From Nitrososphaeria archaeon (GTDB lineage Archaea; Thermoproteota; Nitrososphaeria; Nitrososphaerales; JAAOZN01), in assembly GCA_029775855.1 (NCBI GenBank), contig JARVJZ010000003.1:62001-126000 (forward strand): a DNA stretch of 64,000 bases, read 5' to 3'. The notes below the pieces were generated by a model. That model was not told the DNA's origin. It worked only from the letters and a program-made list of their open reading frames with translations, and ran no database searches. Position numbers and translations under genes: made by a program. Position 1 is the first letter of the stretch. Each line of letters starts with the position of its first letter. This document shows positions 1 to 64,000 of this stretch, one piece after another.

Positions 1-597
1 AGGCGTGGCTACTACCCTAAAGGAGGCGGGTTAGTTAAAGTTGAAGTTGAGCCAACTAAGAGCATAAAGCCCATAACGCTGCTGGAGCATACACCAAACC
101 CTATAAACATAATCAGTGTATGTTCACAACTGCCCTTTGAAGTAGCTAAAAGACAGCTCAACGCAGCCTTAACCACGCTTCAGCGGCATAAAGTTGAGAT
201 AGGTGAAGTTAGACCCACATTAGAACAGTCTTTCGGCGCTGGAACATCTATAACGATCTATAGTGTAGATGAAGACAAAGGAACTTACGTGGGTGCAGAC
301 GCTGTTGGTGAAAAAGGTAAGCCAGCCGAACTTGTGGGTAAGGAAGCTGCAGAGAAGTTTCTGGTCGAATGGTCTGCAAATACACCAGTAGATTCTCATC
401 TTGCAGATATGCTTGTGCTACCTCTGTGTTTAGCAGATGATGTGTCAACATACAAGACACCTAAGCTTACGCAGCATCTTGAAACCAACTTATATGTTGT
501 AAGTAGAATAACTGGATGCAACTATGAGCTAAAAAGGCGTAGTTCTGAGGCTGTTGAAGTCAAGATTACACCAAAAATGTATTGGCGAGCGGTTTAA
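1..597 (+). CDS. rtcA: RNA 3'-terminal phosphate cyclase, C-terminal part
   Basis: The reading frame is open from the first base of the window, so the gene begins upstream and only about 198 residues are present. It opens with RGYYPKGGG, the glycine-rich motif of RtcA cyclases. A His in LTQHLETN (residue 159 of the fragment) sits where the family places the nucleotidyl-accepting histidine near the C-terminus. Known family role: ATP-dependent conversion of RNA 3'-phosphate to 2',3'-cyclic phosphate. Archease, the RtcB ligase cofactor, is encoded at 34.8 kb, so RNA-end processing is represented twice in this window. It ends 43 bases before the next gene on the same strand. Confidence 0.9.
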   Translation, partial: RRGYYPKGGGLVKVEVEPTKSIKPITLLEHTPNPINIISVCSQLPFEVAKRQLNAALTTLQRHKVEIGEVRPTLEQSFGAGTSITIYSVDEDKGTYVGADAVGEKGKPAELVGKEAAEKFLVEWSANTPVDSHLADMLVLPLCLADDVSTYKTPKLTQHLETNLYVVSRITGCNYELKRRSSEAVEVKITPKMYWRAV

Positions 598-640
598 ATA
601 ACATTAGTATTTTAAGGAAGGTTAAAACTAGTGGTAGCGT

Positions 641-2272
641 TTGAAAAGTCTAATTCTCCAAACACGAACATTCAGCCTACCTATACTTTACTTAGTGACC
701 TTCATTACACGCGTTGGCTTTGGAGCCATTGTGATAGCATTCCCCCATTATGTGATTGCAGATAGCTTTATGACTGGCGTAGTGCTTTCGATCTACCCTA
801 TCTTTGAGGCGCTTTCAGCAGCTCCTGTTGGTATGTATGTTGATAGGAGAGGTCGCAAGAATATGTTATTCTTTGGGTTAATGAGCATAGCAATTTTAAC
901 CTTCTTGATTGGTTTATCGAGGGACGTGCTTTACATCACTGTGGTGCATGGTTTAATGGGTATCTCAGCGGCTGCGGTAATAGTATCAACCCTCACTATG
1001 ATTACAGACCTTACAAAGATAAGCGATAGAGGAGTAGGGATGGGCGTATTTGACCTAGCAAACATAGCGGGCTACGCTGGAGGGATACTTATAGGCACTT
1101 GGCTCTACACAACATTCGAAACTAATCCAAGCTATGTATTCTTCTCAGTAGCTGCTCTTCTATTAGCAGTAGTTATCTTAGTAAAGGTGTTAGTAACTGA
1201 GCCGCCTCACGAAACCTTGAGAGCACCGCTTACATTCAACTTCTTTAAGGCGCTCAGCTGGAAGATAAAGGCTCTTCTACCCTTATGGTTCGCACTTACA
1301 ACCTTAGTTGGAATAGCTTTCTTCATACCAAAAGCTCTAACCTTAGGCGGCTACACAATCACCGAATCTGGACTACTATTATTTGCTGGAGCAGTAGGCA
1401 TGGGAATTGGAGCAGCATTTTTCGGTAGGCTCTCTGATAAGATTGGAAGAGAGAAGACTATGTGGATAGGAATAGCTGGCATGCTTATGCTGCTTCCATC
1501 ATTAGCTCTATCACTATCACCAGATACCAACCCCAGCTACCCCAACTTTGGAACATATCTTTATGCCATTGCGCCCTCAGCGCTTCTAACCTCAGCTCTA
1601 GTCCCCTCTATCTTGGCTCTAGTAGGCGATACAGCACGCTCAACCTTACGCGGCTCTGCTATGGGACTCTACAGCATAATGCTCAGCATAGGAATAGCTG
1701 CCGGCAACTTGATCGGAGGCATATCTGGACAAATAGGTGGACTGCCAACAATACTTTATGCTGCAGAAGGTGTCTTTATATCAGCAGTCATCATCTCACT
1801 TCTACTAAGCCGATTAACAAATAAAAGAGAACTGGGAGTCAACACAGATCCAAAGACAATACCCAAAATACTAACACTGAGCTACTGGATGAGGTTCATA
1901 AAATTCAACATAGTCGGATTAACCGGAGTCTTTGTCAACCAAGGACTACTAATCCTTTTAACCACCTTAGGCTTATACTACCTCTACTCAGCCATCATAG
2001 CGGTCGAAACATCCATCATATCAAACTTTCTGCTAAACGACCTCTGGACATTCAAAGACCGAAGATCTGGGCATATATTGAAGAGGTTAGTTAAGTTCAA
2101 CGTATTGATGCTTGTAGGTTTAGTTATAAACCTCTTTGTCCTCTACACATTAACAGATTTAGTGTCCTTGCATTACGGCATATCTAACCTCTTTGGTATA
2201 GGCGTAGCTTCTATAGCCAGATATTTAATGAGTATTAAATGGGCTTGGCTTCAGCCCCAAAGGAGAGTTTAA
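641..2272 (+). CDS. MFS transporter fused to a C-terminal GtrA-like membrane domain
   Basis: 543 residues, TTG start. Residues 1 to about 400 form a major facilitator permease: motif A occurs after TM2 (DRRGRKNML) and again in the equivalent loop of the second half (GRLSDKIGREK). From about residue 408 a second membrane module follows, starting MRFIKFNIVGLTG and containing a FLLNDLWTFKDRR segment, which matches GtrA/DPMS-type flippase-like proteins with four helices. Such proteins are linked to polyprenyl-phosphate sugar handling. The fusion suggests a transporter working on lipid-linked or glycosylated substrates, but the substrate cannot be read from sequence. No frameshift is visible at the junction. 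Confidence 0.85.
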   Translation: MKSLILQTRTFSLPILYLVTFITRVGFGAIVIAFPHYVIADSFMTGVVLSIYPIFEALSAAPVGMYVDRRGRKNMLFFGLMSIAILTFLIGLSRDVLYITVVHGLMGISAAAVIVSTLTMITDLTKISDRGVGMGVFDLANIAGYAGGILIGTWLYTTFETNPSYVFFSVAALLLAVVILVKVLVTEPPHETLRAPLTFNFFKALSWKIKALLPLWFALTTLVGIAFFIPKALTLGGYTITESGLLLFAGAVGMGIGAAFFGRLSDKIGREKTMWIGIAGMLMLLPSLALSLSPDTNPSYPNFGTYLYAIAPSALLTSALVPSILALVGDTARSTLRGSAMGLYSIMLSIGIAAGNLIGGISGQIGGLPTILYAAEGVFISAVIISLLLSRLTNKRELGVNTDPKTIPKILTLSYWMRFIKFNIVGLTGVFVNQGLLILLTTLGLYYLYSAIIAVETSIISNFLLNDLWTFKDRRSGHILKRLVKFNVLMLVGLVINLFVLYTLTDLVSLHYGISNLFGIGVASIARYLMSIKWAWLQPQRRV

Positions 2273-2444
2273 TCAAAATTTAAAAATATTTTCTGACTCA
2301 CATTTAAAAATGAAATTTTTATATTTTAATTTAAGGTTCTCTGCTTTATATTTGTTTTGTCATAAATTGTAGAGTTTCTTTACATCTAGTCTAATTTAAT
2401 GCACCTATCTGTTAATATTAGGAATAGCGGAAATAGTAAGCGCT
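2273..2444. other. AT-rich intergenic stretch
   Basis: Downstream of the MFS fusion gene. It is rich in A/T runs. An imperfect inverted repeat around ATTTAAAAAT and ATTTTTATAT (about 2304-2327), followed by T-rich sequence, may serve as a transcription terminator. No gene is seen in its first 170 bases. Confidence 0.35.
2412..2420 (+). promoter_or_regulatory. TATA-like box for the small zinc-ribbon gene
   Basis: TTAATATTA is centred about 29 bases before the ATG at 2445, the spacing expected for a leaderless archaeal transcript. No Shine-Dalgarno sequence precedes the ATG. Confidence 0.4.
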
Positions 2445-2567
2445 ATGTTGTGTTATGTTTGCGGCAGTATAGTGTATACTTCTAGTGGAGTCTGCTGGAT
2501 CTGCTCTGCTTCTGACAACCTCGCTTTACATGTTGATAGATTAAGACTAGCTGCCATAAGCACGTAA
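2445..2567 (+). CDS. Small zinc-ribbon protein, 40 residues
   Basis: An ATG opens a 40-residue frame with two CxxC pairs, CYVC at residues 3-6 and CWIC at 17-20, spaced as in a minimal zinc ribbon. The rest is short and hydrophilic with no other domain. It lies between the MFS fusion and the proteasome subunit, on the same strand as both, and is preceded by a TATA-like box at leaderless distance. Function unknown; tiny CxxC proteins are common in archaea. The alternative is a chance frame, but the paired CxxC motifs and the promoter argue for a gene. Confidence 0.5.
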   Translation: MLCYVCGSIVYTSSGVCWICSASDNLALHVDRLRLAAIST

Positions 2568-2645
2568 GTATAAGCGCCTAAGACAAAGTCTCCTTCTCTT
2601 TGCAGCAGACCGTAACTTAAATTAATCCGGTTAACGATAGCTTTG

Positions 2646-3254
2646 ATGATAAGCATGTTTAACGAAGCTTGGATGCCCGGAGCTACTGCTGTCGGAGTAA
2701 CCTTTAGAGATGGAGTCATTTTAGGAGCAGAGAAGAGACTTACCTACGGCACACACGTAGTAAGCCGAAGCGGAAAGAAGGTGTTTAAGATAAGTAGAAC
2801 AGTAGGTGCAGCATGCGCAGGTCTAGTAGCAGATATGCAGATCTTAGTCAGAGAAATCTCCGCATACATATATCTCCGTGAAATCGAGCTCAATAGAACA
2901 CTACCACCAAATTCAGTAGCTAAGCTTATGTCTGTACTGATGTTCGAGCGTAGATGGGCACCCTTACTGACACAGGTTGTGATAGGTGGTGTTGATGACA
3001 CACCATCTATATATGTGCTTGATCCTTTAGGCTCAGTTATACCAGATGATTACGCTACAGTAGGAACAGGTGCTGAAATGGCGATAGGTGTGTTAGAGAG
3101 TGAGTACCGCAAGGATTTAAGTGAAGAAGAGGCTAAGTCGCTTGTAGTCAAAGCCATAAAATCCGCGATGCAACGTGATGCTGCAAGCGGTGATGGCATA
3201 GATCTACTGATAATAACCAAGAGCGGCATGAAAGAAGAAACCATTAAACTTTAA
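2646..3254 (+). CDS. psmB: Proteasome beta subunit lacking the catalytic threonine
   Basis: An Ntn-hydrolase fold of the 20S beta family. After a short propeptide, the segment PGATAVGVTFRDGVILGAEKR aligns with the usual TTTVG...KDGVVLAADKR block. Asp17 (RDG) and Lys33 (AEKR) equivalents are present, but position 1, normally the nucleophilic Thr, is Ala. The downstream GTGAEMAIGVLE and SGDGIDLL blocks fit beta subunits. Crenarchaea and thaumarchaea often carry one active and one inactive beta subunit, so this is probably the structural partner; the active one is outside the window. Start: ATG 2646, or TTG 2643 directly before it; a TATA-like AACTTAAATTA lies about 27 bases upstream. Confidence 0.88.
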   Translation: MISMFNEAWMPGATAVGVTFRDGVILGAEKRLTYGTHVVSRSGKKVFKISRTVGAACAGLVADMQILVREISAYIYLREIELNRTLPPNSVAKLMSVLMFERRWAPLLTQVVIGGVDDTPSIYVLDPLGSVIPDDYATVGTGAEMAIGVLESEYRKDLSEEEAKSLVVKAIKSAMQRDAASGDGIDLLIITKSGMKEETIKL

Positions 3255-3288
3255 CAATATCTTCTTGCATAAGGTTGAATAAAATATA

Positions 3289-4269
3289 ATGCAGCCCCCA
3301 CAGAGCATCGTAAACGAGAGAATACCTGCAGAGCTAAAGCAGGTATTAAAGAAGCAAGGTTATCATATAGTAGGTACACATTCAGCAACTAAAAAGTGCA
3401 GATGGCTGCACAACAGCCTAGTGTACAATCGCCCCTGTTACAAAGAGAAGTTCTATGGAATAAGCTCACATAGATGCCTTCAAGCGTCGCCAGCAATTCT
3501 GAGCTGCTTGACCAGATGTGTTCACTGTTGGCGCCTTATGCCTGGGGACGAGGGTTATAGCTGGAGCGACACCTTTGGAAACATTTGGGATGAACCTGAA
3601 TTTGTTGCAGAAGGGTTGATACGTGAGCATAAGAGAATTGTATGCGGATACGGTGCGTTAGTCAAAGAAGGAAGGGTTGAAAAGAAACGCTTAGAAGAAG
3701 CGCTAGAACCAACTAATATAGCCCTATCGCTTTCTGGTGAACCCACAATATACCCTCATCTTGCAGAATTAATACAAGAATTTAAGAAGAGGGGAATGAC
3801 TGTCTTCTTAGTCACTTCAGGAGTTCTTCCAAGAGCCTTAAAGAAGATTGCAGATTCAGAGTTCAAACCCACGCAGCTTTATATCTCGCTTACTGGCTGG
3901 GATGCTGAATCATATCAAACCTTAAACCGACCCATAGATGAGAAACTTTGGAGCGCTCTCCAGCAGAGCCTAGAAATAATGACTACACTAACCTGCCCCA
4001 CTGTATTCAGAGTAACCGTTATCCACGGATTAAATGATGGCGGAGAAGCTGTTAAAGGTTTTTCCAAGATGATAGCAAAATATCAGCCAACATATGTAGA
4101 GGCTAAAGCATATATGCACGTAGGCTACTCTACAAAAAGGTTAAAGCGAGCTAACATGCCTACATACAGCCAAGTCAAAACCCTAGCTGAAGCGCTCCAC
4201 AAACAAACGGGATACCAAATAGCAAATGAAGAGGCAGACAGCAGAGTGATCCTACTTAAAAAGAAATAA
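3289..4269 (+). CDS. taw1: 4-demethylwyosine synthase (archaeal TYW1)
   Basis: Radical SAM enzyme of 326 residues. The iron-sulfur motif is C-x3-C-x2-C (CLTRCVHC, followed by WR), preceded by other conserved cysteines (KKCRW, RPCYKE, HRCLQ) that fit the second cluster of TYW1. SLSGEPTIYPHLAELI is the SAM-binding GEP region. It uses pyruvate to form the tricyclic base from N1-methylguanosine at position 37 of tRNA-Phe, the first committed wyosine step. TYW1-family length is usual for archaea. It lies 34 bases after psmB and 49 bases before the HIT gene on the same strand. Confidence 0.92.
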   Translation: MQPPQSIVNERIPAELKQVLKKQGYHIVGTHSATKKCRWLHNSLVYNRPCYKEKFYGISSHRCLQASPAILSCLTRCVHCWRLMPGDEGYSWSDTFGNIWDEPEFVAEGLIREHKRIVCGYGALVKEGRVEKKRLEEALEPTNIALSLSGEPTIYPHLAELIQEFKKRGMTVFLVTSGVLPRALKKIADSEFKPTQLYISLTGWDAESYQTLNRPIDEKLWSALQQSLEIMTTLTCPTVFRVTVIHGLNDGGEAVKGFSKMIAKYQPTYVEAKAYMHVGYSTKRLKRANMPTYSQVKTLAEALHKQTGYQIANEEADSRVILLKKK

Positions 4270-4318
4270 ATCTATAGCATAAACCCATTAATCACCTAAA
4301 GAGCTAGGTAGAGGAAAG

Positions 4319-4756
4319 ATGGCTGAAGAATGCACGTTTTGCAGAATAATACAAAGAGTCGAAGAGGGAGTAGTAGTCTACGAGGATGACGAGCATCTAA
4401 TTCTTATGGATAAACATCCATACAACCCCGGACATAACCTAGTCATACCTAAAAAGCATTACAAAACTTTACTCGAAATGCCTAAATCAGAAGCTGGTAA
4501 GTTATTCGAAAAGGTCTGGTTAATCGCTAAAGCTACGGTAAAAGCTTTAGATGCAGATGGTATTCATATAGGGCAAAATAACGGGAGGGCAGCACGCCAA
4601 GTCATAGATCACGTGCACGTGCATATAATACCGAGATTCTACGAAGATGAGCAGAACGGCAGATGGCCGTCCAGAAAAACTATACCACTGGAGGAATCGA
4701 GGAAATTAGCGGATATGATAAGGCAGCAGATTTTACACTTTAAAGAAGAATGTTAA
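4319..4756 (+). CDS. HIT family nucleotide hydrolase
   Basis: 145 residues. The histidine triad HVHVHIIPRF lies near residue 99, with the upstream NNGRAARQVIDHVH segment typical of Ap4A/AMP-lysine hydrolases. An N-terminal CTFC pair (residues 5-8) is the partial zinc site common in archaeal and bacterial HIT proteins. Expected to hydrolyse dinucleoside polyphosphates or nucleoside phosphoramidates in the cytosol. The stop overlaps the stop of the convergent small gene by four bases. Confidence 0.9.
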   Translation: MAEECTFCRIIQRVEEGVVVYEDDEHLILMDKHPYNPGHNLVIPKKHYKTLLEMPKSEAGKLFEKVWLIAKATVKALDADGIHIGQNNGRAARQVIDHVHVHIIPRFYEDEQNGRWPSRKTIPLEESRKLADMIRQQILHFKEEC

Positions 4757-4962
4757 GTTTTCTTACTGAGTTTTTTTAAAGCGTCTTGTACTCGTTCATT
4801 AGGCTTAACTAAGCCTTCAGTAAGAGCCCACATCCAAAACTCTAGGATTCGTTTTCTCATCTTTGAGTATTGTGGGTAGAGCCCTTTTTCTTCGATTGCT
4901 GCGATATCCCTCAAATATTCCTCAACTGTTCTGTTGTCCTCTTCTTCTTTTTGCAGCGCCAA
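4753..4962 (-). CDS. Small charged hypothetical protein
   Basis: 69 residues, ATG start, almost entirely helical and charged (EEEDNRTVEEYLRDIAAIEEK, ILEFWMWALTEG). No recognised family. It converges on the HIT gene with a four-base stop overlap, and its upstream side (to 5117) holds divergent promoters shared with the AAA+ gene. Its composition looks like a real soluble protein rather than a shadow frame, but evidence is limited to that. Confidence 0.5.
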   Translation of the reverse strand: MALQKEEEDNRTVEEYLRDIAAIEEKGLYPQYSKMRKRILEFWMWALTEGLVKPNERVQDALKKLSKKT

Positions 4963-5080
4963 TTAACCTAGCCCTCTTTTTTTATACTTCACTTTCTTCT
5001 ATCACCATTTTTAGGTTGGGTGTCTAATAAGTTTGACTACCATGCTGTATCGATATTAGATATGGTCTACTAACTCTTTA

Positions 5081-5091
5081 AGGTTAAATAA
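5081..5091 (+). promoter_or_regulatory. TATA-like box before the AAA+ gene
   Basis: AGGTTAAATAA is centred about 31 bases before the TTG at 5118, with no ribosome binding site between. This supports the TTG as the start of a leaderless or nearly leaderless message. Confidence 0.4.
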
Positions 5092-5117
5092 GTAGTTAGA
5101 GTAGTTACTGTTAGCGT

Positions 5118-6623
5118 TTGGTCAAAAAAGCTTTGGATGACGATGCTATAGTCTACCAAGAGGTCCGTGTCTCAAGGAGAGACGGCATCAAGTACATCTT
5201 AGATGGAAATGAGGTAGACATCTGGGCACCAGAGTTTCGCAACTATCATTCTAAAACGCCAGTAGACTACATAAGAGACGCAATATTGGATATTGAAAAG
5301 AAGAACGGAGACCCTTTTCCAGACATCGTAGGTAAAGAAAAGGAAAAGGAATTAGTCAAGACCGCCCTATTCTCAGGCTCACCTATTCTATTCAGAGGTG
5401 AAAGGGGGTACGGTAAAACAACCTTCTCAAAAGCCATAGCAAAACTCCTACCGGAAAAGATTCTTGCGATTAAAGGGTGCAAGATACACGACGACCCAAC
5501 AGCACCTATCTGTTTCTCATGCAAATCAAAGATACTTTCAGATGAAACAATAGAATTAACTTGGGTTCCCAGAATCTGGGTAAGAATACCTGGAGATCCT
5601 ATGCTTACAACAAGGCAGCTCATTGGTGGCATATCGATACAAAAGATACGCGAAGGCTACGATCTAGATCATCCAGAAGTATTTATGCCTGGAAGAGCAT
5701 TGAAGGCTAATCGAGGAATAGGCTACTTTGATGAATTAGGAGCTGTGCCTACGGCCCTTCAGACGCTGCTCCATGAACTTTTCGAGGAGCGTCAAGTCTC
5801 AACAAGTGAAGGAGAGATTGTGCCTTTTAGAATTAATACAATTGAGGTTGCTTCAACAAATCCAGCCAATTATCGTGGTACATCGCCTATTAAGGAGCCG
5901 CTTCTGGATCGGATGGAAGTCATAGAAATAGGTCCTCCCGCGACGATTGAAGAGGAGATTGAAATAGCGCGTAGAAACTGCTTTATTGGGTGTAAGGAGC
6001 AGCCGCCGGTCATTTTACCCGATTGGCATATGAGACTTATGGCGTATACGGTCACTCTCGGTCGAAATCCGAAGGAGAGTGACACAGCTAAGAAGCTTCA
6101 GGTACCTCCTTCGTGTAGAGCGACGATAAAGCTCTTTGACCATCTAGCTTCTCGAGTAATACTAAGCGGTGGGCGTGTGCCTCTGCTCAAAAATTACGGT
6201 GACGATCTTGAGGTGGTTGTGCTAGCTTTGGCTGGTAGAATAGAGTTGGAGTACGGTGTTAAAGAGAGTAAGGCTGAGGTGTCGAAGATGCTTTTCAAAG
6301 AAGGTCTACTTAAAGTAGCTAAAGAGGTTTATCAAAGGATACCTGAAGATAGTTTTAACGATATAATCTCAGAGCTTATGAATGTAGGTGTAGCAAAAGG
6401 AGGGGTCAGTAGCATAGTAATTAATCCGTCTGTGGTTAAAGATCTGAGGGATCTTAAACATTTCTCTTCAGTTGTTTATGATTTATGCGGCGGCTACACT
6501 GAGGATGATGACCTCTTTCTCTCCTCTGCAGAGATACTTCTGTATTCGCTATCTATGTGTGTGCCAAGGTATGTGGTAAAGAGCCGTAATGAGTTTATCA
6601 TAAAGAAGGTTGAAGATAAATGA
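5118..6623 (+). CDS. AAA+ ATPase of the MoxR/Mg-chelatase ChlI type
   Basis: 501 residues, TTG start. Walker A is GERGYGKTTF near residue 97; the Walker B region is GIGYFDELGAVP; the sensor segment VASTNPANYRG and an arginine in EPLLDRMEV follow, as in ChlI/BchI. Between Walker A and B lie three cysteines (GCKIHDDPTAPICFSC), suggesting a bound metal or cluster not usual in MoxR proteins. It overlaps the next gene by four bases (TGA/ATG), and that gene encodes a VWA protein, the standard partner in chelatase or MoxR-VWA chaperone pairs. Substrate unknown; no CobN/ChlH large subunit is nearby. Confidence 0.85.
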   Translation: MVKKALDDDAIVYQEVRVSRRDGIKYILDGNEVDIWAPEFRNYHSKTPVDYIRDAILDIEKKNGDPFPDIVGKEKEKELVKTALFSGSPILFRGERGYGKTTFSKAIAKLLPEKILAIKGCKIHDDPTAPICFSCKSKILSDETIELTWVPRIWVRIPGDPMLTTRQLIGGISIQKIREGYDLDHPEVFMPGRALKANRGIGYFDELGAVPTALQTLLHELFEERQVSTSEGEIVPFRINTIEVASTNPANYRGTSPIKEPLLDRMEVIEIGPPATIEEEIEIARRNCFIGCKEQPPVILPDWHMRLMAYTVTLGRNPKESDTAKKLQVPPSCRATIKLFDHLASRVILSGGRVPLLKNYGDDLEVVVLALAGRIELEYGVKESKAEVSKMLFKEGLLKVAKEVYQRIPEDSFNDIISELMNVGVAKGGVSSIVINPSVVKDLRDLKHFSSVVYDLCGGYTEDDDLFLSSAEILLYSLSMCVPRYVVKSRNEFIIKKVEDK

Positions 6624-7891
6624 AACCAAAGTGTGAATTATGTGATAAAGAAGCGATAGAGAATTCCTTATCTCTATTCGGCAAGCAGTTTATCGAAGAC
6701 CTTGCATACGAGATCTTTAACCCAAATTTAGAAAAGAAGGAAGAACGCCTAGATGTTAAAGGGATCATAGAGCGGTATATGGCTGAGGATTATGACGAAG
6801 AACTCTATGAGATGCTGCTTGATATGCTACGCGAAGGCAGAAGCGATATTTTATATGGTGAAGACCTAAGAAATAAATTAAAATTAGATGCTAGTAGGAA
6901 AAAAGCGTGGCAAGAAATAATTTCAAAGATCAAAAGTGGTGAATTAGCAGCAGACAGTTTAACACCTACGCAAGTCCTTGAATACTTCCCAGAAGAAGCC
7001 TTAGAAGGGTTGATCAAAGAGGGGCTGATAGATGAGAGCATAAGAAGAAACATCAAATATCCACGAAGTGCTCTCTCATTCTCCAATTTTACAGTAGAGG
7101 GAGAAAAGATCATAGCCCAGCGTCTATTAGAAGAGGTATTCAAAAACATTAAGAAGAGTGGATTTGGTATCCACACTACAGAAGAAGAAGGTTTTGGGGT
7201 AGAGTCAACAAGCACTTTAAGAGATTTCGATGACTACACACATAGCTACGATCTCATAGATTGGCAAGAGACCTTACTTAATACTGTGTCAAGGGATGCC
7301 AAAGGGATGAATATAAGAAATTCAGACATTAAAGTTAGAGCGCCGAAGCATAGGTCAAGGTGTGCAAATGTCATACTTGTAGACATCTCAAATTCGATGT
7401 ATGGAAACAAGTTTAAAGGAGGCATAATGGCAGCCCTAGCCTTAGAACAGCTTTTCCAAGAAGAATATAAGGAAGACACACTACATATTCTCGCCTATAA
7501 CGAAGATGTAAACTTAGTGCCTGTTGGAAATCTTCTAAAACTTAGACCGTACGGGTTTACAGATATTGGATGTGCAATAGATGCGGCTGTAAAGATACTG
7601 GAAAAGGAAGAGGGCGAAAAGAACATCTTCCTAATTACTGACAGCGAGCCTACAGCTTCCAACAGAAGAGAATATTCGCCGATTGAAAACGCCTTCAGAG
7701 CTGCATATATGGCTGGCAAAGCTGAAGTAAAACTTAACATCATCATGCTCGATAGAAAGCCTATACTACGAACAATATGTGATAAGATAGCAACTCTTAA
7801 CGGTCAAGCTTCAGTAGCCTATGTCGATAACCCGCTTAACCTCAAAGAATTCGTTATAAAGACAATTATAACCAGAAAAACCTTGGTATAA
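6620..7891 (+). CDS. VWA domain protein, partner of the AAA+ ATPase
   Basis: 423 residues. The N-terminus has a CELC pair (residues 5-8). The VWA domain covers about residues 245-423, with the MIDAS motif DISNSM and a later T-D segment (FLITDSEPT). This arrangement matches the ChlD-like or MoxR-associated VWA subunit, which uses its MIDAS metal to link ATPase motor and client. The four-base overlap with the upstream ATPase gene implies translational coupling. The last residues (FVIKTIITRKTLV) recur in degraded form near 17.45 kb. Confidence 0.85.
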   Translation: MKPKCELCDKEAIENSLSLFGKQFIEDLAYEIFNPNLEKKEERLDVKGIIERYMAEDYDEELYEMLLDMLREGRSDILYGEDLRNKLKLDASRKKAWQEIISKIKSGELAADSLTPTQVLEYFPEEALEGLIKEGLIDESIRRNIKYPRSALSFSNFTVEGEKIIAQRLLEEVFKNIKKSGFGIHTTEEEGFGVESTSTLRDFDDYTHSYDLIDWQETLLNTVSRDAKGMNIRNSDIKVRAPKHRSRCANVILVDISNSMYGNKFKGGIMAALALEQLFQEEYKEDTLHILAYNEDVNLVPVGNLLKLRPYGFTDIGCAIDAAVKILEKEEGEKNIFLITDSEPTASNRREYSPIENAFRAAYMAGKAEVKLNIIMLDRKPILRTICDKIATLNGQASVAYVDNPLNLKEFVIKTIITRKTLV

Positions 7892-7984
7892 TCCTCCAAG
7901 TCACCGACTGGGGCCAGCTAACCTACAGCCCCTTCACTCACCTTTTTATCAAGTTTACACCAATGTTTCTTTGTATTTTTAATC

Positions 7985-8238
7985 TCAAAAAGAGAATTGA
8001 AAGCAAAATTGATAATACGCGCTTACGCCGGTTGGCTTCCTCAGCGGAAATATGAGTCTTCTCCAACTACTCCAGTTGTCGACAACCTGCCAATAGTAGT
8101 CTGAGCCAGCTGTTTTAACTGTAAAGGTGATGTTTTTGCCGCTGTTTGCACCATACCACCAGATGCAACTTTCTCCTAAGAATCAAGCGACTCAAAGCCT
8201 CCTTAACATCGGTGTATCCAGCTTTATCCTCTAACAGC
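7985..8238 (-). pseudogene. Decayed secreted or ligand-binding protein fragment
   Basis: On the minus strand 7985-8182 stays open for 65 codons and gives a protein-like text: CIWWYGANSGKNITFTV, then DYYWQVVDNWSSWRR, rich in W/Y/N as in extracellular beta-domains. Upstream the sense continues in another frame (LLEDKAGYTDVKEALSRLILRR, 8175-8238), so at least one frameshift separates the halves, and stops lie before it. No intact start is seen. I do not recognise the family. Confidence 0.4.
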
Positions 8239-8241
8239 TAG

Positions 8242-8294
8242 GAGGAAATCACATTTCCTCATTGTGTCTTAAGAGACACCACCAAATTTTTGGT
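8242..8294. repeat. Three tandem hairpins
   Basis: Three perfect inverted repeats follow each other within 53 bases: GAGGAAAT-CAC-ATTTCCTC (8242-8260), GTGTCT-TAAG-AGACAC (8264-8279) and ACCAAA-TT-TTTGGT (8281-8294). They could be terminators for the flanking genes, protein binding sites, or part of a short structured RNA. Confidence 0.5.
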
Positions 8295-8367
8295 AGCAGA
8301 GTCAGGGTAGATCAAACCGAACTGCAAATAACCGACTTGTAAACACCTAGTGTATAAACATAAAAAC

Positions 8368-9687
8368 CTAACCACTAACTCGCTTGTCTATCACCCTTTT
8401 TGCCTTACCTACCTCTACTCTTGGCAGCTGACCAGGATCAACGACCTCGATATTAGGGGTAAAGAGTAAGAGCTCTCTCAGTTCATCTCTTAAAGTTTGT
8501 GATAAAACCTTCTTCTTCTCCTCTTCATTAATAATAGTTTTGGTTTCAATGTATATAGTAAGCCTATCTACTTCTGAAACTCTATCAACTATAATCTGGT
8601 ATTCTGGACCAACTTCAGGGTGTTTCAACAGAGCTTCCTCTATTAGAGATGGCCAGAAGTTTACACCACTCACCTTGATCATATCGTCAGTTCTACCTTG
8701 TATACGTCCTATACGGCGAAGCGTTCGACCACAGTCGCAGTTCTCCGAAGCATAGAGGAATGAGACATCCCTTGTGCGATATCTTAACAGCGGCATAGCC
8801 TCTTTACAGAGCGTTGTAAACACAAGCTCACCCTTCTCTTCAAGCTCACAATGTTCCCCACTATTAGGATCTACAACCTCTACTATGTAATGATCTTCCC
8901 ATACGTGAAGCCCATCATGGAATTGGCAGTCAGCAGCAACGCCTGGACCACCATTAAGCTCAGTTAGGCCATACGCATCATACGCATCCATATTCCAAGT
9001 TTCACATACTCTTTTCCACATCTGCTGGCTCCAAGCCTCTGAGCCTAAAAGGCCTTTTCTAACGGACGTGTTAGATATTGGGTCAATGTTCATTTCTTTT
9101 GCGATTTCTGCAAGCCTGAGCATATAGCTTGTTATAGCGCATACGGTTGTTGTACCAAAGTCTATCATGTACTGAAGCTGCCTTCTACTATATCCAGCCG
9201 AAGCTGGTACAATCGTTGCACCAACCCTCCTCGCACCGTGGTAGAAGGCAAACCCTCCAGAAAACATTCCTAGGCTTGCTGTTATCTGCACTACATCTGA
9301 CTTGCCCACACCAGCCATCTTAAACGCTCTGCCAACAAGATCACCCCAATTCTTAAGATCATTCTCCGTATAGTATCCTAATGTAGGTGTACCGGTTGTT
9401 CCAGAGGATGCGTGTATCTCAACTATTTCACTCAATGGAACGGCTGAGAGCTTAAAGGGGTAATTGTTTCTCAGATCATTTTTAGTTGTAAAAGGTAATT
9501 TACGCACATCCTCTATTGAACGTATATCATCTGGTGAAACGTTAAGTTCTTTCATTTTACTATAGTAAAACGGCACGCATTCATATACTCGGTGGACAAC
9601 CTCCTTAAGTCGCTTTAGCTGTATCTCGCGTAACTCCGTTCTTCTCATTTTTTCAAACATCGGTTCAAGGATGCGTTCTTCGCCCAA
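8368..9687 (-). CDS. paaK: Phenylacetate-CoA ligase family adenylate-forming enzyme
   Basis: 439 residues, the usual PaaK length. The AMP-binding P-loop is HASSGTTGTPTLGYY; DAYGLTELNGG and RTRDVSFLY, followed by CDCGRTLRRIGRIQGRTDDMIKV, form the core motifs A5-A8 of PaaK-like ligases. The CxCG pattern is typical of the family. It activates a carboxylic acid, classically phenylacetate, as a CoA thioester through an acyl-AMP. It is 10 bases downstream of the acyl-CoA dehydrogenase gene on the same strand, so the pair is probably one operon. The real acid is uncertain because no phenylacetyl-CoA oxygenase genes are nearby. Confidence 0.85.
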   Translation of the reverse strand: MGEERILEPMFEKMRRTELREIQLKRLKEVVHRVYECVPFYYSKMKELNVSPDDIRSIEDVRKLPFTTKNDLRNNYPFKLSAVPLSEIVEIHASSGTTGTPTLGYYTENDLKNWGDLVGRAFKMAGVGKSDVVQITASLGMFSGGFAFYHGARRVGATIVPASAGYSRRQLQYMIDFGTTTVCAITSYMLRLAEIAKEMNIDPISNTSVRKGLLGSEAWSQQMWKRVCETWNMDAYDAYGLTELNGGPGVAADCQFHDGLHVWEDHYIVEVVDPNSGEHCELEEKGELVFTTLCKEAMPLLRYRTRDVSFLYASENCDCGRTLRRIGRIQGRTDDMIKVSGVNFWPSLIEEALLKHPEVGPEYQIIVDRVSEVDRLTIYIETKTIINEEEKKKVLSQTLRDELRELLLFTPNIEVVDPGQLPRVEVGKAKRVIDKRVSG

Positions 9688-9697
9688 GACGAACCCC

Positions 9698-10843
9698 CTA
9701 GTAAGATCGTGGTAACCCTAATATATGTTCACCGATGAGAGCTAAAGTTAATTCTTGTGATATTGGTCCCAGTTTAAGCTGCCTTAGGTCTCTCCAATGT
9801 CTCTCTACATCGAAGCTTCGTAAGTAGCCATATCCACCATGGACCTGAATAGCTACATCTGCTGCATAGAGAGATGCTTCAACAGCTGTATACTTGGCTA
9901 TCGTAGCTTCTTTCCAATATTGCTGGTGTTGATCACACAATGAAGCTGCTTGGAAGGTGACAGCTCTAGCGGCTTCAAGTTGAGAATAAGCTTCTGCCAG
10001 CTGAAACTGTATTCCTTGATTCATGCCGATAGGTCTGCCGAAGACTATTCTTTTCTTAGCGTACTCAACAGCTTTGTTAAGCGTTAACATACCTGTACCT
10101 ATAGCCATAGCTGCAACAGCAACTCTATCAATATTATATACGTCAAGAAGAAGAGGCCACCCCTCATTTAAACCTCCAAGCATCATCTTTTCAGATACAA
10201 TAAGATTTTCGACAGTTACTTCACAAGTTTCAAAATAGTTCATGCCCATTTTACTCATAGGTGTATGACGGACAGTCTGATCCCTAGAATTCACCAAAAA
10301 TATTGTAAGCCCGTAACTCTTTTTAGGCGCTACGCTTATTGGGCAAGTTCTTGTAACAAGTATAAGTAAGTCAGCTATACGACTATTATTCACAAAAATT
10401 TTTCTGCCATTGATTAAGTATGTACCATCAACCTTTGTTGCAGTGGTCTTAATATCTAATGCATCAGATCCAGCCTCAGGCTCGGTATGCGCTAACGCAA
10501 GCTTAAGTTTGCCTTCTACAAGTTTAGGCAAAAGTTCCCTTTTAATTTCTTCTTTAGCACCCTTTAGCACCATCAATGAACCTAAAGCGTTTGTGAGAAG
10601 GATATAGGATGCCATTCCCGCACCATTCTTAGCTATTTCCTCTAATATTGTGATAAGTTCTGTAACACCTAGTCCAAGACCACCGTATTCCTTGGGTATT
10701 ACCGCGCCAAACCATCTCCCTTCAGATAGCTTTGCCCAGAATTCTTCTGGGAAAGAGTGAGTTTCACTCTTATTACGCCAATAACTGTCCGTGAATTCTC
10801 TCATGAGCTCACAAATATTTGATTTTACTATCTCAATAGACAT
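9698..10843 (-). CDS. Acyl-CoA dehydrogenase-like flavoprotein
   Basis: 381 residues with the full three-domain ACAD layout: N-terminal helices (GLGLGVTELITILEE), the FAD/substrate beta-domain (LALAHTEPEAGSD, INGRKIFVNN) and the C-terminal helices (RIVFGRPIGMNQGIQF, QVHGGYGYLRSFDVERHWRD). Near the C-terminus, where short-chain enzymes have the catalytic Glu in YEGT, this one reads LGPISQEL. The ligase gene follows directly, and an ornithine cyclodeaminase-like gene lies 30 bases upstream on the same strand. It probably oxidises an acyl-CoA made by the ligase, though the active-site change leaves the reaction open. Confidence 0.85.
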   Translation of the reverse strand: MSIEIVKSNICELMREFTDSYWRNKSETHSFPEEFWAKLSEGRWFGAVIPKEYGGLGLGVTELITILEEIAKNGAGMASYILLTNALGSLMVLKGAKEEIKRELLPKLVEGKLKLALAHTEPEAGSDALDIKTTATKVDGTYLINGRKIFVNNSRIADLLILVTRTCPISVAPKKSYGLTIFLVNSRDQTVRHTPMSKMGMNYFETCEVTVENLIVSEKMMLGGLNEGWPLLLDVYNIDRVAVAAMAIGTGMLTLNKAVEYAKKRIVFGRPIGMNQGIQFQLAEAYSQLEAARAVTFQAASLCDQHQQYWKEATIAKYTAVEASLYAADVAIQVHGGYGYLRSFDVERHWRDLRQLKLGPISQELTLALIGEHILGLPRSY

Positions 10844-10873
10844 AAAGGACCCCTTCTAAAGCATCCCCTATTT

Positions 10874-11875
10874 TTAGCCAATGAACTTAATGTTAAGTAA
10901 GGAGGGTATCTGTAAGCCCACGCCTTTCTGCAGCGCGTATTCGTAGGCTTTCACAGCAGTTACCAAATCTAATAACGCAAAACCTACACACTTGAATAAA
11001 GTTATGTCTTCTTCGTTTTTTCTACCCTGCTTCCGACCAGAAACGACTTCTTCGAGTTCAAGTACACCGCTACTTGCTATAACACCTTGCTTTAGAGCGT
11101 TAATTATGTCACCAGCTTCGTTAAATACGCTTTCTTTTTTATCTACTACGATTACATTCGCTTTTTTTATTATAGAAAGATCTAGCTCTCTCCTATCTGG
11201 CAATGTACCTATACTGTTTATATGCACACCTTTATCTAACCATTCGCCAAAAATGACTGGTATAGATGAGTTTGTAGCCGTGATTACCATATCTACATCT
11301 TTAACAGCTTCTTGAGCTGAGTCAACAGCTTTGACATCAATTAGAAGTTCATTTGACATTCTCTTAGCGAATTCTTCCCTATGTTGTCTAGTTGGACTGT
11401 AAACCTTCACCTTTTTCACTTTACGTACTGTGCAAACTGCTTGAAGCTGACTTCTAGCTTGCAGGCCAGAGCCTAATAGGCCAACGTTACTACTATCTTT
11501 ACGTGCCAGATATTTTGCAGCAACACCACAGAGAGCACCGGTTCGCAGCATAGTTATAATTGTAGCATCCATAATTGCAAGCAGCTGACCATTCACCGGG
11601 TTATGTAAAATTACTTCACCAGCTTGTTTCGGAAGGTTATATCGTACAGGATTATATGCATGTTCTGACACTATTTTTATTGCAAGTGTGTTTAGTGAAG
11701 GTACGTAAGCTGGCATAAAGAGCCATACGGTCTTATCTTCTGGTAATTGTAATACAGACCTCAATGGGTTCCATATATTAGCTTGAGGGGCTTTAAAGAG
11801 TTCTTCTAAAACTTCAATGCACTCATTCATATTTAAAACTGATTCAATATGTTGATAGGTTAGAAGTAGCGGCAT
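10874..11875 (-). CDS. Ornithine cyclodeaminase / mu-crystallin family dehydrogenase
   Basis: 333 residues. The NAD(P)-binding fold includes NVGLLGSGLQARSQLQAV; the family block GQLLAIMDATIITMLRTGALCGVAAKYLA precedes it, and SIGTLPDRRELD follows, as in OCD/mu-crystallin proteins. Members act on ornithine, alanine, opines or imino acids such as ketimines. It is the first gene of a probable three-gene minus-strand operon with the acyl-CoA dehydrogenase and CoA ligase, and is divergent from the ABC importer genes. This suggests catabolism of a nitrogen-bearing acid, but the substrate is not defined. Confidence 0.85.
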   Translation of the reverse strand: MPLLLTYQHIESVLNMNECIEVLEELFKAPQANIWNPLRSVLQLPEDKTVWLFMPAYVPSLNTLAIKIVSEHAYNPVRYNLPKQAGEVILHNPVNGQLLAIMDATIITMLRTGALCGVAAKYLARKDSSNVGLLGSGLQARSQLQAVCTVRKVKKVKVYSPTRQHREEFAKRMSNELLIDVKAVDSAQEAVKDVDMVITATNSSIPVIFGEWLDKGVHINSIGTLPDRRELDLSIIKKANVIVVDKKESVFNEAGDIINALKQGVIASSGVLELEEVVSGRKQGRKNEEDITLFKCVGFALLDLVTAVKAYEYALQKGVGLQIPSLLNIKFIG

Positions 11876-12045
11876 AACACTTTTTTTGCTACTGTTGTAT
11901 TTAAGCTTATTTAGAAGTTACGAGTAAGATCGTATGATTTTGTCTCTAGTTATGGTGTGAAGAATTACAATCGAAAAATGTTGCACAGATTTTGGTGAAT
12001 CATGTTATTATATCATAAAAGTTAAATATTAAAACCTAAAAGAAG
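11876..12045. promoter_or_regulatory. Divergent promoter region
   Basis: 170 AT-rich bases separate the catabolic operon (minus) and the ABC importer operon (plus). TTATATCATAAAAGTTAAATATT (12007-12029) contains TATA-like elements about 25-35 bases before the ATG at 12046. Shared regulation of both operons is an inference from the divergent layout. Confidence 0.35.
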
Positions 12046-12837
12046 ATGGAGGTAATGAGCAAAACCCTAATTGAAGTTCGAAATCTAACTAAATTATACA
12101 ACGGCGGTTTAGGGAAACCAATAACCGCATTGCAAGACGTCAATTTTAGCGTGGCTAAGGAGGAGTTTTTTACTATAATAGGTCCTTCTGGTTGTGGAAA
12201 GTCAACATTGTTGAATTTGATAGCCGGTCTGGATAAACCCTCTTCAGGAGAGGTATTAGTGAACGGTGTAAAAATCAATAAACCAAATCCGCAGCTTATG
12301 GCTATAATGTTTCAAGAACACGCGCTTTACAATTGGAGAACAGTGCTACGTAACGTAGAATTTGGTTTGGAGATACGCGGTGTAAGTAAAGCTGAGCGTA
12401 GGACCAAAGCGCTCCATTATATTAGATTAGTTGGGTTGCAGGGATTTGAAGATAAATACCCTAATCAGCTTTCAGGAGGGATGAAGCAGAGAGCTGCATT
12501 AGCGAGGGCTTTAAGTCTTGAAACTGACATTCTTTTAATGGATGAACCTTTTGGCGCGTTAGATGAGCAGACTCGGCTTCTACTCGGTCTAGAACTTACA
12601 AGGATATGGCAAGAAACAAAGAAAACTATTATATTCGTTACACACAGTTTATCTGAAGCTGCCTTCCTTTCAGATAGAATACTTGTTATGTCGGCTCGGC
12701 CAGGTAGGGTCAAAAGAATTTACAATGTAGATATTAGAAGGCCGCGAGACCCGAACAGCGATGAAGTTAATCACATTAAGGCGTTGATCTGGAATGAAAT
12801 TAAGGATGAAGCTTTAAGTATGATGAAGGGAGGTTGA
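12046..12837 (+). CDS. ABC transporter ATPase, nitrate/sulfonate/taurine type
   Basis: 263 residues. Walker A GPSGCGKSTLLNLI, Q-loop MFQEHALYNW, signature LSGGMKQRAALARAL, Walker B ILLMDEPFGALD and switch His (VTHSLSEAAFLSD) are all intact. The SsuB/TauB/NitT family energises uptake of sulfonates, nitrate, cyanate, aromatic acids or thiamine precursors. It is followed by two permease genes (gap of 5 bases, then a 4-base overlap), so all three are one operon. ATG 12055 (MSKTLIEV) is a possible alternative start. The substrate is probably linked to the divergent catabolic genes. Confidence 0.9.
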   Translation: MEVMSKTLIEVRNLTKLYNGGLGKPITALQDVNFSVAKEEFFTIIGPSGCGKSTLLNLIAGLDKPSSGEVLVNGVKINKPNPQLMAIMFQEHALYNWRTVLRNVEFGLEIRGVSKAERRTKALHYIRLVGLQGFEDKYPNQLSGGMKQRAALARALSLETDILLMDEPFGALDEQTRLLLGLELTRIWQETKKTIIFVTHSLSEAAFLSDRILVMSARPGRVKRIYNVDIRRPRDPNSDEVNHIKALIWNEIKDEALSMMKGG

Positions 12838-12842
12838 ATTAG

Positions 12843-13589
12843 TTGCGATTTAAATTTAAAGTGTTAATCTTCCAGTTTTTTATACTATTTTTGATTATAT
12901 TAGTATGGGAACTGACGTCTGCCAACGTTTCTATCATCTTTCTGGCTCCTCCTACCCAAGTCTTTCCCTTATTATTTAATATCTGGTATTATGCTGATAT
13001 TCTGCCGCATATCTCGATTACTGGGTTTGAGATTCTTGTATCCTTCGGTTTAGCTACATCTACAGGCTTGTCAGTTGGCTTTATGCTAGGGACGTGGAAG
13101 CTTCTAAGAACTACTTACGAACCTCTACTTGCTGCTCTTTATGCTGTTCCTAGTGTAGTCTGGTATCCCCTGCTACTACTATTCTTAGGGCTTGATGTAG
13201 CTTCAAAAATAGCCTTTGCTTACATTTTATCCTTCTTCCCTATAGTTCTGAGTACAATACAGGGTGTTTCTCAAGTTGATGTTGTGTTGGTAAAAGCCGC
13301 ATATTCGATGGGGGCCAGCAAATTAACAACTTTTTACAAAGTTATCATACCTGCAGCTTTACCAATAATCTTAAGTGGTATTAGCACGGGTTTAGCACTT
13401 TGCGTAACGGGAGTAATTGTTGGAGAGATGCTTGGTGGAATAAGAGGGTTAGGAGTATTAATAGCTTCGGCTGCTACACGCTTTGAAACGGCGCGCTATT
13501 TTGTCCTCACGATACTCGTCATAATAATAGCGTTTGCAGTAAACTATTGTGGTAAGATCATAGAACGCTTAGGTGGTAGAGGAGCTTGA
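12843..13589 (+). CDS. ABC transporter permease 1 (SsuC/TauC type)
   Basis: 248 residues with about six membrane helices and the coupling-helix EAA-like loop AAYSMGASKLTTFYKVIIPAALP that contacts the ATPase. TTG start five bases after the ATPase gene. Its stop overlaps the start of permease 2 by four bases. A heterodimeric pair of permeases is slightly unusual for this family, which often uses a homodimer. Confidence 0.88.
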   Translation: MRFKFKVLIFQFFILFLIILVWELTSANVSIIFLAPPTQVFPLLFNIWYYADILPHISITGFEILVSFGLATSTGLSVGFMLGTWKLLRTTYEPLLAALYAVPSVVWYPLLLLFLGLDVASKIAFAYILSFFPIVLSTIQGVSQVDVVLVKAAYSMGASKLTTFYKVIIPAALPIILSGISTGLALCVTGVIVGEMLGGIRGLGVLIASAATRFETARYFVLTILVIIIAFAVNYCGKIIERLGGRGA

Positions 13590-14329
13590 GAAAGATCGCT
13601 GTCTTTCTACAGATTGGTACTATTGCTGCTGTAATTGTTATATGGGAAGAAATAGTGGTGAAAGGCTTTGTCGACCCTCTTTTTCTGCCTCCCCCTTCTC
13701 AGGTTCTCTATTCTTTTGCAACTTTACCTGCTTTAATTGGGCTACCTTTTTATGAGACTCTCACTAAAACCTTGCTCTCATTCGCTGTGGGCTCTGGACT
13801 GGGTATCGCATTAGGAATTTTAATAGGAAGCGGTATCTTTCTACACGACGTGCTTTACCCCTATATCTTTGGTTTGTACTCAATACCTCGAATGATCTTT
13901 CTACCATTAATAGTTCTCTTCTTAGGGATAGGCTTCAATTCAACACTATTTTACGCTGTGTTACACACCGTTCTACCAGTAATAATAATTGTTATAGGTG
14001 GCGTTAGGGCAGTAGACAAGCGTCTCATTTTGTACGCTGTATCTGTTGGTGCGACTTTAACGCAAATTTACACAAAAGTAATAATACCAGCAGCACTCCC
14101 TTCTATAATAGCGGCGCTTAGATTAGGGATAATCTTTAGTCTACTAGGCGTGTTAATTGCTGAAATGTATTTATCCCTTAGTGGTATTGGTTTCCTAATG
14201 CAGAAGTTATCTTTTGCTTTTAGGTCCGCTGATCTCTTCGCTGTTACGATTTGTGTAGCGGTAATCGCGATAGTCATATCCGTTTTATTAGGGGAGTTTC
14301 AGAAAAAAATTGGGGAGCGGCAAATTTAA
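13586..14329 (+). CDS. ABC transporter permease 2 (SsuC/TauC type)
   Basis: 247 residues, paralogous to the preceding permease, with about six helices and the loop YAVSVGATLTQIYTKVIIPAALP. TTG start inside the end of permease 1. Its stop overlaps by four bases the stop of the binding-protein gene on the other strand. Together with permease 1 it likely forms a heterodimeric channel. Confidence 0.88.
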   Translation: MRKIAVFLQIGTIAAVIVIWEEIVVKGFVDPLFLPPPSQVLYSFATLPALIGLPFYETLTKTLLSFAVGSGLGIALGILIGSGIFLHDVLYPYIFGLYSIPRMIFLPLIVLFLGIGFNSTLFYAVLHTVLPVIIIVIGGVRAVDKRLILYAVSVGATLTQIYTKVIIPAALPSIIAALRLGIIFSLLGVLIAEMYLSLSGIGFLMQKLSFAFRSADLFAVTICVAVIAIVISVLLGEFQKKIGERQI

Positions 14330-15501
14330 CCGCCAACTACGGGGACAAAGCCTCTCAGGATATATTCTTCAACGGGTAGCGCTTGTTGTATGACCCCTCT
14401 TTTATGAAGGAAATCTCGCATGTTTTCTATTGCCTTTAGATCTATTCTACCGTCTGTTGATATCTTTGTTAATTCCATAGCTCTCTTAATAGCTTCAACT
14501 GGAGCCTCTGTCTTTTTAGCTATTATTTGAGCCGATTCGTCGGGATATATCCGGATGTAGCGCCACGCTTCCATATAAGCAGCGATTAACTCTTTGATGG
14601 CCTCAGGATTCTTACTTGCGAAATCCTTTGTGGTTAATATAGGTTGATCCTGCCAGCTTCCTGGTACAATCTCATCAAATGTTAAGAGTACTTTTCCAAC
14701 ACCTAATGTCTCAGCAACGGCACCGAAGTCGCCCCACACAAAGGCCGCTATTTCGCCCCTTCTCATGGCGGCTATCTGCGCGTCAAATCCTCCTAGAGCT
14801 ACAACCTTAACATCTTTGTCTACTTGCCAGCCCATTTTCTCTGCTAAAGCATTAGCAAGATGCCAAGTGAATGCACCAATAGCTGTAACTCCTATGACCT
14901 TCCCCTGTAAGTCCTCTAGTTTATTTATATCTTTGCTTACGACGAGCGTCATATGGATGCCATCATTACAGTTACCTACTACCCTTATATCTACACCTTT
15001 ATCTTTAAGGACATAGAGGTCGGTTACGCCGGTAGCCAATAGATCTATCTCGCCTGCTGCAAGAGCTGTACCGCCTCTTGGTCCACCTGGGAATGGTATG
15101 AACTCTACGTCTAACCCGTGCTTAGCAAAGAAGTTCTTTTCCAACGCTACAGCTATGGGGCCGACCATTCCATAGTCACCAAGTACTGCAGTTCCTATTC
15201 GAAGTTTCACCATCTTCAGCGGAGCAGCCGTTACTGTTGTGGTTTGTGTAACTGTTGTTGTTATGGGCACGGTAGTTGTCTGTGTAATGGTGATAGGTGA
15301 CGTAACGGTTTGTGTTAACGTGACTGTAGCAGCAGCTACAGTAGTTGTAAGCGTTTGTGTAGTTGTAACGGTTAAAGTTGTTGTTTCGGGAGAAACTGTT
15401 GACGAACCAGCGAAATAGCCTGCTGCTACACCAATGATGAGAAGCACCACAGCCAAGCCAATAGTTATAACTGTACTAATACCAATTGAATGTTTTGACA
15501 T
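14326..15501 (-). CDS. ABC transporter substrate-binding protein, NMT1/SsuA-like, membrane-anchored
   Basis: 391 residues. An N-terminal hydrophobic segment (about residues 10-30) is followed by a Thr/Val-rich linker to about residue 93, typical of archaeal surface-anchored solute-binding proteins. The binding domain then begins LRIGTAVLGDYGMVGPIAVALEK and contains GEIDLLATGVTDLYVLK and VIGVTAIGAFTWHLANAL, as in the SsuA/THI5/NMT1 family. There is no lipobox Cys. It sits convergent to the permease and ATPase genes, an unusual layout for a binding protein, so it must have its own promoter upstream of 15501. Confidence 0.88.
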   Translation of the reverse strand: MSKHSIGISTVITIGLAVVLLIIGVAAGYFAGSSTVSPETTTLTVTTTQTLTTTVAAATVTLTQTVTSPITITQTTTVPITTTVTQTTTVTAAPLKMVKLRIGTAVLGDYGMVGPIAVALEKNFFAKHGLDVEFIPFPGGPRGGTALAAGEIDLLATGVTDLYVLKDKGVDIRVVGNCNDGIHMTLVVSKDINKLEDLQGKVIGVTAIGAFTWHLANALAEKMGWQVDKDVKVVALGGFDAQIAAMRRGEIAAFVWGDFGAVAETLGVGKVLLTFDEIVPGSWQDQPILTTKDFASKNPEAIKELIAAYMEAWRYIRIYPDESAQIIAKKTEAPVEAIKRAMELTKISTDGRIDLKAIENMRDFLHKRGVIQQALPVEEYILRGFVPVVGG

Positions 15502-15965
15502 ACCTTTCTATTTGTTTAAGCGATATTTAAACTTATCGAACTCATCCTAAAATATGTTAAATAAAATTTTTTATTTTGCAACAATTTTTGGATTTGGTAA
15601 TTTTACTTTTAGCAGTGTGATTTCCTTAGCTCTTTTCTTTGGTGGATTGGGTAAATTAGTGTAGGATGAAGACGCTCTTACTATACAAACTTGATTAGGA
15701 TTACTAACTATTCTCTCAAATAGATGTTCCAAGTAAAAAGCAATTAAGAAATAATTAAGCAAAGTGGCAAAGGATGATAAAAGCTAATCCCTTTAAGAGT
15801 TACAACTACAATCTTATAGCTTACCTATCTTATTCAATATCGCCTGCTTATGCACGTTAAGCTCATGTTCGTGAACCTTTCCTCTTTATAACACTCTCTT
15901 TTTTAAAAAGCCAATTACGTCCACATATAAAACAGTAGACTTCAAACTAACCGCCCTAATCATAG
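15502..15965. other. AT-rich stretch between binding-protein gene and tRNA-Thr
   Basis: 464 bases. It includes the promoter side of the binding-protein gene and one doubtful minus-strand frame at 15571-15762. Otherwise I see nothing coding. Confidence 0.5.
15571..15762 (-). CDS. Doubtful small ORF
   Basis: 63 codons. The C-terminal half (LPNPPKKRAKEITLLKVKLPNPK) has a biased, repeated LPNP-K texture that looks protein-like, while the N-terminal half does not resemble a known domain. There is no clear promoter. It may be a remnant of a longer gene left in this decayed region. I do not recognise it. Confidence 0.25.
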   Translation of the reverse strand: MLNYFLIAFYLEHLFERIVSNPNQVCIVRASSSYTNLPNPPKKRAKEITLLKVKLPNPKIVAK

Positions 15966-16039
15966 AGCCCCAAGCGGGATTTGTACCCGCGATCTCCTGC
16001 TTACGAGGCAGGCGCTTTGCTGGGCTAAGCTGCCGGGGC
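15966..16039 (-). tRNA. tRNA-Thr (CGT anticodon) with non-canonical core bases
   Basis: A full cloverleaf folds: acceptor GCCCCGG/TTGGGGC (two G-U pairs at the base), D-stem GCTT/AAGC, anticodon stem CCTGC/GCAGG with loop CTCGTAA, T-stem GCGGG/CCCGC, discriminator T. The anticodon CGT reads ACG (Thr). Position 8 is C rather than T, the D-loop AGCCCAGCA has A where G18 should be, and the T-loop TACAAAT has A where T55 should be. CCA is not encoded. A TATA-like GATTTAGGTAT lies about 26-30 bases upstream on the minus strand, so it may still be transcribed. Confidence 0.8.
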
Positions 16040-16076
16040 TCATAAAGGGTTGATTCAGCTGATACCTAAATCTTTT

Positions 16077-16286
16077 TCACCCGGGCTCTTTGAGTGTAAG
16101 CATTATTAAGGTTCCCGCTATACAGACCAGTGCTGCTGTTATGGAAGCTGTGTGGAAGGTGTAGGCTTCTATGATCGCTCCTGAGATCGGTGGGACGAAC
16201 GCAGCCCAAGTGACGTTTGCTGCGAAGAAGATTGCATACGCTGTGCCCCTCATTCTCTCCGGCACAAGTTTGGCTAGGTAGGTTTT
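16077..16286 (-). pseudogene. C-terminal fragment of an MFS transporter
   Basis: The minus strand reads TYLAKLVPERMRGTAYAIFF, then two hydrophobic segments and LMLTLKEPG-stop, matching the last part of a major facilitator permease (the PERMRGTAY loop, then TM11-12). The sense ends abruptly near 16286, where plus-strand mobile-element sequence takes over. The N-terminal ten or so helices are missing, and I do not find them on the far side of the element. It is about 37 bases 5' of the tRNA-Thr gene. Confidence 0.7.
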
Positions 16287-16436
16287 CCTGCAGGTATCTG
16301 GACTAAAGCGTTATTCGATGATGAAGACGCTATCTTATACATAGTTGACCACAATAAAAGGGACTGCTGGGTGCTTGAGAAGGTTCAAAGCTTGAACCCT
16401 ATTAAACAGCTGTTAGGAGGTCGATATAATGGTTAA
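16278..16436 (+). pseudogene. C-terminal stub of a mobile-element protein
   Basis: After a stop at 16275 the plus strand is open for about 52 codons, reading WTKALFDDEDAILYIVDHNK and ending LLGGRYNG-stop. It overlaps the following ATG (16429) by eight bases, as in a compact operon. No start codon is visible: the 5' part was lost at the junction with the MFS fragment. Family not recognised; it is probably the upstream member of the same element operon as the next two genes. Confidence 0.4.
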
Positions 16437-16758
16437 AGATGATGAAGAAGTTGAGGTTGTTGAGACACCTGGTCTTCTTCTTCCGCATATATTATTTGAG
16501 GAGATTGAGGGGGTTCGTTTCGCTTATATGCGTAAAGACGGTTCAATGGGTGAAGACATTGAAGTGTGGTATGGTGATGTTAAATATCTACCTCTTAAAT
16601 ATGTGCCTTGGTTTCTTCCACCTAATCGAATAGAGTATAAACGCTACAAAGATCTATGGGGTGAAGTAAGACTATTTATCTACATGCATTGGGATTACCC
16701 GATTGAGGAGGCATATTCAGTTTTCACCTCGTGGATCATGGCGACTTTAGGTGCCTGA
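16429..16758 (+). CDS. Mobile-element hypothetical protein
   Basis: 109 residues, ATG start behind AGGAGGTCG (16416-16424), a genuine Shine-Dalgarno site that is rare in this window. The sequence is acidic at the N-terminus and rich in aromatic residues later (VEVWYGDVKYLPLKYVPWFLPP). It overlaps the next gene by eight bases. Not recognised. The Shine-Dalgarno leader, the tight overlaps and the neighbouring viral-type ATPase suggest it belongs to an integrated plasmid or virus. Confidence 0.6.
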   Translation: MVKDDEEVEVVETPGLLLPHILFEEIEGVRFAYMRKDGSMGEDIEVWYGDVKYLPLKYVPWFLPPNRIEYKRYKDLWGEVRLFIYMHWDYPIEEAYSVFTSWIMATLGA

Positions 16759-17359
16759 GCTTTGGTTGGTTGCGCCAAATATTTTCTTCTTTGGTCCAGA
16801 GGATTTAGGTAAAACGCGTGGTTTAGAGATTATTCAAGCGTTGGGTTACAGAGGCTGGATAGTGCCGAGTATAACCGCTGCAACAATATTTAGATGCGAC
16901 AAAGAATTAAGACCAACATTCTGCCTAGATGAAGTTGAGTATCTCTCAACACGCGATAAGGTGGAGATAATTGGTTTACTTAACTCGCGATACCTTATGA
17001 GTAAACCTCAGCTAACAACATTATGTAAACAAATAGAGCAGCGAGGTGTGAGCAAAAGATATTCAATTCACATCTATAGCTGGAAGAAACATGGGTTCAC
17101 AAAAATAGCCGACACATTAGGAGAGCTAGCTGCACACGCCATAGCGGGGCATAAAGCCTACCTCATCACATACTATAAGAAGAGCAGAGACGATAGGGCT
17201 AAAGACTACAGGAAGGTCGCCCCGAAGCTACAGCTATTCCAAGGAGAAGACAAAGAGGCTGAGAAGCTCAAACATGAGCTCGCGGAGACCGTAGAGGGGC
17301 TACCGAAAGAGAGGCTGGCAGAGATCCTAAGGATCGCCAAACGCCAACTCAAAAGGTAG
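16751..17359 (+). CDS. Viral/plasmid-type P-loop ATPase (possibly truncated)
   Basis: 202 residues. Walker A is GPEDLGKTRGLEII and Walker B is TFCLDEVEYL, with VPSITAATIFR between, a pattern seen in replication ATPases encoded next to primases in archaeal viruses and plasmids. GLLNSRYLMSK resembles the segment after Walker B in DUF3631-like proteins. The GTG start lies within the end of the preceding gene. The protein ends in a charged helix (LAEILRIAKRQLKR). A plausible continuation exists in another frame just after the stop, so it may be frameshifted. Confidence 0.6.
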   Translation: MPELWLVAPNIFFFGPEDLGKTRGLEIIQALGYRGWIVPSITAATIFRCDKELRPTFCLDEVEYLSTRDKVEIIGLLNSRYLMSKPQLTTLCKQIEQRGVSKRYSIHIYSWKKHGFTKIADTLGELAAHAIAGHKAYLITYYKKSRDDRAKDYRKVAPKLQLFQGEDKEAEKLKHELAETVEGLPKERLAEILRIAKRQLKR

Positions 17360-17448
17360 TCTCTTCAGAGGAAGCTGAACAATTTATCAACAGCGGATGG
17401 CGTTTCATAGGCGTCTTACCGAGCGGAAAGGTAGTTTTATCATTATAA
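17356..17448 (+). pseudogene. Out-of-frame C-terminal extension of the ATPase gene
   Basis: In the -1 frame relative to the ATPase, the sequence reads SSEEAEQFINSGWRFIGVLP, then SGKVVLSL-stop. A GWRF..LPSGKVV ending is a sensible small domain. Either a frameshift detached it from the ATPase, or it is the tail of a separate lost gene. Confidence 0.35.
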
Positions 17449-17506
17449 CTAGGAAAAACTTGGTATAAAGACAATTATAGATAGGAAGCGTAAAGTGATA
17501 GGTTAG
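17442..17506 (+). pseudogene. Two relic 3' ends similar to the VWA gene
   Basis: Frame 17442-17468 reads IITRKNLV-stop and frame 17465-17506 reads IKTIIDRKRKVIG-stop. The VWA gene at 6620-7891 ends FVIKTIITRKTLV-stop. At DNA level, 17443-17468 matches 7864-7891 with few changes, and 17463-17479 matches 7855-7871. These look like remains of one or two lost paralogues of that gene. Confidence 0.45.
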
Positions 17507-17652
17507 CAAAAAGTTTTCTCTACAAGCTCTTTCAAAGAACTTTCTGACCAAGTCTTAGCAACATTATTGAAAAAGATGTGGTCAAAGCATAATACTACTC
17601 ATTAATATTTATACGATAAGCTTAAATTAGGAAAACTTAAGCCTAACACTCA
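17507..17652. other. Flank upstream of acs with a minus-strand coding scrap
   Basis: The minus strand at about 17508-17590 reads FFNNVAKTWSESSLKELVEK-TFC-stop with a stop 30 codons upstream, so at most the tail of a lost gene. The right side (CTTAAATTAGG at about 17620-17630) supplies a TATA-like box some 27 bases before the acs start. Confidence 0.3.
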
Positions 17653-19707
17653 GTGAGAAGAATGTCAAGCGGTGTAGAAGCCTACAAAGAATTTTTCGAG
17701 ACGAATATAATCCCCCCAAGCTGGAAGGACAGAAGCTGGAGTAAGGAAGATTTTAGGAAGTTCCATCAGAGTACAGTAGAGAGTAAGAAAGCTTTAGAAG
17801 AGTGGTGGGTTAAATGGGCAAATGAGCTCTTCTGGTTTAAAAAATGGGATAAGGTGCTAGATGACAGCAACCCACCTTTCTATAGATGGTTTGTAGGTGG
17901 CGAGATTAATTTAGCGTATTTGGATACAGATTGGCAGATTGAGAAAGGTCGAAAGAATAAAGTTGCGCTAATCTGGGAAGGTGAACCATGGGACGAAACT
18001 TTAAAGCAGCCCAAAGAAGTTAAAAAGTTCACATACTATGACTTGTATAGGGAATCAAATGTCATAAGCTATGCGTTAAAAGAGAAACTCGGCGTCAAAA
18101 AAGGGGACATCTTAACATTCTACTTACCTATGATACCTGAACTACCATTTTACATGCTTGCAGTCCAAAGACTTGGCGTAGGACACAGCATAGTCTTCAG
18201 CGGCTTCAGCGCAGAAGCCTTAGCAGCAAGAATTTTAGATAGCGGCTCAAAGATCATTGTCACTGCAGACGGCTTTTACAGAAGGGGAAAGGTTGTAAGC
18301 CTTAAACCTATAGTAGAAGAGGCTCTTAAGATCTGTGAGAAGAACGGTCTAACGATTCAGAAGGTTATAGTAGTTAAACGCGCTGGAATTGATATACCTT
18401 GGAATAGCGAAAGAGATGTATGGCATCACGAGTTAATCTCAGGAATACCCCCAACTGTTAAGGTGCCTGCTGAAAGGTGCACAGAATCAATAATCTCTCA
18501 CATTCTCTATACATCGGGAACAACTGGTACACCTAAAGCGGTTCAACGCTCAGCGGGAGGTTATGCGGTGGGCTTATATGCTACTATGAAGATGATTTTT
18601 GACGCCAAAGACGATGACATCTTTTGGTGTACAGCGGATGTCGGCTGGATAACTGGGCATTCATATGTAGTTTATGGACCGCTGCTCGTTGGCTTAACAA
18701 CGGTTATGTACGAGGGTTCGCCGGATTACCCGGAGCCAGATAGATGGTGGAGCATCATCGAAAGATATGGAGTAACTATCTTTTACACAGCCCCAACCGC
18801 CATCAGAATGTTGATGAGGTTCCCAGAAGACCTTATCAGAAGGCATGATCTTTCAACACTAAGGGTGGTGCATACCGTTGGAGAGCCCATAAATCCAGAA
18901 GCGTTCAATTGGTACTACAAGAACATCGGTAGAGAGGATGTTGTGGCTTCAAGCACTTGGTGGATGACTGAGACTGGACACATAATAACTGGGCACTTCC
19001 CCGGCTTAGGTAAGTTATTCCCACTTAAACCAGGGACTAACGGCTATGCTCTACCTGGAGTCACATTAGAAGTTGTGGATGACGATGGGAATCCGTGCCC
19101 ACCTGGAGTCAGAGGGTACTTTGTGATAACTTCACCTTGGCCTGGGATGCTTGAGACACTCTACAAGAACCCTCAGAGGTATATTGATGCCTACTGGTCT
19201 AGGTTTAAAGGTAAGATGTACTTCTATACTGGAGACTTTGCTGTTAAGGATCAAGATGGGTATGTGTGGGTGCTTGGGCGTGCTGACGATGTGTTAAAAG
19301 TTGCTGGGCATAGGATTGGAACCGCCGAGATAGAGTCTGCTCTAATTAGACATCCGGCTGTGGCCGAGTCTGCCTGCGTCGGTAAGACCGACCCAATTAA
19401 AGGGCAAGTGCCAGTAGTCTTTACTGTGCTCAAGAAGGGTTTTAAACCGAGTCCTGAAGTTGAGGCTGAAATAAGGAAGTATCTTAGGGCTACTATTGGG
19501 CCTATTGTCGCATCAGATGTGATAATAACCTTCGTCGACTCGGTGCCTAAGACAAGGAGCGGTAAGATAATGCGGAGGCTGCTAAGGGCGGTTGTTGAAG
19601 GTGCTACACTTGGAGATATCACAACCTTAGAAGACGGTGTTGCTGTAGAAGAAGCGATTAAAGCCTACGAAGCGATTAAAACAGCAATCGGTGAAAAGAA
19701 AGGTTAA
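17653..19707 (+). CDS. acs: Acetyl-CoA synthetase, AMP-forming
   Basis: 684 residues, slightly long for the family, GTG start. The ACS N-terminal segment (FHQSTVESKKALEEWWVKWA) is present. The P-loop is ILYTSGTTGTPKAVQRS; the A5 motif is STWWMTETGHIITGH; the hinge is VLGRADDVLKVAGHRIGTAE; the C-terminal lysine motif PKTRSGKIMRRLLR carries the catalytic, acetylatable Lys. It makes acetyl-CoA (or propionyl-CoA) from the acid, ATP and CoA in the cytosol. It is monocistronic, behind decayed mobile sequence. The exact acyl preference cannot be read. Confidence 0.93.
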   Translation: MRRMSSGVEAYKEFFETNIIPPSWKDRSWSKEDFRKFHQSTVESKKALEEWWVKWANELFWFKKWDKVLDDSNPPFYRWFVGGEINLAYLDTDWQIEKGRKNKVALIWEGEPWDETLKQPKEVKKFTYYDLYRESNVISYALKEKLGVKKGDILTFYLPMIPELPFYMLAVQRLGVGHSIVFSGFSAEALAARILDSGSKIIVTADGFYRRGKVVSLKPIVEEALKICEKNGLTIQKVIVVKRAGIDIPWNSERDVWHHELISGIPPTVKVPAERCTESIISHILYTSGTTGTPKAVQRSAGGYAVGLYATMKMIFDAKDDDIFWCTADVGWITGHSYVVYGPLLVGLTTVMYEGSPDYPEPDRWWSIIERYGVTIFYTAPTAIRMLMRFPEDLIRRHDLSTLRVVHTVGEPINPEAFNWYYKNIGREDVVASSTWWMTETGHIITGHFPGLGKLFPLKPGTNGYALPGVTLEVVDDDGNPCPPGVRGYFVITSPWPGMLETLYKNPQRYIDAYWSRFKGKMYFYTGDFAVKDQDGYVWVLGRADDVLKVAGHRIGTAEIESALIRHPAVAESACVGKTDPIKGQVPVVFTVLKKGFKPSPEVEAEIRKYLRATIGPIVASDVIITFVDSVPKTRSGKIMRRLLRAVVEGATLGDITTLEDGVAVEEAIKAYEAIKTAIGEKKG

Positions 19708-19761
19708 CATCGAAGCCAGATGGCGATGAGGCACAGCGCCTCGCCGCACTTTTATGCATAA

Positions 19762-19772
19762 GGTATTTTTAG
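19762..19772 (+). promoter_or_regulatory. TATA-like box deciding the trmO start
   Basis: GGTATTTTTAG lies about 29 bases before the ATG at 19796 and inside any longer reading frame from 19754. It supports the inner ATG as the leaderless start. Confidence 0.35.
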
Positions 19773-19795
19773 TAGCGCTTATCATATGCTTTGTG

Positions 19796-20224
19796 ATGAA
19801 GCAGCCCAATCTTATATTTATAGGGTATGTTGAAAAAGTTGAGGGTAATGCATCCTATATTAAGGTGAGGTCTGAGTTCTGCGAGGGGTTGGATAAGCTC
19901 GATAATTTTTCGCATGTTATCATCTTAGGTTGGTTCCATCTTAAGGATACGCCGAAGGATAGACAGACCTTACGGGTTGTGCCTAAAAGGCATCCTGGTG
20001 CGCCTGAGGTTGGTGTATTTGCGTCGAGAAGCCCTAGCAGACCTAATCCTTTGGGTTTATCTGTTGTCGAGCTTATTGGTATAGAGGGTTGTACTATAGT
20101 GGTTAAGGGGTTGGATTTTGTAGAGGATACACCTATTGTAGATATTAAGCCGTATTTGCCGAGGGCTGATTGTGTAGTAGGAGCTAAGGCGCCTGAGTGG
20201 ACTTCGGTAGGTCCTCCTACTTAG
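19796..20224 (+). CDS. trmO: tRNA (adenine37-N6)-methyltransferase TrmO family
   Basis: About 142 residues from the inner ATG (MKQPNLIFIGYV). Conserved TrmO/UPF0066 blocks are visible: LDNFSHVIILGWFH, GVFASRSPSRPNPLGLSVVEL, GLDFVEDTPIVDIKPYLP. The family methylates t6A37 of tRNA-Thr with SAM using an unusual beta-barrel fold. A longer frame back to 19754 would add 14 hydrophobic residues not typical of the family and would contain the promoter box, so I prefer 19796. The next gene starts about 50 bases downstream. Confidence 0.88.
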   Translation: MKQPNLIFIGYVEKVEGNASYIKVRSEFCEGLDKLDNFSHVIILGWFHLKDTPKDRQTLRVVPKRHPGAPEVGVFASRSPSRPNPLGLSVVELIGIEGCTIVVKGLDFVEDTPIVDIKPYLPRADCVVGAKAPEWTSVGPPT

Positions 20225-20274
20225 GGTATAGTAAACTATATTGGCTTCCTCTAGGTTATGATGTTGGGTCTAGA

Positions 20275-21024
20275 ATGAATGAAGCGATGAAGATTATAGA
20301 GAAAGATGGTGTGAGGTTTGAGAATCCGGTTGTTGTTGAGGGGCTGCCTGACATAGGTTTGGTGGGTGCTATAGCTGCGTCGCATATCGTTGAGACACTC
20401 GGGTTATATGAGGTGGCGCATTTTGAGTCGGATCTTTTTCCGCCGATTATGGTTATGCATCGAGGCGTGTTGACAGACCCTGTTAGAATTCTTGGTAATG
20501 AGAAAATTCTGGTGGTCACTTCTGAGATAGCTATACCACCTTCAGCCATATACCCTTTAGCAAGTGTCTTAGTTGATTGGTTAAGTAGTAAAGGTGCGAA
20601 GCTCGTGTTCTCGCTCACCGGCTTCCCGGAGCAGAATAGGTTGGAGGTAGATAAACCGATGGTGTTTGGTGTGGGAAACATCAGTCAAGCAGTAGATCTG
20701 CTTAAAGAGTATAAGGTTGAGACGATGGAGGAAGGTTTCATAGCGGGCATCTACGCGCTCATAATGAAGTATTGCATGATTAAGAAGATACCGGCAATAA
20801 CGCTGATGGCGCAATCATTTCCTAACTACCCCGACCCTGGTGCGGCTGCTTCTGTTCTTCAAGTGTTAAATAAGATGATTGGGTTGAATATTTCGGTTGA
20901 CCAGCTTCTAGAGAAGGCTGATGAGATAAAGATTAAAGGGAGAGACCTAATGAAGCAGACTAGGAGCTCTATGGAGCGTATTGGAAAGGTTAGTGAACAA
21001 GAGATACCTTTGATGTATAGGTAG
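20275..21024 (+). CDS. PAC2 family protein, proteasome assembly chaperone-like
   Basis: 249 residues from ATG 20275 (MNEAMKIIEKDG). Characteristic PAC2 segments: VVVEGLPDIGLVGAIAASHIVE, HRGVLTDPVRI, SEIAIPPSAIYPLA, TLMAQSFPNYPDPGAAASVLQVLN. Archaeal PbaA/PbaB proteins of this family help assemble the 20S proteasome. A proteasome beta subunit is encoded at 2.6 kb. A longer frame from 20197 overlaps trmO and adds a poor N-terminus. TATAGTAAACTATA at 20225-20238 is a palindromic, TATA-like element before it. Confidence 0.85.
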   Translation: MNEAMKIIEKDGVRFENPVVVEGLPDIGLVGAIAASHIVETLGLYEVAHFESDLFPPIMVMHRGVLTDPVRILGNEKILVVTSEIAIPPSAIYPLASVLVDWLSSKGAKLVFSLTGFPEQNRLEVDKPMVFGVGNISQAVDLLKEYKVETMEEGFIAGIYALIMKYCMIKKIPAITLMAQSFPNYPDPGAAASVLQVLNKMIGLNISVDQLLEKADEIKIKGRDLMKQTRSSMERIGKVSEQEIPLMYR

Positions 21025-21035
21025 GTGGCTGACGA

Positions 21036-21452
21036 ATGTCTGACCCTAAAGATATATGGGGGAGGCTTGAGGATCTACTTAATGAGGTTGAGGGCTATTT
21101 GGTTAGATCATCTTGGAGCGCTTCAGATCGATGCCTCGAGCCTCTAGTTGAAATTGAGAACCGAGAGAACGAGATCGTAGTAACAGTAGACCTTCCTTGT
21201 GTTGAAAAGAAGGAGGATATAAGCCTCGAGGTCTCTGAAGACTTGCTTGAAATTAAGGCTATGTTGAAACAGGCTATGAGGTGGGAGAGGTGGGGGATGG
21301 TGCAGAAGAATATTGAGTTTACATCCTTTAAGAAGATAGTTTCTCTTCCTGAGAAGGTTAAACCTGAGGAAGCGACAGCTGTTTTTAAACGCGGGGTGCT
21401 GAAGATAAGATTGCCGAAGGCTTATCGAAAGTTCACTTTAAAGGTCTCTTAG
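21036..21452 (+). CDS. Small heat-shock protein, Hsp20/alpha-crystallin fold
   Basis: 138 residues. A core alpha-crystallin or CS-type beta sandwich runs from about residue 35: PLVEIENRENEIVVTVDLPCVEK, DISLEVSEDLLEIKA, FKKIVSLPEKVKPEEATAVFKRGVLKIRLPK. The GVLKIRLPK ending is the usual A-x-x-x-n-G-v-L hallmark of Hsp20. The N-terminal arm is short and there is no classical C-terminal IxI tail after KAYRKFTLKVS. It is 11 bases after the PAC2 gene, so co-transcription is likely. The 3' end overlaps the convergent tiaS gene by 15 bases. Confidence 0.85.
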   Translation: MSDPKDIWGRLEDLLNEVEGYLVRSSWSASDRCLEPLVEIENRENEIVVTVDLPCVEKKEDISLEVSEDLLEIKAMLKQAMRWERWGMVQKNIEFTSFKKIVSLPEKVKPEEATAVFKRGVLKIRLPKAYRKFTLKVS

Positions 21453-22766
21453 ATCTGAGAACCAATACCATCTAGAAGATATCTTACCATCCCACTTCGT
21501 TTTCTCTAACCCCCATCTTGTTATCGGCTTGGTTAAATGCCTATGCGCTCTTGGGGGTGGAATATACACACCTTCTTTTAAGTTTCGAGTAGCTTCGGCG
21601 AATTCGGTAGCTTTCTTTTTTGAACCACATCTTCTACATTTGAAGTATCCTTCTCTGCCTTTTGACTTCATGCGGATTCCACAAGATCCACAGAGCGGTT
21701 TAACTGGTTGTAAGATCTTCTTTAGTTTAATGATCTTTAGGTATTCAACATTTAAGACCTTTGGGTGTTTTGCTGTGGCTCTCCGCACCCCGCCAGCTAC
21801 TTCAACAAAGTCTCCTTCAACCAGCTGCTGGAAGAGTTTTCTGAATGGTCCTGTGGGCTCGTATACAGCACATTTTATCTTTGTGGAGTTTGTGGATATG
21901 TGTATGTAGAGGTGCCCTCCTTTACCTATCACCGCTCTGCTGGCTACTACACCTTGGATATATCCTGATTCATATGCTTTGAGAGCGTTTGGATTAAGTT
22001 TGGTTTGTAGGTGTTGGGCTGTTCCTTGATTAGTTCTGAATATCATCCACCTATCTACTGGTTGTTGTGGCTTTAGTATGCTTAGAGCCTTTAGGAGTGC
22101 TTCTGTCGATTCCCCTCTTATACCAAAGTAGACCGGGTCTGGGCCGTGGGGTGTTATTAGTATTCTTCTTGTTTCTGGGTCATAGTTGTTGAAGAGTAAG
22201 CCGTTTAGATGCTTGTCTAAGTCGTATACTGATTGGGGGTCTATCAGCCTAGGTTTTCCCCAGTATTCGCGTCTTCTATATGCTAGGAGCTCATATGTGT
22301 AGTCGCCTCTACTTAGATCGTTTCCTATGGCTGCTAGTGCACCTTTTAGACCAGAGCCTCTTCCCCATAGCTTCGTGTAGGTGCAGAGTTTTTTGCATAA
22401 TGCTCGTGCTTCAGACATTTTGACTACTGTATAAAGCGCTCTTTGAGCGTAGTCTCTTAGTTGTTCTAGGTTGTGGTCGAGGATGAGGGTTGCGGCTGAG
22501 TCGAGGTGTGTAGTTAAGTTTTCCTCAACAGCTCTGCAGACAGTTTCAAACACAGCTTTTGGCTCATCTGTTTCTAAGGTGAGGGCTACTGCTGCATTAC
22601 CACGCGTCTTCCAAGGTATGTTTGGATTCAACCTTATGATCTTAGGGTAATCTTTGAAGATAGCGAGTTTGCTGATTAGAAGCTGCCTTACGGCTTCGGT
22701 AGCGGTGTAGGTTGTGCAGCCGCCCATCTTTGAGTCTGTATCATCTATGCCTATATGCACGAGCAT
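21438..22766 (-). CDS. tiaS: tRNA(Ile2) 2-agmatinylcytidine synthetase
   Basis: 442 residues, the archaeal TiaS length. The N-terminus MLVHIGIDDTDSKMGGCTTY is the ThiG-like/TiaS catalytic domain with the ATP-binding DDTDS motif. An OB-fold domain follows (GDFVEVAGGVRRAT), then a zinc ribbon near residues 362-386 (CGSC...CRRC). It attaches agmatine to C34 of tRNA-Ile2 so that the anticodon reads AUA. Its 3' end overlaps the hsp20 gene on the other strand. Confidence 0.93.
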   Translation of the reverse strand: MLVHIGIDDTDSKMGGCTTYTATEAVRQLLISKLAIFKDYPKIIRLNPNIPWKTRGNAAVALTLETDEPKAVFETVCRAVEENLTTHLDSAATLILDHNLEQLRDYAQRALYTVVKMSEARALCKKLCTYTKLWGRGSGLKGALAAIGNDLSRGDYTYELLAYRRREYWGKPRLIDPQSVYDLDKHLNGLLFNNYDPETRRILITPHGPDPVYFGIRGESTEALLKALSILKPQQPVDRWMIFRTNQGTAQHLQTKLNPNALKAYESGYIQGVVASRAVIGKGGHLYIHISTNSTKIKCAVYEPTGPFRKLFQQLVEGDFVEVAGGVRRATAKHPKVLNVEYLKIIKLKKILQPVKPLCGSCGIRMKSKGREGYFKCRRCGSKKKATEFAEATRNLKEGVYIPPPRAHRHLTKPITRWGLEKTKWDGKISSRWYWFSDLRDL

Positions 22767-22826
22767 TTCAAACCAGCATAGGTTTAGATATAAAGGGTTG
22801 CTTTTAAGGTGCCTAAAAACTTTAGT

Positions 22827-24488
22827 CTACATTTGGCTTATTTCGTCTAAGAGTTCTATAAGAGACGAAGCTAGTTTTTGAAGGCTGCGTGTTTTATCTG
22901 CTACCGTCTTCTCAAAGACTTCACGCTTCAGTTTACCCGCCAGATAACTCTTATATGCTGATAAAAGGTCTAGAAGCGTACGCTCATACATCTTGTCGAG
23001 GGAGTTAAACTGTGCCAACTTCTGCTCGACTTTAGGATCGCTTGGAATCTTACTTCTTATCTGAGAGGCTTTGGAGGCGGTCTTTGCTCTAATCTCCTTA
23101 AGCTGCTGTGTGAATAGATCTATCTGCGTTGAATGTATTCGTTCAAGACGAGCTGTAGATAGTGTTTCAGCTATCTCTTCCTGCAGCTGAAGAGAGTTTT
23201 CATAAAGCCTTATCAACTCTAAGAATGGATGCGCTTCTGTTTCTCTTTTTCTGTGAGCGGTGTATGCTGATAGAGCCAAAAAGGAGGCGATAAATATTAA
23301 GGTCGCTACTGGGAAGACTTGAGCAGACGCCCAAGCAGAGCCTATGCGAATATATGCATCCATTTCTTCGCTGTTAAGCGGGCTGGCGTAGTTAAGGGCA
23401 AATGATGCTTTACCAGTAAGGAAGTAGCCTCTTGGAACCTCTATATTCAGATAATATTCTTTGACCAAAACATCCTTTAACAACGGAGTTGCTGGAATCT
23501 TTAAGAGTAAAGTGTTGTTTGAATCAACGGGCAAAGCTTTTAGAGGGTAGGCTACTGTGAAGGAAATACTATCGCCAGCATTAAGGTCACCTCTGATTAA
23601 TGAATAGAGGTCAAGTGAACCGCCTATGACTGAGAGCGTCTTCTGATCTCTTAGAGGTATCTCGTCTCTCATCAGAGATACGGAAGAGATTTGTTTATCT
23701 AAGGATATCTTTAAGCTGTAGAGTGCTCCGTTTCCCTCGTTCCTTATGTATATGCTATCATATACCATAACTTCGCTTGGCGAAACTATCTTTATGAGCC
23801 GATCTTGCCTATCAACTGTTAAAACGGTGAAGGCGTATGTTGACGCGTTAACCCTAAGTTTAGTTGTTAAAGGATTAGATGTAGGCTGCAAATCATCAAA
23901 CTCCCTATACAAGACATCACCTTTTGCACTCTGCTTCTGCTCGAACCCTTCGGGTTTTCTCCAAACCTTGACATCACTAGGTAAAGAAACCTGAACCATA
24001 ACATCATTTAATACGATGTTTGGCGTAGATGGTAGGGGTAGTGATACCTCATAACTTCCTTCACCAGTAGGCTTTACAACTCCTCCTAGTATCGCTCTTA
24101 GACTAATAGTAAGGTTTGAAGAAGAGGATATCGTTAAGTCTGCTGAGACAGTTAACGAACTTGCGTTTTCAAATCTATCTAACCTAACCCACTCTTTTTT
24201 GAGATGCTGATTTATCCGAAAGTCTATCGCTTGAGTCGGGTAAATAAGTGTAAATTGTGGTAAATGAGTAGCAGTAGTTGAGTTGTTAATGAAAGTGATG
24301 GTGTCGTTAAGCAGAAGGTATCCGTAGCCGCTAAGAATCATCTCACGATCCATCTTAACCAGAAGAGGATGCTCTAAAGCCAAGGCATCCACCTCTAAAT
24401 GTAGAATTGAGATACAGAAGAGCAGAGGAAGTAGCAAAAGGCATATCTTTCGAACCAACTTCGACACATACAGCATAGAAGCATACAT
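22827..24488 (-). CDS. Exported membrane-anchored protein of unknown function
   Basis: 553 residues. A signal peptide (hydrophobic run around residues 14-32) is followed by a large extracytoplasmic part with many N-x-S/T sites and beta-rich repeats (about 40-385), one membrane helix near residue 395 (VFPVATLIFIASFLALSAY), and a cytoplasmic alpha-helical tail with coiled-coil character (LQLQEEIAETLSTARLERIH to the end). No enzyme motif. It might be a surface receptor or an S-layer-associated stalk. Divergent from gcvPA by only about 30 bases, so the two promoters overlap. Confidence 0.7.
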   Translation of the reverse strand: MYASMLYVSKLVRKICLLLLPLLFCISILHLEVDALALEHPLLVKMDREMILSGYGYLLLNDTITFINNSTTATHLPQFTLIYPTQAIDFRINQHLKKEWVRLDRFENASSLTVSADLTISSSSNLTISLRAILGGVVKPTGEGSYEVSLPLPSTPNIVLNDVMVQVSLPSDVKVWRKPEGFEQKQSAKGDVLYREFDDLQPTSNPLTTKLRVNASTYAFTVLTVDRQDRLIKIVSPSEVMVYDSIYIRNEGNGALYSLKISLDKQISSVSLMRDEIPLRDQKTLSVIGGSLDLYSLIRGDLNAGDSISFTVAYPLKALPVDSNNTLLLKIPATPLLKDVLVKEYYLNIEVPRGYFLTGKASFALNYASPLNSEEMDAYIRIGSAWASAQVFPVATLIFIASFLALSAYTAHRKRETEAHPFLELIRLYENSLQLQEEIAETLSTARLERIHSTQIDLFTQQLKEIRAKTASKASQIRSKIPSDPKVEQKLAQFNSLDKMYERTLLDLLSAYKSYLAGKLKREVFEKTVADKTRSLQKLASSLIELLDEISQM

Positions 24489-24517
24489 TTTTAACCCTTT
24501 ATCTACCCCGGTCTATT

Positions 24518-25912
24518 TTGCTAGTCTTGAACCTGAGCAAACCCTACCAACCCAATTCAGCACCAAATGTTACCACACGCATGCTAAGAGCACTTGGGTT
24601 AAACACAATAGAAGAACTCTACAACGACATCCCTGATGATGCAAAATTAAATAGACCACTTAACATACCAGAAGGCAAAACAGAAGGAGAGGTTGAAAGA
24701 CTCATCGAAGAAACATTAAGGCAAGATTTAGCCCCCGAACCACACCAATGTTTCTTAGGCGGCGGAATATGGACACACTATGTTCCAGCTCTAGTCGATG
24801 AAGTTATCTCAAGGTCTGAATTCTACACAGCCTACACACCATACCAAGCTGAAGCAAGCCAAGGCATGTTGCAAGCTCTATACGAATACCAGAGTCTCAT
24901 CTGCGACTTAACTGGGATGGAGATAGCTAACAGCTCTATGTATGACTGGGCTTCTGCAGCCGGAGAAGCGGGAAGGATGGCAGTTCGAATAACCAGAAGA
25001 AGAAAGATTGTAGCGCTAAGAAACTGCGGGCCACAGAGGCTTGATACACTAAAGACATACTGCGACGCAGCAGGTGTAGATGTAGTGGTTGTTGACTATG
25101 AGCATAAGAAGGGTTGTATAGATTACTCCACTCTTAAAGAGAAGGTAGATGATGAAACTGCGGCTATATATTTTGAGAACCCTAACTACTTTGGGGTCTT
25201 TGAGGAACAAGCAGAAGAAATCTGTAAGCTAGCTCACCTAAAAGGTGCATTAGCGATAGTGGGGTTAGACCCCACCTCGCTAAGCGTTGTCAAACCCCCA
25301 GCAGAGTATGGTGCAGATATAGTCGTAGGCGAGGGGCAGCCGCTTGGATTATACCCCAATTACGGCGGTCCTCTGATCGGAATCTTCGCAGCAAGAGGCG
25401 GTCAGAAGGTGTTCAGACAGATGCCTGGGCGTATTATCGGCGAGACTCTCTCTAAGAATGGGGAGAGAAGGTGCTACACAATGGTTATGCAGACTCGTGA
25501 ACAGCATATAAGGAGAGAAGAGGCTACATCTAACATATGCACCAACGAAGCTTTATGTGCTGTTGCAGCATCGGTATACCTTGCTATGCTTGGTAGCAGT
25601 GGTCTAATGGAACTGGGTAGAAGGATAATGGAAAGCTCACACTACGCTGCTAAAAAGTTAGGTGAGATAAAGAATGTGGAGTCACCTCGATTTACCCCCT
25701 TTTTTAAAGACTTTGTCGTAAGATTCTTACAAGCTGATCCAGAGAAAATCTATCGAAATCTACCCAAGTATGGGTTGGTTGGGTCACAACCGCTAGGTAA
25801 AGACTTCCCAGAGTTAAGTGATTCAGCTCTATTCTCAGCAACAGAAGTCCATCTAAAGAAAGACATAGACTTTCTTATCCACTCTGTTAGCAAGGAGGTC
25901 GAGGATAAATGA
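24518..25912 (+). CDS. gcvPA: Glycine dehydrogenase (decarboxylating) subunit 1
   Basis: 464 residues. N-terminal GcvP features include CFLGGGIWTHYVPALVDE, TAYTPYQAEASQGMLQALYEYQSL and DLTGMEIANSSMYDWASA. It is the alpha half of the two-subunit archaeal/Firmicutes P-protein of the glycine cleavage system. The TTG start lies close behind a TATA-like TTTAACCC region shared with the divergent gene. It overlaps gcvPB by four bases. The T, H and L proteins are not in the window. Confidence 0.93.
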   Translation: MLVLNLSKPYQPNSAPNVTTRMLRALGLNTIEELYNDIPDDAKLNRPLNIPEGKTEGEVERLIEETLRQDLAPEPHQCFLGGGIWTHYVPALVDEVISRSEFYTAYTPYQAEASQGMLQALYEYQSLICDLTGMEIANSSMYDWASAAGEAGRMAVRITRRRKIVALRNCGPQRLDTLKTYCDAAGVDVVVVDYEHKKGCIDYSTLKEKVDDETAAIYFENPNYFGVFEEQAEEICKLAHLKGALAIVGLDPTSLSVVKPPAEYGADIVVGEGQPLGLYPNYGGPLIGIFAARGGQKVFRQMPGRIIGETLSKNGERRCYTMVMQTREQHIRREEATSNICTNEALCAVAASVYLAMLGSSGLMELGRRIMESSHYAAKKLGEIKNVESPRFTPFFKDFVVRFLQADPEKIYRNLPKYGLVGSQPLGKDFPELSDSALFSATEVHLKKDIDFLIHSVSKEVEDK

Positions 25913-27378
25913 AGTATAGGCAGGCTAGATGGGATGAACCTCTACTAATCGAGTTAAGCGGTGAAGGCAGATGCGGACTAACACTACCCTTTGACCCCGA
26001 GTTGAGTAGAGAGGTTGGAGATGTGTTAGAGACCATACCCAAGAACCTGAGGCGAGCAGACATTAGGCTCCCTCAAGTAGCCCAACCTCAGATCACAAGA
26101 CACTATATTAGGCTGTCTCAGATGAACTATTCTGTAGACTCAGGCACATATCCACTCGGCAGCTGCACCATGAAACACAATCCAAAGATAATTCAGAGAA
26201 TATTAGCGAACACGAAAGTTAGGAAGATACACCCAGAGCAACCAGATGAATATACACAAGGTTTAATGAAGATTTTATTTGAATTGGGCACGATGCTCGC
26301 TGAAATAGTAGGGTTGCCAAAATTCTCTCTACAGCCAGCAGCTGGAGCGCAAGGAGAATTCACTGGAGTGCTGATGATAAGAGCGTGGCTAAAAGACCGA
26401 GGTCAACTAAACACTAGAAACGAGATTCTGATACCAGATACCGCACACGGAACCAACCCAGCTAGCGCAGCTATGGCTGGATTCAAGGTGATTGAGATAC
26501 CCTCCACAGAAGATGGGCTTGTCGATGTTGAGGCTATAAAAGCAGTAGCAGGGCGATCTACCGCTGGAATGATGATGACCGTCCCAAACACATTAGGATT
26601 ATTCGAGAAGCACATAAAAGAAGTCATTAACATAATCCACGAAGTAGGCGGTTTAATGTATTATGACGGTGCAAACCTAAACGCATTAATAGGAAGAGTC
26701 AGACCAGGAGACATAGGGTTTGATATCGCACACCTAAATCTACATAAAACCTTCGGCACACCACACGGAGGTGGAGGGCCAGGAGCAGGTCCAGTCTTCT
26801 CAACCGAGGAACTTGGGGAATATCTTCCTAAGCCTACTCTTGAGTTTGATGGACAGAGGTATAGGTGGTGCTATGATAGACCTAAGTCTGTAGGTAGGGT
26901 TAGAAGCTACTTTGGGAACATAAGTGTGCTCTTAGGTGCATACATCTACTGCCTATTAATGGGTAGAGATGGGTTAAAAGATGCTTCAGCACTCGCTACA
27001 CTCGCAGCAAATTACTTGATGAGTAAACTTGATAGAAGATACTTTGACCTACACTACTTTCTTAATATTCGATGTAAACATGAGTTTGTTGCATCAGCTA
27101 AAGTTTCTGCTCTTGAAGTCGCTAAACTGATGCTCGACTACGGGGTGCATCCACCTACCATCTACTTCCCTATAACGGTGCCTGAGGCGATGATGATTGA
27201 ACCGACAGAATCAGAGAGCGTAGAAGAACTGGATAACTACGCTGAGGTGCTTAACAAAGCTGCTGAAGTTGCTTCCAAAGACCCTAAAGCGGCTGCTGAG
27301 GCGCCTCATAACACAGCAACACCAAGGGTTGATGAAGTTAGAGCCTCCCATCCTCGCACATTAAAAGTTAGATGGTGA
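25909..27378 (+). CDS. gcvPB: Glycine dehydrogenase (decarboxylating) subunit 2
   Basis: 489 residues. The PLP lysine is in HLNLHKTFGTPHGGGGPGAG, the hallmark of GcvP. SQMNYSVDSGTYPLGSCTMKHNP and PAAGAQGEFTGVLMIRAW are family blocks. It decarboxylates glycine and passes the aminomethyl group to lipoyl GcvH. Start overlaps the end of gcvPA (ATGA), so the two subunits are translationally coupled. 3' to it is a small MIP18-like gene. Confidence 0.93.
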   Translation: MKYRQARWDEPLLIELSGEGRCGLTLPFDPELSREVGDVLETIPKNLRRADIRLPQVAQPQITRHYIRLSQMNYSVDSGTYPLGSCTMKHNPKIIQRILANTKVRKIHPEQPDEYTQGLMKILFELGTMLAEIVGLPKFSLQPAAGAQGEFTGVLMIRAWLKDRGQLNTRNEILIPDTAHGTNPASAAMAGFKVIEIPSTEDGLVDVEAIKAVAGRSTAGMMMTVPNTLGLFEKHIKEVINIIHEVGGLMYYDGANLNALIGRVRPGDIGFDIAHLNLHKTFGTPHGGGGPGAGPVFSTEELGEYLPKPTLEFDGQRYRWCYDRPKSVGRVRSYFGNISVLLGAYIYCLLMGRDGLKDASALATLAANYLMSKLDRRYFDLHYFLNIRCKHEFVASAKVSALEVAKLMLDYGVHPPTIYFPITVPEAMMIEPTESESVEELDNYAEVLNKAAEVASKDPKAAAEAPHNTATPRVDEVRASHPRTLKVRW

Positions 27379-27415
27379 AGTTAGAGTTAAATAAAGTTAT
27401 GTGCGGTGACTTGGC

Positions 27416-27706
27416 GTGGATACACTCATCAAAGACTTGGCTGAGCGTATTCAGAAGGTTAAAGACCCCGAGACAGAACGCCTTCTGTCCGAATCAAATA
27501 TAATTTTAGAAATAGTGCGTGTAGACGATGGAACAATACGAATTGTTTACTCGCCCACATCACCAGCAAGCCCAGTTGCCGTGGATCTGGGAAGAAGGAT
27601 ACTGAAGGCTGCATCGGATGCTGTGCCGAGTTTCAAAGTGCAAGTAGTCTGCAGAGGTCATCTGTTAGATGATCTAGTAAACAGACTTCTAAACCAAAGC
27701 CCTTAA
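27416..27706 (+). CDS. MIP18/DUF59-like small protein without the conserved Cys
   Basis: 96 residues, GTG start. The fold pattern (LAERIQKVKDPETERLLSES, then IRIVYSPTSPASPVAVDLG and FKVQVVCRGH) fits the MIP18 family, whose bacterial and archaeal members support iron-sulfur assembly. The family's TSPxCP cysteine is replaced by Ser-Pro here (SPTSPASP). A TATA-like AGTTAAATAAAG lies about 28 bases upstream. Its position between gcvP and the beta-grasp gene is suggestive but not decisive; DUF59 assignment is from pattern only. Confidence 0.65.
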   Translation: MDTLIKDLAERIQKVKDPETERLLSESNIILEIVRVDDGTIRIVYSPTSPASPVAVDLGRRILKAASDAVPSFKVQVVCRGHLLDDLVNRLLNQSP

Positions 27707-27742
27707 GCTAAATCTTTTATTGCAGCGAATACAAGCTTAGCT

Positions 27743-28051
27743 ATGATGAACAACGAACAGAAGATCACGGTATCAACAAAATACTTCGCGGCTCTTAGAG
27801 AGATTACTGGAAAGAAGGAAGAAGCCTTTAACTTCGAAGGAGAAGTTGACGGGAAGAAGTTTCTGGATACACTAATCTTACATTACGGGCAAGCGCTTAA
27901 AGAATTCCTACTAGACCAAAAAGGCACCTTAAGAGACGGCCTAGTTATGCTTGTTAACGGAAACGCGGTAGACGCATCTGACCTATCCTCTTTAAAGCTG
28001 AAAGATGGCGACCTAGTTGTAATCTTACCACCCATAGGCGGCGGGTTGTGA
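27743..28051 (+). CDS. MoaD/ThiS-type beta-grasp (ubiquitin-like) protein
   Basis: 102 residues (ATG 27743, or 27746). A beta-grasp pattern typical of MoaD/SAMP: VSTKYFAALREITGKKEEAF at the start, LVMLVNGNAV in the middle, LKDGDLVVILPPIGGG at the end. MoaD and SAMP proteins are thiocarboxylated or conjugated through a C-terminal Gly-Gly. Here one Leu follows the glycines (GGGL), so the mature tail would need trimming. The last four bases overlap the start of the next gene. Confidence 0.8.
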   Translation: MMNNEQKITVSTKYFAALREITGKKEEAFNFEGEVDGKKFLDTLILHYGQALKEFLLDQKGTLRDGLVMLVNGNAVDASDLSSLKLKDGDLVVILPPIGGGL

Positions 28052-29340
28052 ACCTACAAAAGATTGAAGCCAAAGTTTACATAGAGGCTTACGGCTGTAG
28101 CGCAAACCTCGCTGACGCCGAGATTATAGCTGGGCTTCTGAAGAACTCAGGCTTCACAATAGAAAAAACACCCTCAGAAGCGGAGCTAAACATTATAGTA
28201 TCTTGCACCGTAAAAGATGCAACATACCAAAGAATGGTTACAAGAGTGAAGAATCTTACCTCTCTGGGAAAACCTATGATAGTAGCTGGATGTATGCCTA
28301 AAACATCTAAAGACGCCATACTTAAACTCAATCCAAGAGCATCACTCATCGGCCCTAACTCAGTAGATAAGATAGTAGCAGTCGCTAAAAGAACACTTAG
28401 CGGGGAAAGAGTTGAAGAGTTAAATGGAACATATACCAAGCTTCTACAACCCAGAGTATTTAGAAACCCAGTCGTCGGTATTGTTCAGATCGCTTCAGGC
28501 TGCCTCTCTGCTTGTTCATTCTGCCAAGTTAAGATTGCTAGAGGCGGGCTTAGAAGCTTTGATGAGCATCTGATCTTAGATGAAATTCGTAGGTTTCTTA
28601 GATGCGGTTGCAGAGAAATTTGGCTTACATCCCAAGACAATGGTTGCTACGGTATGGATAGGGGGGGTTCTCTTGCTGATCTGCTAGATAAAGTCTCTAA
28701 GATTGAGGGGGACTTCAGAGTTAGGGTTGGTATGATGAACCCCACATATATAGTTAGAGATATAGGTAGGATAGTCGATGTGCTTAAAGATGTTAAGTTC
28801 TTTAAATTTCTACATATACCCGTTCAAAGCGGATGTAATGATGTTTTAGCCGATATGAAGCGAGAATACACCCGCGAAGACTTTCTAGAAATAGCTAAAA
28901 AGGCTAGACAAAAGATACCCACACTCACTTTAAGCACAGACATAATTGTAGGATACCCAACCGAAGAGGAAGAATGTTTTAGAAACACAATCTCCCTCCT
29001 CGAAGAAGTAAAGCCAGATGTAGTTAACATTTCACGCTTCAGCCCTAGACCAGGCACAAAGGCTGCTCTACTACCACAGCATCCCTACGAGGTTGTTAAG
29101 CGGCGTTCAACCATCCTACACCGCATAGTGAAAGCGATCTGCTTAGAGAGGAATAGAATCTGGCTTGGATGGAGAGGGGAGTCTCTTGTAGACGAGAAAG
29201 TTAAGGGCGCTAGGATCGCTAGGAATCCATCTTATAAGCCGATTTTAATCAGCGATGACGCTGAGTTAGGTTCTTATTTAGAGGTTGAGGTGAACGGCGC
29301 TTCTGCAGCATGTCTTCGAGGTGTGGTGTGTCAAGAATAG
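28048..29340 (+). CDS. tRNA t6A37 methylthiotransferase (e-MtaB / CDKAL1 type)
   Basis: 430 residues, GTG start. The N-terminal UPF0004 domain begins KVYIEAYGCSANLADAEIIAGLL; the radical SAM motif is CLSACSFCQVKIARGGLRSF (C-x3-C-x2-C); a TRAM-like domain ends the protein (WRGESLVDEKVKGARIARNPSYKP). It adds the 2-methylthio group to t6A37, making ms2t6A. Translationally coupled to the beta-grasp gene (GTG inside its stop), which is interesting because sulfur carrier proteins can feed tRNA thiolation. Confidence 0.92.
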   Translation: MNLQKIEAKVYIEAYGCSANLADAEIIAGLLKNSGFTIEKTPSEAELNIIVSCTVKDATYQRMVTRVKNLTSLGKPMIVAGCMPKTSKDAILKLNPRASLIGPNSVDKIVAVAKRTLSGERVEELNGTYTKLLQPRVFRNPVVGIVQIASGCLSACSFCQVKIARGGLRSFDEHLILDEIRRFLRCGCREIWLTSQDNGCYGMDRGGSLADLLDKVSKIEGDFRVRVGMMNPTYIVRDIGRIVDVLKDVKFFKFLHIPVQSGCNDVLADMKREYTREDFLEIAKKARQKIPTLTLSTDIIVGYPTEEEECFRNTISLLEEVKPDVVNISRFSPRPGTKAALLPQHPYEVVKRRSTILHRIVKAICLERNRIWLGWRGESLVDEKVKGARIARNPSYKPILISDDAELGSYLEVEVNGASAACLRGVVCQE

Positions 29341-29412
29341 GTGACAAGTAGTCTAAACCTCTTAAGAAGTAGACGATTAAAGGTATACTGAGTAATACCT
29401 TGCGAGCAAGAA

Positions 29413-30474
29413 TTGGTTAGAGAATATACTCTAACCCTAAAACACTATATTACAGAAGATAACTCTAATAAGATAATCGGGGTTGGTGTAGGAAGCGCCG
29501 GTTGCAAAATAGCTTCAAAGATCAGCAGCTTCAAGACAGGAATAAACCGCTTCTATTACATTAGCTGCGATGAAAACGATTTAATAGGCTTGAACAACGG
29601 AGAAACCCTTTACATACCTCCGCTTACCTCAACTAAAAGAGAGCCTTCTTTGGCAAGAGGAGCTGGGATGAGACACAGAGACAAGATAAGCAGAATACTT
29701 AGAGATTCAAAGGTCACACTGATTATAACGGGCTTAGGAGGTGCGGTAGGCTCTGGCTTAGCACCTCTCATAGCTGAATTGGCTAAAGAGCAGAACTCAT
29801 TAGTTTTGGGAGTGGCTGTAATGCCATCTAGCTACGAGCATAGCAAACTCTTCTACTCCTCAGTTGCCCTACGCCATTTCCGCAGCTCCTGCGACTATAC
29901 TATAGTTATTGATAAAGACGACTTTACACAAAGCATGAGTGATAGACCTATAATCGAAGTATATGAAGAAATAAGCGAGCGCATATCTTTCGCATTATCT
30001 AGGGTGCTCGGTGCCTTCGAGAAAGAAGATTACTACATAAGTCTGAGTAAGTTTATTACAACTTCTATTAAAGATAGGTTCACACTACTAACTGTAAGCA
30101 ATAGATCAAATATGATGGATGCTGTTAGCGAGGCTGTAGCCTCTATATATAGGAAAGCTAATCCAGCTGAAACTGAGTCCGCCCTTCTATATCTATGCGG
30201 CTCAAAGGATCTTTTGGCTGGTGAAGTGGAGGATTCTGTAAGACATCTATCTACACTGCTTGGAAACGGCTCGGTTAAAGTTGAATACGGCTTCAGCACA
30301 AACGGCTACACAAAAATCACATCCATAGTATTGGCATCTGGCTTTAAAACATTAAAACACGCCAAATACGATGTATTAGAAAACATTTTTGACGCTGAGC
30401 GAAAGATCGATGCTGCGCCAGAATGTGCAGTAGACCTAGATTTAAGCAAGATAACCCAAATGGAACACTTCTAA
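29413..30474 (+). CDS. Divergent FtsZ/tubulin-like protein
   Basis: 353 residues, TTG start. The N-terminal GTPase fold is clear: GVGVGSAGCKIASKIS corresponds to the first glycine loop of FtsZ, and GLGGAVGSGLAPLIAELAKE to the tubulin signature, but its GGGTGSG Thr is Val. In the following half I cannot find the NxDxAD T7 loop needed for GTP hydrolysis; the region reads SKFITTSIKDRF. Thaumarchaeal and aigarchaeal genomes often have such inactive-looking FtsZ homologues while dividing with Cdv/ESCRT proteins. Role unknown, perhaps a scaffold. Confidence 0.75.
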   Translation: MVREYTLTLKHYITEDNSNKIIGVGVGSAGCKIASKISSFKTGINRFYYISCDENDLIGLNNGETLYIPPLTSTKREPSLARGAGMRHRDKISRILRDSKVTLIITGLGGAVGSGLAPLIAELAKEQNSLVLGVAVMPSSYEHSKLFYSSVALRHFRSSCDYTIVIDKDDFTQSMSDRPIIEVYEEISERISFALSRVLGAFEKEDYYISLSKFITTSIKDRFTLLTVSNRSNMMDAVSEAVASIYRKANPAETESALLYLCGSKDLLAGEVEDSVRHLSTLLGNGSVKVEYGFSTNGYTKITSIVLASGFKTLKHAKYDVLENIFDAERKIDAAPECAVDLDLSKITQMEHF

Positions 30475-30507
30475 AACCGATACACACACTAATACTGGAT
30501 AAAAGCA

Positions 30508-31068
30508 ATGACCTTATTTTCCAACCTAACTACTTCAACATGTGATAATATGAAGAAGAATGGCAAAAATCTTGAAGATGTAGATGCTTGGGGCTGCTTC
30601 AAAAGGTGGATTAAAGAAAACCTTTGTGAACCAGATGACTATGATAAGATAGATTGGGAGGCATTAGTTGACCGCTCCCTAAGCTTCGAGGAAGCAGCAG
30701 ATGAAATAAGAAGACTACTACCATCAATATGGCTCGATAAAGAGCAAGGTGAGAAGAAGATTAAGAAGATCGTCTTCATCAAACCCCTAATAGAGAAGAT
30801 CAAGAACGGTGAAGTTCAAGCAACCTATCGGAACAAACCTAAAACTGGCTTACACTACGTGGTTTCAAACAGATTCAAAGACGAGGAGCCGAAGATCTTT
30901 ATAGAGTTTTACAGAAGCGAAGAGGTTGATGTAAACAAGTTAACCGATGAAGAGGCGCAGCTAGCTGGTGTGGAGACCGCCAAGAAGCTCAAAGCTCTAC
31001 TAGCTAAGTGGTATGGGAAGGACGCTAAGATCTACAGAAACTGGTTCAGAGTTAGGCATGTAGATTAA
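30508..31068 (+). CDS. ASCH-domain-like hypothetical protein
   Basis: 186 residues from ATG 30508, or 172 from ATG 30550 (MKKNGKNLEDVDAWG), which I find more likely because the first 14 residues are Thr/Ser-rich and unconserved in look. The C-terminal half (VFIKPLIEKIKNGEVQATYR, then LTDEEAQLAGVETAKKLKALL) resembles ASCH domains, which are PUA-like RNA-binding folds. It converges with the L31e gene, overlapping by four bases. The assignment is by pattern only. Confidence 0.6.
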   Translation: MTLFSNLTTSTCDNMKKNGKNLEDVDAWGCFKRWIKENLCEPDDYDKIDWEALVDRSLSFEEAADEIRRLLPSIWLDKEQGEKKIKKIVFIKPLIEKIKNGEVQATYRNKPKTGLHYVVSNRFKDEEPKIFIEFYRSEEVDVNKLTDEEAQLAGVETAKKLKALLAKWYGKDAKIYRNWFRVRHVD

Positions 31069-31337
31069 TCTTCAGTGGGTAGAGAAACGGTAACTACGCC
31101 CTCTTTATCCTTAACCATCTTGACTACAAGTTTACGGGGTGGAGACTCTATTCCCCTCATCCATAGGAGGTGGTTTATCGATTCATCTACCTTAACTTCA
31201 CTTGTTTTCATATGCTTCCGTGCGAATTCTTTAATCAGGTTAACCGCCCTAACTGTTCTTCTCCACCTGGGTGTGATTAATACCTTCCTTAAGTTTATAG
31301 TGTATATCCTCTCCATTTCAACATCTTCTGCGCTCAT
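31065..31337 (-). CDS. rpl31e: Ribosomal protein L31e
   Basis: About 90 residues from ATG 31337 (MSAEDVEMERIYTINLRKV); a GTG at 31346 gives three more. RIYTINLRKVLITPRWRRTVRAV and VDESINHLLWMRGIESPPRKLVV are typical L31e. Last gene of the operon S19e, PDCD5, L39e, L31e on the minus strand; it begins within ten bases of the L39e stop. Confidence 0.95.
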   Translation of the reverse strand: MSAEDVEMERIYTINLRKVLITPRWRRTVRAVNLIKEFARKHMKTSEVKVDESINHLLWMRGIESPPRKLVVKMVKDKEGVVTVSLPTED

Positions 31338-31345
31338 AGTAACCA

Positions 31346-31504
31346 CTACCCAATCTTTAACTTAGTCCTACGCCAGTTTCTTCTACCTGGATGTGTTCTC
31401 ACTCTTCTTTTAGTTTTGACTATGACCCAAGTCGGCACAGCGTAGTTTTCTTTTAGCTTTGAGATCAAGCGAATCTTTAGACCAGAGGGTTTGTTTCTAG
31501 CCAT
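31346..31504 (-). CDS. rpl39e: Ribosomal protein L39e
   Basis: A 52-residue frame with ATG at 31504 reads [20 protein letters not shown] and continues with [20 protein letters not shown]. This is the complete, very basic L39e, normally 51 residues, which lines the ribosomal exit tunnel. It is too short for many gene finders. Its start overlaps the stop of the PDCD5 gene, and the L31e gene follows at once, a common archaeal order. Confidence 0.95.
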
Positions 31505-31776
31505 TATGCCCACCTTATCTTAAACTCTCTTTTAGGCTGCTGTAGGCTAGCTAGAACCTGCTTTAACTCTTCATCGGTAACTTGGTGTGTTAACTTGCCT
31601 GCTGAAGCAAGTTGTATGAAGCGGTCTTCGACGAGCTTAGCGAGTTCAGGCTTAACCATCTTTATGTTTGAAAGTCTTTCACGAGCTTTTGGGCTTAAGA
31701 TTATTCTAAGCACGGATTCTCGAGCAATTCTCTGCTGCTCTTCACGCATCTGTCGATCTTGTGTTTCAGAAGACAT
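31504..31776 (-). CDS. DNA-binding protein of the TFAR19/PDCD5 family
   Basis: 90 residues, almost all helical. [36 protein letters not shown] and [27 protein letters not shown] are the hallmark of archaeal PDCD5 proteins, which associate with ribosomal genes. It sits between S19e (14 bases upstream) and L39e (sharing a base), so it is part of the ribosomal operon. Confidence 0.95.
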
Positions 31777-31790
31777 GGCAAACGCGCCTC

Positions 31791-32246
31791 CTAACCATAC
31801 TTTGCTAGCTCAGGATTTGATTTAACTAGCTCCTTAAATATTTCACTACTAAGCCTATCAAGCAGACTTCGACCCTTACTCGTCAAAACCCTACCCTTCT
31901 TACCATCCTTAACAACTAACCCTGCGGATTCGAGCTGCTTGAGAATATTTCTAATGTTAGAGCCCCCGCCATCTCTATGGTGAGCTAGAGAATAACCCAC
32001 ACTCTTTCTACCACCATACATAGATTCAAGATCAGCCAAGCCAAGAGGGCCGTGTATGTAGAGTTTTCTGAGTATAGATGCAGCTCTTGTATACCACCAC
32101 TCTCTTTCTGCGGGTGGGCGCTCTGCGTGAGAACCCGTCTTAACCATATAAGACCACATAGGTGGAGATACTTGAGGGAGTCGTCTAAGGTATTCAGCAA
32201 CCCTCTTTATCAGCATATCTTGCGGCACATCGTAGACAGTTGGCAT
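31791..32246 (-). CDS. rps19e: Ribosomal protein S19e
   Basis: 151 residues. MPTVYDVPQDMLIKRVAEYLRR, WWYTRAASILRKLYIHGPLGLADLESMYGGRK and RNILKQLESAGLVVKDGKKGRVLTSKGR are diagnostic of eS19, a winged-helix small-subunit protein. It is the first gene of the operon with PDCD5, L39e and L31e; the promoter lies in 32247-32307. Confidence 0.96.
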   Translation of the reverse strand: MPTVYDVPQDMLIKRVAEYLRRLPQVSPPMWSYMVKTGSHAERPPAEREWWYTRAASILRKLYIHGPLGLADLESMYGGRKSVGYSLAHHRDGGGSNIRNILKQLESAGLVVKDGKKGRVLTSKGRSLLDRLSSEIFKELVKSNPELAKYG

Positions 32247-32307
32247 CTCCTATCAGCTTAACCTAACCCAACCTATAAGCCCTATATATTTCTACTCTAT
32301 CCTTGTG

Positions 32308-32622
32308 TTAAACCTTTACTCTTAAGGGTCGTCTATAGATATGCCCACACATTAAACAAGTCATCTTCAGCATATGTGATCTTCGCGTAAGCCTGACTCT
32401 ACAGTTTAAACCAGGTATAATCAGCTGCTTACAGCCGTGGCAGAAGAAGCGTTTCAAGTAGAAGGGTAGGCGAACATTATACTTTAAAGCGATGCGCCTA
32501 GCTAAAGCAGTCTCCTTTTTTGCGGTCTCATAATCTGTTTTAGCGACTTCTAGGGCTACTTCCATAATCCTTTCGATTCTCTGCCTAGCGAGGTCGGCGA
32601 GAAGGCGCCTAGGAGGCTTCAT
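32308..32622 (-). CDS. rnp4: RNase P protein component 4 (Rpr2/Rpp21)
   Basis: 104 residues. An N-terminal helical part (LARQRIERIMEVALEVAK) is followed by a four-Cys zinc ribbon: FFCHGCKQLIIPGLNCRVRL and MTCLMCGHIYRRP. This is the Rpp21/Rpr2 family that helps the RNase P RNA process tRNA 5' ends. Divergent from nep1 with a 50-base gap holding both promoters. Confidence 0.93.
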   Translation of the reverse strand: MKPPRRLLADLARQRIERIMEVALEVAKTDYETAKKETALARRIALKYNVRLPFYLKRFFCHGCKQLIIPGLNCRVRLTRRSHMLKMTCLMCGHIYRRPLRVKV

Positions 32623-32672
32623 CGACTTGTCTTTAAGGTGTAAGTTTTTAAACTATACTTTCCATTTAATTT

Positions 32673-33338
32673 ATGTTGCTTTATGTAGTTCTAGTTGAAT
32701 CTGCTTTGGAGCTTGTGCCTCAGCAGCTTTGGAGTGAGCGCAGCGTTCTCTCTTCAGCTAAGAACAAGGGTAAGCACCCTAGCCAGATACTCCTTGATAG
32801 AAGCTTACACCACGCCGCTATGCTTAAGCTTAAAGATGGCTTAAGAAGGGGCCGACCAGACCTTGTTCATCAAGCAGTCTTGGCAGTTACAGGCACACCC
32901 GCTTACCTTAAGGGGGAAGTAAAGCTCTACATTCACACATATACTAACCTCGTCTTAGATGTTCTTGAAGGGACTAGGCTGCCTAAATCCTACTTTAGGT
33001 TCCAAGGGTTAATGGAAAAGGTGTTAAGCGGAGAAGAGGGAAGTAGACTGATAAAGGTAAAAGAAATGGGGTTTAAGGAGCTGATTGACCAAGTAAACGC
33101 AGATAGTGTAATAGGTTTCAGCCGCAAAGGCGTCTTAATGAAACCAGAAGAATGGGTAAGTAAGTTTGTGAAAGAAAATTCAATTCTAGCAATCGGGGGA
33201 TTTCCACGAGGCAGCTTTTCTCCAGCAGTCTTAAATCACCTTAACGCAATAATTTCCATACACGAAATGCCGCTTGAATCCCATGTTGTTCTATCTCGGG
33301 TAATATATGATTACGAGCGGTTCAGAAGACAGACATAA
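32673..33338 (+). CDS. nep1: 16S rRNA pseudouridine N1-methyltransferase Nep1 (Emg1)
   Basis: 221 residues. SPOUT-class fold; signature segments NKGKHPSQILLDRSLHHAAM, GRPDLVHQAVLAVTGTPAYLKG and LYIHTYTNLVLDV, then FSPAVLNHLNAIISIHEMPLESHVV. It methylates N1 of a conserved pseudouridine in 16S rRNA during small-subunit assembly. It fits the ribosomal neighbourhood. Its 3' end overlaps the convergent F420-type oxidoreductase gene by 17 bases. Confidence 0.93.
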   Translation: MLLYVVLVESALELVPQQLWSERSVLSSAKNKGKHPSQILLDRSLHHAAMLKLKDGLRRGRPDLVHQAVLAVTGTPAYLKGEVKLYIHTYTNLVLDVLEGTRLPKSYFRFQGLMEKVLSGEEGSRLIKVKEMGFKELIDQVNADSVIGFSRKGVLMKPEEWVSKFVKENSILAIGGFPRGSFSPAVLNHLNAIISIHEMPLESHVVLSRVIYDYERFRRQT

Positions 33339-34209
33339 CCTCTTTAGCGAATACCTCCATAGCTTTCAACCTATCTTTGCCCACAAAATACAATATAATA
33401 TAGGTGAAGCCTCTCATAACCAGCTTATCGATTTTATCAGCACAATGTTTAGGTGAACCAGCTACAACTACATCTAAGTGAGGCGTGCCCAAAAACATCT
33501 TAAGCAGACCTTTATCTATTAAGCAGACACCTGTATATGATTTGACTAATGTAGAGGGTGCTCTTCCAGCAACTCGACAAAAATCATCTAAAGTCTTAAG
33601 GGTTTTATTTAACCCAGCGATCTTAAAACCAAAGTTTGCTATGTCAGCTTTTTCAGCCATCAGTTTGAGCATCTTACGCTTGTTTCCACCTATTAAGATG
33701 GGTGGATGAGGTTGCTGAACAGGCTTGGGCTCACATATAGCATCCTTAACTTTGTAATATTGCCCTTCGAATGTGAAAGAGGTAGTTGTCCATAGCCCTT
33801 TGATAATACTAATAGCTTCCCTAAGCTGGGTTATTCTAACTCCAGCTTTCGGAAAGGGGTAGCCGTATGCTTCGTATTCCTCACGATACCAGCCGGCGCC
33901 TATGCCAAATTCAAGCCTACCTTTCGAAAGCACATCAAGTGTTGAAGCCATCTTCGCCAACAATGCGGGATTTCTATACGAGGAGCAAGAAACCAAGATA
34001 CCTAATCTAATGCTGCTTGTCTCAGAGGCTAAAGCGGAAAGGGTCGTCCAGCTTTCAAGGTAGTCTTTCTTCTTACCGAATGTGAAAGGCATAAAGTGGT
34101 CAAAGAGCCAAAAGGAGTTAAAACCTAAAGTTTCAGCAACCTTCGCTGTTTCAGCGATCTCCACATAGGTCTTCCCATCTTGTGGTAAAAGGACGCCGAA
34201 ACTAACCAT
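33322..34209 (-). CDS. LLM-class (probably F420-dependent) oxidoreductase
   Basis: 295 residues. Luciferase-like TIM barrel: VSFGVLLPQDGKTYVEIAETAKVAETLGFNSFWLFDHF, RLGILVSCSSYRNPALLAKMASTLDVLSKGRLEFGIGAGWYREE and PPILIGGNKRKMLKL are typical of F420-dependent family members such as Mer-like proteins. The substrate is not evident. It lies six bases downstream of ubiX; both enzymes use flavin-type cofactors, but a functional link is only suggested. Confidence 0.85.
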   Translation of the reverse strand: MVSFGVLLPQDGKTYVEIAETAKVAETLGFNSFWLFDHFMPFTFGKKKDYLESWTTLSALASETSSIRLGILVSCSSYRNPALLAKMASTLDVLSKGRLEFGIGAGWYREEYEAYGYPFPKAGVRITQLREAISIIKGLWTTTSFTFEGQYYKVKDAICEPKPVQQPHPPILIGGNKRKMLKLMAEKADIANFGFKIAGLNKTLKTLDDFCRVAGRAPSTLVKSYTGVCLIDKGLLKMFLGTPHLDVVVAGSPKHCADKIDKLVMRGFTYIILYFVGKDRLKAMEVFAKEVMSVF

Positions 34210-34215
34210 CTTAAT

Positions 34216-34770
34216 TCACTTCACACCCCAAGGTTTATACAAGCCGTGTTTCAGATTAAATCTGTCGAGCATTCTTCCCACGATCTGCCCTATCGCTTCA
34301 TTTAAATCTTCTACACCAGTGTAAAATAGGGGTGTTGCTGGTAGTATAGTGGCACCAGCTTCAGCAAGCGCAATAAGGTTGCTTATATCTTCCTTCGATA
34401 AAGGGGTTTCGCTAAGTGAGATAATTAAGATTCTACCTTCTTTAAGCGTAACATCAGCAGCCCTACCTATTAAATCCTTGGAGTATCCTTGCGCCAAATC
34501 TGAAACCCGTTTAAGGCTGCAAGGTGCTATTATCATTCCATCAACTTGGTAGGATCCGCTTGCTATCGGAGCTGTAAAGTCGTTGTTAGCGTAGTTGTGA
34601 TCTGCTAAGGATGATAACTCTAACCTACTTAAGCCAGTTTCAGAGTATACCTCTTCTACGCTGAAGTCATCGAGCACAACATGTGTCTCTACACTTAATC
34701 TCCTTAGGGCTTGCAGAAGTTTAACCCCAATTAATAGTCCTCTGCCAGAAAGGGCTACAACAATCTTCAA
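34216..34770 (-). CDS. ubiX: UbiX family flavin prenyltransferase
   Basis: 184 residues, usual length. A Rossmann-like start (KIVVALSGRGLLIGVKLLQAL), GMIIAPCSLKRVSDLAQGYSKDLIGRAADV and LIISLSETPLSKEDISNL are family blocks. The usual TGASG near the N-terminus reads ALSGRG. It prenylates FMN to make the prFMN cofactor required by UbiD-family decarboxylases; a UbiD-like enzyme of the mevalonate pathway is encoded at 54.3 kb, so this is the likely cofactor supplier. It is 28 bases downstream of the archease gene. Confidence 0.88.
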   Translation of the reverse strand: MKIVVALSGRGLLIGVKLLQALRRLSVETHVVLDDFSVEEVYSETGLSRLELSSLADHNYANNDFTAPIASGSYQVDGMIIAPCSLKRVSDLAQGYSKDLIGRAADVTLKEGRILIISLSETPLSKEDISNLIALAEAGATILPATPLFYTGVEDLNEAIGQIVGRMLDRFNLKHGLYKPWGVK

Positions 34771-34798
34771 TTACGATAACCTCCTTTTTAGAAGGCGT

Positions 34799-35230
34799 TT
34801 AGAGGTCGAGGAGAAAGCGGACCACATATCTATCTTGCTCTTCTATAACCTCCATAAGATGATATGTTACTGCTTTAACTTCAACTTTTGGGTGATGCTT
34901 TTCTGGCGTAAATCTTTCGCCGAAGCATTCTGCCTCAAGTATCCAAGTGTCATCTTTTTTTGAAACCTGTGTTGAAAACTTGCTGTAAATGTTTTGCTCT
35001 ACTTGCATCTCTAGAAGCACGGTTTCGAGCCAGTTGTATAAGAGGTTTAGTAGGTCATAGCCACTTACTTCGAGCTTCTTGCTAAACTGGATATCAACAT
35101 TCTTTAGATCTGCTGCTAAATCGGTCAACCCATAGGCTGCGTTTGCATATGCTTCACCTAAACTTCTGCCGTATGCTTCTATGTATGCGTCTGTCATATG
35201 TTCAAGTAGACGATACCTTACTTGACTCAC
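34799..35230 (-). CDS. Archease, tRNA ligase RtcB activator
   Basis: 143 residues, GTG start. The archease pattern is clear: RYRLLEHMTDAYIEAYGRSLGEAYANAAYGL, LLNLLYNWLETVLLEMQ and GERFTPEKHHPKVEVKAVTYHLMEV. It promotes GTP use and turnover of RtcB, the archaeal tRNA-splicing ligase. Intron-containing tRNA-Ala at 51.9 kb needs such a ligase. First gene of the archease, ubiX, LLM oxidoreductase run. Confidence 0.93.
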   Translation of the reverse strand: MSQVRYRLLEHMTDAYIEAYGRSLGEAYANAAYGLTDLAADLKNVDIQFSKKLEVSGYDLLNLLYNWLETVLLEMQVEQNIYSKFSTQVSKKDDTWILEAECFGERFTPEKHHPKVEVKAVTYHLMEVIEEQDRYVVRFLLDL

Positions 35231-35303
35231 ACCAATATCTTGGAGTCTGGAGTAGAAATTGTTTATTGAGTGTTAAGTTTAGATAGTAGAAGTTTATGGT
35301 GAG

Positions 35304-36254
35304 GTGACTGAGTGTGGTGTGAAGGGCGCTCTACTAACAGCCTTTGCTATCCTACTACTGCTTACTGCACCAACGGTTGGGGCTTCGCCACCCTCATACA
35401 ATCCCATAAGCCTCACGACCACCATTTACGGTGATGGCTATGTTTGGGTTGAATATGAAGTTGAAGTGAGCCCTTTTCTACCCGTCGTTGAATTAACCCT
35501 CTTTGGTAGAAATTACGAAGATATAATTGCTGTAGGTAAAAACGGATTAGTGCTCGACTACAATATTACTCAAAACGGAATCCAACTAGAGACAATCGGT
35601 TTAAGCAGCGTTAAGATCTCATATTTCACACAGGACTTGACTAATAAAACGGGTAGGCTATGGACTTTCACAATAGATGCGCCTGTGCCTATTGTGGTCA
35701 AATTGCTACCAGAACTTACTGTAGTCGGCTTAAGCAAGGCTCCTCTTACCATAAGTAGTGTAAACGATACTCTAACTCTCCTGTTCCCAAGCGGTCCTCT
35801 GACTCTGAATTATATAGTTGAGTCATCTAAGTCAGTAAGCACACAGCAGAATGGTGTTTTCACTGCTAGTTGGCTTTGGTATGTTGCTCTAGCTGCGGGT
35901 ATGGTGGTAGTAGTTGGGGTTGCTGTATCAATTGCTTTCAAAAGAAAGCGTGCCGCCAGAGCATATGAAAAGGAAAGGCGTATCATAGATGTAGAGAAGA
36001 TAATATCTTCAAGACCAGATCTTCGACCTGATGATAAAGAGGTGCTAAGGTTTTTGGCTGAAGTTGGTGGAGAAGCCTTCGAATCTGAGCTGAGAAGCCG
36101 ATTTAACCTACCTAAGACATCTATGTGGAGGATGGTTAGAAGGCTTAAGAGAGAAGGATTAGTCGATGTAAAGAAGGTTGGTGGGCAGAACCTCGTATAT
36201 ATAAGAGAAACATCTGAAATTGGAAGTGGAACGGATGTTCCGAAGAATTCCTAA
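35304..36254 (+). CDS. Membrane-anchored winged-helix regulator
   Basis: 316 residues. A signal peptide (residues 8-27) leads to an extracytoplasmic beta-rich domain (30-190) with N-glycosylation-type sites, one membrane helix (about 193-215, WYVALAAGMVVVVGVAVSIAF), a basic stop-transfer segment and a cytoplasmic winged helix (about 240-305): DKEVLRFLAEVGGEAFESEL, FNLPKTSMWRMVRRLKREGLVDV. The topology suggests a one-component sensor that reads the surface and binds DNA directly. It overlaps the next gene by about 20 bases; the pair is probably one operon. Confidence 0.75.
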   Translation: MTECGVKGALLTAFAILLLLTAPTVGASPPSYNPISLTTTIYGDGYVWVEYEVEVSPFLPVVELTLFGRNYEDIIAVGKNGLVLDYNITQNGIQLETIGLSSVKISYFTQDLTNKTGRLWTFTIDAPVPIVVKLLPELTVVGLSKAPLTISSVNDTLTLLFPSGPLTLNYIVESSKSVSTQQNGVFTASWLWYVALAAGMVVVVGVAVSIAFKRKRAARAYEKERRIIDVEKIISSRPDLRPDDKEVLRFLAEVGGEAFESELRSRFNLPKTSMWRMVRRLKREGLVDVKKVGGQNLVYIRETSEIGSGTDVPKNS

Positions 36255-37314
36255 AATTAAGACCCCTACATATAACCTTGGGGAGGGAAAGTTGAAGCTC
36301 AAAGCGGTTGCCGCAACCGCCTCGATAGCACTTCTAATCCTTGCAGCCTTCACCTTACCAACCACCTTTGAAACTGCTGATGCACAGGATGAGAGGAGTT
36401 CAGCATATGCTGTAAATATGATTCTCGAAAAAGCTCTTAGAAACATACAAACATTAGTTGAACAGGAAAGGGGCACTCAAGCGTATGAGGTGTTAAATAG
36501 AAGACTTGAGGGCGTTCGCCAAATGGCCGAAGCTGCGCAGAGAGAGTTAAAGGAAGGCGCGTATCAGCAAGCTTTAAGTGCCTCAATGAATGCACTTAAA
36601 TCTCTAACCAGCATTACCGCTGAGTTAAAGGATAGCGCAGATGAAGAGATAGTGGCCGCTAAACACACGACCCTTAGAATGAACATCTTCGTAAATAGTA
36701 TCAAAAACTTAACTGAACTCGCATCAACCAAAGGCTATGATGTTTCTACTTTAAAGTCTAGGCTTAAGGATGTTGAGACGCTAGTAAAAGAAGCGCAGAA
36801 CCTATCAGCTAAGCAAGACACCTTGGGGTCTAGCCAGAAGATTGCTGAGAGCAAGAAGATGTTGGGGCACATAATTAGCGACTTATGCCGAGCATACGAT
36901 AAAGAGAAGGTTAAGATTGTCGAGGACTATGTAAATAAGACCTTAAAAAGAATCTACGAGGTAGAGGAAGTGAGAAGCAGATTTACTGAGCAGATTAAGG
37001 AGTTTAACTCAACCAAAAATCAGATACAAGGCGGAAACTTTAGATCATCCCTTAAAAGGATAAACGAAGCGTTAGAAAATATGGAGAAGAAGGTTAGAGA
37101 AGACTTAAACAATGTAAAGGAAGAAATGGTTAACCTGAAGAAGCAGATCAACAACCTTAAAGCAAAAGGGGTGAATGTTGAGAAGCAAGAAAGACTACTG
37201 CAAGAGGCTGCTAATATGATTGAACAGGCTTCTACTTATTTGGAGAAGGGCGACTATGTAGCAGCAAGAATGAAGATAGCGCAGATTGAATCTGTTTTAC
37301 ATAGGTTTCGCTAG
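36235..37314 (+). CDS. Exported coiled-coil protein
   Basis: About 359 residues from ATG 36235 (an upstream GTG at 36220 adds five). A membrane or signal segment (about 20-45, AVAATASIALLILAAFTLP) precedes a long helical, charged region with several heptad stretches (ALRNIQTLVEQERGTQAYEV, LKKQINNLKAKGVNVEKQER) and FIVAT-type repeats of helical pairs. No enzyme motif. It starts inside the winged-helix sensor gene, so it may be its signal partner, for example a surface stalk or periplasmic-like rod. Family not recognised. Confidence 0.65.
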   Translation: MFRRIPKIKTPTYNLGEGKLKLKAVAATASIALLILAAFTLPTTFETADAQDERSSAYAVNMILEKALRNIQTLVEQERGTQAYEVLNRRLEGVRQMAEAAQRELKEGAYQQALSASMNALKSLTSITAELKDSADEEIVAAKHTTLRMNIFVNSIKNLTELASTKGYDVSTLKSRLKDVETLVKEAQNLSAKQDTLGSSQKIAESKKMLGHIISDLCRAYDKEKVKIVEDYVNKTLKRIYEVEEVRSRFTEQIKEFNSTKNQIQGGNFRSSLKRINEALENMEKKVREDLNNVKEEMVNLKKQINNLKAKGVNVEKQERLLQEAANMIEQASTYLEKGDYVAARMKIAQIESVLHRFR

Positions 37315-38504
37315 TATATGAGAATCTTCTCTAGAGGTGTAATGTTTCTTGCAACGCCTCCCTCCATGACAACTACATCCTCTAACCTAACCCCACCTAA
37401 TTTAGCGTCGTAAAGCCCAGGTTCCACAGTGAAGACTTGTCTATCAACAATTATGTCTTGTGAGTAGAGTGAAAGATAGGGTCTTTCACCTATGGTTAGA
37501 CCTACACCGTGTCCTAGGCTGTGTGTAAAGCCTTGCTTAGGTGTGTGATTGGTTCTAGGTGTGCTATAGCCCTTCTTCTCAAAGACCTCACAAGCTATAT
37601 TCATAGCCTCTTTAGCCGGCATACCACTTCTTAAGCGGTCAAACGCTACTTGCTGAGCTTCAAATACATCATCATACATCCTTTTAAATTCACGATCTGG
37701 TGTACCTATTGATATTGTTCTAGTAACATCAAAGTAGTATCCTTCACCTCCTTGAGGGAAGAGGTCAAAGACTATGGGTCTCCCTATAACTATTGGATCT
37801 GAGTCTAAGCCCGTGTAGTGTGGATCGTATGATCCTGGCGCTGGTGCGAAGATCGGTTCTTCGACGGCTTTAAGGTTATGTTCCGCTAAGAGCGTTTTTA
37901 GTAAGCGTTTCACTCTGCCTACTGTTAACTCCTGGCTTCTATATAGTAGTTTATTACCCTCATGTTTGCAAGATTTTAGTTGTTCAATAATCTCTCTAAT
38001 TACGCTGCATGCTGCTTCGCCTACAAGCCTTATGCCCTCAACTTCTTTATCATCCTTTGTCATCATAACTTCTTCAAGTAATGTCGGTGAGTCTTCTTGA
38101 ATTACTATTAACCCTCTTTGCTGTAAAGCTGATGTAACTTGCAGAATAACATTCGCCTTATGCCTACCATAAATTGCTACTTTCCCCTCAACCCCTACCT
38201 CACCAAGAACACTAGCGATGAGCTCAATGTAGGCGCTCTTCGCATCTTTAGCGAGCAGAGAATAGTATCCTAGCTCACCAAAGCTTTTAACGCATCTCAC
38301 TCTACCCAGTCTCGCTGAGCCTAGATCTGTCTCTCCAACAACTAGGAAAGGCGCCTGACCCCTTCTCTTGACATAGATGCCGCCTCTTGGTATAGAGCAG
38401 CCTACCAGATAAAGTAGTTCAGGGTTGTTGAATGTAGAGTCGCCTAGCGCTATAAGCGCATCTACCCCCTTTGCTTCCATCGCAGCATCAAGATCTTGGA
38501 GCAT
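37311..38504 (-). CDS. M24 family metallopeptidase (Xaa-Pro aminopeptidase-like)
   Basis: 397 residues. The C-terminal pita-bread domain holds the metal ligands: Asp in VFDLFPQGGEGYYFDVTRT (two Asp), His in THSLGHGVGLTIGERP, Glu in FTVEPGLYD and Glu in GGVRLEDVVV. The N-terminal creatinase-like domain (1-165) contains VALGDSTFNNPELLYLVG-like segments. It removes N-terminal residues before proline from peptides, in the cytosol. It converges on the coiled-coil gene, overlapping by four bases. Confidence 0.88.
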   Translation of the reverse strand: MLQDLDAAMEAKGVDALIALGDSTFNNPELLYLVGCSIPRGGIYVKRRGQAPFLVVGETDLGSARLGRVRCVKSFGELGYYSLLAKDAKSAYIELIASVLGEVGVEGKVAIYGRHKANVILQVTSALQQRGLIVIQEDSPTLLEEVMMTKDDKEVEGIRLVGEAACSVIREIIEQLKSCKHEGNKLLYRSQELTVGRVKRLLKTLLAEHNLKAVEEPIFAPAPGSYDPHYTGLDSDPIVIGRPIVFDLFPQGGEGYYFDVTRTISIGTPDREFKRMYDDVFEAQQVAFDRLRSGMPAKEAMNIACEVFEKKGYSTPRTNHTPKQGFTHSLGHGVGLTIGERPYLSLYSQDIIVDRQVFTVEPGLYDAKLGGVRLEDVVVMEGGVARNITPLEKILIY

Positions 38505-38630
38505 ACCGTTGACGCTGACGCTTCTAGGCGATAAATATTTGCTGGAAACGGCTGTTCCTATTTAGATGGAAAGCTATTAACATAGGGTTCCTAATTTAGT
38601 GCTCTGATATACGGTTTAGACGGTGGTGCG

Positions 38631-39866
38631 ATGCGCACAAAACACCTATCAATAGTTGCCGCGACTGTGCTGGTAGCAGCTCTAATCGTTGGATCACTAA
38701 CTGCGCTGCAGGCTGAAGCAGCGTCTGTAAAGACCACTATGCAATCTAAAGGTAACCAATATGGGTTGACTGAGAAAGTTAGGGAAAGAGAGCAAGAACA
38801 CCTACAAAGCCCATCTAGGCTCTGGACTAAACCTCTTCTACCAAACTTACCTTTGCCACCTTCGTTAAGCGAAGTAGAACTCAAGATAGAAGCGGAGGGT
38901 GAGGCGAAGAACATAAGCAGAAAAGCTGAGACATCTACTTCCACCGCAACACTAACCTTAGACGGTAAGATACAGATATGGCGCAATAAAGGTAGCATAG
39001 TAGTTGAAGGCGGAAGCCTAACCATAGGCAACAAAGTGTATTCTATCGAATCTGGAAGAGGAGTATTTAACACACAAACTAAGAAAGGCGTGCTGATAAT
39101 ACAGCTCAAAGTGGTAGATGAAGAAGGTAAAGCATACCTTACCGTGCTCCAAGGTAGGTTAGAAGCGACCGAAGAGGCAGGTATCTACAATGTCTCATTT
39201 AAGGCGCAGATGCTCAGAGTCGGGCAGCTCTACCTTCTAACACTTGAAGGTAAACTCACAACCAACACACCCCTAGAAACATACAGCATAAACACCCTAG
39301 GTGGAACATGGGATCACACAACGATAACCGTCAAGGTAGAAGACAGCCCCTTAGCAGCGAACTACAGCAGCATAGTGATTAAGTCTGTCGAAGACTGGAA
39401 TAGCACGCTACACACCTTCGCCTCAAAGTATAGCGACTACAGCTACCTATCCAACATCTCTCTAAAACTGACTAACTCAGAAGATGCTGATGTAAAGATC
39501 GTCTTCACAGATGAAGGTAGGTTCAGAATAGGAGGAGAAACACAAGTCTCATACAAACCAAACACTAACATCTTCCAAAACATAACGGTCACCGTCAGAG
39601 TCGGCCCAAGATACACTGATAATATAGTTTATGCGGTGAGTTTACACGAACTCGGCCACGCACTCGGCCTAGGGCATACAGATGTATCAGAAGATTTGAT
39701 GTACCCTATACTTATGCGCTGGGCTCTTAGAGGTGTTGAGCTCTCTACCCTCGACCTCTACGGTGTAGCTCAGATCTTCGCTTGGCTTCCCAACGGTAGT
39801 GTTGAAGGCTTCACTGTACCCAAGCTTATAACTCTGCCATCCACTATCCCGTATGAAGCGGTGTAA
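38631..39866 (+). CDS. Secreted matrixin-like zinc metalloprotease
   Basis: 411 residues. An N-terminal signal peptide (MRTKHLSIVAATVLVAALIVG) leads to a beta-rich region, then a C-terminal metzincin-type zinc site, HELGHALGLGHTD, followed after a turn by the Met-turn-like EDLMYPIL. A TATA-like GATATACGG lies 24-30 bases upstream of ATG 38631. It should act outside the cell on proteins or peptides. The HtrA protease follows 86 bases downstream in the same direction. Confidence 0.82.
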   Translation: MRTKHLSIVAATVLVAALIVGSLTALQAEAASVKTTMQSKGNQYGLTEKVREREQEHLQSPSRLWTKPLLPNLPLPPSLSEVELKIEAEGEAKNISRKAETSTSTATLTLDGKIQIWRNKGSIVVEGGSLTIGNKVYSIESGRGVFNTQTKKGVLIIQLKVVDEEGKAYLTVLQGRLEATEEAGIYNVSFKAQMLRVGQLYLLTLEGKLTTNTPLETYSINTLGGTWDHTTITVKVEDSPLAANYSSIVIKSVEDWNSTLHTFASKYSDYSYLSNISLKLTNSEDADVKIVFTDEGRFRIGGETQVSYKPNTNIFQNITVTVRVGPRYTDNIVYAVSLHELGHALGLGHTDVSEDLMYPILMRWALRGVELSTLDLYGVAQIFAWLPNGSVEGFTVPKLITLPSTIPYEAV

Positions 39867-39952
39867 AAAGAGGGGTATTCTAGCCCCTCAACCTATATTT
39901 TTAGTTCTTAACACTATCTTAAACCTTTTATCACTGTTCACTGCTGTTAGCT

Positions 39953-40918
39953 TTGGTGGTGTATGTGCTTTTTCCCAGCGAATTTGAAGATAAGATTGTT
40001 GAGGCTGTTTCTAAGGTGAGTAAGAGTGTGTTGAATATCAGCACGGTGCAGCTTGTGCGGGACCACTTATTCAACCTGTATCCTGTTGGCGGGATAGGGT
40101 CTGGTGTAGCTGTGGACAATTCTGGTCATATAATTACTAACCATCATGTAGTTGCTGGTAGTAGAGTAGTTGTCGCTACAACCTATTCTGGAGAGAGATA
40201 TGAAGGGCAGATTATAGGCTCAGACCCATCGAGTGACATAGCGGTTTTGAAGGTTAAGGATACGCATATACCGCCCGCTGAGTTAGGGGATTCAGATTCT
40301 TTAAGGGTTGGGCAACTCGCTATAGCCATAGGGAACCCCTTTGGATTCCTCTTAAGAGGCGGCCCAACTGTCACGATTGGGGTGATAAGTGCTTTGAATA
40401 GATATATTAGGTTAGAGGATGGCAGAGTATATGAGAACCTTATTCAGACCGACGCAGCAATAAATCCTGGTAATAGCGGTGGCCCACTTATAGATAGTAG
40501 AGGACGGGTTATTGGGGTTAATACCGCCATGATTTCTCAGGCTCAAGGCATAGGTTTCGCAGTGCCTGTGAATACAGTTAAGCTCATTCTTGACGACTTC
40601 ATAAAGTTTGGTCGCATCGTAAGGCCTTGGTTGGGTATTGTAGGTATGGATGTTACTAAAGAGGTCGCTAGATATTATGGTTTAGGAGTTGAAGATGGTG
40701 TTTTAGTGGTTAGGGTTGTTCCAGACGGGCCAGCCGCTGAGGCTGATATACAGGAAGGAGACATCATAAAAGGTGTGGATGGTGTGCATATAGGTAGTAT
40801 CAAGGAACTTCAAGCCGTGATAAGGGGGAAGAGGATAGGTTCACAAATTGAAGTTTTAATTAGGCGTGGTGAATTCGAAGGTGTCACTAAAGTGATGGTC
40901 ACCGAAGCCCCTAGCTAA
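39953..40918 (+). CDS. HtrA/DegP-like serine protease with one PDZ domain
   Basis: 321 residues, TTG start. The chymotrypsin fold carries the triad His in ITNHHVVAGS, Asp in SDIAVLKV and Ser in INPGNSGGPL. A PDZ domain occupies about residues 235-318 (GVLVVRVVPDGPAAEADIQEGDIIKGVDG). No signal peptide or membrane helix is seen at the N-terminus, unlike most HtrA proteins, so it may act in the cytosol or its start may be mis-set. TTTTATCACTG about 25 bases upstream supports the TTG start. Confidence 0.88.
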   Translation: MVVYVLFPSEFEDKIVEAVSKVSKSVLNISTVQLVRDHLFNLYPVGGIGSGVAVDNSGHIITNHHVVAGSRVVVATTYSGERYEGQIIGSDPSSDIAVLKVKDTHIPPAELGDSDSLRVGQLAIAIGNPFGFLLRGGPTVTIGVISALNRYIRLEDGRVYENLIQTDAAINPGNSGGPLIDSRGRVIGVNTAMISQAQGIGFAVPVNTVKLILDDFIKFGRIVRPWLGIVGMDVTKEVARYYGLGVEDGVLVVRVVPDGPAAEADIQEGDIIKGVDGVHIGSIKELQAVIRGKRIGSQIEVLIRRGEFEGVTKVMVTEAPS

Positions 40919-41010
40919 CAAAGATGGATCTTTTTCTCAAATGTTTAGCAATTGTTTAGCAAAATTTATAAAGAGGCTTACCAGAGCGACGCTAGACAAG
41001 ATGATTAGAC

Positions 41011-41157
41011 ATGAGTAAAAAAGCATCAGACCAAAAAAGCGGCCTAAACGGCTGGAAGTATAAATGCTCCTGCGGCTTTGAAACACTACAAGTCGCAAGC
41101 GCGGTCTCACATATAAACTCAAATCCAGGACATCAGCTTCAAAGGATAGAGCTGTAG
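41011..41157 (+). CDS. Small zinc-finger-like protein, 48 residues
   Basis: ATG at 41011 opens 48 codons: NGWKYKCSCGFETLQVASAV, then SHINSNPGHQLQRIEL-stop. The CSC pair and the H-x6-H spacing form a plausible C2H2-like zinc site (C19, C21, H34, H41), a common type of small thaumarchaeal protein. AATTTATAAAG at 40963-40973 is a good TATA box some 43 bases upstream, giving a short leader. Function unknown. Confidence 0.55.
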   Translation: MSKKASDQKSGLNGWKYKCSCGFETLQVASAVSHINSNPGHQLQRIEL

Positions 41158-41251
41158 AGAGCATTAAAAAATTTTTAATAGCACTTCTGATTCTTTATCT
41201 TAATTTATAATTTAGAGCTAGCTGCATTAATTCGCACGAAGAGTTTAAAGT

Positions 41252-41590
41252 TCACCCCTTTTTCTGCTTCTTTTTAATATGCTTAAACTTGTATATCATT
41301 AGAAACTTTACGCAACCTATTTCTCTCACAGCTCTTGCTGACGCAAGTTTAGCTTCAATAACCTTACTTACAATCTCATTACCAGCTAGGTTCAAGATCG
41401 GCATCTCTTCAACAACCTTAAGCGCTTCCTCTAACTCAACTTCTTCTTCGCCAAAATATTCTGGTGTAAAGTGCATCGCCAAAGAACCTTCACTAACCGT
41501 CTTGTTAAGGAGATCAGCGTCGCATATATTCGCCATACTTATATTTCCACTAGTAATTCGTTTAACGCAAAATCGGCCCAAATAAATCAC
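41252..41590 (-). CDS. DUF424 family protein
   Basis: 112 residues. The pattern CVKRITSGNISMANICDADLLNKT, then EEALKVVEEMPILNLAGNEIV and REIGCVKFLMIYKF matches DUF424, small proteins linked to translation in archaea. Its ATG overlaps the aIF2-beta stop by four bases, so the two are coupled. The gene pair aIF2-beta/DUF424 is a known archaeal arrangement. An inner ATG at 41536 would remove part of the conserved start. Confidence 0.8.
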   Translation of the reverse strand: MIYLGRFCVKRITSGNISMANICDADLLNKTVSEGSLAMHFTPEYFGEEEVELEEALKVVEEMPILNLAGNEIVSKVIEAKLASARAVREIGCVKFLMIYKFKHIKKKQKKG

Positions 41591-42003
41591 GCAGTCTTCA
41601 GCGAGGATTTAGCGCCACAAGCTTCGCACACTAGGAATTGAAGGCGCTTTACCTTTTCAATTCTAGTGTCTGGGCTGCCGCATACTGGACACAAAACATT
41701 TTCGCGAAGATACCTATTTAGGAGCACAGTGAAAGACTGTTTATCTTTTCTACCTATAAATATAGCCCTCTCACCGTCTAAAGAAGCAGCTGTAGCCAAC
41801 TCCTTAGCCAAGAACATCAGAAGCTTATTTGCATCACGCCTAAGCAGAGTAGGGTACTCAGAGAAGTTGCGAAGAATCGTCTTATTCCCAATCCACAAGA
41901 TCTGAGGCTCGGGTAGCTCAAGCCTAATACCCTTTGCCTTCTGTATCGGCACACCCATCTTTTCCCTAAGTCTGTGGAGCAGCTCGTGGTAGGATAGACT
42001 CAA
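41587..42003 (-). CDS. eif2b: Translation initiation factor aIF2 beta
   Basis: 138 residues. The N-terminal helix is MSLSYHELLHRLREKMG; the middle alpha-beta domain contains KTILRNFSEYPTLLRRDANKLLMFLAKELATAASLDGERAIFIGR; the C-terminal zinc ribbon is CPVCGSPDTRIEK and FLVCEACGAKSS. Part of the aIF2 trimer that brings initiator Met-tRNA to the ribosome. Coupled to the DUF424 gene. Confidence 0.94.
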   Translation of the reverse strand: MSLSYHELLHRLREKMGVPIQKAKGIRLELPEPQILWIGNKTILRNFSEYPTLLRRDANKLLMFLAKELATAASLDGERAIFIGRKDKQSFTVLLNRYLRENVLCPVCGSPDTRIEKVKRLQFLVCEACGAKSSLKTA

Positions 42004-42105
42004 ACTAGCCTAGAGATATTTCTCCTCGGTATTTCAATCTTCCGCTACTATAATAACAGCGTTATGCTTATTTACCTCTAAAGACTATAGAATAATAGAG
42101 TAAAC

Positions 42106-42345
42106 TTGAGCGAACAGAAGACCGTAAACAAACTGGATTTACGTGGACTCTACTGTCCAGAACCCATCTTCAGAACTAAGATGGCCATCGACACTCTCCC
42201 AGTTGGAGAAGTTCTAGAGGTGGTAGCTGATGATCCAGCTTCAGAGGAAGACATACAACGCTGGGCAAACAGAGTAGGACACACCATACTATCGATTCAG
42301 AAGGACGGCAAAGACATCCGCTTCCTCATAAAGAAGGTGAAGTAA
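42106..42345 (+). CDS. tusA: TusA family sulfurtransferase
   Basis: 79 residues, TTG start. LDLRGLYCPEPIFRTKMAI carries the conserved Cys-Pro that takes the persulfide, and the two-layer fold follows (VVADDPASEEDIQRWANRVGH). It passes sulfur to acceptor proteins such as DsrE-type partners. It abuts the next gene with no spacer (stop at 42343-42345, ATG at 42346), so the two are coupled. Confidence 0.93.
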   Translation: MSEQKTVNKLDLRGLYCPEPIFRTKMAIDTLPVGEVLEVVADDPASEEDIQRWANRVGHTILSIQKDGKDIRFLIKKVK

Positions 42346-42717
42346 ATGGGTGAGCAGAGAAAGAAGATGCTCTATGTGCAGACAAGCGGCGTAGATACCC
42401 CTGAACGCCTATATGCACCCCTAATCCTAGCGGCAACAGCGGCGGCTACAGACATAGATGCAACAGTCTACTTTGTAATCAAAGGGGTCACAGCCTTAAA
42501 GAAAGGGGAAGCAGAGAAGATCAAGATAGGAAACTTCCCAGCCTTAAAAGAAGTTTTAGATCAAGCTTTGAAATCTGGTGTAAAGATTATGGCATGTGAG
42601 AGAAGCTGCCAACTACTTGGCATACCAAGGGATGAGATATTAAGTGAGGCTAAGCTAGTTGGGGCGGCTACTCTGAATGACCTAGTATTAGAGGCTGATG
42701 GGGTGCAATACTTCTAA
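42346..42717 (+). CDS. DsrE family sulfur-relay protein
   Basis: 123 residues. KKMLYVQTSGVDTPERLYAPLILAATAAATDIDATVYFVIKGV is the DsrE/YchN-like start; KIMACERSCQLLGIPRDEIL contains two Cys near the site where DsrE proteins hold the active sulfur. It likely receives persulfide from TusA. It is followed 12 bases later by a cysteine synthase gene on the same strand. Confidence 0.88.
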   Translation: MGEQRKKMLYVQTSGVDTPERLYAPLILAATAAATDIDATVYFVIKGVTALKKGEAEKIKIGNFPALKEVLDQALKSGVKIMACERSCQLLGIPRDEILSEAKLVGAATLNDLVLEADGVQYF

Positions 42718-42729
42718 AAAGGGGGAGAG

Positions 42730-43749
42730 GTGATGCAAAGTTTCACAGATATCTTGAAGCGTGTTGGGAATACCCCGCAGATCTCACTATCATCACCTAA
42801 AGATAGAGTGGCACTGTATGCTAAACTAGAGTGGTTCAACCCTTTTGGCTCACTGAAAGATAGGGCTGCGCTATGGATGATAAAAGACGCTGAGAACAGA
42901 AAGATCTTAAAAAGAGACCAGACCATATTACTTGAACCAACATCAGGCAACACAGGTATAGCGCTGGCTGGGATAGCAAAGGCATTAGGATACAAAGTTG
43001 AGTTAATCATCCCAGCGAAAGCCAGCGAGGAAACCAAGAAGCTGATAAGAAGACTGGGAGCAACGCTTCTCGAAACTGATGATGACTTATGCCCCAGAGT
43101 AGGACCTGGAACAGATCAATGTATAGCTTTGGCTGAAGCGATGATTAAAGCCCATCCAGAGAAGTATGTGATGCTAAACCAATACGCTAACGAAAGCAAC
43201 TTCTATGCGCACTATGAAGGCACAGGTCCGGAGATCTGGAGCAATCTAAGAGATGTTACACACTTTATAGCTGGTGTGGGCACAGGAGGCACGCTTACTG
43301 GTGTGGCAGCCTACCTTAAGAAGAAGAATCCGCATGTGAAGGTTATTGGTGTGCAGCCTCAGAGAGCCCATCATATCCAAGGGCTTAGGAACTTAGAAGA
43401 TTCGGCTGTGCCGGAACTACTTCGCCGACGAATTGGGTTGATTGATGAGTGGGTCAAGGTGAGTGATAGCGACGCCTTTAATGCAGTTAAAACTCTTGCT
43501 AAAACAAAGGCTCTATTTGTAGGTCCTTCGAGCGGTGCGGTTTATGCGGCTGCTCAAGAAGTTGCTGGGAAGCTCAGTGAAGGTAAGCTTGTTTTAATGT
43601 TTGCTGACGACGGTAGGAAGTTCTGGAGCCTATACGATAGATTTAAGGTTTTTACAAGAGAGGAGTTTGACTACTATAGCCATTATGCTAAGTATTTACC
43701 ACCCAATCCGTTATTCTATGAAGAGCCTATAACAGCTTATCATCCTTAA
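42730..43749 (+). CDS. Cysteine synthase-like PLP enzyme
   Basis: 339 residues (GTG 42730 or ATG 42733). PLP lysine in GSLKDRAALWMI; EPTSGNTGIALAGIAKALGY, HYEGTGPEIWSNL, IAGVGTGGTLTGVAAYLKKK and FVGPSSGAV are typical of the O-acetylserine/O-phosphoserine sulfhydrylase and cystathionine beta-synthase family. A segment DDDLCPRVGPGTDQCIALAEAM resembles archaeal or mycobacterial O-phosphoserine-using enzymes. A C-terminal extension (YYSHYAKYLPPNPLF) has no counterpart in the second paralogue at 58.7 kb. It sits directly after tusA-dsrE, so its sulfur may come from that relay rather than free sulfide. Confidence 0.88.
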   Translation: MMQSFTDILKRVGNTPQISLSSPKDRVALYAKLEWFNPFGSLKDRAALWMIKDAENRKILKRDQTILLEPTSGNTGIALAGIAKALGYKVELIIPAKASEETKKLIRRLGATLLETDDDLCPRVGPGTDQCIALAEAMIKAHPEKYVMLNQYANESNFYAHYEGTGPEIWSNLRDVTHFIAGVGTGGTLTGVAAYLKKKNPHVKVIGVQPQRAHHIQGLRNLEDSAVPELLRRRIGLIDEWVKVSDSDAFNAVKTLAKTKALFVGPSSGAVYAAAQEVAGKLSEGKLVLMFADDGRKFWSLYDRFKVFTREEFDYYSHYAKYLPPNPLFYEEPITAYHP

Positions 43750-43759
43750 ACAGATAAAG

Positions 43760-44860
43760 ATGGTGTTGGAAGCCGGTTCAGTAGCTGAAGATAGAGGTGA
43801 GTATAGCGTTCAAAGGCGAAGATTCATAAAGCGGTTGATAGTGGGCATACCGATATTAGCTGCTGCTTCGTCTCTATTAGCGTATCTGCTTGCATCAAAG
43901 CCTAGAGAAGAGTCTAAATCAACCACAGAGAGTTTGGAGCAGCTTATCAGTTATGAAGTTACACCAACTAATCTATTTTACGCAGTTTCGCTAGATGTCG
44001 TATCACCTAATCTTGATGCGAGCAGATGGAGGCTTAAAGTTCATGGGTTAGTTGAAGAACCTATGCAATTCACATTGGGTGATATTAAGTCTATGCGTTC
44101 AGTTGGAGAATACGCAACTTTAGAGTGTGTAAGTAACCCTGTAGGTGGAGATTTGATAAGTAATGCGTATTGGAGGGGTGTGCAGCTTAAAACCCTCTTG
44201 GAGTTGGTGAAGGTTAAGCCTAACGCGAGATATATTGTGTTTAGATGCTTTGAAGGTTATAGTGTTGGTATACCGATTGAAGCCGCCTTGGATGAAGGCA
44301 CAATATTAGCGTATGAGATGAATTACGAGCCTCTAACATTAGAGCATGGCTACCCTCTAAGGCTCATCGTGCCTAAGTACTATGGTATGATGAACCCTAA
44401 GTGGATAGTCGAGATAGAAGTTGTAGACTACACCTACTTGGGCTTCTGGCAGAAGTTAGGTTGGGCTAACGAAGCAGAATATCAGACTCATTCAACGATA
44501 TTGGTTCCAGGATACAGCCCGTTAAGAAGACGCTTCAACTTAAGTCAAACACCACAGCAAGCGAAGTTAGGTGAAAGACTTCAGATATGTGGTGTAGCGT
44601 TCGCTGGAGAAAGAGGAATCTCAAAGGTTGAGGTGAGCTTAGATGATGGGGTAACTTGGATGCGTGCAAAGATCAGAAAGCCGCTCTCTAAGTATTCTTG
44701 GGTTTTGTGGTGGCTTGATTGGGTTCCTGAGAAGGTGGGTGTGTATAGGCTTATGGTTAGAGCTGTAGATGGAAATGGTGTTCAGCAGATAGGTGATTTG
44801 ACTGAGCCTTATCCAGAGGGCGCTACTGGCTATCACACAATAGTCTTTAGGGTTGAGTAG
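43760..44860 (+). CDS. Molybdopterin oxidoreductase, sulfite oxidase / YedY family, Tat-exported
   Basis: 366 residues. The N-terminus holds SVQRRRFIKRL, a Tat-type signal followed by a membrane segment. The SUOX Mo-pterin domain contains LECVSNPVGGDLISN with the Cys ligand to molybdenum, and a C-terminal dimer-like domain (ISKVEVSLDDGVTWMRAKI). Reaction: oxidation or reduction of sulfite, sulfoxides or similar oxyanions at the cell surface. It lies ten bases after the cysteine synthase, ending the tusA-dsrE-cys locus. Confidence 0.88.
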   Translation: MVLEAGSVAEDRGEYSVQRRRFIKRLIVGIPILAAASSLLAYLLASKPREESKSTTESLEQLISYEVTPTNLFYAVSLDVVSPNLDASRWRLKVHGLVEEPMQFTLGDIKSMRSVGEYATLECVSNPVGGDLISNAYWRGVQLKTLLELVKVKPNARYIVFRCFEGYSVGIPIEAALDEGTILAYEMNYEPLTLEHGYPLRLIVPKYYGMMNPKWIVEIEVVDYTYLGFWQKLGWANEAEYQTHSTILVPGYSPLRRRFNLSQTPQQAKLGERLQICGVAFAGERGISKVEVSLDDGVTWMRAKIRKPLSKYSWVLWWLDWVPEKVGVYRLMVRAVDGNGVQQIGDLTEPYPEGATGYHTIVFRVE

Positions 44861-44866
44861 GGGTGG

Positions 44867-46648
44867 CTATTTCACGCCTAGATTTTTGAGCAGTATTTCT
44901 TCGTTGTTAGGCGACTGTATAAATGCTGGAACATTCTTTTGCTTTGTAGCCTTATAGGAGACGAAGAGCCACTGACCTGTGTCGAGATCCGTGGTCTTTT
45001 CGAGTAGATCGTAGCTTAGCGAGAATGCGTCTGCTATGACCATTCTGTCGTAGGATCTTGGAAGCGTGCTTACGAAGTAGCTGTGTAGTTGCTGTAGGGC
45101 GTTTACGTTTAGATGGGCTACTCTTTGTGTGCTGAGCCAGCAGTGCGCCCTATATTTTCTACCTTGTCTAAGTAGTGATTCGACTGCTTTATTTGATTCG
45201 TCTGAGTAATCAGTTCTTTGGCTTCTATCTGGTATGAATTCTTGCGCTTCATCTAAGACTATAAGAACCTTTCTTCTTGCGCCTTTTGTCTTCTTTAATT
45301 GGAGTAGTCTGGTTATGAGTTTTGATGCGGTTAGCCGCGCTTTGTCTGGCTCTGGTATATAAATAATGTTTATAGATTGAGCGGTGTCTTTTAGCACGAG
45401 GTTTGCTAGTCTACTTGGGTTTATTATTTTAGCCTCAGATTCTTCTAAAGTTGGCTTGGCTGTTTCTATTTTTTCAAGGTATTCTAAGATTGAGGATACT
45501 TCGCTTTTAAGTGAAGAGCGCTCTGGCGCTTTTTCAACGAGATCTTCTAATATCTTTTTAAGATATTCTATGTCTTCCTCTTTTAGGGCTGTTAGTTCGG
45601 TGTCGATGCTGTATCCTTTTTCTTCTATGAGGTGTTTTATGATTTCGGTTAGCGTGATTTTGGCTGACATTGCACCCGCTCTGCTAGATTCATGTGCGCT
45701 TTTTAGAGTTTCAATTATGGAGTCGATTCTGATATCTTCAATGTCTTCTAATGTTATTCTTTGGATTCTCTTTTCTTCAAAGAGCTTTTTGATTTTCTCT
45801 TTAAGCATACTTTCGCTTAATCTTTGTTCTAGTGTCTCTGGTATGACTTGAGAGTTTAGGAAGGTTGAGACATCTTCTTTGAAGTCTTCTGTTGAGAAGA
45901 CTTTGCCTTTTTTCGCTATGAGGTCTAGTAGGTGTATTGAATATTCACCCGCTACATCGAAGATTACTACTTTGAGTTCTGGTATTGCTTCGACTGCTTT
46001 TCTGATTAGGTAGGATGTTAGGTTGGATTTGCCTGAGCCTGTGAAGCCGAAGACTCCTGTATGGTATCTTACTACGCTTTCGATGTTTATTGTGAGAGGT
46101 ATGTTGAAGCCTATTAGCTCTCCTACAGATACACCATCTTCAACGCAGAGGAATCTTCTGACTGTTTGGTTTGAGAGTAGGTATGCTTTAGAGCCTATGA
46201 GTGGTATTAGTGTGGTTTTGGTGAATTTAGGCTCATCTTCTTTTAGGTTCATGGAGTAGTCTGTTGGGACTGCTATTATGTCGAGCCAAGTTTCTTCGCT
46301 TTCGCCCCAGCTTTCGTTTATCTTTGTTAGGAATTCGAGTCTGACGGTTTTTGGTAGGGCTACATCCATGCCGAGCATCTGGAAGTGTGTGGGTTTTAGG
46401 GCTACGATTTCGTAGATAAGGTAGAGTAGTTCTTCGGATGTTGTTCGCTCTATGCCTATGAAGGATGGTTGGTGTAGTCTATCAAGCACTTTTAGGTCGA
46501 ATTTTGCCTCAAGTATTGCTACTGGGTTCGCTAGGCTTATTTCACCCTCTTTAGTTCTTGTAGATCTTGTTACTATTTTGTGTTCTCTTAACCTTGCTTC
46601 GAATCTTCCTTCTAAGTCGTCGAAGGCTTCTGAATGCTTCATGCTCAT
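44867..46648 (-). CDS. HerA-like ATPase (FtsK/HerA translocase family)
   Basis: 593 residues. An N-terminal HAS-barrel-like beta domain leads to the RecA-like motor: Walker A GFTGSGKSNLTSYLIRKAV, Walker B RRKVLIVLDEAQEFIPDR, a long helical insertion between them (about 250-400), an arginine finger candidate QGRKYRAHCWLSTQRV. HerA hexamers pump DNA with the NurA nuclease in archaeal end resection, and serve as motors in several defence systems. Its ATG overlaps the end of the NurA-like gene (four bases). No Mre11/Rad50 genes are nearby, unlike the usual repair operon. Confidence 0.85.
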   Translation of the reverse strand: MSMKHSEAFDDLEGRFEARLREHKIVTRSTRTKEGEISLANPVAILEAKFDLKVLDRLHQPSFIGIERTTSEELLYLIYEIVALKPTHFQMLGMDVALPKTVRLEFLTKINESWGESEETWLDIIAVPTDYSMNLKEDEPKFTKTTLIPLIGSKAYLLSNQTVRRFLCVEDGVSVGELIGFNIPLTINIESVVRYHTGVFGFTGSGKSNLTSYLIRKAVEAIPELKVVIFDVAGEYSIHLLDLIAKKGKVFSTEDFKEDVSTFLNSQVIPETLEQRLSESMLKEKIKKLFEEKRIQRITLEDIEDIRIDSIIETLKSAHESSRAGAMSAKITLTEIIKHLIEEKGYSIDTELTALKEEDIEYLKKILEDLVEKAPERSSLKSEVSSILEYLEKIETAKPTLEESEAKIINPSRLANLVLKDTAQSINIIYIPEPDKARLTASKLITRLLQLKKTKGARRKVLIVLDEAQEFIPDRSQRTDYSDESNKAVESLLRQGRKYRAHCWLSTQRVAHLNVNALQQLHSYFVSTLPRSYDRMVIADAFSLSYDLLEKTTDLDTGQWLFVSYKATKQKNVPAFIQSPNNEEILLKNLGVK

Positions 46649-48438
46649 GCACCCTCTCTTTGGGCTGCGGCTCTTCTAGCCTTTTCGGTTTCGGCTCTTA
46701 ATCCTCTGTAGCCTTTGATGATGTAGAAGTAGCGTCTTTTTCTTGCTAGGGTTCCTAGGTGGAGGTCTGCTACTCCTCTTAGCATCCCTCTCATAAGGTT
46801 GACTTCAGCTTTTACTGCTTTGTCTGCTAAGTAAAGTAGTTGGTTGTGCCCTAGGGCTTCGAGCACTTCAGGGTTGTCTGAGTTTGTGAGTATGGTGAGT
46901 ATGAGGTCGTCGAGGGGGTTTGCGTCGTTGTCTTCTATATATGGTTCTATCTGGATTATTCCATCTCTTGCTAAGACCTCTATTTGTTTGCAGCGTTGTT
47001 CGTCGAAAACTGGGCTGTAGAAGCGGTCGTAGACGAAGACTGGTGAGCGTGCTTCTTTGTCTGTTGTGAAGGTTTTTGATTGGAAGTATGCTTTAACTAA
47101 AAGTCTTTCTCTGAAGACGGTCTTTCTCGCTGCTCTTAGAGGCGTTTTTTGGTCGCCGCTTTTGGTTAATGTTGTGAAGCAGACATCGTAGCTCATCGTT
47201 CTCCAAGGTGTTTCTATCATCTGGTTGTTGACTGAGGTTAGTATGGTGAGGAAGGCTCGGTCGTTTTTTATTCCTGGGAGGCTGGCGCTCTTTATTAAGC
47301 CTTGGTGTGTTGCGTATGGTATTATGCTTCTTGTGAAGTCTGAGGCTACCGTGTCCTTTGTTACACCGATGAGCAGCACATTTTTGCTGTGTGTTTGGTA
47401 TAGGAGTTCGTAGATGAGGAAGAGGTTTACAGCGTTTATGTCGAGTACTGTAAGCCATCTTTCTTCGTCCAGTTGTAGAGGATGCTCGGTGCCTTCGAAG
47501 ACTCTTGTTCTTACCGCTTCGGCTGCTGCTTTCACTCTCTTCCAGTAGGTTTTTACTTCTGGTTTGATTGCTATGGTTGTTAGGTCTGATTTTTCGAGGA
47601 GTTGGTGGTTGTAGTGCTCATTCATTTCGTTTAGTTTCTTTATGAGTTTGTTGAGTTTTTCGTCGTTTAGTTTTAGTTGGTTTGCTAGTTCGGTTTTCGT
47701 CATTTCTGTGTGCTGTATTAGGGTTTGGATGGCTTTGTAGGTTAGGTATGGTGGTCTTGTTGGTATGTAGATATTTCCTGGGCCTAGTATAGATGCTATG
47801 CTTAGGTCGAGCATAGATGGTTTACCTTCTGAGGTTTCTATTGTGGTTAGGGTTGAGTAGCCGCTTTTGAGCATTGCTCTAAGGTCTCTGGATGCTGGTC
47901 CGAAGGTTCCTGATATAGGTCTGTCGAGGAAGATTATCTTTGTTTCTTTTTGGTTTAGGGTGTTTAGGGTTATTGAGAGTTCTGCTAGAGTCATTAGAGA
48001 GTAGGGGATTCGGTCTATTGCTTGCTGGAGTTCGAATTCGACGTCTGTTTGGGTTAGGGGGTTTAGGATGTTTGTGGTGTCTTCGAACCAGAGTGGGATG
48101 GCTGCTGAGGCTGTTAGTCTTAACTCTCGCTCCGCTTTTTTTATGTTTATGTTTATACTTTTTTCTTCTATTTTGAAGGGGCATTTGTATGCTGTTGCGC
48201 ATACATAGAATAAGATCATCTCCATCCTTTCGTCATAATCCATGGAGCCGTCTATGCCTACCGCTGTGCCTTCTTTGAGTTTTAGTGTGTCTGCTGCATG
48301 GAGCCATCTTTCTTTTTGCGGTTGTTTGAGTAGTGCTTTGAAGTCTTCTCTGCCTTTCATTTGGTCTGCTCTTTTGTTGAAGTTGCTGACTAAGGTGGAT
48401 GTTTGGGCTGCTAGTTTTCTAGCTATGGTGCTTGACAA
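46645..48438 (-). CDS. NurA-like nuclease with an inserted winged helix
   Basis: 597 residues, long for NurA (usually about 350-450). The NurA domain opens with GTAVGIDGSMDYDERMEMI, with the catalytic Asp in GIDGS; a second acidic motif IIFLDRPISG follows. An inserted winged helix sits at about 245-285 (TEMTKTELANQLKLNDEKLN). The C-terminal NurA half contains VFVYDRFYSPVFDE and NQLLYLADKAVKAEV. The HerA gene is coupled to it by a four-base overlap, so HerA and NurA would assemble together. 59 bases upstream lies the type IIG-like gene, making a three-gene unit. Confidence 0.75.
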   Translation of the reverse strand: MSSTIARKLAAQTSTLVSNFNKRADQMKGREDFKALLKQPQKERWLHAADTLKLKEGTAVGIDGSMDYDERMEMILFYVCATAYKCPFKIEEKSININIKKAERELRLTASAAIPLWFEDTTNILNPLTQTDVEFELQQAIDRIPYSLMTLAELSITLNTLNQKETKIIFLDRPISGTFGPASRDLRAMLKSGYSTLTTIETSEGKPSMLDLSIASILGPGNIYIPTRPPYLTYKAIQTLIQHTEMTKTELANQLKLNDEKLNKLIKKLNEMNEHYNHQLLEKSDLTTIAIKPEVKTYWKRVKAAAEAVRTRVFEGTEHPLQLDEERWLTVLDINAVNLFLIYELLYQTHSKNVLLIGVTKDTVASDFTRSIIPYATHQGLIKSASLPGIKNDRAFLTILTSVNNQMIETPWRTMSYDVCFTTLTKSGDQKTPLRAARKTVFRERLLVKAYFQSKTFTTDKEARSPVFVYDRFYSPVFDEQRCKQIEVLARDGIIQIEPYIEDNDANPLDDLILTILTNSDNPEVLEALGHNQLLYLADKAVKAEVNLMRGMLRGVADLHLGTLARKRRYFYIIKGYRGLRAETEKARRAAAQREGA

Positions 48439-48496
48439 CCTTCTGCTTTGAGGTTGATGAAAGTTATAAAGGTAGTGTCCAAGTTATTGTCTGCTC

Positions 48497-51388
48497 TTAT
48501 GTTTTGCTTCTGAGCCTTCTGAGTTCTTGGAGCTCAGCCAACGCCTTCTCTACTTGGATGCGTTCAGCCTTTGTTAGTCCTAGTGTGTCGTAGATGGCTT
48601 CATCTAACTCCCTGCGCGCTTCATTCTCCTCTTTGACTGCGGCGTGAAGCCTTCTCTGAATTTTATCTTCAAGTAATCTTTGCTCCTTCCTAGATTTAAT
48701 AGCATCTAATTCATCTTCAATTTTTATTCTTTTATCTATAGCTTTAACGACTATTCTAAACGCCTTTGCTATTCGGCTTCTCTCATCTTCAGAAAGAGAT
48801 GAAGGATCAAGTGTGGGAAGAATCTCTATTTCGTAAACAAGGAGTTCTAAGACGCCACCACCATAGGAGCGGCCATACAGTTCAACTAATAACGCATTAA
48901 CGCTACTATTAAGATAACCAAGTAGGATATTGGTGTACTGTTTATTCTTAGGATATATGTAATAGAAGACGTGAGCAGCATGTGCTTGAGCATCGTTTCG
49001 CAAGAAGACTGGCTTAATATCGATTAATCTTGGAAAAAGAATTGTGGACTCCTTTAACTGGGGTAGGGCGTACCACGGTTCGCGTGCACGAACGGTTTCA
49101 AGTTGAGGTAGTTTTCTTTTGCCTCTTTTTGAACCTCGTGTGACCTCTATTTCAAGCCGCTCGCCATACTCTATGTATTTAAGGGCGTTAGTCCCTTTCA
49201 ACACGTTTTTAGGTTGGTTAACCATAAAGAAGTATTCTTGAACATCTTCTTCATGTATTACAAGCCCTTTAACCTTCTTAGGTGAAGAGACGCAAGGTTT
49301 TAGAAACTGCGGCTCTATCCCCCATTTTTCAGCTTTCTCCTTTGAGAGAATAAAATAATCATTATAACCTGTCTTTATGCCGAAGAATACTTCTGCGAGG
49401 TTCTCAAGTGGTTTTACCTTAGGATTTTGGATGATCTTTTGATACACAAGCGGGGCTCTCAGATAAACATTCCATTTTCCTTGCTTAAGGTTTCCCTGTT
49501 TAACTACGTTAATTCTTATGTGCTCGTCTTCAAAACTCTCTGCCGTTTCTTGAATTAACCTAATTTGGCTCTCTAAGTCCATCTTCTGTTTTACACGGAT
49601 GAACTTCACTAAATTCTCGTTGCGCTTTCGTTTATCACTCTCCTTTTCGAGTATTGTTACCGCTGTATTGACTTCAGCATCAGGAAACACTGCTCTATCA
49701 AACTCAATAACATAATGAATCTTCGCATAATCGAGCAGAAACCTTTGGAAAGGCTCACCATAACCAACCTCAAGCCACTTATTCGAAGATATAAAACCAA
49801 GGTAGCCACTATTCCTCAAAAGCCCCAAACCGTGAATAAAGAAGTAGATGTAGATATCACTCTGCTTATCAAGAACAATAGCATCAGAAACCCCCTTAGG
49901 CGCAGCGCCGACAAACAACCTACCCCGATACTCACCCTCAATCAACCCCTTAATCTTAAGCTTCTCACCCTCACCCAACAACTCCTGCCTAATGTAAGGA
50001 GGATTAGCAACAACAACATCAAAATAAGCCGGAACATCAATCAAAGCCCTCTTACCCTCAGCAGTTACACCCTCAAACCCAGACAAAATAGCCTGCCCAG
50101 CCTTAATATCAAAAAAGTCATCCACAATAACATTCACCTTATCAATCCTAGCCCTAGCATTCTGAATAGCAAGATTAATCACAGAAAGATGAGCCGGAAA
50201 CTGATTAATATCAACACCAAATATCTGCCCCAACAACCGCCTATGAAAAAGCTCACCAAAAGCACCAGAAGCGTCCCTAGGAATCCCATTAAGCTCACGC
50301 AACCTATGATACGCCTTAACAAGAAAAGAGCCCGAGCCACAAGCAGGGTCTAGGACCACAGCGTCAGGACGCCTTAAAGTCAACCTAATTATCAAATCAA
50401 CGATACTTGGAGGGGTATAGAACTGCCCAAGCCTCTTCCTCTCCAAAGGCGGAATAAGCTTCTCATAAACCCTACCTAGAAAATCACTCTCCATCTTAGA
50501 AAAATCAAACTCATTCAACGAATCAATAAGCGTCCTTATACGCTCACCAGCCCTCGCCGTTAAAGGAATCTCACTTATAATATCACTCTCATAGATTGGA
50601 GCATAATCTATCTTCCTAGCCTCAGCATAAAACCTACCCAAAGCATCAGAAACATCCTCATCCTCAAACACCCTAAGCTGACTCAACCTATCAGGGTAAA
50701 TCGCCCTAATCACCTGATAAAACAAGAGCTTATTGATCTGCAAATACGTAGACTGCGCAGCAACCAACCTATTACTCTCATCACCAAATTCAACACCTTG
50801 ACTCTCAAGCCAACTGACATACCTATCATAGAAAGCCTTATCCTTCAACCTCTCCTTCAACGAAGAAAGAAACTCAGGATAAAGATCATTAAACGCCTCA
50901 TGAAGCATATCAACAAGAGTATCATCTAAAGGCTTAAGCCGAACAGGCACTAACCCAAGCGTAGCCTTAAGAACATCTTCAGCCCAACTCGGATGAACAT
51001 CATAATCATACGAAGCAACCTCACTCTCATAAGCCTTAACACCAGCCCTCAGCTGAAAAAGAACAATCCTCCTAGCATTACAAGTCAGATAATAGGGAAA
51101 ACCACCAAGAGCAGCATAACCAACAGCCTGATTTATAACATCAGGGTCACGAGGCTCAATATCACGCTCAACCCTACCAACCTTCTTCCTAAACTTCGCC
51201 TCCAAAACAAAGATACCCCTACCACCCCTCTCCGCAGTCAAATCAGGCCTACCATCAATAGAAGGCTCAACGTGAAAATCAACAACACCCGCAACACCAA
51301 GCCTCTCAGCAGCCTCCTTCAACCTAGGCAAAACATAATTAGCAACAAAGTCTCTCTCAGAACGGTAGCGAAACATACAAACCACCAC
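48497..51388 (-). CDS. Type IIG/ISP-like restriction-modification enzyme
   Basis: 963 residues (GTG 51388, or ATG 51376). An N-terminal PD-(D/E)xK-type nuclease is suggested by Asp in GRPDL (D49) and ExK in VLEAKFRKK (E63, K65). A helical spacer follows, then the N6-adenine methylase core: motif I VLDPACGSGSFLVKAY, and the catalytic NPPYIRQ. A C-terminal target-recognition region has FFGIKTGYNDYFIL, then YGRSYGGGVLEL near the end. This matches single-chain type IIG or Eco57I-like enzymes that cut and methylate DNA. The half of the gene from about 49.7 kb to 51.4 kb differs sharply in base use from the rest and from HerA/NurA. Confidence 0.85.
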   Translation of the reverse strand: MVVCMFRYRSERDFVANYVLPRLKEAAERLGVAGVVDFHVEPSIDGRPDLTAERGGRGIFVLEAKFRKKVGRVERDIEPRDPDVINQAVGYAALGGFPYYLTCNARRIVLFQLRAGVKAYESEVASYDYDVHPSWAEDVLKATLGLVPVRLKPLDDTLVDMLHEAFNDLYPEFLSSLKERLKDKAFYDRYVSWLESQGVEFGDESNRLVAAQSTYLQINKLLFYQVIRAIYPDRLSQLRVFEDEDVSDALGRFYAEARKIDYAPIYESDIISEIPLTARAGERIRTLIDSLNEFDFSKMESDFLGRVYEKLIPPLERKRLGQFYTPPSIVDLIIRLTLRRPDAVVLDPACGSGSFLVKAYHRLRELNGIPRDASGAFGELFHRRLLGQIFGVDINQFPAHLSVINLAIQNARARIDKVNVIVDDFFDIKAGQAILSGFEGVTAEGKRALIDVPAYFDVVVANPPYIRQELLGEGEKLKIKGLIEGEYRGRLFVGAAPKGVSDAIVLDKQSDIYIYFFIHGLGLLRNSGYLGFISSNKWLEVGYGEPFQRFLLDYAKIHYVIEFDRAVFPDAEVNTAVTILEKESDKRKRNENLVKFIRVKQKMDLESQIRLIQETAESFEDEHIRINVVKQGNLKQGKWNVYLRAPLVYQKIIQNPKVKPLENLAEVFFGIKTGYNDYFILSKEKAEKWGIEPQFLKPCVSSPKKVKGLVIHEEDVQEYFFMVNQPKNVLKGTNALKYIEYGERLEIEVTRGSKRGKRKLPQLETVRAREPWYALPQLKESTILFPRLIDIKPVFLRNDAQAHAAHVFYYIYPKNKQYTNILLGYLNSSVNALLVELYGRSYGGGVLELLVYEIEILPTLDPSSLSEDERSRIAKAFRIVVKAIDKRIKIEDELDAIKSRKEQRLLEDKIQRRLHAAVKEENEARRELDEAIYDTLGLTKAERIQVEKALAELQELRRLRSKT

Positions 51389-51857
51389 GTAGAGACGTTT
51401 TCTTTAGCCTAAAGGTTTTTCTCTTTACCTCATTAACCACATCCAACTCAACACAATCGCACACAATCTCCCCCACCACATAAAAATGGCTGACGAAACA
51501 TGAAGCGCATCTCTAGGCTTAAGACCATATTTTCTACCAACTCCTGAGCCTTTACGACCACTGAGTGATTAACGTCAAAAAATTCCTCATCGAGATTAGA
51601 CTCATACCAGCCCTAACCGCATACTGTAAACCAACCAACTTCAATACAACCCAGACAACCTCAGACAAAATACTCTTCTTAACATCCGCACCCTCATGAC
51701 GCTTTGCTTTCTTAGGAATAACATCCATCAACTCATCCACCGAAGTTCAACGGCTACAACCCCTTAGAACCTACTTTCACTCTCAGCCTCATAACATTCC
51801 TTGTATAACCTCGGAGTATTACCAGAATAGCATATCTACAAACATAGATACAACTTG
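51389..51857. other. Intergenic stretch with relic frames
   Basis: 469 bases between the type IIG gene and tRNA-Ala. It contains short minus-strand frames at 51552-51740 and 51754-51792 that read like parts of a protein broken by stops, and otherwise plain A/C-rich sequence. Confidence 0.5.
51552..51792 (-). pseudogene. Broken small gene, possibly AbrB-like
   Basis: Frame 51754-51792 reads MRLRVKVGSKGL-stop, and the next frame (51552-51740) contains DVIPKKAKRHEGADVKKS and 40 more residues. AbrB-type antitoxins begin with this kind of VKVGxKG followed by VIPKxIRE, so this may be a decayed copy with frameshifts. The match is short; family assignment is speculative. Confidence 0.25.
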
Positions 51858-51947
51858 TGGACCGGGGGGGATTTGAACCCCCGACCTTCCGAGCTCTCGG
51901 CTCTAGGCTTGCAAGTCGGATATTCTACCAGACTGAACTACCGGCCC
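51858..51947 (-). tRNA. tRNA-Ala (TGC anticodon) with a 16-base intron
   Basis: Acceptor GGGCCGG/CCGGTCC with the G3-U70 wobble that identifies alanine tRNAs; T8, A9; D-stem GTTC/GAAT; anticodon stem TCCGA/TCGGA with loop CTTGCAA; T-stem GGGGG/CCCCC with loop TTCAAAT; discriminator A; no CCA. After position 37, 16 extra bases (about 51894-51909) interrupt the anticodon arm at the canonical 37/38 site. Splicing would need the archaeal endonuclease and RtcB. Confidence 0.93.
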
Positions 51948-52037
51948 TCTAAAATAAGGGTCTGCTTAAGCGGGTTTCTTAATCTTATCGCTTCAACCTA
52001 ATTAGGTTTATAGGTTGTGTATCCATAGCGGTGTGCG

Positions 52038-52793
52038 GTGATTAGTTTGAATAAAAAGGATACTAAGAGAGTTGTGAAAGAAGGTTATGCACGCATAGCA
52101 AAGGAGCAAAGTTGCTGCTCGTTTGCATGCTGCCAATCTAATGGTGTAGAATATAGTAATGATGACCTACGCTTACTTCCCGCTAGCGTCTTCAGTTTAG
52201 GCTGCGGCAGCCCTCTTGTTTATGCATCGTTAAGAAAAGGTGAAACTGTTTTAGATTTAGGTTCAGGAAGCGGCTTAGAGTGCTTTCTAGCTTCAACAAG
52301 GGTCGGAGAATCCGGAAGAGTTATCGGTGTAGACATGGTTCCTGAGATGATTAAGGTTGCAAAGACCAATGCTGAAAAAGGCGGGTATAAAAATGTCGAG
52401 TTCATACTAGGCGATATAGAAAACTTACCTTTATCAGAATGTTCAATAGATGCGGTGATATCAAACTGTGTAATAAACCTAGCACCTAACAAGAGAAGAG
52501 TCTTTGAAGAAATCTACAGAGTCTTGAACAGTAGTGGGAGGCTAGTCATCTCCGATATAGTGCTTTTAAGCGAACTTCCACCCAGCGTAAAAGAGCGTGA
52601 AGACTTCTATATAGGATGCGTTTCAGGCGCAATGTTGAAAGATGACTACATTAATCTAATTAAGCAATCGGGTTTCAAAGATGTGGAAACAGTCGCCGAA
52701 ACCACATTTCCACTAGAGCAATTATCAGCGAACACAGCAGAAAAACTAGTTAAGATCGCTAGCGTAACTCTGCAAGCACTTAAACCACAGTAG
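52038..52793 (+). CDS. arsM: Arsenite S-adenosylmethionine methyltransferase
   Basis: 251 residues, GTG start behind a TATA-like AGGTTTATAGG. The Rossmann methylase core has VLDLGSGSGLECFLAS and DMVPEMIKVAK. ArsM-type cysteines are present: QSCCSFACC near residue 26, SNCVINLAP and YIGCVSGA. It methylates arsenite to volatile or excreted forms, an arsenic-detoxification step. Lies next to tRNA-Ala, separate from the island. Confidence 0.9.
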   Translation: MISLNKKDTKRVVKEGYARIAKEQSCCSFACCQSNGVEYSNDDLRLLPASVFSLGCGSPLVYASLRKGETVLDLGSGSGLECFLASTRVGESGRVIGVDMVPEMIKVAKTNAEKGGYKNVEFILGDIENLPLSECSIDAVISNCVINLAPNKRRVFEEIYRVLNSSGRLVISDIVLLSELPPSVKEREDFYIGCVSGAMLKDDYINLIKQSGFKDVETVAETTFPLEQLSANTAEKLVKIASVTLQALKPQ

Positions 52794-52829
52794 AGCTCCT
52801 AGCTTAAACGGCCCAGCAGAGCAGTCTCT

Positions 52830-53612
52830 TTATCTCCCTTTGAACTCCGGCTTCCTCTTCTCCAAGAATGCTCTTGCACCCTCTTTTTGATCTTCGGTCG
52901 AAAAGCAGTAAATGAAGAGTTCACTCTCATAATCTAACCCAGAGGCAAGGTCTGTTTCAAAGGATTTGTTGACCGCCTGCTTCGCTAATCTAAGTATAAG
53001 CGGGCTCTTCGACATAATCAGCCCAAGAATTTCGTTGAGCACTTCATCAAGCTTATCTCTTGGCACCACTCTGTTCACTAAACCAAGCCTATAAGCTTCC
53101 TGAGCATCTATCATCTGACCAAGATAGATCATCTCCTTCGCCTTCCTAATGCCAACAGCCCTTGGTAGGCGCTGGGTCCCACCAACACCTGGTATCAACC
53201 CAACGTTAATCTCGGTCTGACCGAATTTAGCATCCTCTGAAGCAACTATCATGTCACAGGAAAGTGCTAGCTCAAGTCCTCCACCAAATGCATACCCCTT
53301 GACCACAGCGATTACGGGTTTGCTGAGCGTCTCTATTGTTCTAGCAACTTGTTTAGCCAGCTTAACATATCTTCTAGCCTCTTTTGGCGTCATGTCTCGA
53401 AATATTCTGAGGTCTGCACCAGCTGAGAACGCTTTATCACCGGCGCCGGTCAGAACCACTGCTCTAACTTCTTCATCAGCATCAGCATCAAGCAGAGCTG
53501 TCAACATTTCTTTCCTTGTTTCTATATCCAGCGCATTCATGACTTGGGGTCTGTTTATCGTTATCCACGCTACACCATTCTTTTTCTCATACAGTATGTT
53601 TAGTAGCTGCAT
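52830..53612 (-). CDS. Enoyl-CoA hydratase/isomerase (crotonase) family
   Basis: 260 residues. VAWITINRPQVMNALDIETR, GAGDKAFSAGADLRIF and AVVKGYAFGGGLELALSCDMIVASEDAKFGQTEINVGLIPGVGGTQRLPR carry the oxyanion loops and the two Glu (around residues 111 and 131) of hydratases. In thaumarchaea a relative serves as 3-hydroxypropionyl-CoA dehydratase/crotonyl-CoA hydratase, but the pathway cannot be told here. Followed by the hypothetical gene at 53.6 kb on the same strand (it is downstream of that gene). Confidence 0.9.
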   Translation of the reverse strand: MQLLNILYEKKNGVAWITINRPQVMNALDIETRKEMLTALLDADADEEVRAVVLTGAGDKAFSAGADLRIFRDMTPKEARRYVKLAKQVARTIETLSKPVIAVVKGYAFGGGLELALSCDMIVASEDAKFGQTEINVGLIPGVGGTQRLPRAVGIRKAKEMIYLGQMIDAQEAYRLGLVNRVVPRDKLDEVLNEILGLIMSKSPLILRLAKQAVNKSFETDLASGLDYESELFIYCFSTEDQKEGARAFLEKRKPEFKGR

Positions 53613-53643
53613 GGGTTCTTCTTCTCTTTTCTGCTATTTATGT

Positions 53644-54084
53644 TTAGATTTCTTCGGTTTCTTCCTTCTTTTCTTTTTTTGTTTGTTTCAACCCTTCTTT
53701 TAAGCCAGCTAAGGTTTCAGCATACTCTTTTGATATCGCGCCGCTAGCTATCAAGCTTGCAACTGAGTTCGCTGAGGCTTCGCCCGTTATCTTGCCTATT
53801 GTGCCTCTGAGCTGCCTCCATTTTAACCTCGAGTTACCACTTTTGGAGATATAGATTATTCCGAGAACATCCCTTGCGTTTATGAATGTTACATCTCTAA
53901 TCTTCTTTAGCGTAACTTTATCCGCTGCTTCTACATATATAGCGCCTCTGTCGCCCTCTTTTTCTGGAAAGACCTCTTTATCCCTTAAGTAGCTTTCCGG
54001 TATGAATGAGCGGCAGGTGTTGTTGATGAGAAATCGTCGGAAGCTCTCTAGTGTCGCGGTTGTCTCTATGTAAACCAAGCGCAT
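53644..54084 (-). CDS. Hypothetical archaeal protein
   Basis: 146 residues. MRLVYIETTATLESFRRFLINNTCR starts the protein, then EVFPEKEGDRGAIYVEAADKV and RQLRGTIGKITGEASANSVASLIASGAISKEY; the tail is a charged KKEKKEETEEI helix. No family recognised. It lies 31 bases upstream of the crotonase gene on the same strand; divergent from the mevalonate operon. Confidence 0.65.
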   Translation of the reverse strand: MRLVYIETTATLESFRRFLINNTCRSFIPESYLRDKEVFPEKEGDRGAIYVEAADKVTLKKIRDVTFINARDVLGIIYISKSGNSRLKWRQLRGTIGKITGEASANSVASLIASGAISKEYAETLAGLKEGLKQTKKEKKEETEEI

Positions 54085-54137
54085 TCACCTTGGTAGAGCA
54101 GTATATTTACCTCCTTTTTTTAGGGTTAGCCTAGTGG

Positions 54138-54146
54138 TAATATATA
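54138..54146 (+). promoter_or_regulatory. TATA box of the mevalonate operon leader
   Basis: TAATATATA is centred 25 bases before G54167, where the structured leader begins. That spacing is the canonical archaeal distance, so transcription should start at the first base of stem P1 and the message would have a leader of about 104 bases. Confidence 0.55.
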
Positions 54147-54166
54147 GGTGTGTATATATGTTACTC

Positions 54167-54254
54167 GGGCGGACTGTGAAGACTCTAGCCCTACTGAAAG
54201 GTGAAGAGGATAGGCCTAATATGGCGCCCCTCAGCTTGAGTGCTGAGTTCGCCC
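54167..54254 (+). ncRNA. Structured leader RNA, candidate riboswitch or small RNA
   Basis: An 88-base element folds as a three-way junction. P1: GGGCGGA (54167-54173) pairs with TTCGCCC (54248-54254), seven pairs with one G-U. P2: AGCCCTA (54187-54193) pairs with TAGGCCT (54211-54217) with one mismatch. P3: CTCAGC (54230-54235) pairs with GCTGAG (54242-54247), stacked on P1. The heptamer GTGAAGA occurs twice (54176-54182 and 54201-54207), in box-C-like positions with CTGA nearby, though the layout does not match a canonical C/D RNA. It is not a tRNA: the D and T arms do not fit. It lies just before the UbiD-like gene. Confidence 0.5.
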
Positions 54255-54257
54255 AAA

Positions 54258-54270
54258 GATGTGATACATC
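54258..54270 (+). promoter_or_regulatory. Hairpin touching the start codon
   Basis: GATGT-GAT-ACATC forms a five-pair hairpin that ends one base before the TTG at 54271. It could mask or position the start codon and may act with the preceding RNA element. Confidence 0.45.
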
Positions 54271-55542
54271 TTGAGTCTAAGAAGTTACCTTCAGCAGACA
54301 GAAGTTGAAGTTGTGCACAAAGAGTTATCCCCCGATTTAGAGATAGCGGATTACCTGAGAAAGTGTAAGAAACCTGTTTTGTTTAAAAGAATCAAGGGTC
54401 ATGAAGAATTCAGTGTAGCAGGAAACCTTCTGAGCTCAAGGAATACTCTAGCCTCGCTTCTAGGCGTAGATGTTAAAGGCTTAGTTAAGCATCTGGCATG
54501 CATGTTATCCTCACCTTCAAAATATAGGTTAGTGGATGATGCTTCGTGGCTTGAAAAACAACAAACTAAACCAGACTTAGCCTCAAAGCTCCCCTTAACG
54601 ACTTTTTACAAGCGCTATCCAAGGAAATACACCTCTGCAACCGTGGTCTTTGCAAAAGACCCTGAAACTGGGAGGCAGAATGCTTCAATACACCGCTTAA
54701 TGCATCTCAAAGGCAACAGATTTGTGGTCAGACTTGTACCTCGAGACCTATTCTCTTTCTACCAGAAGAATAAAGAGCACGGCGTTGACACAGAAGTTGT
54801 AGTCACTTGCGGTCTTCACCCTCTTATCTGCCTAGCTGCAGCAACCTCCTATCCAGCCCTAGATGAATTAGAATTCGCAAACACTCTACTAAACGGCAAA
54901 TTAGAATGCTACAATCTCGATGGATTTAACGTGCCAAAAGATGCGGAAGTTGTTATGAAAGGAAGAATCCTTCACTCAGAGGAAGCGGATGAAGGACCGT
55001 TTGTAGACCTTACAGGCACTTGGGACACAATAAGAAAGCAGCCTATACTTGAAGTCGAAACACTCTACCATAGAAAAGAGCCCATATGGCAAGTCATTCT
55101 GCCAGGAGGTAGTGAGCATCGCCTACTTATGGGTGTGCCACAAGAGCCGCGAATATTCACGGTGGTGCAGAATGCTGTTAACTCTGTGCAGAGTGTTGTG
55201 CTCACGGAAGGAGGCTGTGGCTGGCTGCATGCTGTTGTTTCTATTAAGAAGAGGGTTGAGGGTGATGGGAAGAATGCCGGTCTAGCTGCCCTTGCAGCTC
55301 ATCCAAGCTTAAAGAGGGTTATTGTAGTTGATGATGACATCAACATCTATGATCCTTTGGATGTTGAGTGGGCATTGGCTACTAGGTTTCAGCCGGATAA
55401 GGGACTTGTAGTTATAAGTGGTGCTCGCGGCTCCTCCCTTGATCCATCGAGTCAGAAAACTGGAGTAACCTCTAAGTGGCTAATAGATGCAACACTACCC
55501 TTAGACGCCAATAGAGAACACTTTACCAAGATCGAAGAGTAG
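54271..55542 (+). CDS. UbiD-family decarboxylase, probable anhydromevalonate phosphate decarboxylase
   Basis: 423 residues, TTG start (stops at 54244 and 54262 exclude earlier ones). UbiD features: ATVVFAKDPETGRQNASIHRLMHLKGNRFVVRL, EFEPG-like acidic patch replaced by ATSYPALDELEFANTLL, and MKGRILHSEEADEGPFVDLTGTWDT. Archaeal UbiD proteins in an operon with aconitase X subunits decarboxylate trans-anhydromevalonate phosphate to isopentenyl phosphate and need prenyl-FMN. It is the first gene of the operon and is preceded by the structured leader. Confidence 0.88.
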   Translation: MSLRSYLQQTEVEVVHKELSPDLEIADYLRKCKKPVLFKRIKGHEEFSVAGNLLSSRNTLASLLGVDVKGLVKHLACMLSSPSKYRLVDDASWLEKQQTKPDLASKLPLTTFYKRYPRKYTSATVVFAKDPETGRQNASIHRLMHLKGNRFVVRLVPRDLFSFYQKNKEHGVDTEVVVTCGLHPLICLAAATSYPALDELEFANTLLNGKLECYNLDGFNVPKDAEVVMKGRILHSEEADEGPFVDLTGTWDTIRKQPILEVETLYHRKEPIWQVILPGGSEHRLLMGVPQEPRIFTVVQNAVNSVQSVVLTEGGCGWLHAVVSIKKRVEGDGKNAGLAALAAHPSLKRVIVVDDDINIYDPLDVEWALATRFQPDKGLVVISGARGSSLDPSSQKTGVTSKWLIDATLPLDANREHFTKIEE

Positions 55543-56757
55543 GTGAATATAAACATGTATCTAACGAAGAAGCAAGAAGCTATACTCAGAGGAGAAGAAG
55601 GCTGGGCGAAGAAGAAGTGCCTCGAAATCTTAGTAGGTTTAGGTGAAATATACGGTGCAGACCACCTCATACCTATCACCTCAACTCAAATCTCTGGCGT
55701 AAGCTACAAAACCTTAGGTGAATACGGTCTTCAATGGGTGGAGTCTCTTGCACCCGCTAAAGCAGCTGTGCCGAGCACGTTGAATCCCGCTGGGATGGAT
55801 TTATCTCTTTGGTCAGAGATGGGTATACCTGAGGATTTTGCTGAAAAGCAGATGCGTGTAATAAGAGCTTATGAAAGTTTGGGCATAACTCCGCTCTGCA
55901 GCTGCACCCCTTATCTATCTGGTATGGCACCTAGGTTCGGGGAGCACGTCGCTTGGTCTGAGTCTTCAGCGGTCTGCTATATCAACTCGTATCTAGGTGC
56001 CCGAACAAATAGAGAAGGTGGTCCTTCGGCACTGGCTTCAGCGCTAACAGGATATACAGCGAATTACGGTCTTCATTTAGATGAGAATAGGAAGCCTAAT
56101 GTAGTGGTTGAGGTCGGAGCGAAGTTAAGTGGGTTAAGCGACTATAGCGCATTAGGATACTACTTAGGTAAGATTTTACAGCAAGGAGTACCGTATTTGA
56201 AAGGTCTAACCTTTTTTGGCTCAGACGAAGCTAAGGCTCTTTCAGCGGCGGCTGCTGCATCTGGGGGCATAGCGCTTTTCCACGCAGAAGGGTTTACGCC
56301 CGAGGCTCGAAGCGACTTGAGCGGGTTAGAGCGTCTTCATGTAGACGATGTTGTTCTCAAAGGTGTTTATGGAGAGTTATCTACTGTAAGTTCCGGGGAA
56401 GTAGACCTCGTTGCTATAGGTTGCCCACACACATCCATCAATGAGCTAAGAGCTGCTGCTGCTCTTGTTAAGGGTAAAAAAGTTGCGCCCTCAACCAAAC
56501 TTTGGCTCTTTACTTCTCTAACAACTAAGGCTCTTGCTGAAAGATTAGGCATTATAAGTAAGATAGAGGAGGCTGGTGGTAAAGTGTATACCGACTGCTG
56601 CATGATAGTAGCGCCGCTTGAGCGAATGGGTTTCAAAAGAATAGTTGTGAACTCAGCAAAAGCAGCTCTCTACGCTCCTACAGCTTCAAAAGTTGATGTA
56701 GTATTTACAACGCTTGAAGACTGTATAGATATAGCGTTGAAAGGTAGAGTGAGTTAA
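55543..56757 (+). CDS. Phosphomevalonate dehydratase large subunit (aconitase X)
   Basis: 404 residues. LTKKQEAILRGEEGWAKKKCLEIL is the aconitase X start; ADHLIPITSTQISGVSYKTLGEYG and CSCTPYLSGMAPRFGEHVAWSESSA follow; DCCMIVAPLERMGFKRIVVNSAKAALYAP near the C-terminus carries cysteines for the Fe-S cluster. GTG start directly at the stop of the decarboxylase gene. With the DUF126 subunit it dehydrates 5-phosphomevalonate to anhydromevalonate phosphate in the archaeal mevalonate pathway. Confidence 0.93.
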   Translation: MNINMYLTKKQEAILRGEEGWAKKKCLEILVGLGEIYGADHLIPITSTQISGVSYKTLGEYGLQWVESLAPAKAAVPSTLNPAGMDLSLWSEMGIPEDFAEKQMRVIRAYESLGITPLCSCTPYLSGMAPRFGEHVAWSESSAVCYINSYLGARTNREGGPSALASALTGYTANYGLHLDENRKPNVVVEVGAKLSGLSDYSALGYYLGKILQQGVPYLKGLTFFGSDEAKALSAAAAASGGIALFHAEGFTPEARSDLSGLERLHVDDVVLKGVYGELSTVSSGEVDLVAIGCPHTSINELRAAAALVKGKKVAPSTKLWLFTSLTTKALAERLGIISKIEEAGGKVYTDCCMIVAPLERMGFKRIVVNSAKAALYAPTASKVDVVFTTLEDCIDIALKGRVS

Positions 56758-56760
56758 AGG

Positions 56761-57153
56761 TTGAAGATTATTAAGTGTAGAAGGATATCTTCGGGTAGGG
56801 CTGAAGGATTATCACTCTACTCCCCAGCACCAATAAGCTTCTTCGGAACAATAGACCCAGAAACAAGTGTAGTTGTTGAAAGAGGGCACCCACTATACGG
56901 ACAGCAAATCGCAGGTAAAATACTCATATATCCAACTGGAAGAGGATCTACAGTCGGCTCCTATATACTCTATGGTCTAAGCAGAAGAGGATTAGCACCC
57001 AAAGCAATCATAATGAAGGAAGCCGAACCTATCGTCGCTGTTGGCGCCATTATCTCAGATATCCCACTCGTAGATAAACCACAATCCTACGACTTTACAA
57101 GTGGAATGAAGATGGTTGTCGATGCAGATAAAGGTGAGATTATACTTTTATAG
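56761..57153 (+). CDS. Phosphomevalonate dehydratase small subunit (DUF126)
   Basis: 130 residues, TTG start three bases after the large-subunit stop. SSGRAEGLSLYSPAPISFFGTIDPETSVVVERGHPLYGQQIAGKILIYPTGRGSTVGSYILYGLSRR is the aconitase X small-subunit pattern, including the GRGSTVGSY loop near residue 60. Forms a heterodimer with the large subunit. Its 3' end overlaps the convergent tes-like gene by 14 bases. Confidence 0.93.
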   Translation: MKIIKCRRISSGRAEGLSLYSPAPISFFGTIDPETSVVVERGHPLYGQQIAGKILIYPTGRGSTVGSYILYGLSRRGLAPKAIIMKEAEPIVAVGAIISDIPLVDKPQSYDFTSGMKMVVDADKGEIILL

Positions 57154-58648
57154 GCTGCTTTATTGTAGGTTCCGGCGCAAGAGTTTTAGCGAACTTCCTC
57201 TCAATCTCTTGTCTATGCAGTGTATTCATGGTGCAGAAGGGTATGATCCTCCCATCAGGAACAGCATAGTGTATACCGCATCTCTGAACCCTCTCTAAGT
57301 CAAAATTGTAGCCGTCCATAAAGTGCATTGAGCTAACCATAATTACTCTACGCATAAGCTGGCCAAGTGCACTGTAGCTACCTTCCTTTATGACCCCTGA
57401 AAGTAGTGAGCTAAGAACCCTCATCTTAAGGTGTCTAAGGGATGTTATCATCTTCATTTTCGCTCTAGTCTTCTTACCCGCTAAAGCAAGTTTAGCCACA
57501 TCTTCCATCTCAGCCATAAACGCATCCACATCAGCATAACGAGTTATAGGAAGAAGCTTACCGTCCTCGACGAAAACGAAGGTTGCCATGCCACAGTGCT
57601 CGTGCATCGTAAACTCTGGATACACCTTACCCTTAAGCGCAGCCATAGCCCTAGCGAAAGGCACAACAGTTGGAACGGGATAAAAGTCGTCTCGAGTTAT
57701 CTGCCCTTCAGTCTGCTCCTCCACCAGCCTCATGAAGTCCGTAATCGTAATCCTATATTCTCTTAGCTTCTGCCTATCTATCCTCCCAGTTATCGATACT
57801 GGCTGGACATTTACACATCGTATGATATCAAAATTTTCCGCTGCAAACTTAATTATGTCACCGAGTTGATCATCATTCACACCTCTAACCAAAGTTACTA
57901 CAAGCACTGTACTCTTATGTCCAACATTACGCAGATTCTCTAACGCCTTCAACTTGGTCTGGAGTAGATCGACACCTCGTGTTGTAAGATAGGTTTCACT
58001 TTTCACACCGTCAAACTGGAGATAAAAGGTGTTTACACCAGCGTCAGCAAGTTCCTTAGCATACTCTAAACTGTTTGCAATCCTTATCCCGTTTGTGTTC
58101 ACCTCAACATGAGAGATGCCAGCTTCATGCGCCTTCTTAACGAATTCTGGAAGGTCTTCGCGGAGAGTAGGTTCACCACCAGAGAACTGTAGAGCTTTTG
58201 TGCTGACTGGTTTATTCGCTGCAAGGTTATCTATCATAGCGAATATTTCCTCTTTTGACGGTTCGTATAGGTACCCCGCTGCCGCAGCGTTAGCGAAGCA
58301 TATGGGGCACCTAAGATTACATCTGTTCGTGACATCTATTATGCCAAGTATAGTGTAAGATTTGTGGTTTGGGCATAACCCGCAGTCGTAAGGGCATCCT
58401 TTATCCGCTTTAGTTCTTGGGTTTTCAACACCGACGCCGTCTCTCCTAAACTTCTGAACCCTCATATATTGCTCATAGTCACTCCAGTAGATGTCCTCAT
58501 AGCTACCATGCTCTGAGCAGCTCTTCCTAATCACCACCTTCCCATTAGAACGGTAGATAGATGCATTAACTACCTTGTAGCAGATGGGGCATATACTCTT
58601 TGTCTCCTTTAACAACATCAACGCAACCACTTCTCCCCCTAAACTCAT
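57140..58648 (-). CDS. tes: Tetraether synthase-like radical SAM enzyme
   Basis: 502 residues. The N-terminus has Cys clusters at residues 20-23 (CPIC) and 44, then GCPYDCGLCPNHKS (residues 84-97), then the radical SAM motif CNLRCPICFANA (C110, C114, C117), and LQFSGGEPTLREDLPEFV. The layout matches MJ0619/Tes, a multi-cluster enzyme that joins two phytanyl chains to make GDGT membrane-spanning lipids. It overlaps the end of the mevalonate operon, so isoprenoid making and lipid finishing genes adjoin. Some paralogues do other C-C bond chemistry, so the activity is inferred. Confidence 0.82.
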   Translation of the reverse strand: MSLGGEVVALMLLKETKSICPICYKVVNASIYRSNGKVVIRKSCSEHGSYEDIYWSDYEQYMRVQKFRRDGVGVENPRTKADKGCPYDCGLCPNHKSYTILGIIDVTNRCNLRCPICFANAAAAGYLYEPSKEEIFAMIDNLAANKPVSTKALQFSGGEPTLREDLPEFVKKAHEAGISHVEVNTNGIRIANSLEYAKELADAGVNTFYLQFDGVKSETYLTTRGVDLLQTKLKALENLRNVGHKSTVLVVTLVRGVNDDQLGDIIKFAAENFDIIRCVNVQPVSITGRIDRQKLREYRITITDFMRLVEEQTEGQITRDDFYPVPTVVPFARAMAALKGKVYPEFTMHEHCGMATFVFVEDGKLLPITRYADVDAFMAEMEDVAKLALAGKKTRAKMKMITSLRHLKMRVLSSLLSGVIKEGSYSALGQLMRRVIMVSSMHFMDGYNFDLERVQRCGIHYAVPDGRIIPFCTMNTLHRQEIERKFAKTLAPEPTIKQPIKV

Positions 58649-58693
58649 AATTAAATTCTATCTCTATTCTACACTTTTCACCTTAGGAAAGTT

Positions 58694-59686
58694 CTATAAA
58701 CCCAAGCTCTGCGATTTAACTAACACCTCAAGCTCCTGATCTACGCACGCGCTCTGCACCCCAAACCTTCTTATGCAATCCAAGCATCTCTCTGGGTCGC
58801 ATAAAGTAGTGCTTAGATACTTCTCTCCACCATCTGGTAAGATCGCTAAGATTACACCAGAATCCAGCTCCTCAGCCTTCTTCAACGCAGCATAAAATAT
58901 AGCACCAGAACTTGGGCCGCAGAAGATTCCCTCTTTAAGTGTTAGAAGTCTAGCTGTGTCCTCAGCTTCTTGTAGAGTGACGACGATCTTTTCATCAATT
59001 AGCGCTGGGTTCCAGATCCGCGGCACATACTGCACTTCAAGGTTCTTTAAACCTTGAATAGGTGTATTTTTATGGGGTTCTACCCCTATTATCTTCAGTT
59101 TAGGGTTCTTCTCCTTTAACTTCTTAGAGACACCCATCAGAGTGCCTGTTGTCCCCATACCTGCAACGATATGTGTAAGTCTATCTCCAAAGTCTCTCCA
59201 AATCTCTTCAGCAGTGGTTTCATAGTGTGCTCTCACATTATTGGTGTTAGCGAATTGATTCGGCATAAAATACTTCTCGGGATTTTTTGAAACTATCTGC
59301 CTCGCAAGATCTTCAGCACCATCCATACCTTTAGCGCCAGGTGATAGTATGATCCTTGCGCCATACGCCAATAGGATCTTCCTTCTCTCTAAACTCATAG
59401 TTTCAGGCATAACTAGAGCGAGCTTGTAACCTTTAACAGCACAGACTAGCGCTAAACCTATTCCAGTGTTTCCGCTTGTTGGCTCTATTACGATCTTGTC
59501 TTTCGTCAATACTCCTTCTTTTTCAGCAGCCTCTATCATATAGAGGGCTATTCTGTCTTTTATTGAGCCGGCTGGGTTAAACTTCTCAAGCTTTACATAG
59601 ATTTCCACGCTATCCTTCGGTCGTAGGTTATTGATTCTTACTACTGGAGTGTTGCCGATGAGTTCAAGGATATTGCTGTAGATCAT
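58694..59686 (-). CDS. cysK: Cysteine synthase
   Basis: 330 residues. PLP lysine in NPAGSIKDRIALYMI; EPTSGNTGIGLALVCAVKGYK, HYETTAEEIWRDF, VAGMGTTGTLMGVSKKLKEKN and FCGPSSGAIFYAAL are textbook O-acetylserine sulfhydrylase motifs. An extra C-terminal segment has CDPERCLDCIRRFGVQSACVDQ, a four-Cys tail that may bind metal. A different paralogue lies at 42.7 kb next to tusA. It is on the same strand as tes, 45 bases upstream of nothing else on that strand. Confidence 0.9.
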   Translation of the reverse strand: MIYSNILELIGNTPVVRINNLRPKDSVEIYVKLEKFNPAGSIKDRIALYMIEAAEKEGVLTKDKIVIEPTSGNTGIGLALVCAVKGYKLALVMPETMSLERRKILLAYGARIILSPGAKGMDGAEDLARQIVSKNPEKYFMPNQFANTNNVRAHYETTAEEIWRDFGDRLTHIVAGMGTTGTLMGVSKKLKEKNPKLKIIGVEPHKNTPIQGLKNLEVQYVPRIWNPALIDEKIVVTLQEAEDTARLLTLKEGIFCGPSSGAIFYAALKKAEELDSGVILAILPDGGEKYLSTTLCDPERCLDCIRRFGVQSACVDQELEVLVKSQSLGL

Positions 59687-59777
59687 CCCTAGGCATCCCT
59701 CTAATTATATCGGTGATATAATCTATTCTACTTTAGAATTCAGCAAGAATATAAACTAAGACAACATTAGGATAACC

Positions 59778-60452
59778 GTGAAACGGTTAAGAGTAGACTT
59801 TAGTAGAGTCATCGACCTTTCCCAAACAATATCAAACGCCTCTCCAACTTATCCAGGAGATACAAAACCATCTATAGATAGGATACGAAGAATAGGTATA
59901 AATGGTTCAGCATATAATTTAAGCAGATTAACCATATCACCACATGTAGCTACGCATGTTGACGCACCTTTACACTTCTTATCGGAGGGGCGCTGTGTCG
60001 GCGACTTAGATCCTTTTGCATATTCTGGTGAAGCTGTAGTGGTGGACTTCTCATCAAAGAATAGTTTGGAGATCAACGCTGAAGACCTTGAAGCGAAGGC
60101 TGTGGAGGTGAGAAGTGGGTTTGTAGTGCTCCTATATACTGGCTTCAGCAAGATCGTGGGAAAAGTGGATTGGCTTCGGAATTATACTGCGCTAACTGAA
60201 GATGGTGCAAAGTGGTTGATAGATAAAGGTGTTAAAGCGGTGGGAACTGATGCGTTAAGCATAGAAAGGTATGATTCTAAAGATTACCGCGTTCACAAAC
60301 TGCTTCTACAAAACTCAATAGGTATAATCGAGGGGCTGTCCGATGAGCTCAAGAGGTTAATAGGTGTGAAGATACTCTTTATCTGCCTACCGCTTAAAAT
60401 AGAATGCTGTGAAGGTGCGCCTGCAAGGGCTATAGCGGTAAAACTGTCATAA
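59778..60452 (+). CDS. Cyclase / kynurenine formamidase-like hydrolase
   Basis: 224 residues, GTG start. RVIDLSQTISNASPTYPGDTKPSI, LTISPHVATHVDAPLHFLSEG and LLYTGFSKIVG show the cyclase family, with the metal-binding HxxxHVDAPLH motif. Relatives include arylformamidases, isatin hydrolases and cyclases. The next gene is an FAD oxidoreductase on the same strand, 56 bases downstream; amino acid breakdown is one possible theme. Confidence 0.85.
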   Translation: MKRLRVDFSRVIDLSQTISNASPTYPGDTKPSIDRIRRIGINGSAYNLSRLTISPHVATHVDAPLHFLSEGRCVGDLDPFAYSGEAVVVDFSSKNSLEINAEDLEAKAVEVRSGFVVLLYTGFSKIVGKVDWLRNYTALTEDGAKWLIDKGVKAVGTDALSIERYDSKDYRVHKLLLQNSIGIIEGLSDELKRLIGVKILFICLPLKIECCEGAPARAIAVKLS

Positions 60453-60508
60453 AGATACAACATCGAGTTAATATGCAACTTTAAGCCCTTTAAGATACAG
60501 AGCCCACG

Positions 60509-61639
60509 TTGGAAGCAGATGTGTTAGTCATAGGTGCTGGCATAGTTGGCTTGAGCATAGCATACAATCTCGCAGAAATGGGTTGCAAGAAGATTATAGT
60601 TACTGAAAAAGAGTTCGCTGGAGCAGGCACAACAGGAAAAGGCGGAGGAGGGATAAGGCACCAATTTTCAACCGAACTTAACATAAAGCTGACAATCGAA
60701 AGCCTAAATCTGCTGAAAAGATTTAAAGAACTAACTGGATATGACCCTCAACTCAAAAGCATAAGCTACTATCTACTCGCAACCGAAGAAGAAGAAGCAT
60801 TGCTAAGAAGAAGCGTCGACGCCCAGATTAAACAAGGTCTTCACAGCACCCTCATAGAGCCTAGTGAACTAAAACCGATACTTAAAGGAGTAAAGCTAGA
60901 CGATATAGCAGCGGTCTCAACTTGCAGAGAAGACTCTTGGATCAACCCCCCAACCTTACTCCAAGGCTACTACGACTCTTGCATAAGACTCGGGGTATCA
61001 ATCTTAGAGCATACTGAAGTAAAACACTTGAGAAAAGAAGGTTGCTTAAGAGCAGAGACTACTGTAGGACATATAGATGCTGAGACAGTAGTTATAGCGG
61101 CTGGCGCATACAGCGGGCTCATCGGTAAAAGCATAGGTGTTGAAATACCTATCCAACCATTTAAAAGGCAAGTGTTTTACGTTGAGGGCTTAGATAAAGT
61201 TGCTGAACCGAATCTTGTGCTCTTCGACCTACATAATAAGGTTGCTTTAGTCAATAGAGTTGAGGGGCCTATCGTTGGTATTCACGATAGAAGCACGCTG
61301 GGTTCGTTTGATGAAACCCTTAACCTTAATGATGCTCCATATGTAAAGGAGGTCGCAGCACAGCGAATACCCCCTATCAAAAAAGCGGAGTTAACGGGTG
61401 GGATAGCTGGGTTATACGAAATGACACCAGACAGAAACCCCATAATAGGTAAAATAGCCAGTGTAGAAGGCTTGTTTTGCGCTGCTGGCTTTAGTGGGCA
61501 CGGTATTATGCACGCACCCATAATAGGCAAAATCATAGCTGAGATGATAGTTAAAGATAAACCCTCAATAGATATATCACAGTTCTCAATAAATCGTTTT
61601 TCAAATAACAAACAGGTTTACGAGCACATCGTGATTTAA
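60509..61639 (+). CDS. FAD-dependent oxidoreductase, DadA/SoxB-like
   Basis: 376 residues, TTG start. The dinucleotide-binding start is DVLVIGAGIVGLSIAYNLAEMG; RHQFSTELNIKLTIESL, VVIAAGAYSGLIGKS and GLYEMTPDRNPIIGKI, then CAAGFSGHGIMHAPIIGKIIAE are the DAO domain blocks of D-amino acid, glycine or sarcosine oxidases and proline dehydrogenase subunits. Lies in a plus-strand pair with the cyclase-family gene; converges on the Opp importer with a four-base overlap. Confidence 0.88.
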   Translation: MEADVLVIGAGIVGLSIAYNLAEMGCKKIIVTEKEFAGAGTTGKGGGGIRHQFSTELNIKLTIESLNLLKRFKELTGYDPQLKSISYYLLATEEEEALLRRSVDAQIKQGLHSTLIEPSELKPILKGVKLDDIAAVSTCREDSWINPPTLLQGYYDSCIRLGVSILEHTEVKHLRKEGCLRAETTVGHIDAETVVIAAGAYSGLIGKSIGVEIPIQPFKRQVFYVEGLDKVAEPNLVLFDLHNKVALVNRVEGPIVGIHDRSTLGSFDETLNLNDAPYVKEVAAQRIPPIKKAELTGGIAGLYEMTPDRNPIIGKIASVEGLFCAAGFSGHGIMHAPIIGKIIAEMIVKDKPSIDISQFSINRFSNNKQVYEHIVI

Positions 61640-62610
61640 GTGTAAAGGTGGCAATAGACCTCATGCTCACCATCCTTCACCACAGCTTGAGGCTCCACAG
61701 TTCTACACTTATCCATAACCTTCGGACACCTAGTATGAAATCTGCACCCCTTTGGTATGTTAACTGAGCTCGGCACATCCCCCTTTAAAATTATCCTCTC
61801 TACAGCCTCTCGCTGCAGACGTGGCGCAGATGAGAGAAGAGCTTGGCTATATGGGTGGAGAGGTTCCGTAAAGAACTTTCTTGAGGGAGCTTTCTCAACA
61901 ATAACCCCAAGATACATTACAGCAACATAATCGCTGATATATTTAACAAGTGAAAGATCATGCGATATAAAAAGGTAAGTCAACTTATACTTCTTTTGCA
62001 GATCAAGCAACAGATTGACTATCTGTGCTCTAACTGATACATCCAGCGACGATACTGGTTCATCTAACACTATAAACTTTGGGTTTACTGCTAGTGCTCT
62101 TGCTATTCCAACACGCTGCTTCTGCCCTCCGCTAAGCGCCCTCGGATACCTATATTGATGCTCATACTCTAAACCAACACTAACAAGTAGCTCGCCGACC
62201 ACTTTATCAGTGGCTTCCTTTCCGCCGACTCTCAAAGCCTCTTTTAACGTCGCCCCAACCGTAAGCCTCGGGTTAAGCGAAGACTCGGGATCTTGGAAGA
62301 CTATTTGCGCTTTTCTTCTAAAAATCCTAAATTCTTCGCCTTTTAGACCAACAATATTTTGTCCTTCAAACAATATCTTACCCCTATCAGGAGTCAATAA
62401 ACCTAAAACAAGCCTACCTAAGGTAGATTTACCACAACCAGATTCACCTACAAGACTAGTTATCACCTCTTTAGGTATCTGTAAATTTACGCCATCGACC
62501 GCGTGAACAAAACCTTTAGTGCGCTTAAAGAAGCCTCCAGTTATAGGGAACCACTTAATCAAGTTCTCTGTCGCTACGAGCGCACCTTCAGTATAACCAG
62601 CATCTGACAA
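61636..62610 (-). CDS. oppF: Oligopeptide-type ABC transporter ATPase 2
   Basis: From the likely TTG at 62610 the protein has about 324 residues; a longer frame to 62664 overlaps oppD and adds a poor N-terminus. Walker A LVGESGCGKSTLGRLVLGL, signature ALSGGQKQRVGIARALAV, Walker B FIVLDEPVSSLDVSVRAQIV and the C-terminal oligo_HPY region (VNIPKGCRFHTRCPKVMDKC) mark the OppF/DppF family; cysteines in the last segment may bind an Fe-S cluster. Runs in an operon with oppD and oppC. Confidence 0.9.
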   Translation of the reverse strand: MSDAGYTEGALVATENLIKWFPITGGFFKRTKGFVHAVDGVNLQIPKEVITSLVGESGCGKSTLGRLVLGLLTPDRGKILFEGQNIVGLKGEEFRIFRRKAQIVFQDPESSLNPRLTVGATLKEALRVGGKEATDKVVGELLVSVGLEYEHQYRYPRALSGGQKQRVGIARALAVNPKFIVLDEPVSSLDVSVRAQIVNLLLDLQKKYKLTYLFISHDLSLVKYISDYVAVMYLGVIVEKAPSRKFFTEPLHPYSQALLSSAPRLQREAVERIILKGDVPSSVNIPKGCRFHTRCPKVMDKCRTVEPQAVVKDGEHEVYCHLYT

Positions 62611-63562
62611 AGTGGTTTGCCTCCACCTCCAAATCCAGAGGCTCTTCAGCAACACATCTCTCAAATACGTATTTACATCGAGGATGAAATTTGCAGCCAG
62701 AGGGGTATTCTATCGGGTTAGGAATAGAGCCAGGTATTGGTTTTAACTTCTCCTCCTCTTTAGTAAGCTTAGGTAAGGAATCTAAAAGCCCTTGAGTATA
62801 GGGGTGAAGAGGTTTATCTAGCAAATTCCTTAGCGGCGCTCTTTCCACAATTCTACCAGCATACTGTATAGCTACAGTATCACAAAGCTCTGCCACAACT
62901 CCCAGATCGTGACTTATGAGTATCGTCGACGTATTAAGCTCCTTAATAAGCCTCTTAAACAAATCAAGTATCTGAGCTTGAACAGTAACATCTAGCGCGG
63001 TTGTGGGTTCATCTGCTATAAGCAACGTGGGTCTACACGCTAAAGCCATAGCTATCATAACTCTTTGCCTCATGCCTCCGCTAAACTGATGAGGATAGCG
63101 CTTCACGCTTTCAGACGGATCAGGCACTCTCACCATGTCCAGAAGTTCCACAGCTTTAGCTAATGCTTCTTTTTCGCCTAAACCTTTATGTATCTTAAAG
63201 ACCTCAGCTAACTGTTCACCTACTGTAAAGACTGGGTTTAAAGATGTCATAGGGTCTTGGAAGACCATCGCTATCTTGGATCCACGGAGTCTGCGTAACT
63301 CCTCTTTACTTTTTTTAGTTAGATCTTCACCTTCAAAGATGATTTTACCCGAAACTATCTTGGCGCCTATGGGTAGTAGACCTATTATCGACAGCGCAGC
63401 TACACTCTTTCCGCACCCTGACTCACCAACTAAACCAAGCGCTTCGCCTCTGTGCACAAGCAGATTCACACCATCAACCGCTTTTAACACTCCTTGTGAT
63501 AAGAAAAAGTATGTTCTCAGATCCTCAACATTCAAGAGGACATCTGATGACATTCTAAACAC
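62588..63562 (-). CDS. oppD: Oligopeptide-type ABC transporter ATPase 1
   Basis: 324 residues. Walker A GLVGESGCGKSVAALSIIGL, signature QFSGGMRQRVMIAMALAC, Walker B LLIADEPTTALDVTVQAQIL, and the C-terminal CKFHPRCKYVFERCVAEEP module with several Cys, as in OppD/DppD. It overlaps oppF by about 23 bases and begins directly after the oppC stop, so the three are co-transcribed. Substrate (peptide, nickel or sugar) unclear. Confidence 0.92.
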   Translation of the reverse strand: MFRMSSDVLLNVEDLRTYFFLSQGVLKAVDGVNLLVHRGEALGLVGESGCGKSVAALSIIGLLPIGAKIVSGKIIFEGEDLTKKSKEELRRLRGSKIAMVFQDPMTSLNPVFTVGEQLAEVFKIHKGLGEKEALAKAVELLDMVRVPDPSESVKRYPHQFSGGMRQRVMIAMALACRPTLLIADEPTTALDVTVQAQILDLFKRLIKELNTSTILISHDLGVVAELCDTVAIQYAGRIVERAPLRNLLDKPLHPYTQGLLDSLPKLTKEEEKLKPIPGSIPNPIEYPSGCKFHPRCKYVFERCVAEEPLDLEVEANHFVRCWLY

Positions 63563-64000
63563 CTATAGCGCAAGGGTAGGATCAAGCGCATCCCTTAACG
63601 CATCGCCAAGAAGATTGAACGCCAAGACAACCAAAAAGATCGCTAACCCAGGAAATGTGGCAACGTGAGGGCTAGACATTAAATATTCTCTGCCTGTGCC
63701 AAGCATGGTGCCCCATTCAGGTATTGTAGGCTCAACACCCAATCCTAAGAAACCTAATCCAGCTGCTGTAAGTATTGCTGTGCCAAGCTGAAGGGTTGAT
63801 TGAACTATTAACGGATCTACTGTGTTAAGAAAGATATGCTTAAACAAGATAGTGGGGCTACGTAATCCAAGAGCGCGGACAGCTTCGACATAACTTAACT
63901 CTCTGATATAAAGTGTCTGCCCTCTTGCCAACCTTATATAGACAGGTACAGAAGAGATGCCAACAGCGATTATCACGTTAGTCAAACCTACACCAAGTGT
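63563..64000 (-). CDS. oppC: Oligopeptide-type ABC transporter permease, C-terminal part
   Basis: The frame runs from the window edge to 63563 (about 145 residues seen; the N-terminal part is beyond the window). It shows the coupling-helix pattern YVEAVRALGLRSPTILFKHIFLN and several membrane segments (LGTAILTAAGLGFLGLGVEPTIPEWGTMLGTG), with PGLAIFLVVLAFNLLGDALRDALDP at the end, the classic DppC/OppC C-terminus. First visible gene of the oppC-oppD-oppF run. Confidence 0.92.
   Translation of the reverse strand, partial: TLGVGLTNVIIAVGISSVPVYIRLARGQTLYIRELSYVEAVRALGLRSPTILFKHIFLNTVDPLIVQSTLQLGTAILTAAGLGFLGLGVEPTIPEWGTMLGTGREYLMSSPHVATFPGLAIFLVVLAFNLLGDALRDALDPTLAL

Follow-up and report, generated by a model that had tools for sequence, protein, structure and literature searches.

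A C/D box sRNA gene whose guide is split by a predicted tRNA-type intron in a Nitrososphaeria archaeon

A C/D box RNA has been reported to target the first anticodon position of tRNA-Leu(CAA) in Pyrococcus (Clouet d'Orval et al. 2001, cited in PMC7994747). The RNA described here is encoded in a window of 64,000 nucleotides from a Nitrososphaeria archaeon, and it is likened to the Pyrococcus sRNA by function and anatomy. Both have C/D and C'/D' boxes, a terminal stem and a guide beside box D that matches C34 of tRNA-Leu(CAA). The two differ in that the guide studied here is split by a predicted bulge-helix-bulge (BHB) intron.

The archaeal BHB motif is defined in PMC6379350 and PMC4731332, and its described substrates are pre-tRNAs, pre-rRNAs and pre-mRNAs (PMC6379350). 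The predicted intron has two 3-nt bulges, a 4-bp helix and a cut after the second bulge nucleotide in common with known archaeal BHB introns, and EndA and RtcB are encoded in its genome. It departs from them in its host, a modification-guide sRNA, and in its weak outer helix, which corresponds to a relaxed form of the motif. BHB processing of a stable RNA that is neither tRNA nor rRNA has a precedent in the permuted SRP RNA of Thermoproteus, which is processed by a heteromeric EndA (PMC4731332). There, the BHB joins RNA ends into a circle, whereas here it would excise an internal intron. In Haloferax, a C/D guide in the intron of tRNA-Trp likewise ties tRNA splicing to a guide acting on C34 (PMC7994747, PMC7714728). 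That sRNA resides inside an intron; the arrangement proposed here is the mirror image, with an intron inside the sRNA. Yeast U3 snoRNA genes carry a spliceosomal intron inside a C/D-class RNA gene. An intron in such a gene is what they share with this locus, but they are eukaryotic, their intron is spliceosomal and U3 is not known to act as a methylation guide. A literature search that covered mainly open-access papers yielded BHB introns in tRNA, rRNA and a few mRNAs, and no report of an intron inside a C/D sRNA. The function of the sRNA is a known one, and the architecture of its gene, with a predicted tRNA-type intron within the guide, would be new.

The sRNA gene, an 88-nt putative intron-bearing precursor, extends from 54167 to 54254 on the forward strand, as do all features below unless marked otherwise. 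Its predicted splicing would yield an RNA of 65 nt. Covariance model R1, which was built from five sequences with the spliced sequence of this element among them, has a single match in the window, and that match is this element (60.1 bits, E = 6.6e-14). A preliminary description had placed an 88-base element here upstream of a TTG start, preceded at 25 bases by a TATA box. Both parts of this description hold. In the sister species G002, an element 91% identical occurs at the same place, and the terminal stem covaries over 32 orthologs, which exceeds what chance would give. The TATA-like element TAATATATAGG (54137-54147) precedes the 5' end of the sRNA by about 25 nt and is also kept in G002. 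It would serve as the promoter and define the transcription start of the sRNA.

C/D kink-turns have a characteristic geometry in which a stem is followed by one unpaired nucleotide and box C, and box D stands directly before the stem. In this element, strands GGGCGGAC (54167-54174) and GTTCGCCC (54247-54254) form a terminal stem of eight pairs. The preliminary description had read it as a closed stem of seven pairs. A single unpaired T at 54175 separates the 5' strand from box C, while box D (CTGA, 54243-54246) abuts the 3' strand. The doubled GTGAAGA recorded earlier corresponds to boxes C (54176-54182) and C' (54201-54207). Box C is followed by the D' guide CTCTAGCCCTA (54183-54193) and box D' (CTGA, 54194-54197), and box C' begins 3 nt (AAG) further on. 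This internal arrangement, CTGA-AAG-GTGAAGA at 54194-54207, is aligned in the orthologs, and all four boxes are recognized by sequence and by their positions in alignment A3. Comparison with uninterrupted orthologs identifies the D guide as two pieces, a 5' exon part GGAT (54208-54211) and a 3' exon part CTTGAGTG (54235-54242). The complete order is GGGCGGAC-T-GTGAAGA-CTCTAGCCCTA-CTGA-AAG-GTGAAGA-GGAT-(23 nt)-CTTGAGTG-CTGA-GTTCGCCC.

Judged by its boxes, its stem and its orthologs, the element at 54167-54254 is a C/D box 2'-O-methylation guide sRNA. The first lead to this class came from sub-threshold Rfam matches at the element to the archaeal C/D families sR41, sR23 and sR1. No curated Rfam C/D family is matched at threshold, the best being sR41, whose 15.3 bits stay below the gathering score of 54. 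Because the sR families are narrow and each represents a single sRNA, this shortfall leaves the C/D class open. Together, the Rfam leads, the anatomy and the orthologs supersede the earlier statement that the element matches no nameable class, and they bear out one of the alternatives offered with it, a distinct small RNA whose end is processed. Box C is a UGAAGA variant of the RUGAUGA-like reference sequence, and this variant is common among the orthologs.

At a cut-off of E<=1, R1 identifies orthologs in 340 out of 400 genomes from the order, and the matches listed have E values from 1e-18 to about 1e-8, far below 1e-6. The ortholog in G004, from another family of the order, has the same boxes and guides and a compensated stem, GGACAAAC/GTTTGTCC. 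Among 32 aligned orthologs, seven of the eight stem pairs have changes on both sides and 94.1% of cells are paired, compared to 20-48% when the stem is slid out of register. The covariation score of the stem is 0.594, versus 0.310 +/- 0.027 in shuffled alignments and at most 0.26 in slid ones. Alignment A3 was made with the model, hence is biased to the modelled structure, but its fit is largely one of sequence, most of the 65 positions being unpaired. The check for covariation across homologous leaders proposed in the preliminary description is passed by the stem in these 32 orthologs. A fibrillarin gene is present in the genome (PF01269, E = 6.2e-89). One ortholog, on the reverse strand of locus L027 (G019) at about 1500-1575, has a D'-C' spacer far longer than the others (TGTACGTGGATAG).

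Each of the 30 uninterrupted orthologs in the alignment has GATCTTGAGT, unchanged, within its D guide. This sequence is complementary to ACTCAAGATC, the anticodon-arm sequence of tRNA-Leu(CAA) both in the relatives and in the genome studied here. Searching with ACTCAAGATC located the organism's own tRNA-Leu(CAA) gene near 125033 of G000:C1 (locus L093). A search with CACTCAAG in this genome alone was uninformative, and a tRNA family search did not place the multi-intron tRNA-Leu(CAA) gene among its best loci. The anticodon arm of the mature tRNA reads GCAGA-CTCAAGA-TCTGC. The spliced guide would form 11 contiguous pairs with this arm, ten of them Watson-Crick, and its fifth nucleotide upstream of box D (G54238) pairs with wobble C34. 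Put to the same pairing test, the unspliced guide fails, making seven contiguous pairs with the tRNA. These matches suggest that the D guide directs 2'-O-methylation of C34 in tRNA-Leu(CAA). Guide and target do not covary, as the anticodon arm is invariant, and the argument consists of this invariance, the fifth-nucleotide rule and the Pyrococcus target.

The tRNA-Leu(CAA) gene itself (L093:1413-1575) appears to contain about four short introns, of which one lies 5' of position 32 and another in the T arm. CGCCTAA-ACTCAAG has its complement in CTTGAGTTAGGCG, a stretch of an upstream intron, so that the anticodon would be masked in the precursor.

The D' guide has a core, TAGCCC, that is kept across families, with TATCCC in two f10 members. 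Against rRNA, its best pairing, at SSU local positions 610-620, is equalled by 110 of 300 shuffles and is not significant. SSU rRNA was rejected as its target on this ground and because G003 and G004 do not have the pairing. A 12-bp match of the D' guide at a 23S locus was likewise rejected, as an artefact of unoriented flanking DNA.

Among the aligned orthologs, only those of G000 (the genome studied here) and G002 carry a 23-nt insert, AGGCCTAATATGGCGCCCCTCAG (54212-54234), that splits GGAT from CTTGAGTG. The insert is absent from the other 30. It folds together with its flanks as GAGG-(AU^A)-GGC...GCC-CCUC-(AG^C)-UUGAG, in which a 4-bp helix separates two 3-nt bulges, one on either strand. 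The central helix pairs GAGG (54206-54209) with CCTC (54229-54232). The 5' bulge AT^A (54210-54212) would be cut at 54211/54212 and the 3' bulge AG^C (54233-54235) at 54234/54235. An inner helix of GGC (54213-54215) and GCC (54226-54228) is conserved in both species. The splicing endonuclease cuts after the second bulge nucleotide, and a tRNA intron of the same genome (L062), read by hand, has the same cut geometry. The outer helix amounts to 2 bp in strict register, and its weakness therefore points to the relaxed BHB form. These features lead us to read the 23 nt as a tRNA-type BHB intron inside the guide, which is predicted to be removed by splicing.

A scan of every junction pair across the 88-nt element applied a BHB rule that demands a Watson-Crick 3-4-3 motif and an inner helix of >=3 bp. 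Exactly one junction conforms, and it restores the conserved guide GGATCTTGAGTG. Shuffled introns meet the rule with p = 1.35e-4 when only Watson-Crick pairs are counted and with p = 7.9e-4 when G-U pairs are allowed. Between G000 and G002, two of 65 exon positions and six of 23 intron positions differ. All six intron differences fall in the loop, and the splice-site helices are conserved. Outside the element, the two species are identical in 51 of 88 columns of the upstream intergenic region, in 8 of 16 downstream columns and in 934 of 1269 columns of the adjacent UbiD open reading frame.

Predicted folding differs between the two precursors. In that of G000, GAGG/CCUC forms with a probability of 0.94 and the inner GGC/GCC helix with about 0.11, since a GCC/GGC hairpin competes. 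In that of G002, the inner helix reaches 0.95 and GAGG/CCUC 0.36-0.39. The 'two further hairpins' of the preliminary description turn out to be partly this splice-site helix and partly pairing that would be lost upon splicing.

A second, uninterrupted copy of the sRNA was not found in G000 or G002 at the sensitivity of the covariance model, and a third congener, with a genome 72% complete, yielded no convincing copy, which leaves two genomes as carriers of the intron. G000 and G002 are congeners and therefore represent one evolutionary event. Its gain is apparently recent, to judge from its presence in one genus and the uninterrupted ortholog family across the order.

The genome encodes machinery suited to such an intron. 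It has an RtcB gene and two tRNA_int_endo genes, homologs of EndA (L180 and L181, G000:C1). One EndA homolog has its best matches in crenarchaeal EndA (3p1z, 2cv8, 3ajv, 2zyz) and, by eye, retains the Tyr, His and Lys where they are expected. The other seems to lack the catalytic His; it may therefore be a structural subunit, and hence the EndA of this intron-rich archaeon is likely heterotetrameric. Of the EndA types, the heterotetrameric one recognizes BHB motifs most loosely, according to PMC4731332. Elsewhere in the window, an intron-containing tRNA at 51858-51947 on the reverse strand, probably tRNA-Ala(TGC), is found by Rfam and missed by ARAGORN.

We consider it very probable that this is a C/D sRNA guiding modification of C34 in tRNA-Leu(CAA) whose guide is split by a 23-nt BHB intron. 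A TATA box of its own would drive transcription of the sRNA. The tRNA-splicing endonuclease would cut after GAGGAU and after CCUCAG, and RtcB would ligate the halves, with exon ends GAAGAGGAU and CUUGAGUGCUGA, to give the junction GGAUCUUGAG, in which GGAU meets CUUGAG. The 65-nt mature sRNA would then carry the contiguous guide GGAUCUUGAGUG, and L7Ae, Nop5 and fibrillarin would assemble on its C/D and C'/D' motifs.

Alternatively, the 23 nt might be retained and jut out of the guide as a hairpin, across whose base GGAU and CUUGAGUG would stack in a working RNP. GAGG/CCUC does fold stably in the G000 precursor and would bring the guide halves together. However, this helix takes up the last two nucleotides of box C' and the GG of the guide, so that both guide and C' would be occupied, and the unspliced guide is left with its seven contiguous tRNA pairs. 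Moreover, splicing is the only reading that predicts a bulge of exactly 3 nt on either side together with a junction at which the guide is restored exactly. Retention of the hairpin is thus improbable.

Splicing of the intron might also act as a switch. An endonuclease kept busy with intron-rich tRNAs would limit the supply of complete guides, so that methylation of C34 in tRNA-Leu(CAA), which has several introns of its own, would be coupled to the capacity for splicing; the unspliced form would have other targets or serve as a mevalonate leader. Such a role is a long shot.

Less probable still, and in our judgement quite unlikely, is that the insertion destroyed or retargeted the D guide, leaving a decaying or re-specialised sRNA that acts, for example, through TCAGCTTGA on SSU rRNA near local position 977. 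When the guide of this genome was at first read unspliced against rRNA, it gave no target because it is interrupted. Unspliced, the guide does match SSU rRNA over 9 bp at TCAAGCTGA, but this match pairs positions 4-12 from box D, whereas the criterion is positions 3-9. Decay is also at odds with exons that are nearly unchanged between two species with diverged flanks, with the retention of the target tRNA, and with the finding of no other copy of the guide RNA in the genome.

The gene that follows the sRNA encodes a UbiD-family decarboxylase (54271-55542; Pfam UbiD_N, UbiD and UbiD_C; TIGR00148) and heads a UbiD-AcnX-AcnX_swivel operon; it is a neighbour and no part of the sRNA. The UbiD, AcnX and AcnX swivel set is known from the archaeal modified mevalonate pathway. 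Among the loci examined, UbiD stands beside the sRNA only in G000 and G002. In G003, G004 and G019, the sRNA is upstream of a homolog of the window ORF at 53644-54084, and in G015 it is at neither this homolog nor UbiD. The linkage of the sRNA to this ORF family is a long-lasting one. The ORF, on the reverse strand, is conserved; its homologs (67-70% identity) adjoin the same sRNA in G003, G004 and G019, and it has no match in Pfam or NCBIfam.

A cis-acting leader of the UbiD-AcnX mevalonate genes, be it a riboswitch or an RNA thermometer as the preliminary description had suggested, is rejected as scarcely credible: the element does end 16 nt before the TTG in G000 and G002, where a folded RNA could affect translation, but in other families and outside the genus the RNA adjoins different genes (the orthologs of G003, G004, G019 and G015 are away from UbiD), conservation tracks the C/D boxes, guide and stem, G002 does not keep the last hairpin (AAGATGTGATACATCTT) said to touch the TTG start, and no Rfam riboswitch is found at threshold. 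The intron loop at 54215-54224 is AT-rich (CTAATATGG; CTATATAAG in G002), and as it precedes the UbiD start by about 50 nt, it could have a second role as operon promoter.

An apparent riboswitch candidate is thereby resolved as a guide sRNA. If its intron is spliced as predicted, the guide sequence would be created only by splicing, and gene finders that expect a contiguous guide of 10-12 nt would misread or miss such genes. It would also mean that the small RNAs responsible for tRNA modification are susceptible to invasion by tRNA-type introns. A gain confined to one genus would open the acquisition of introns by non-coding RNAs to direct study.
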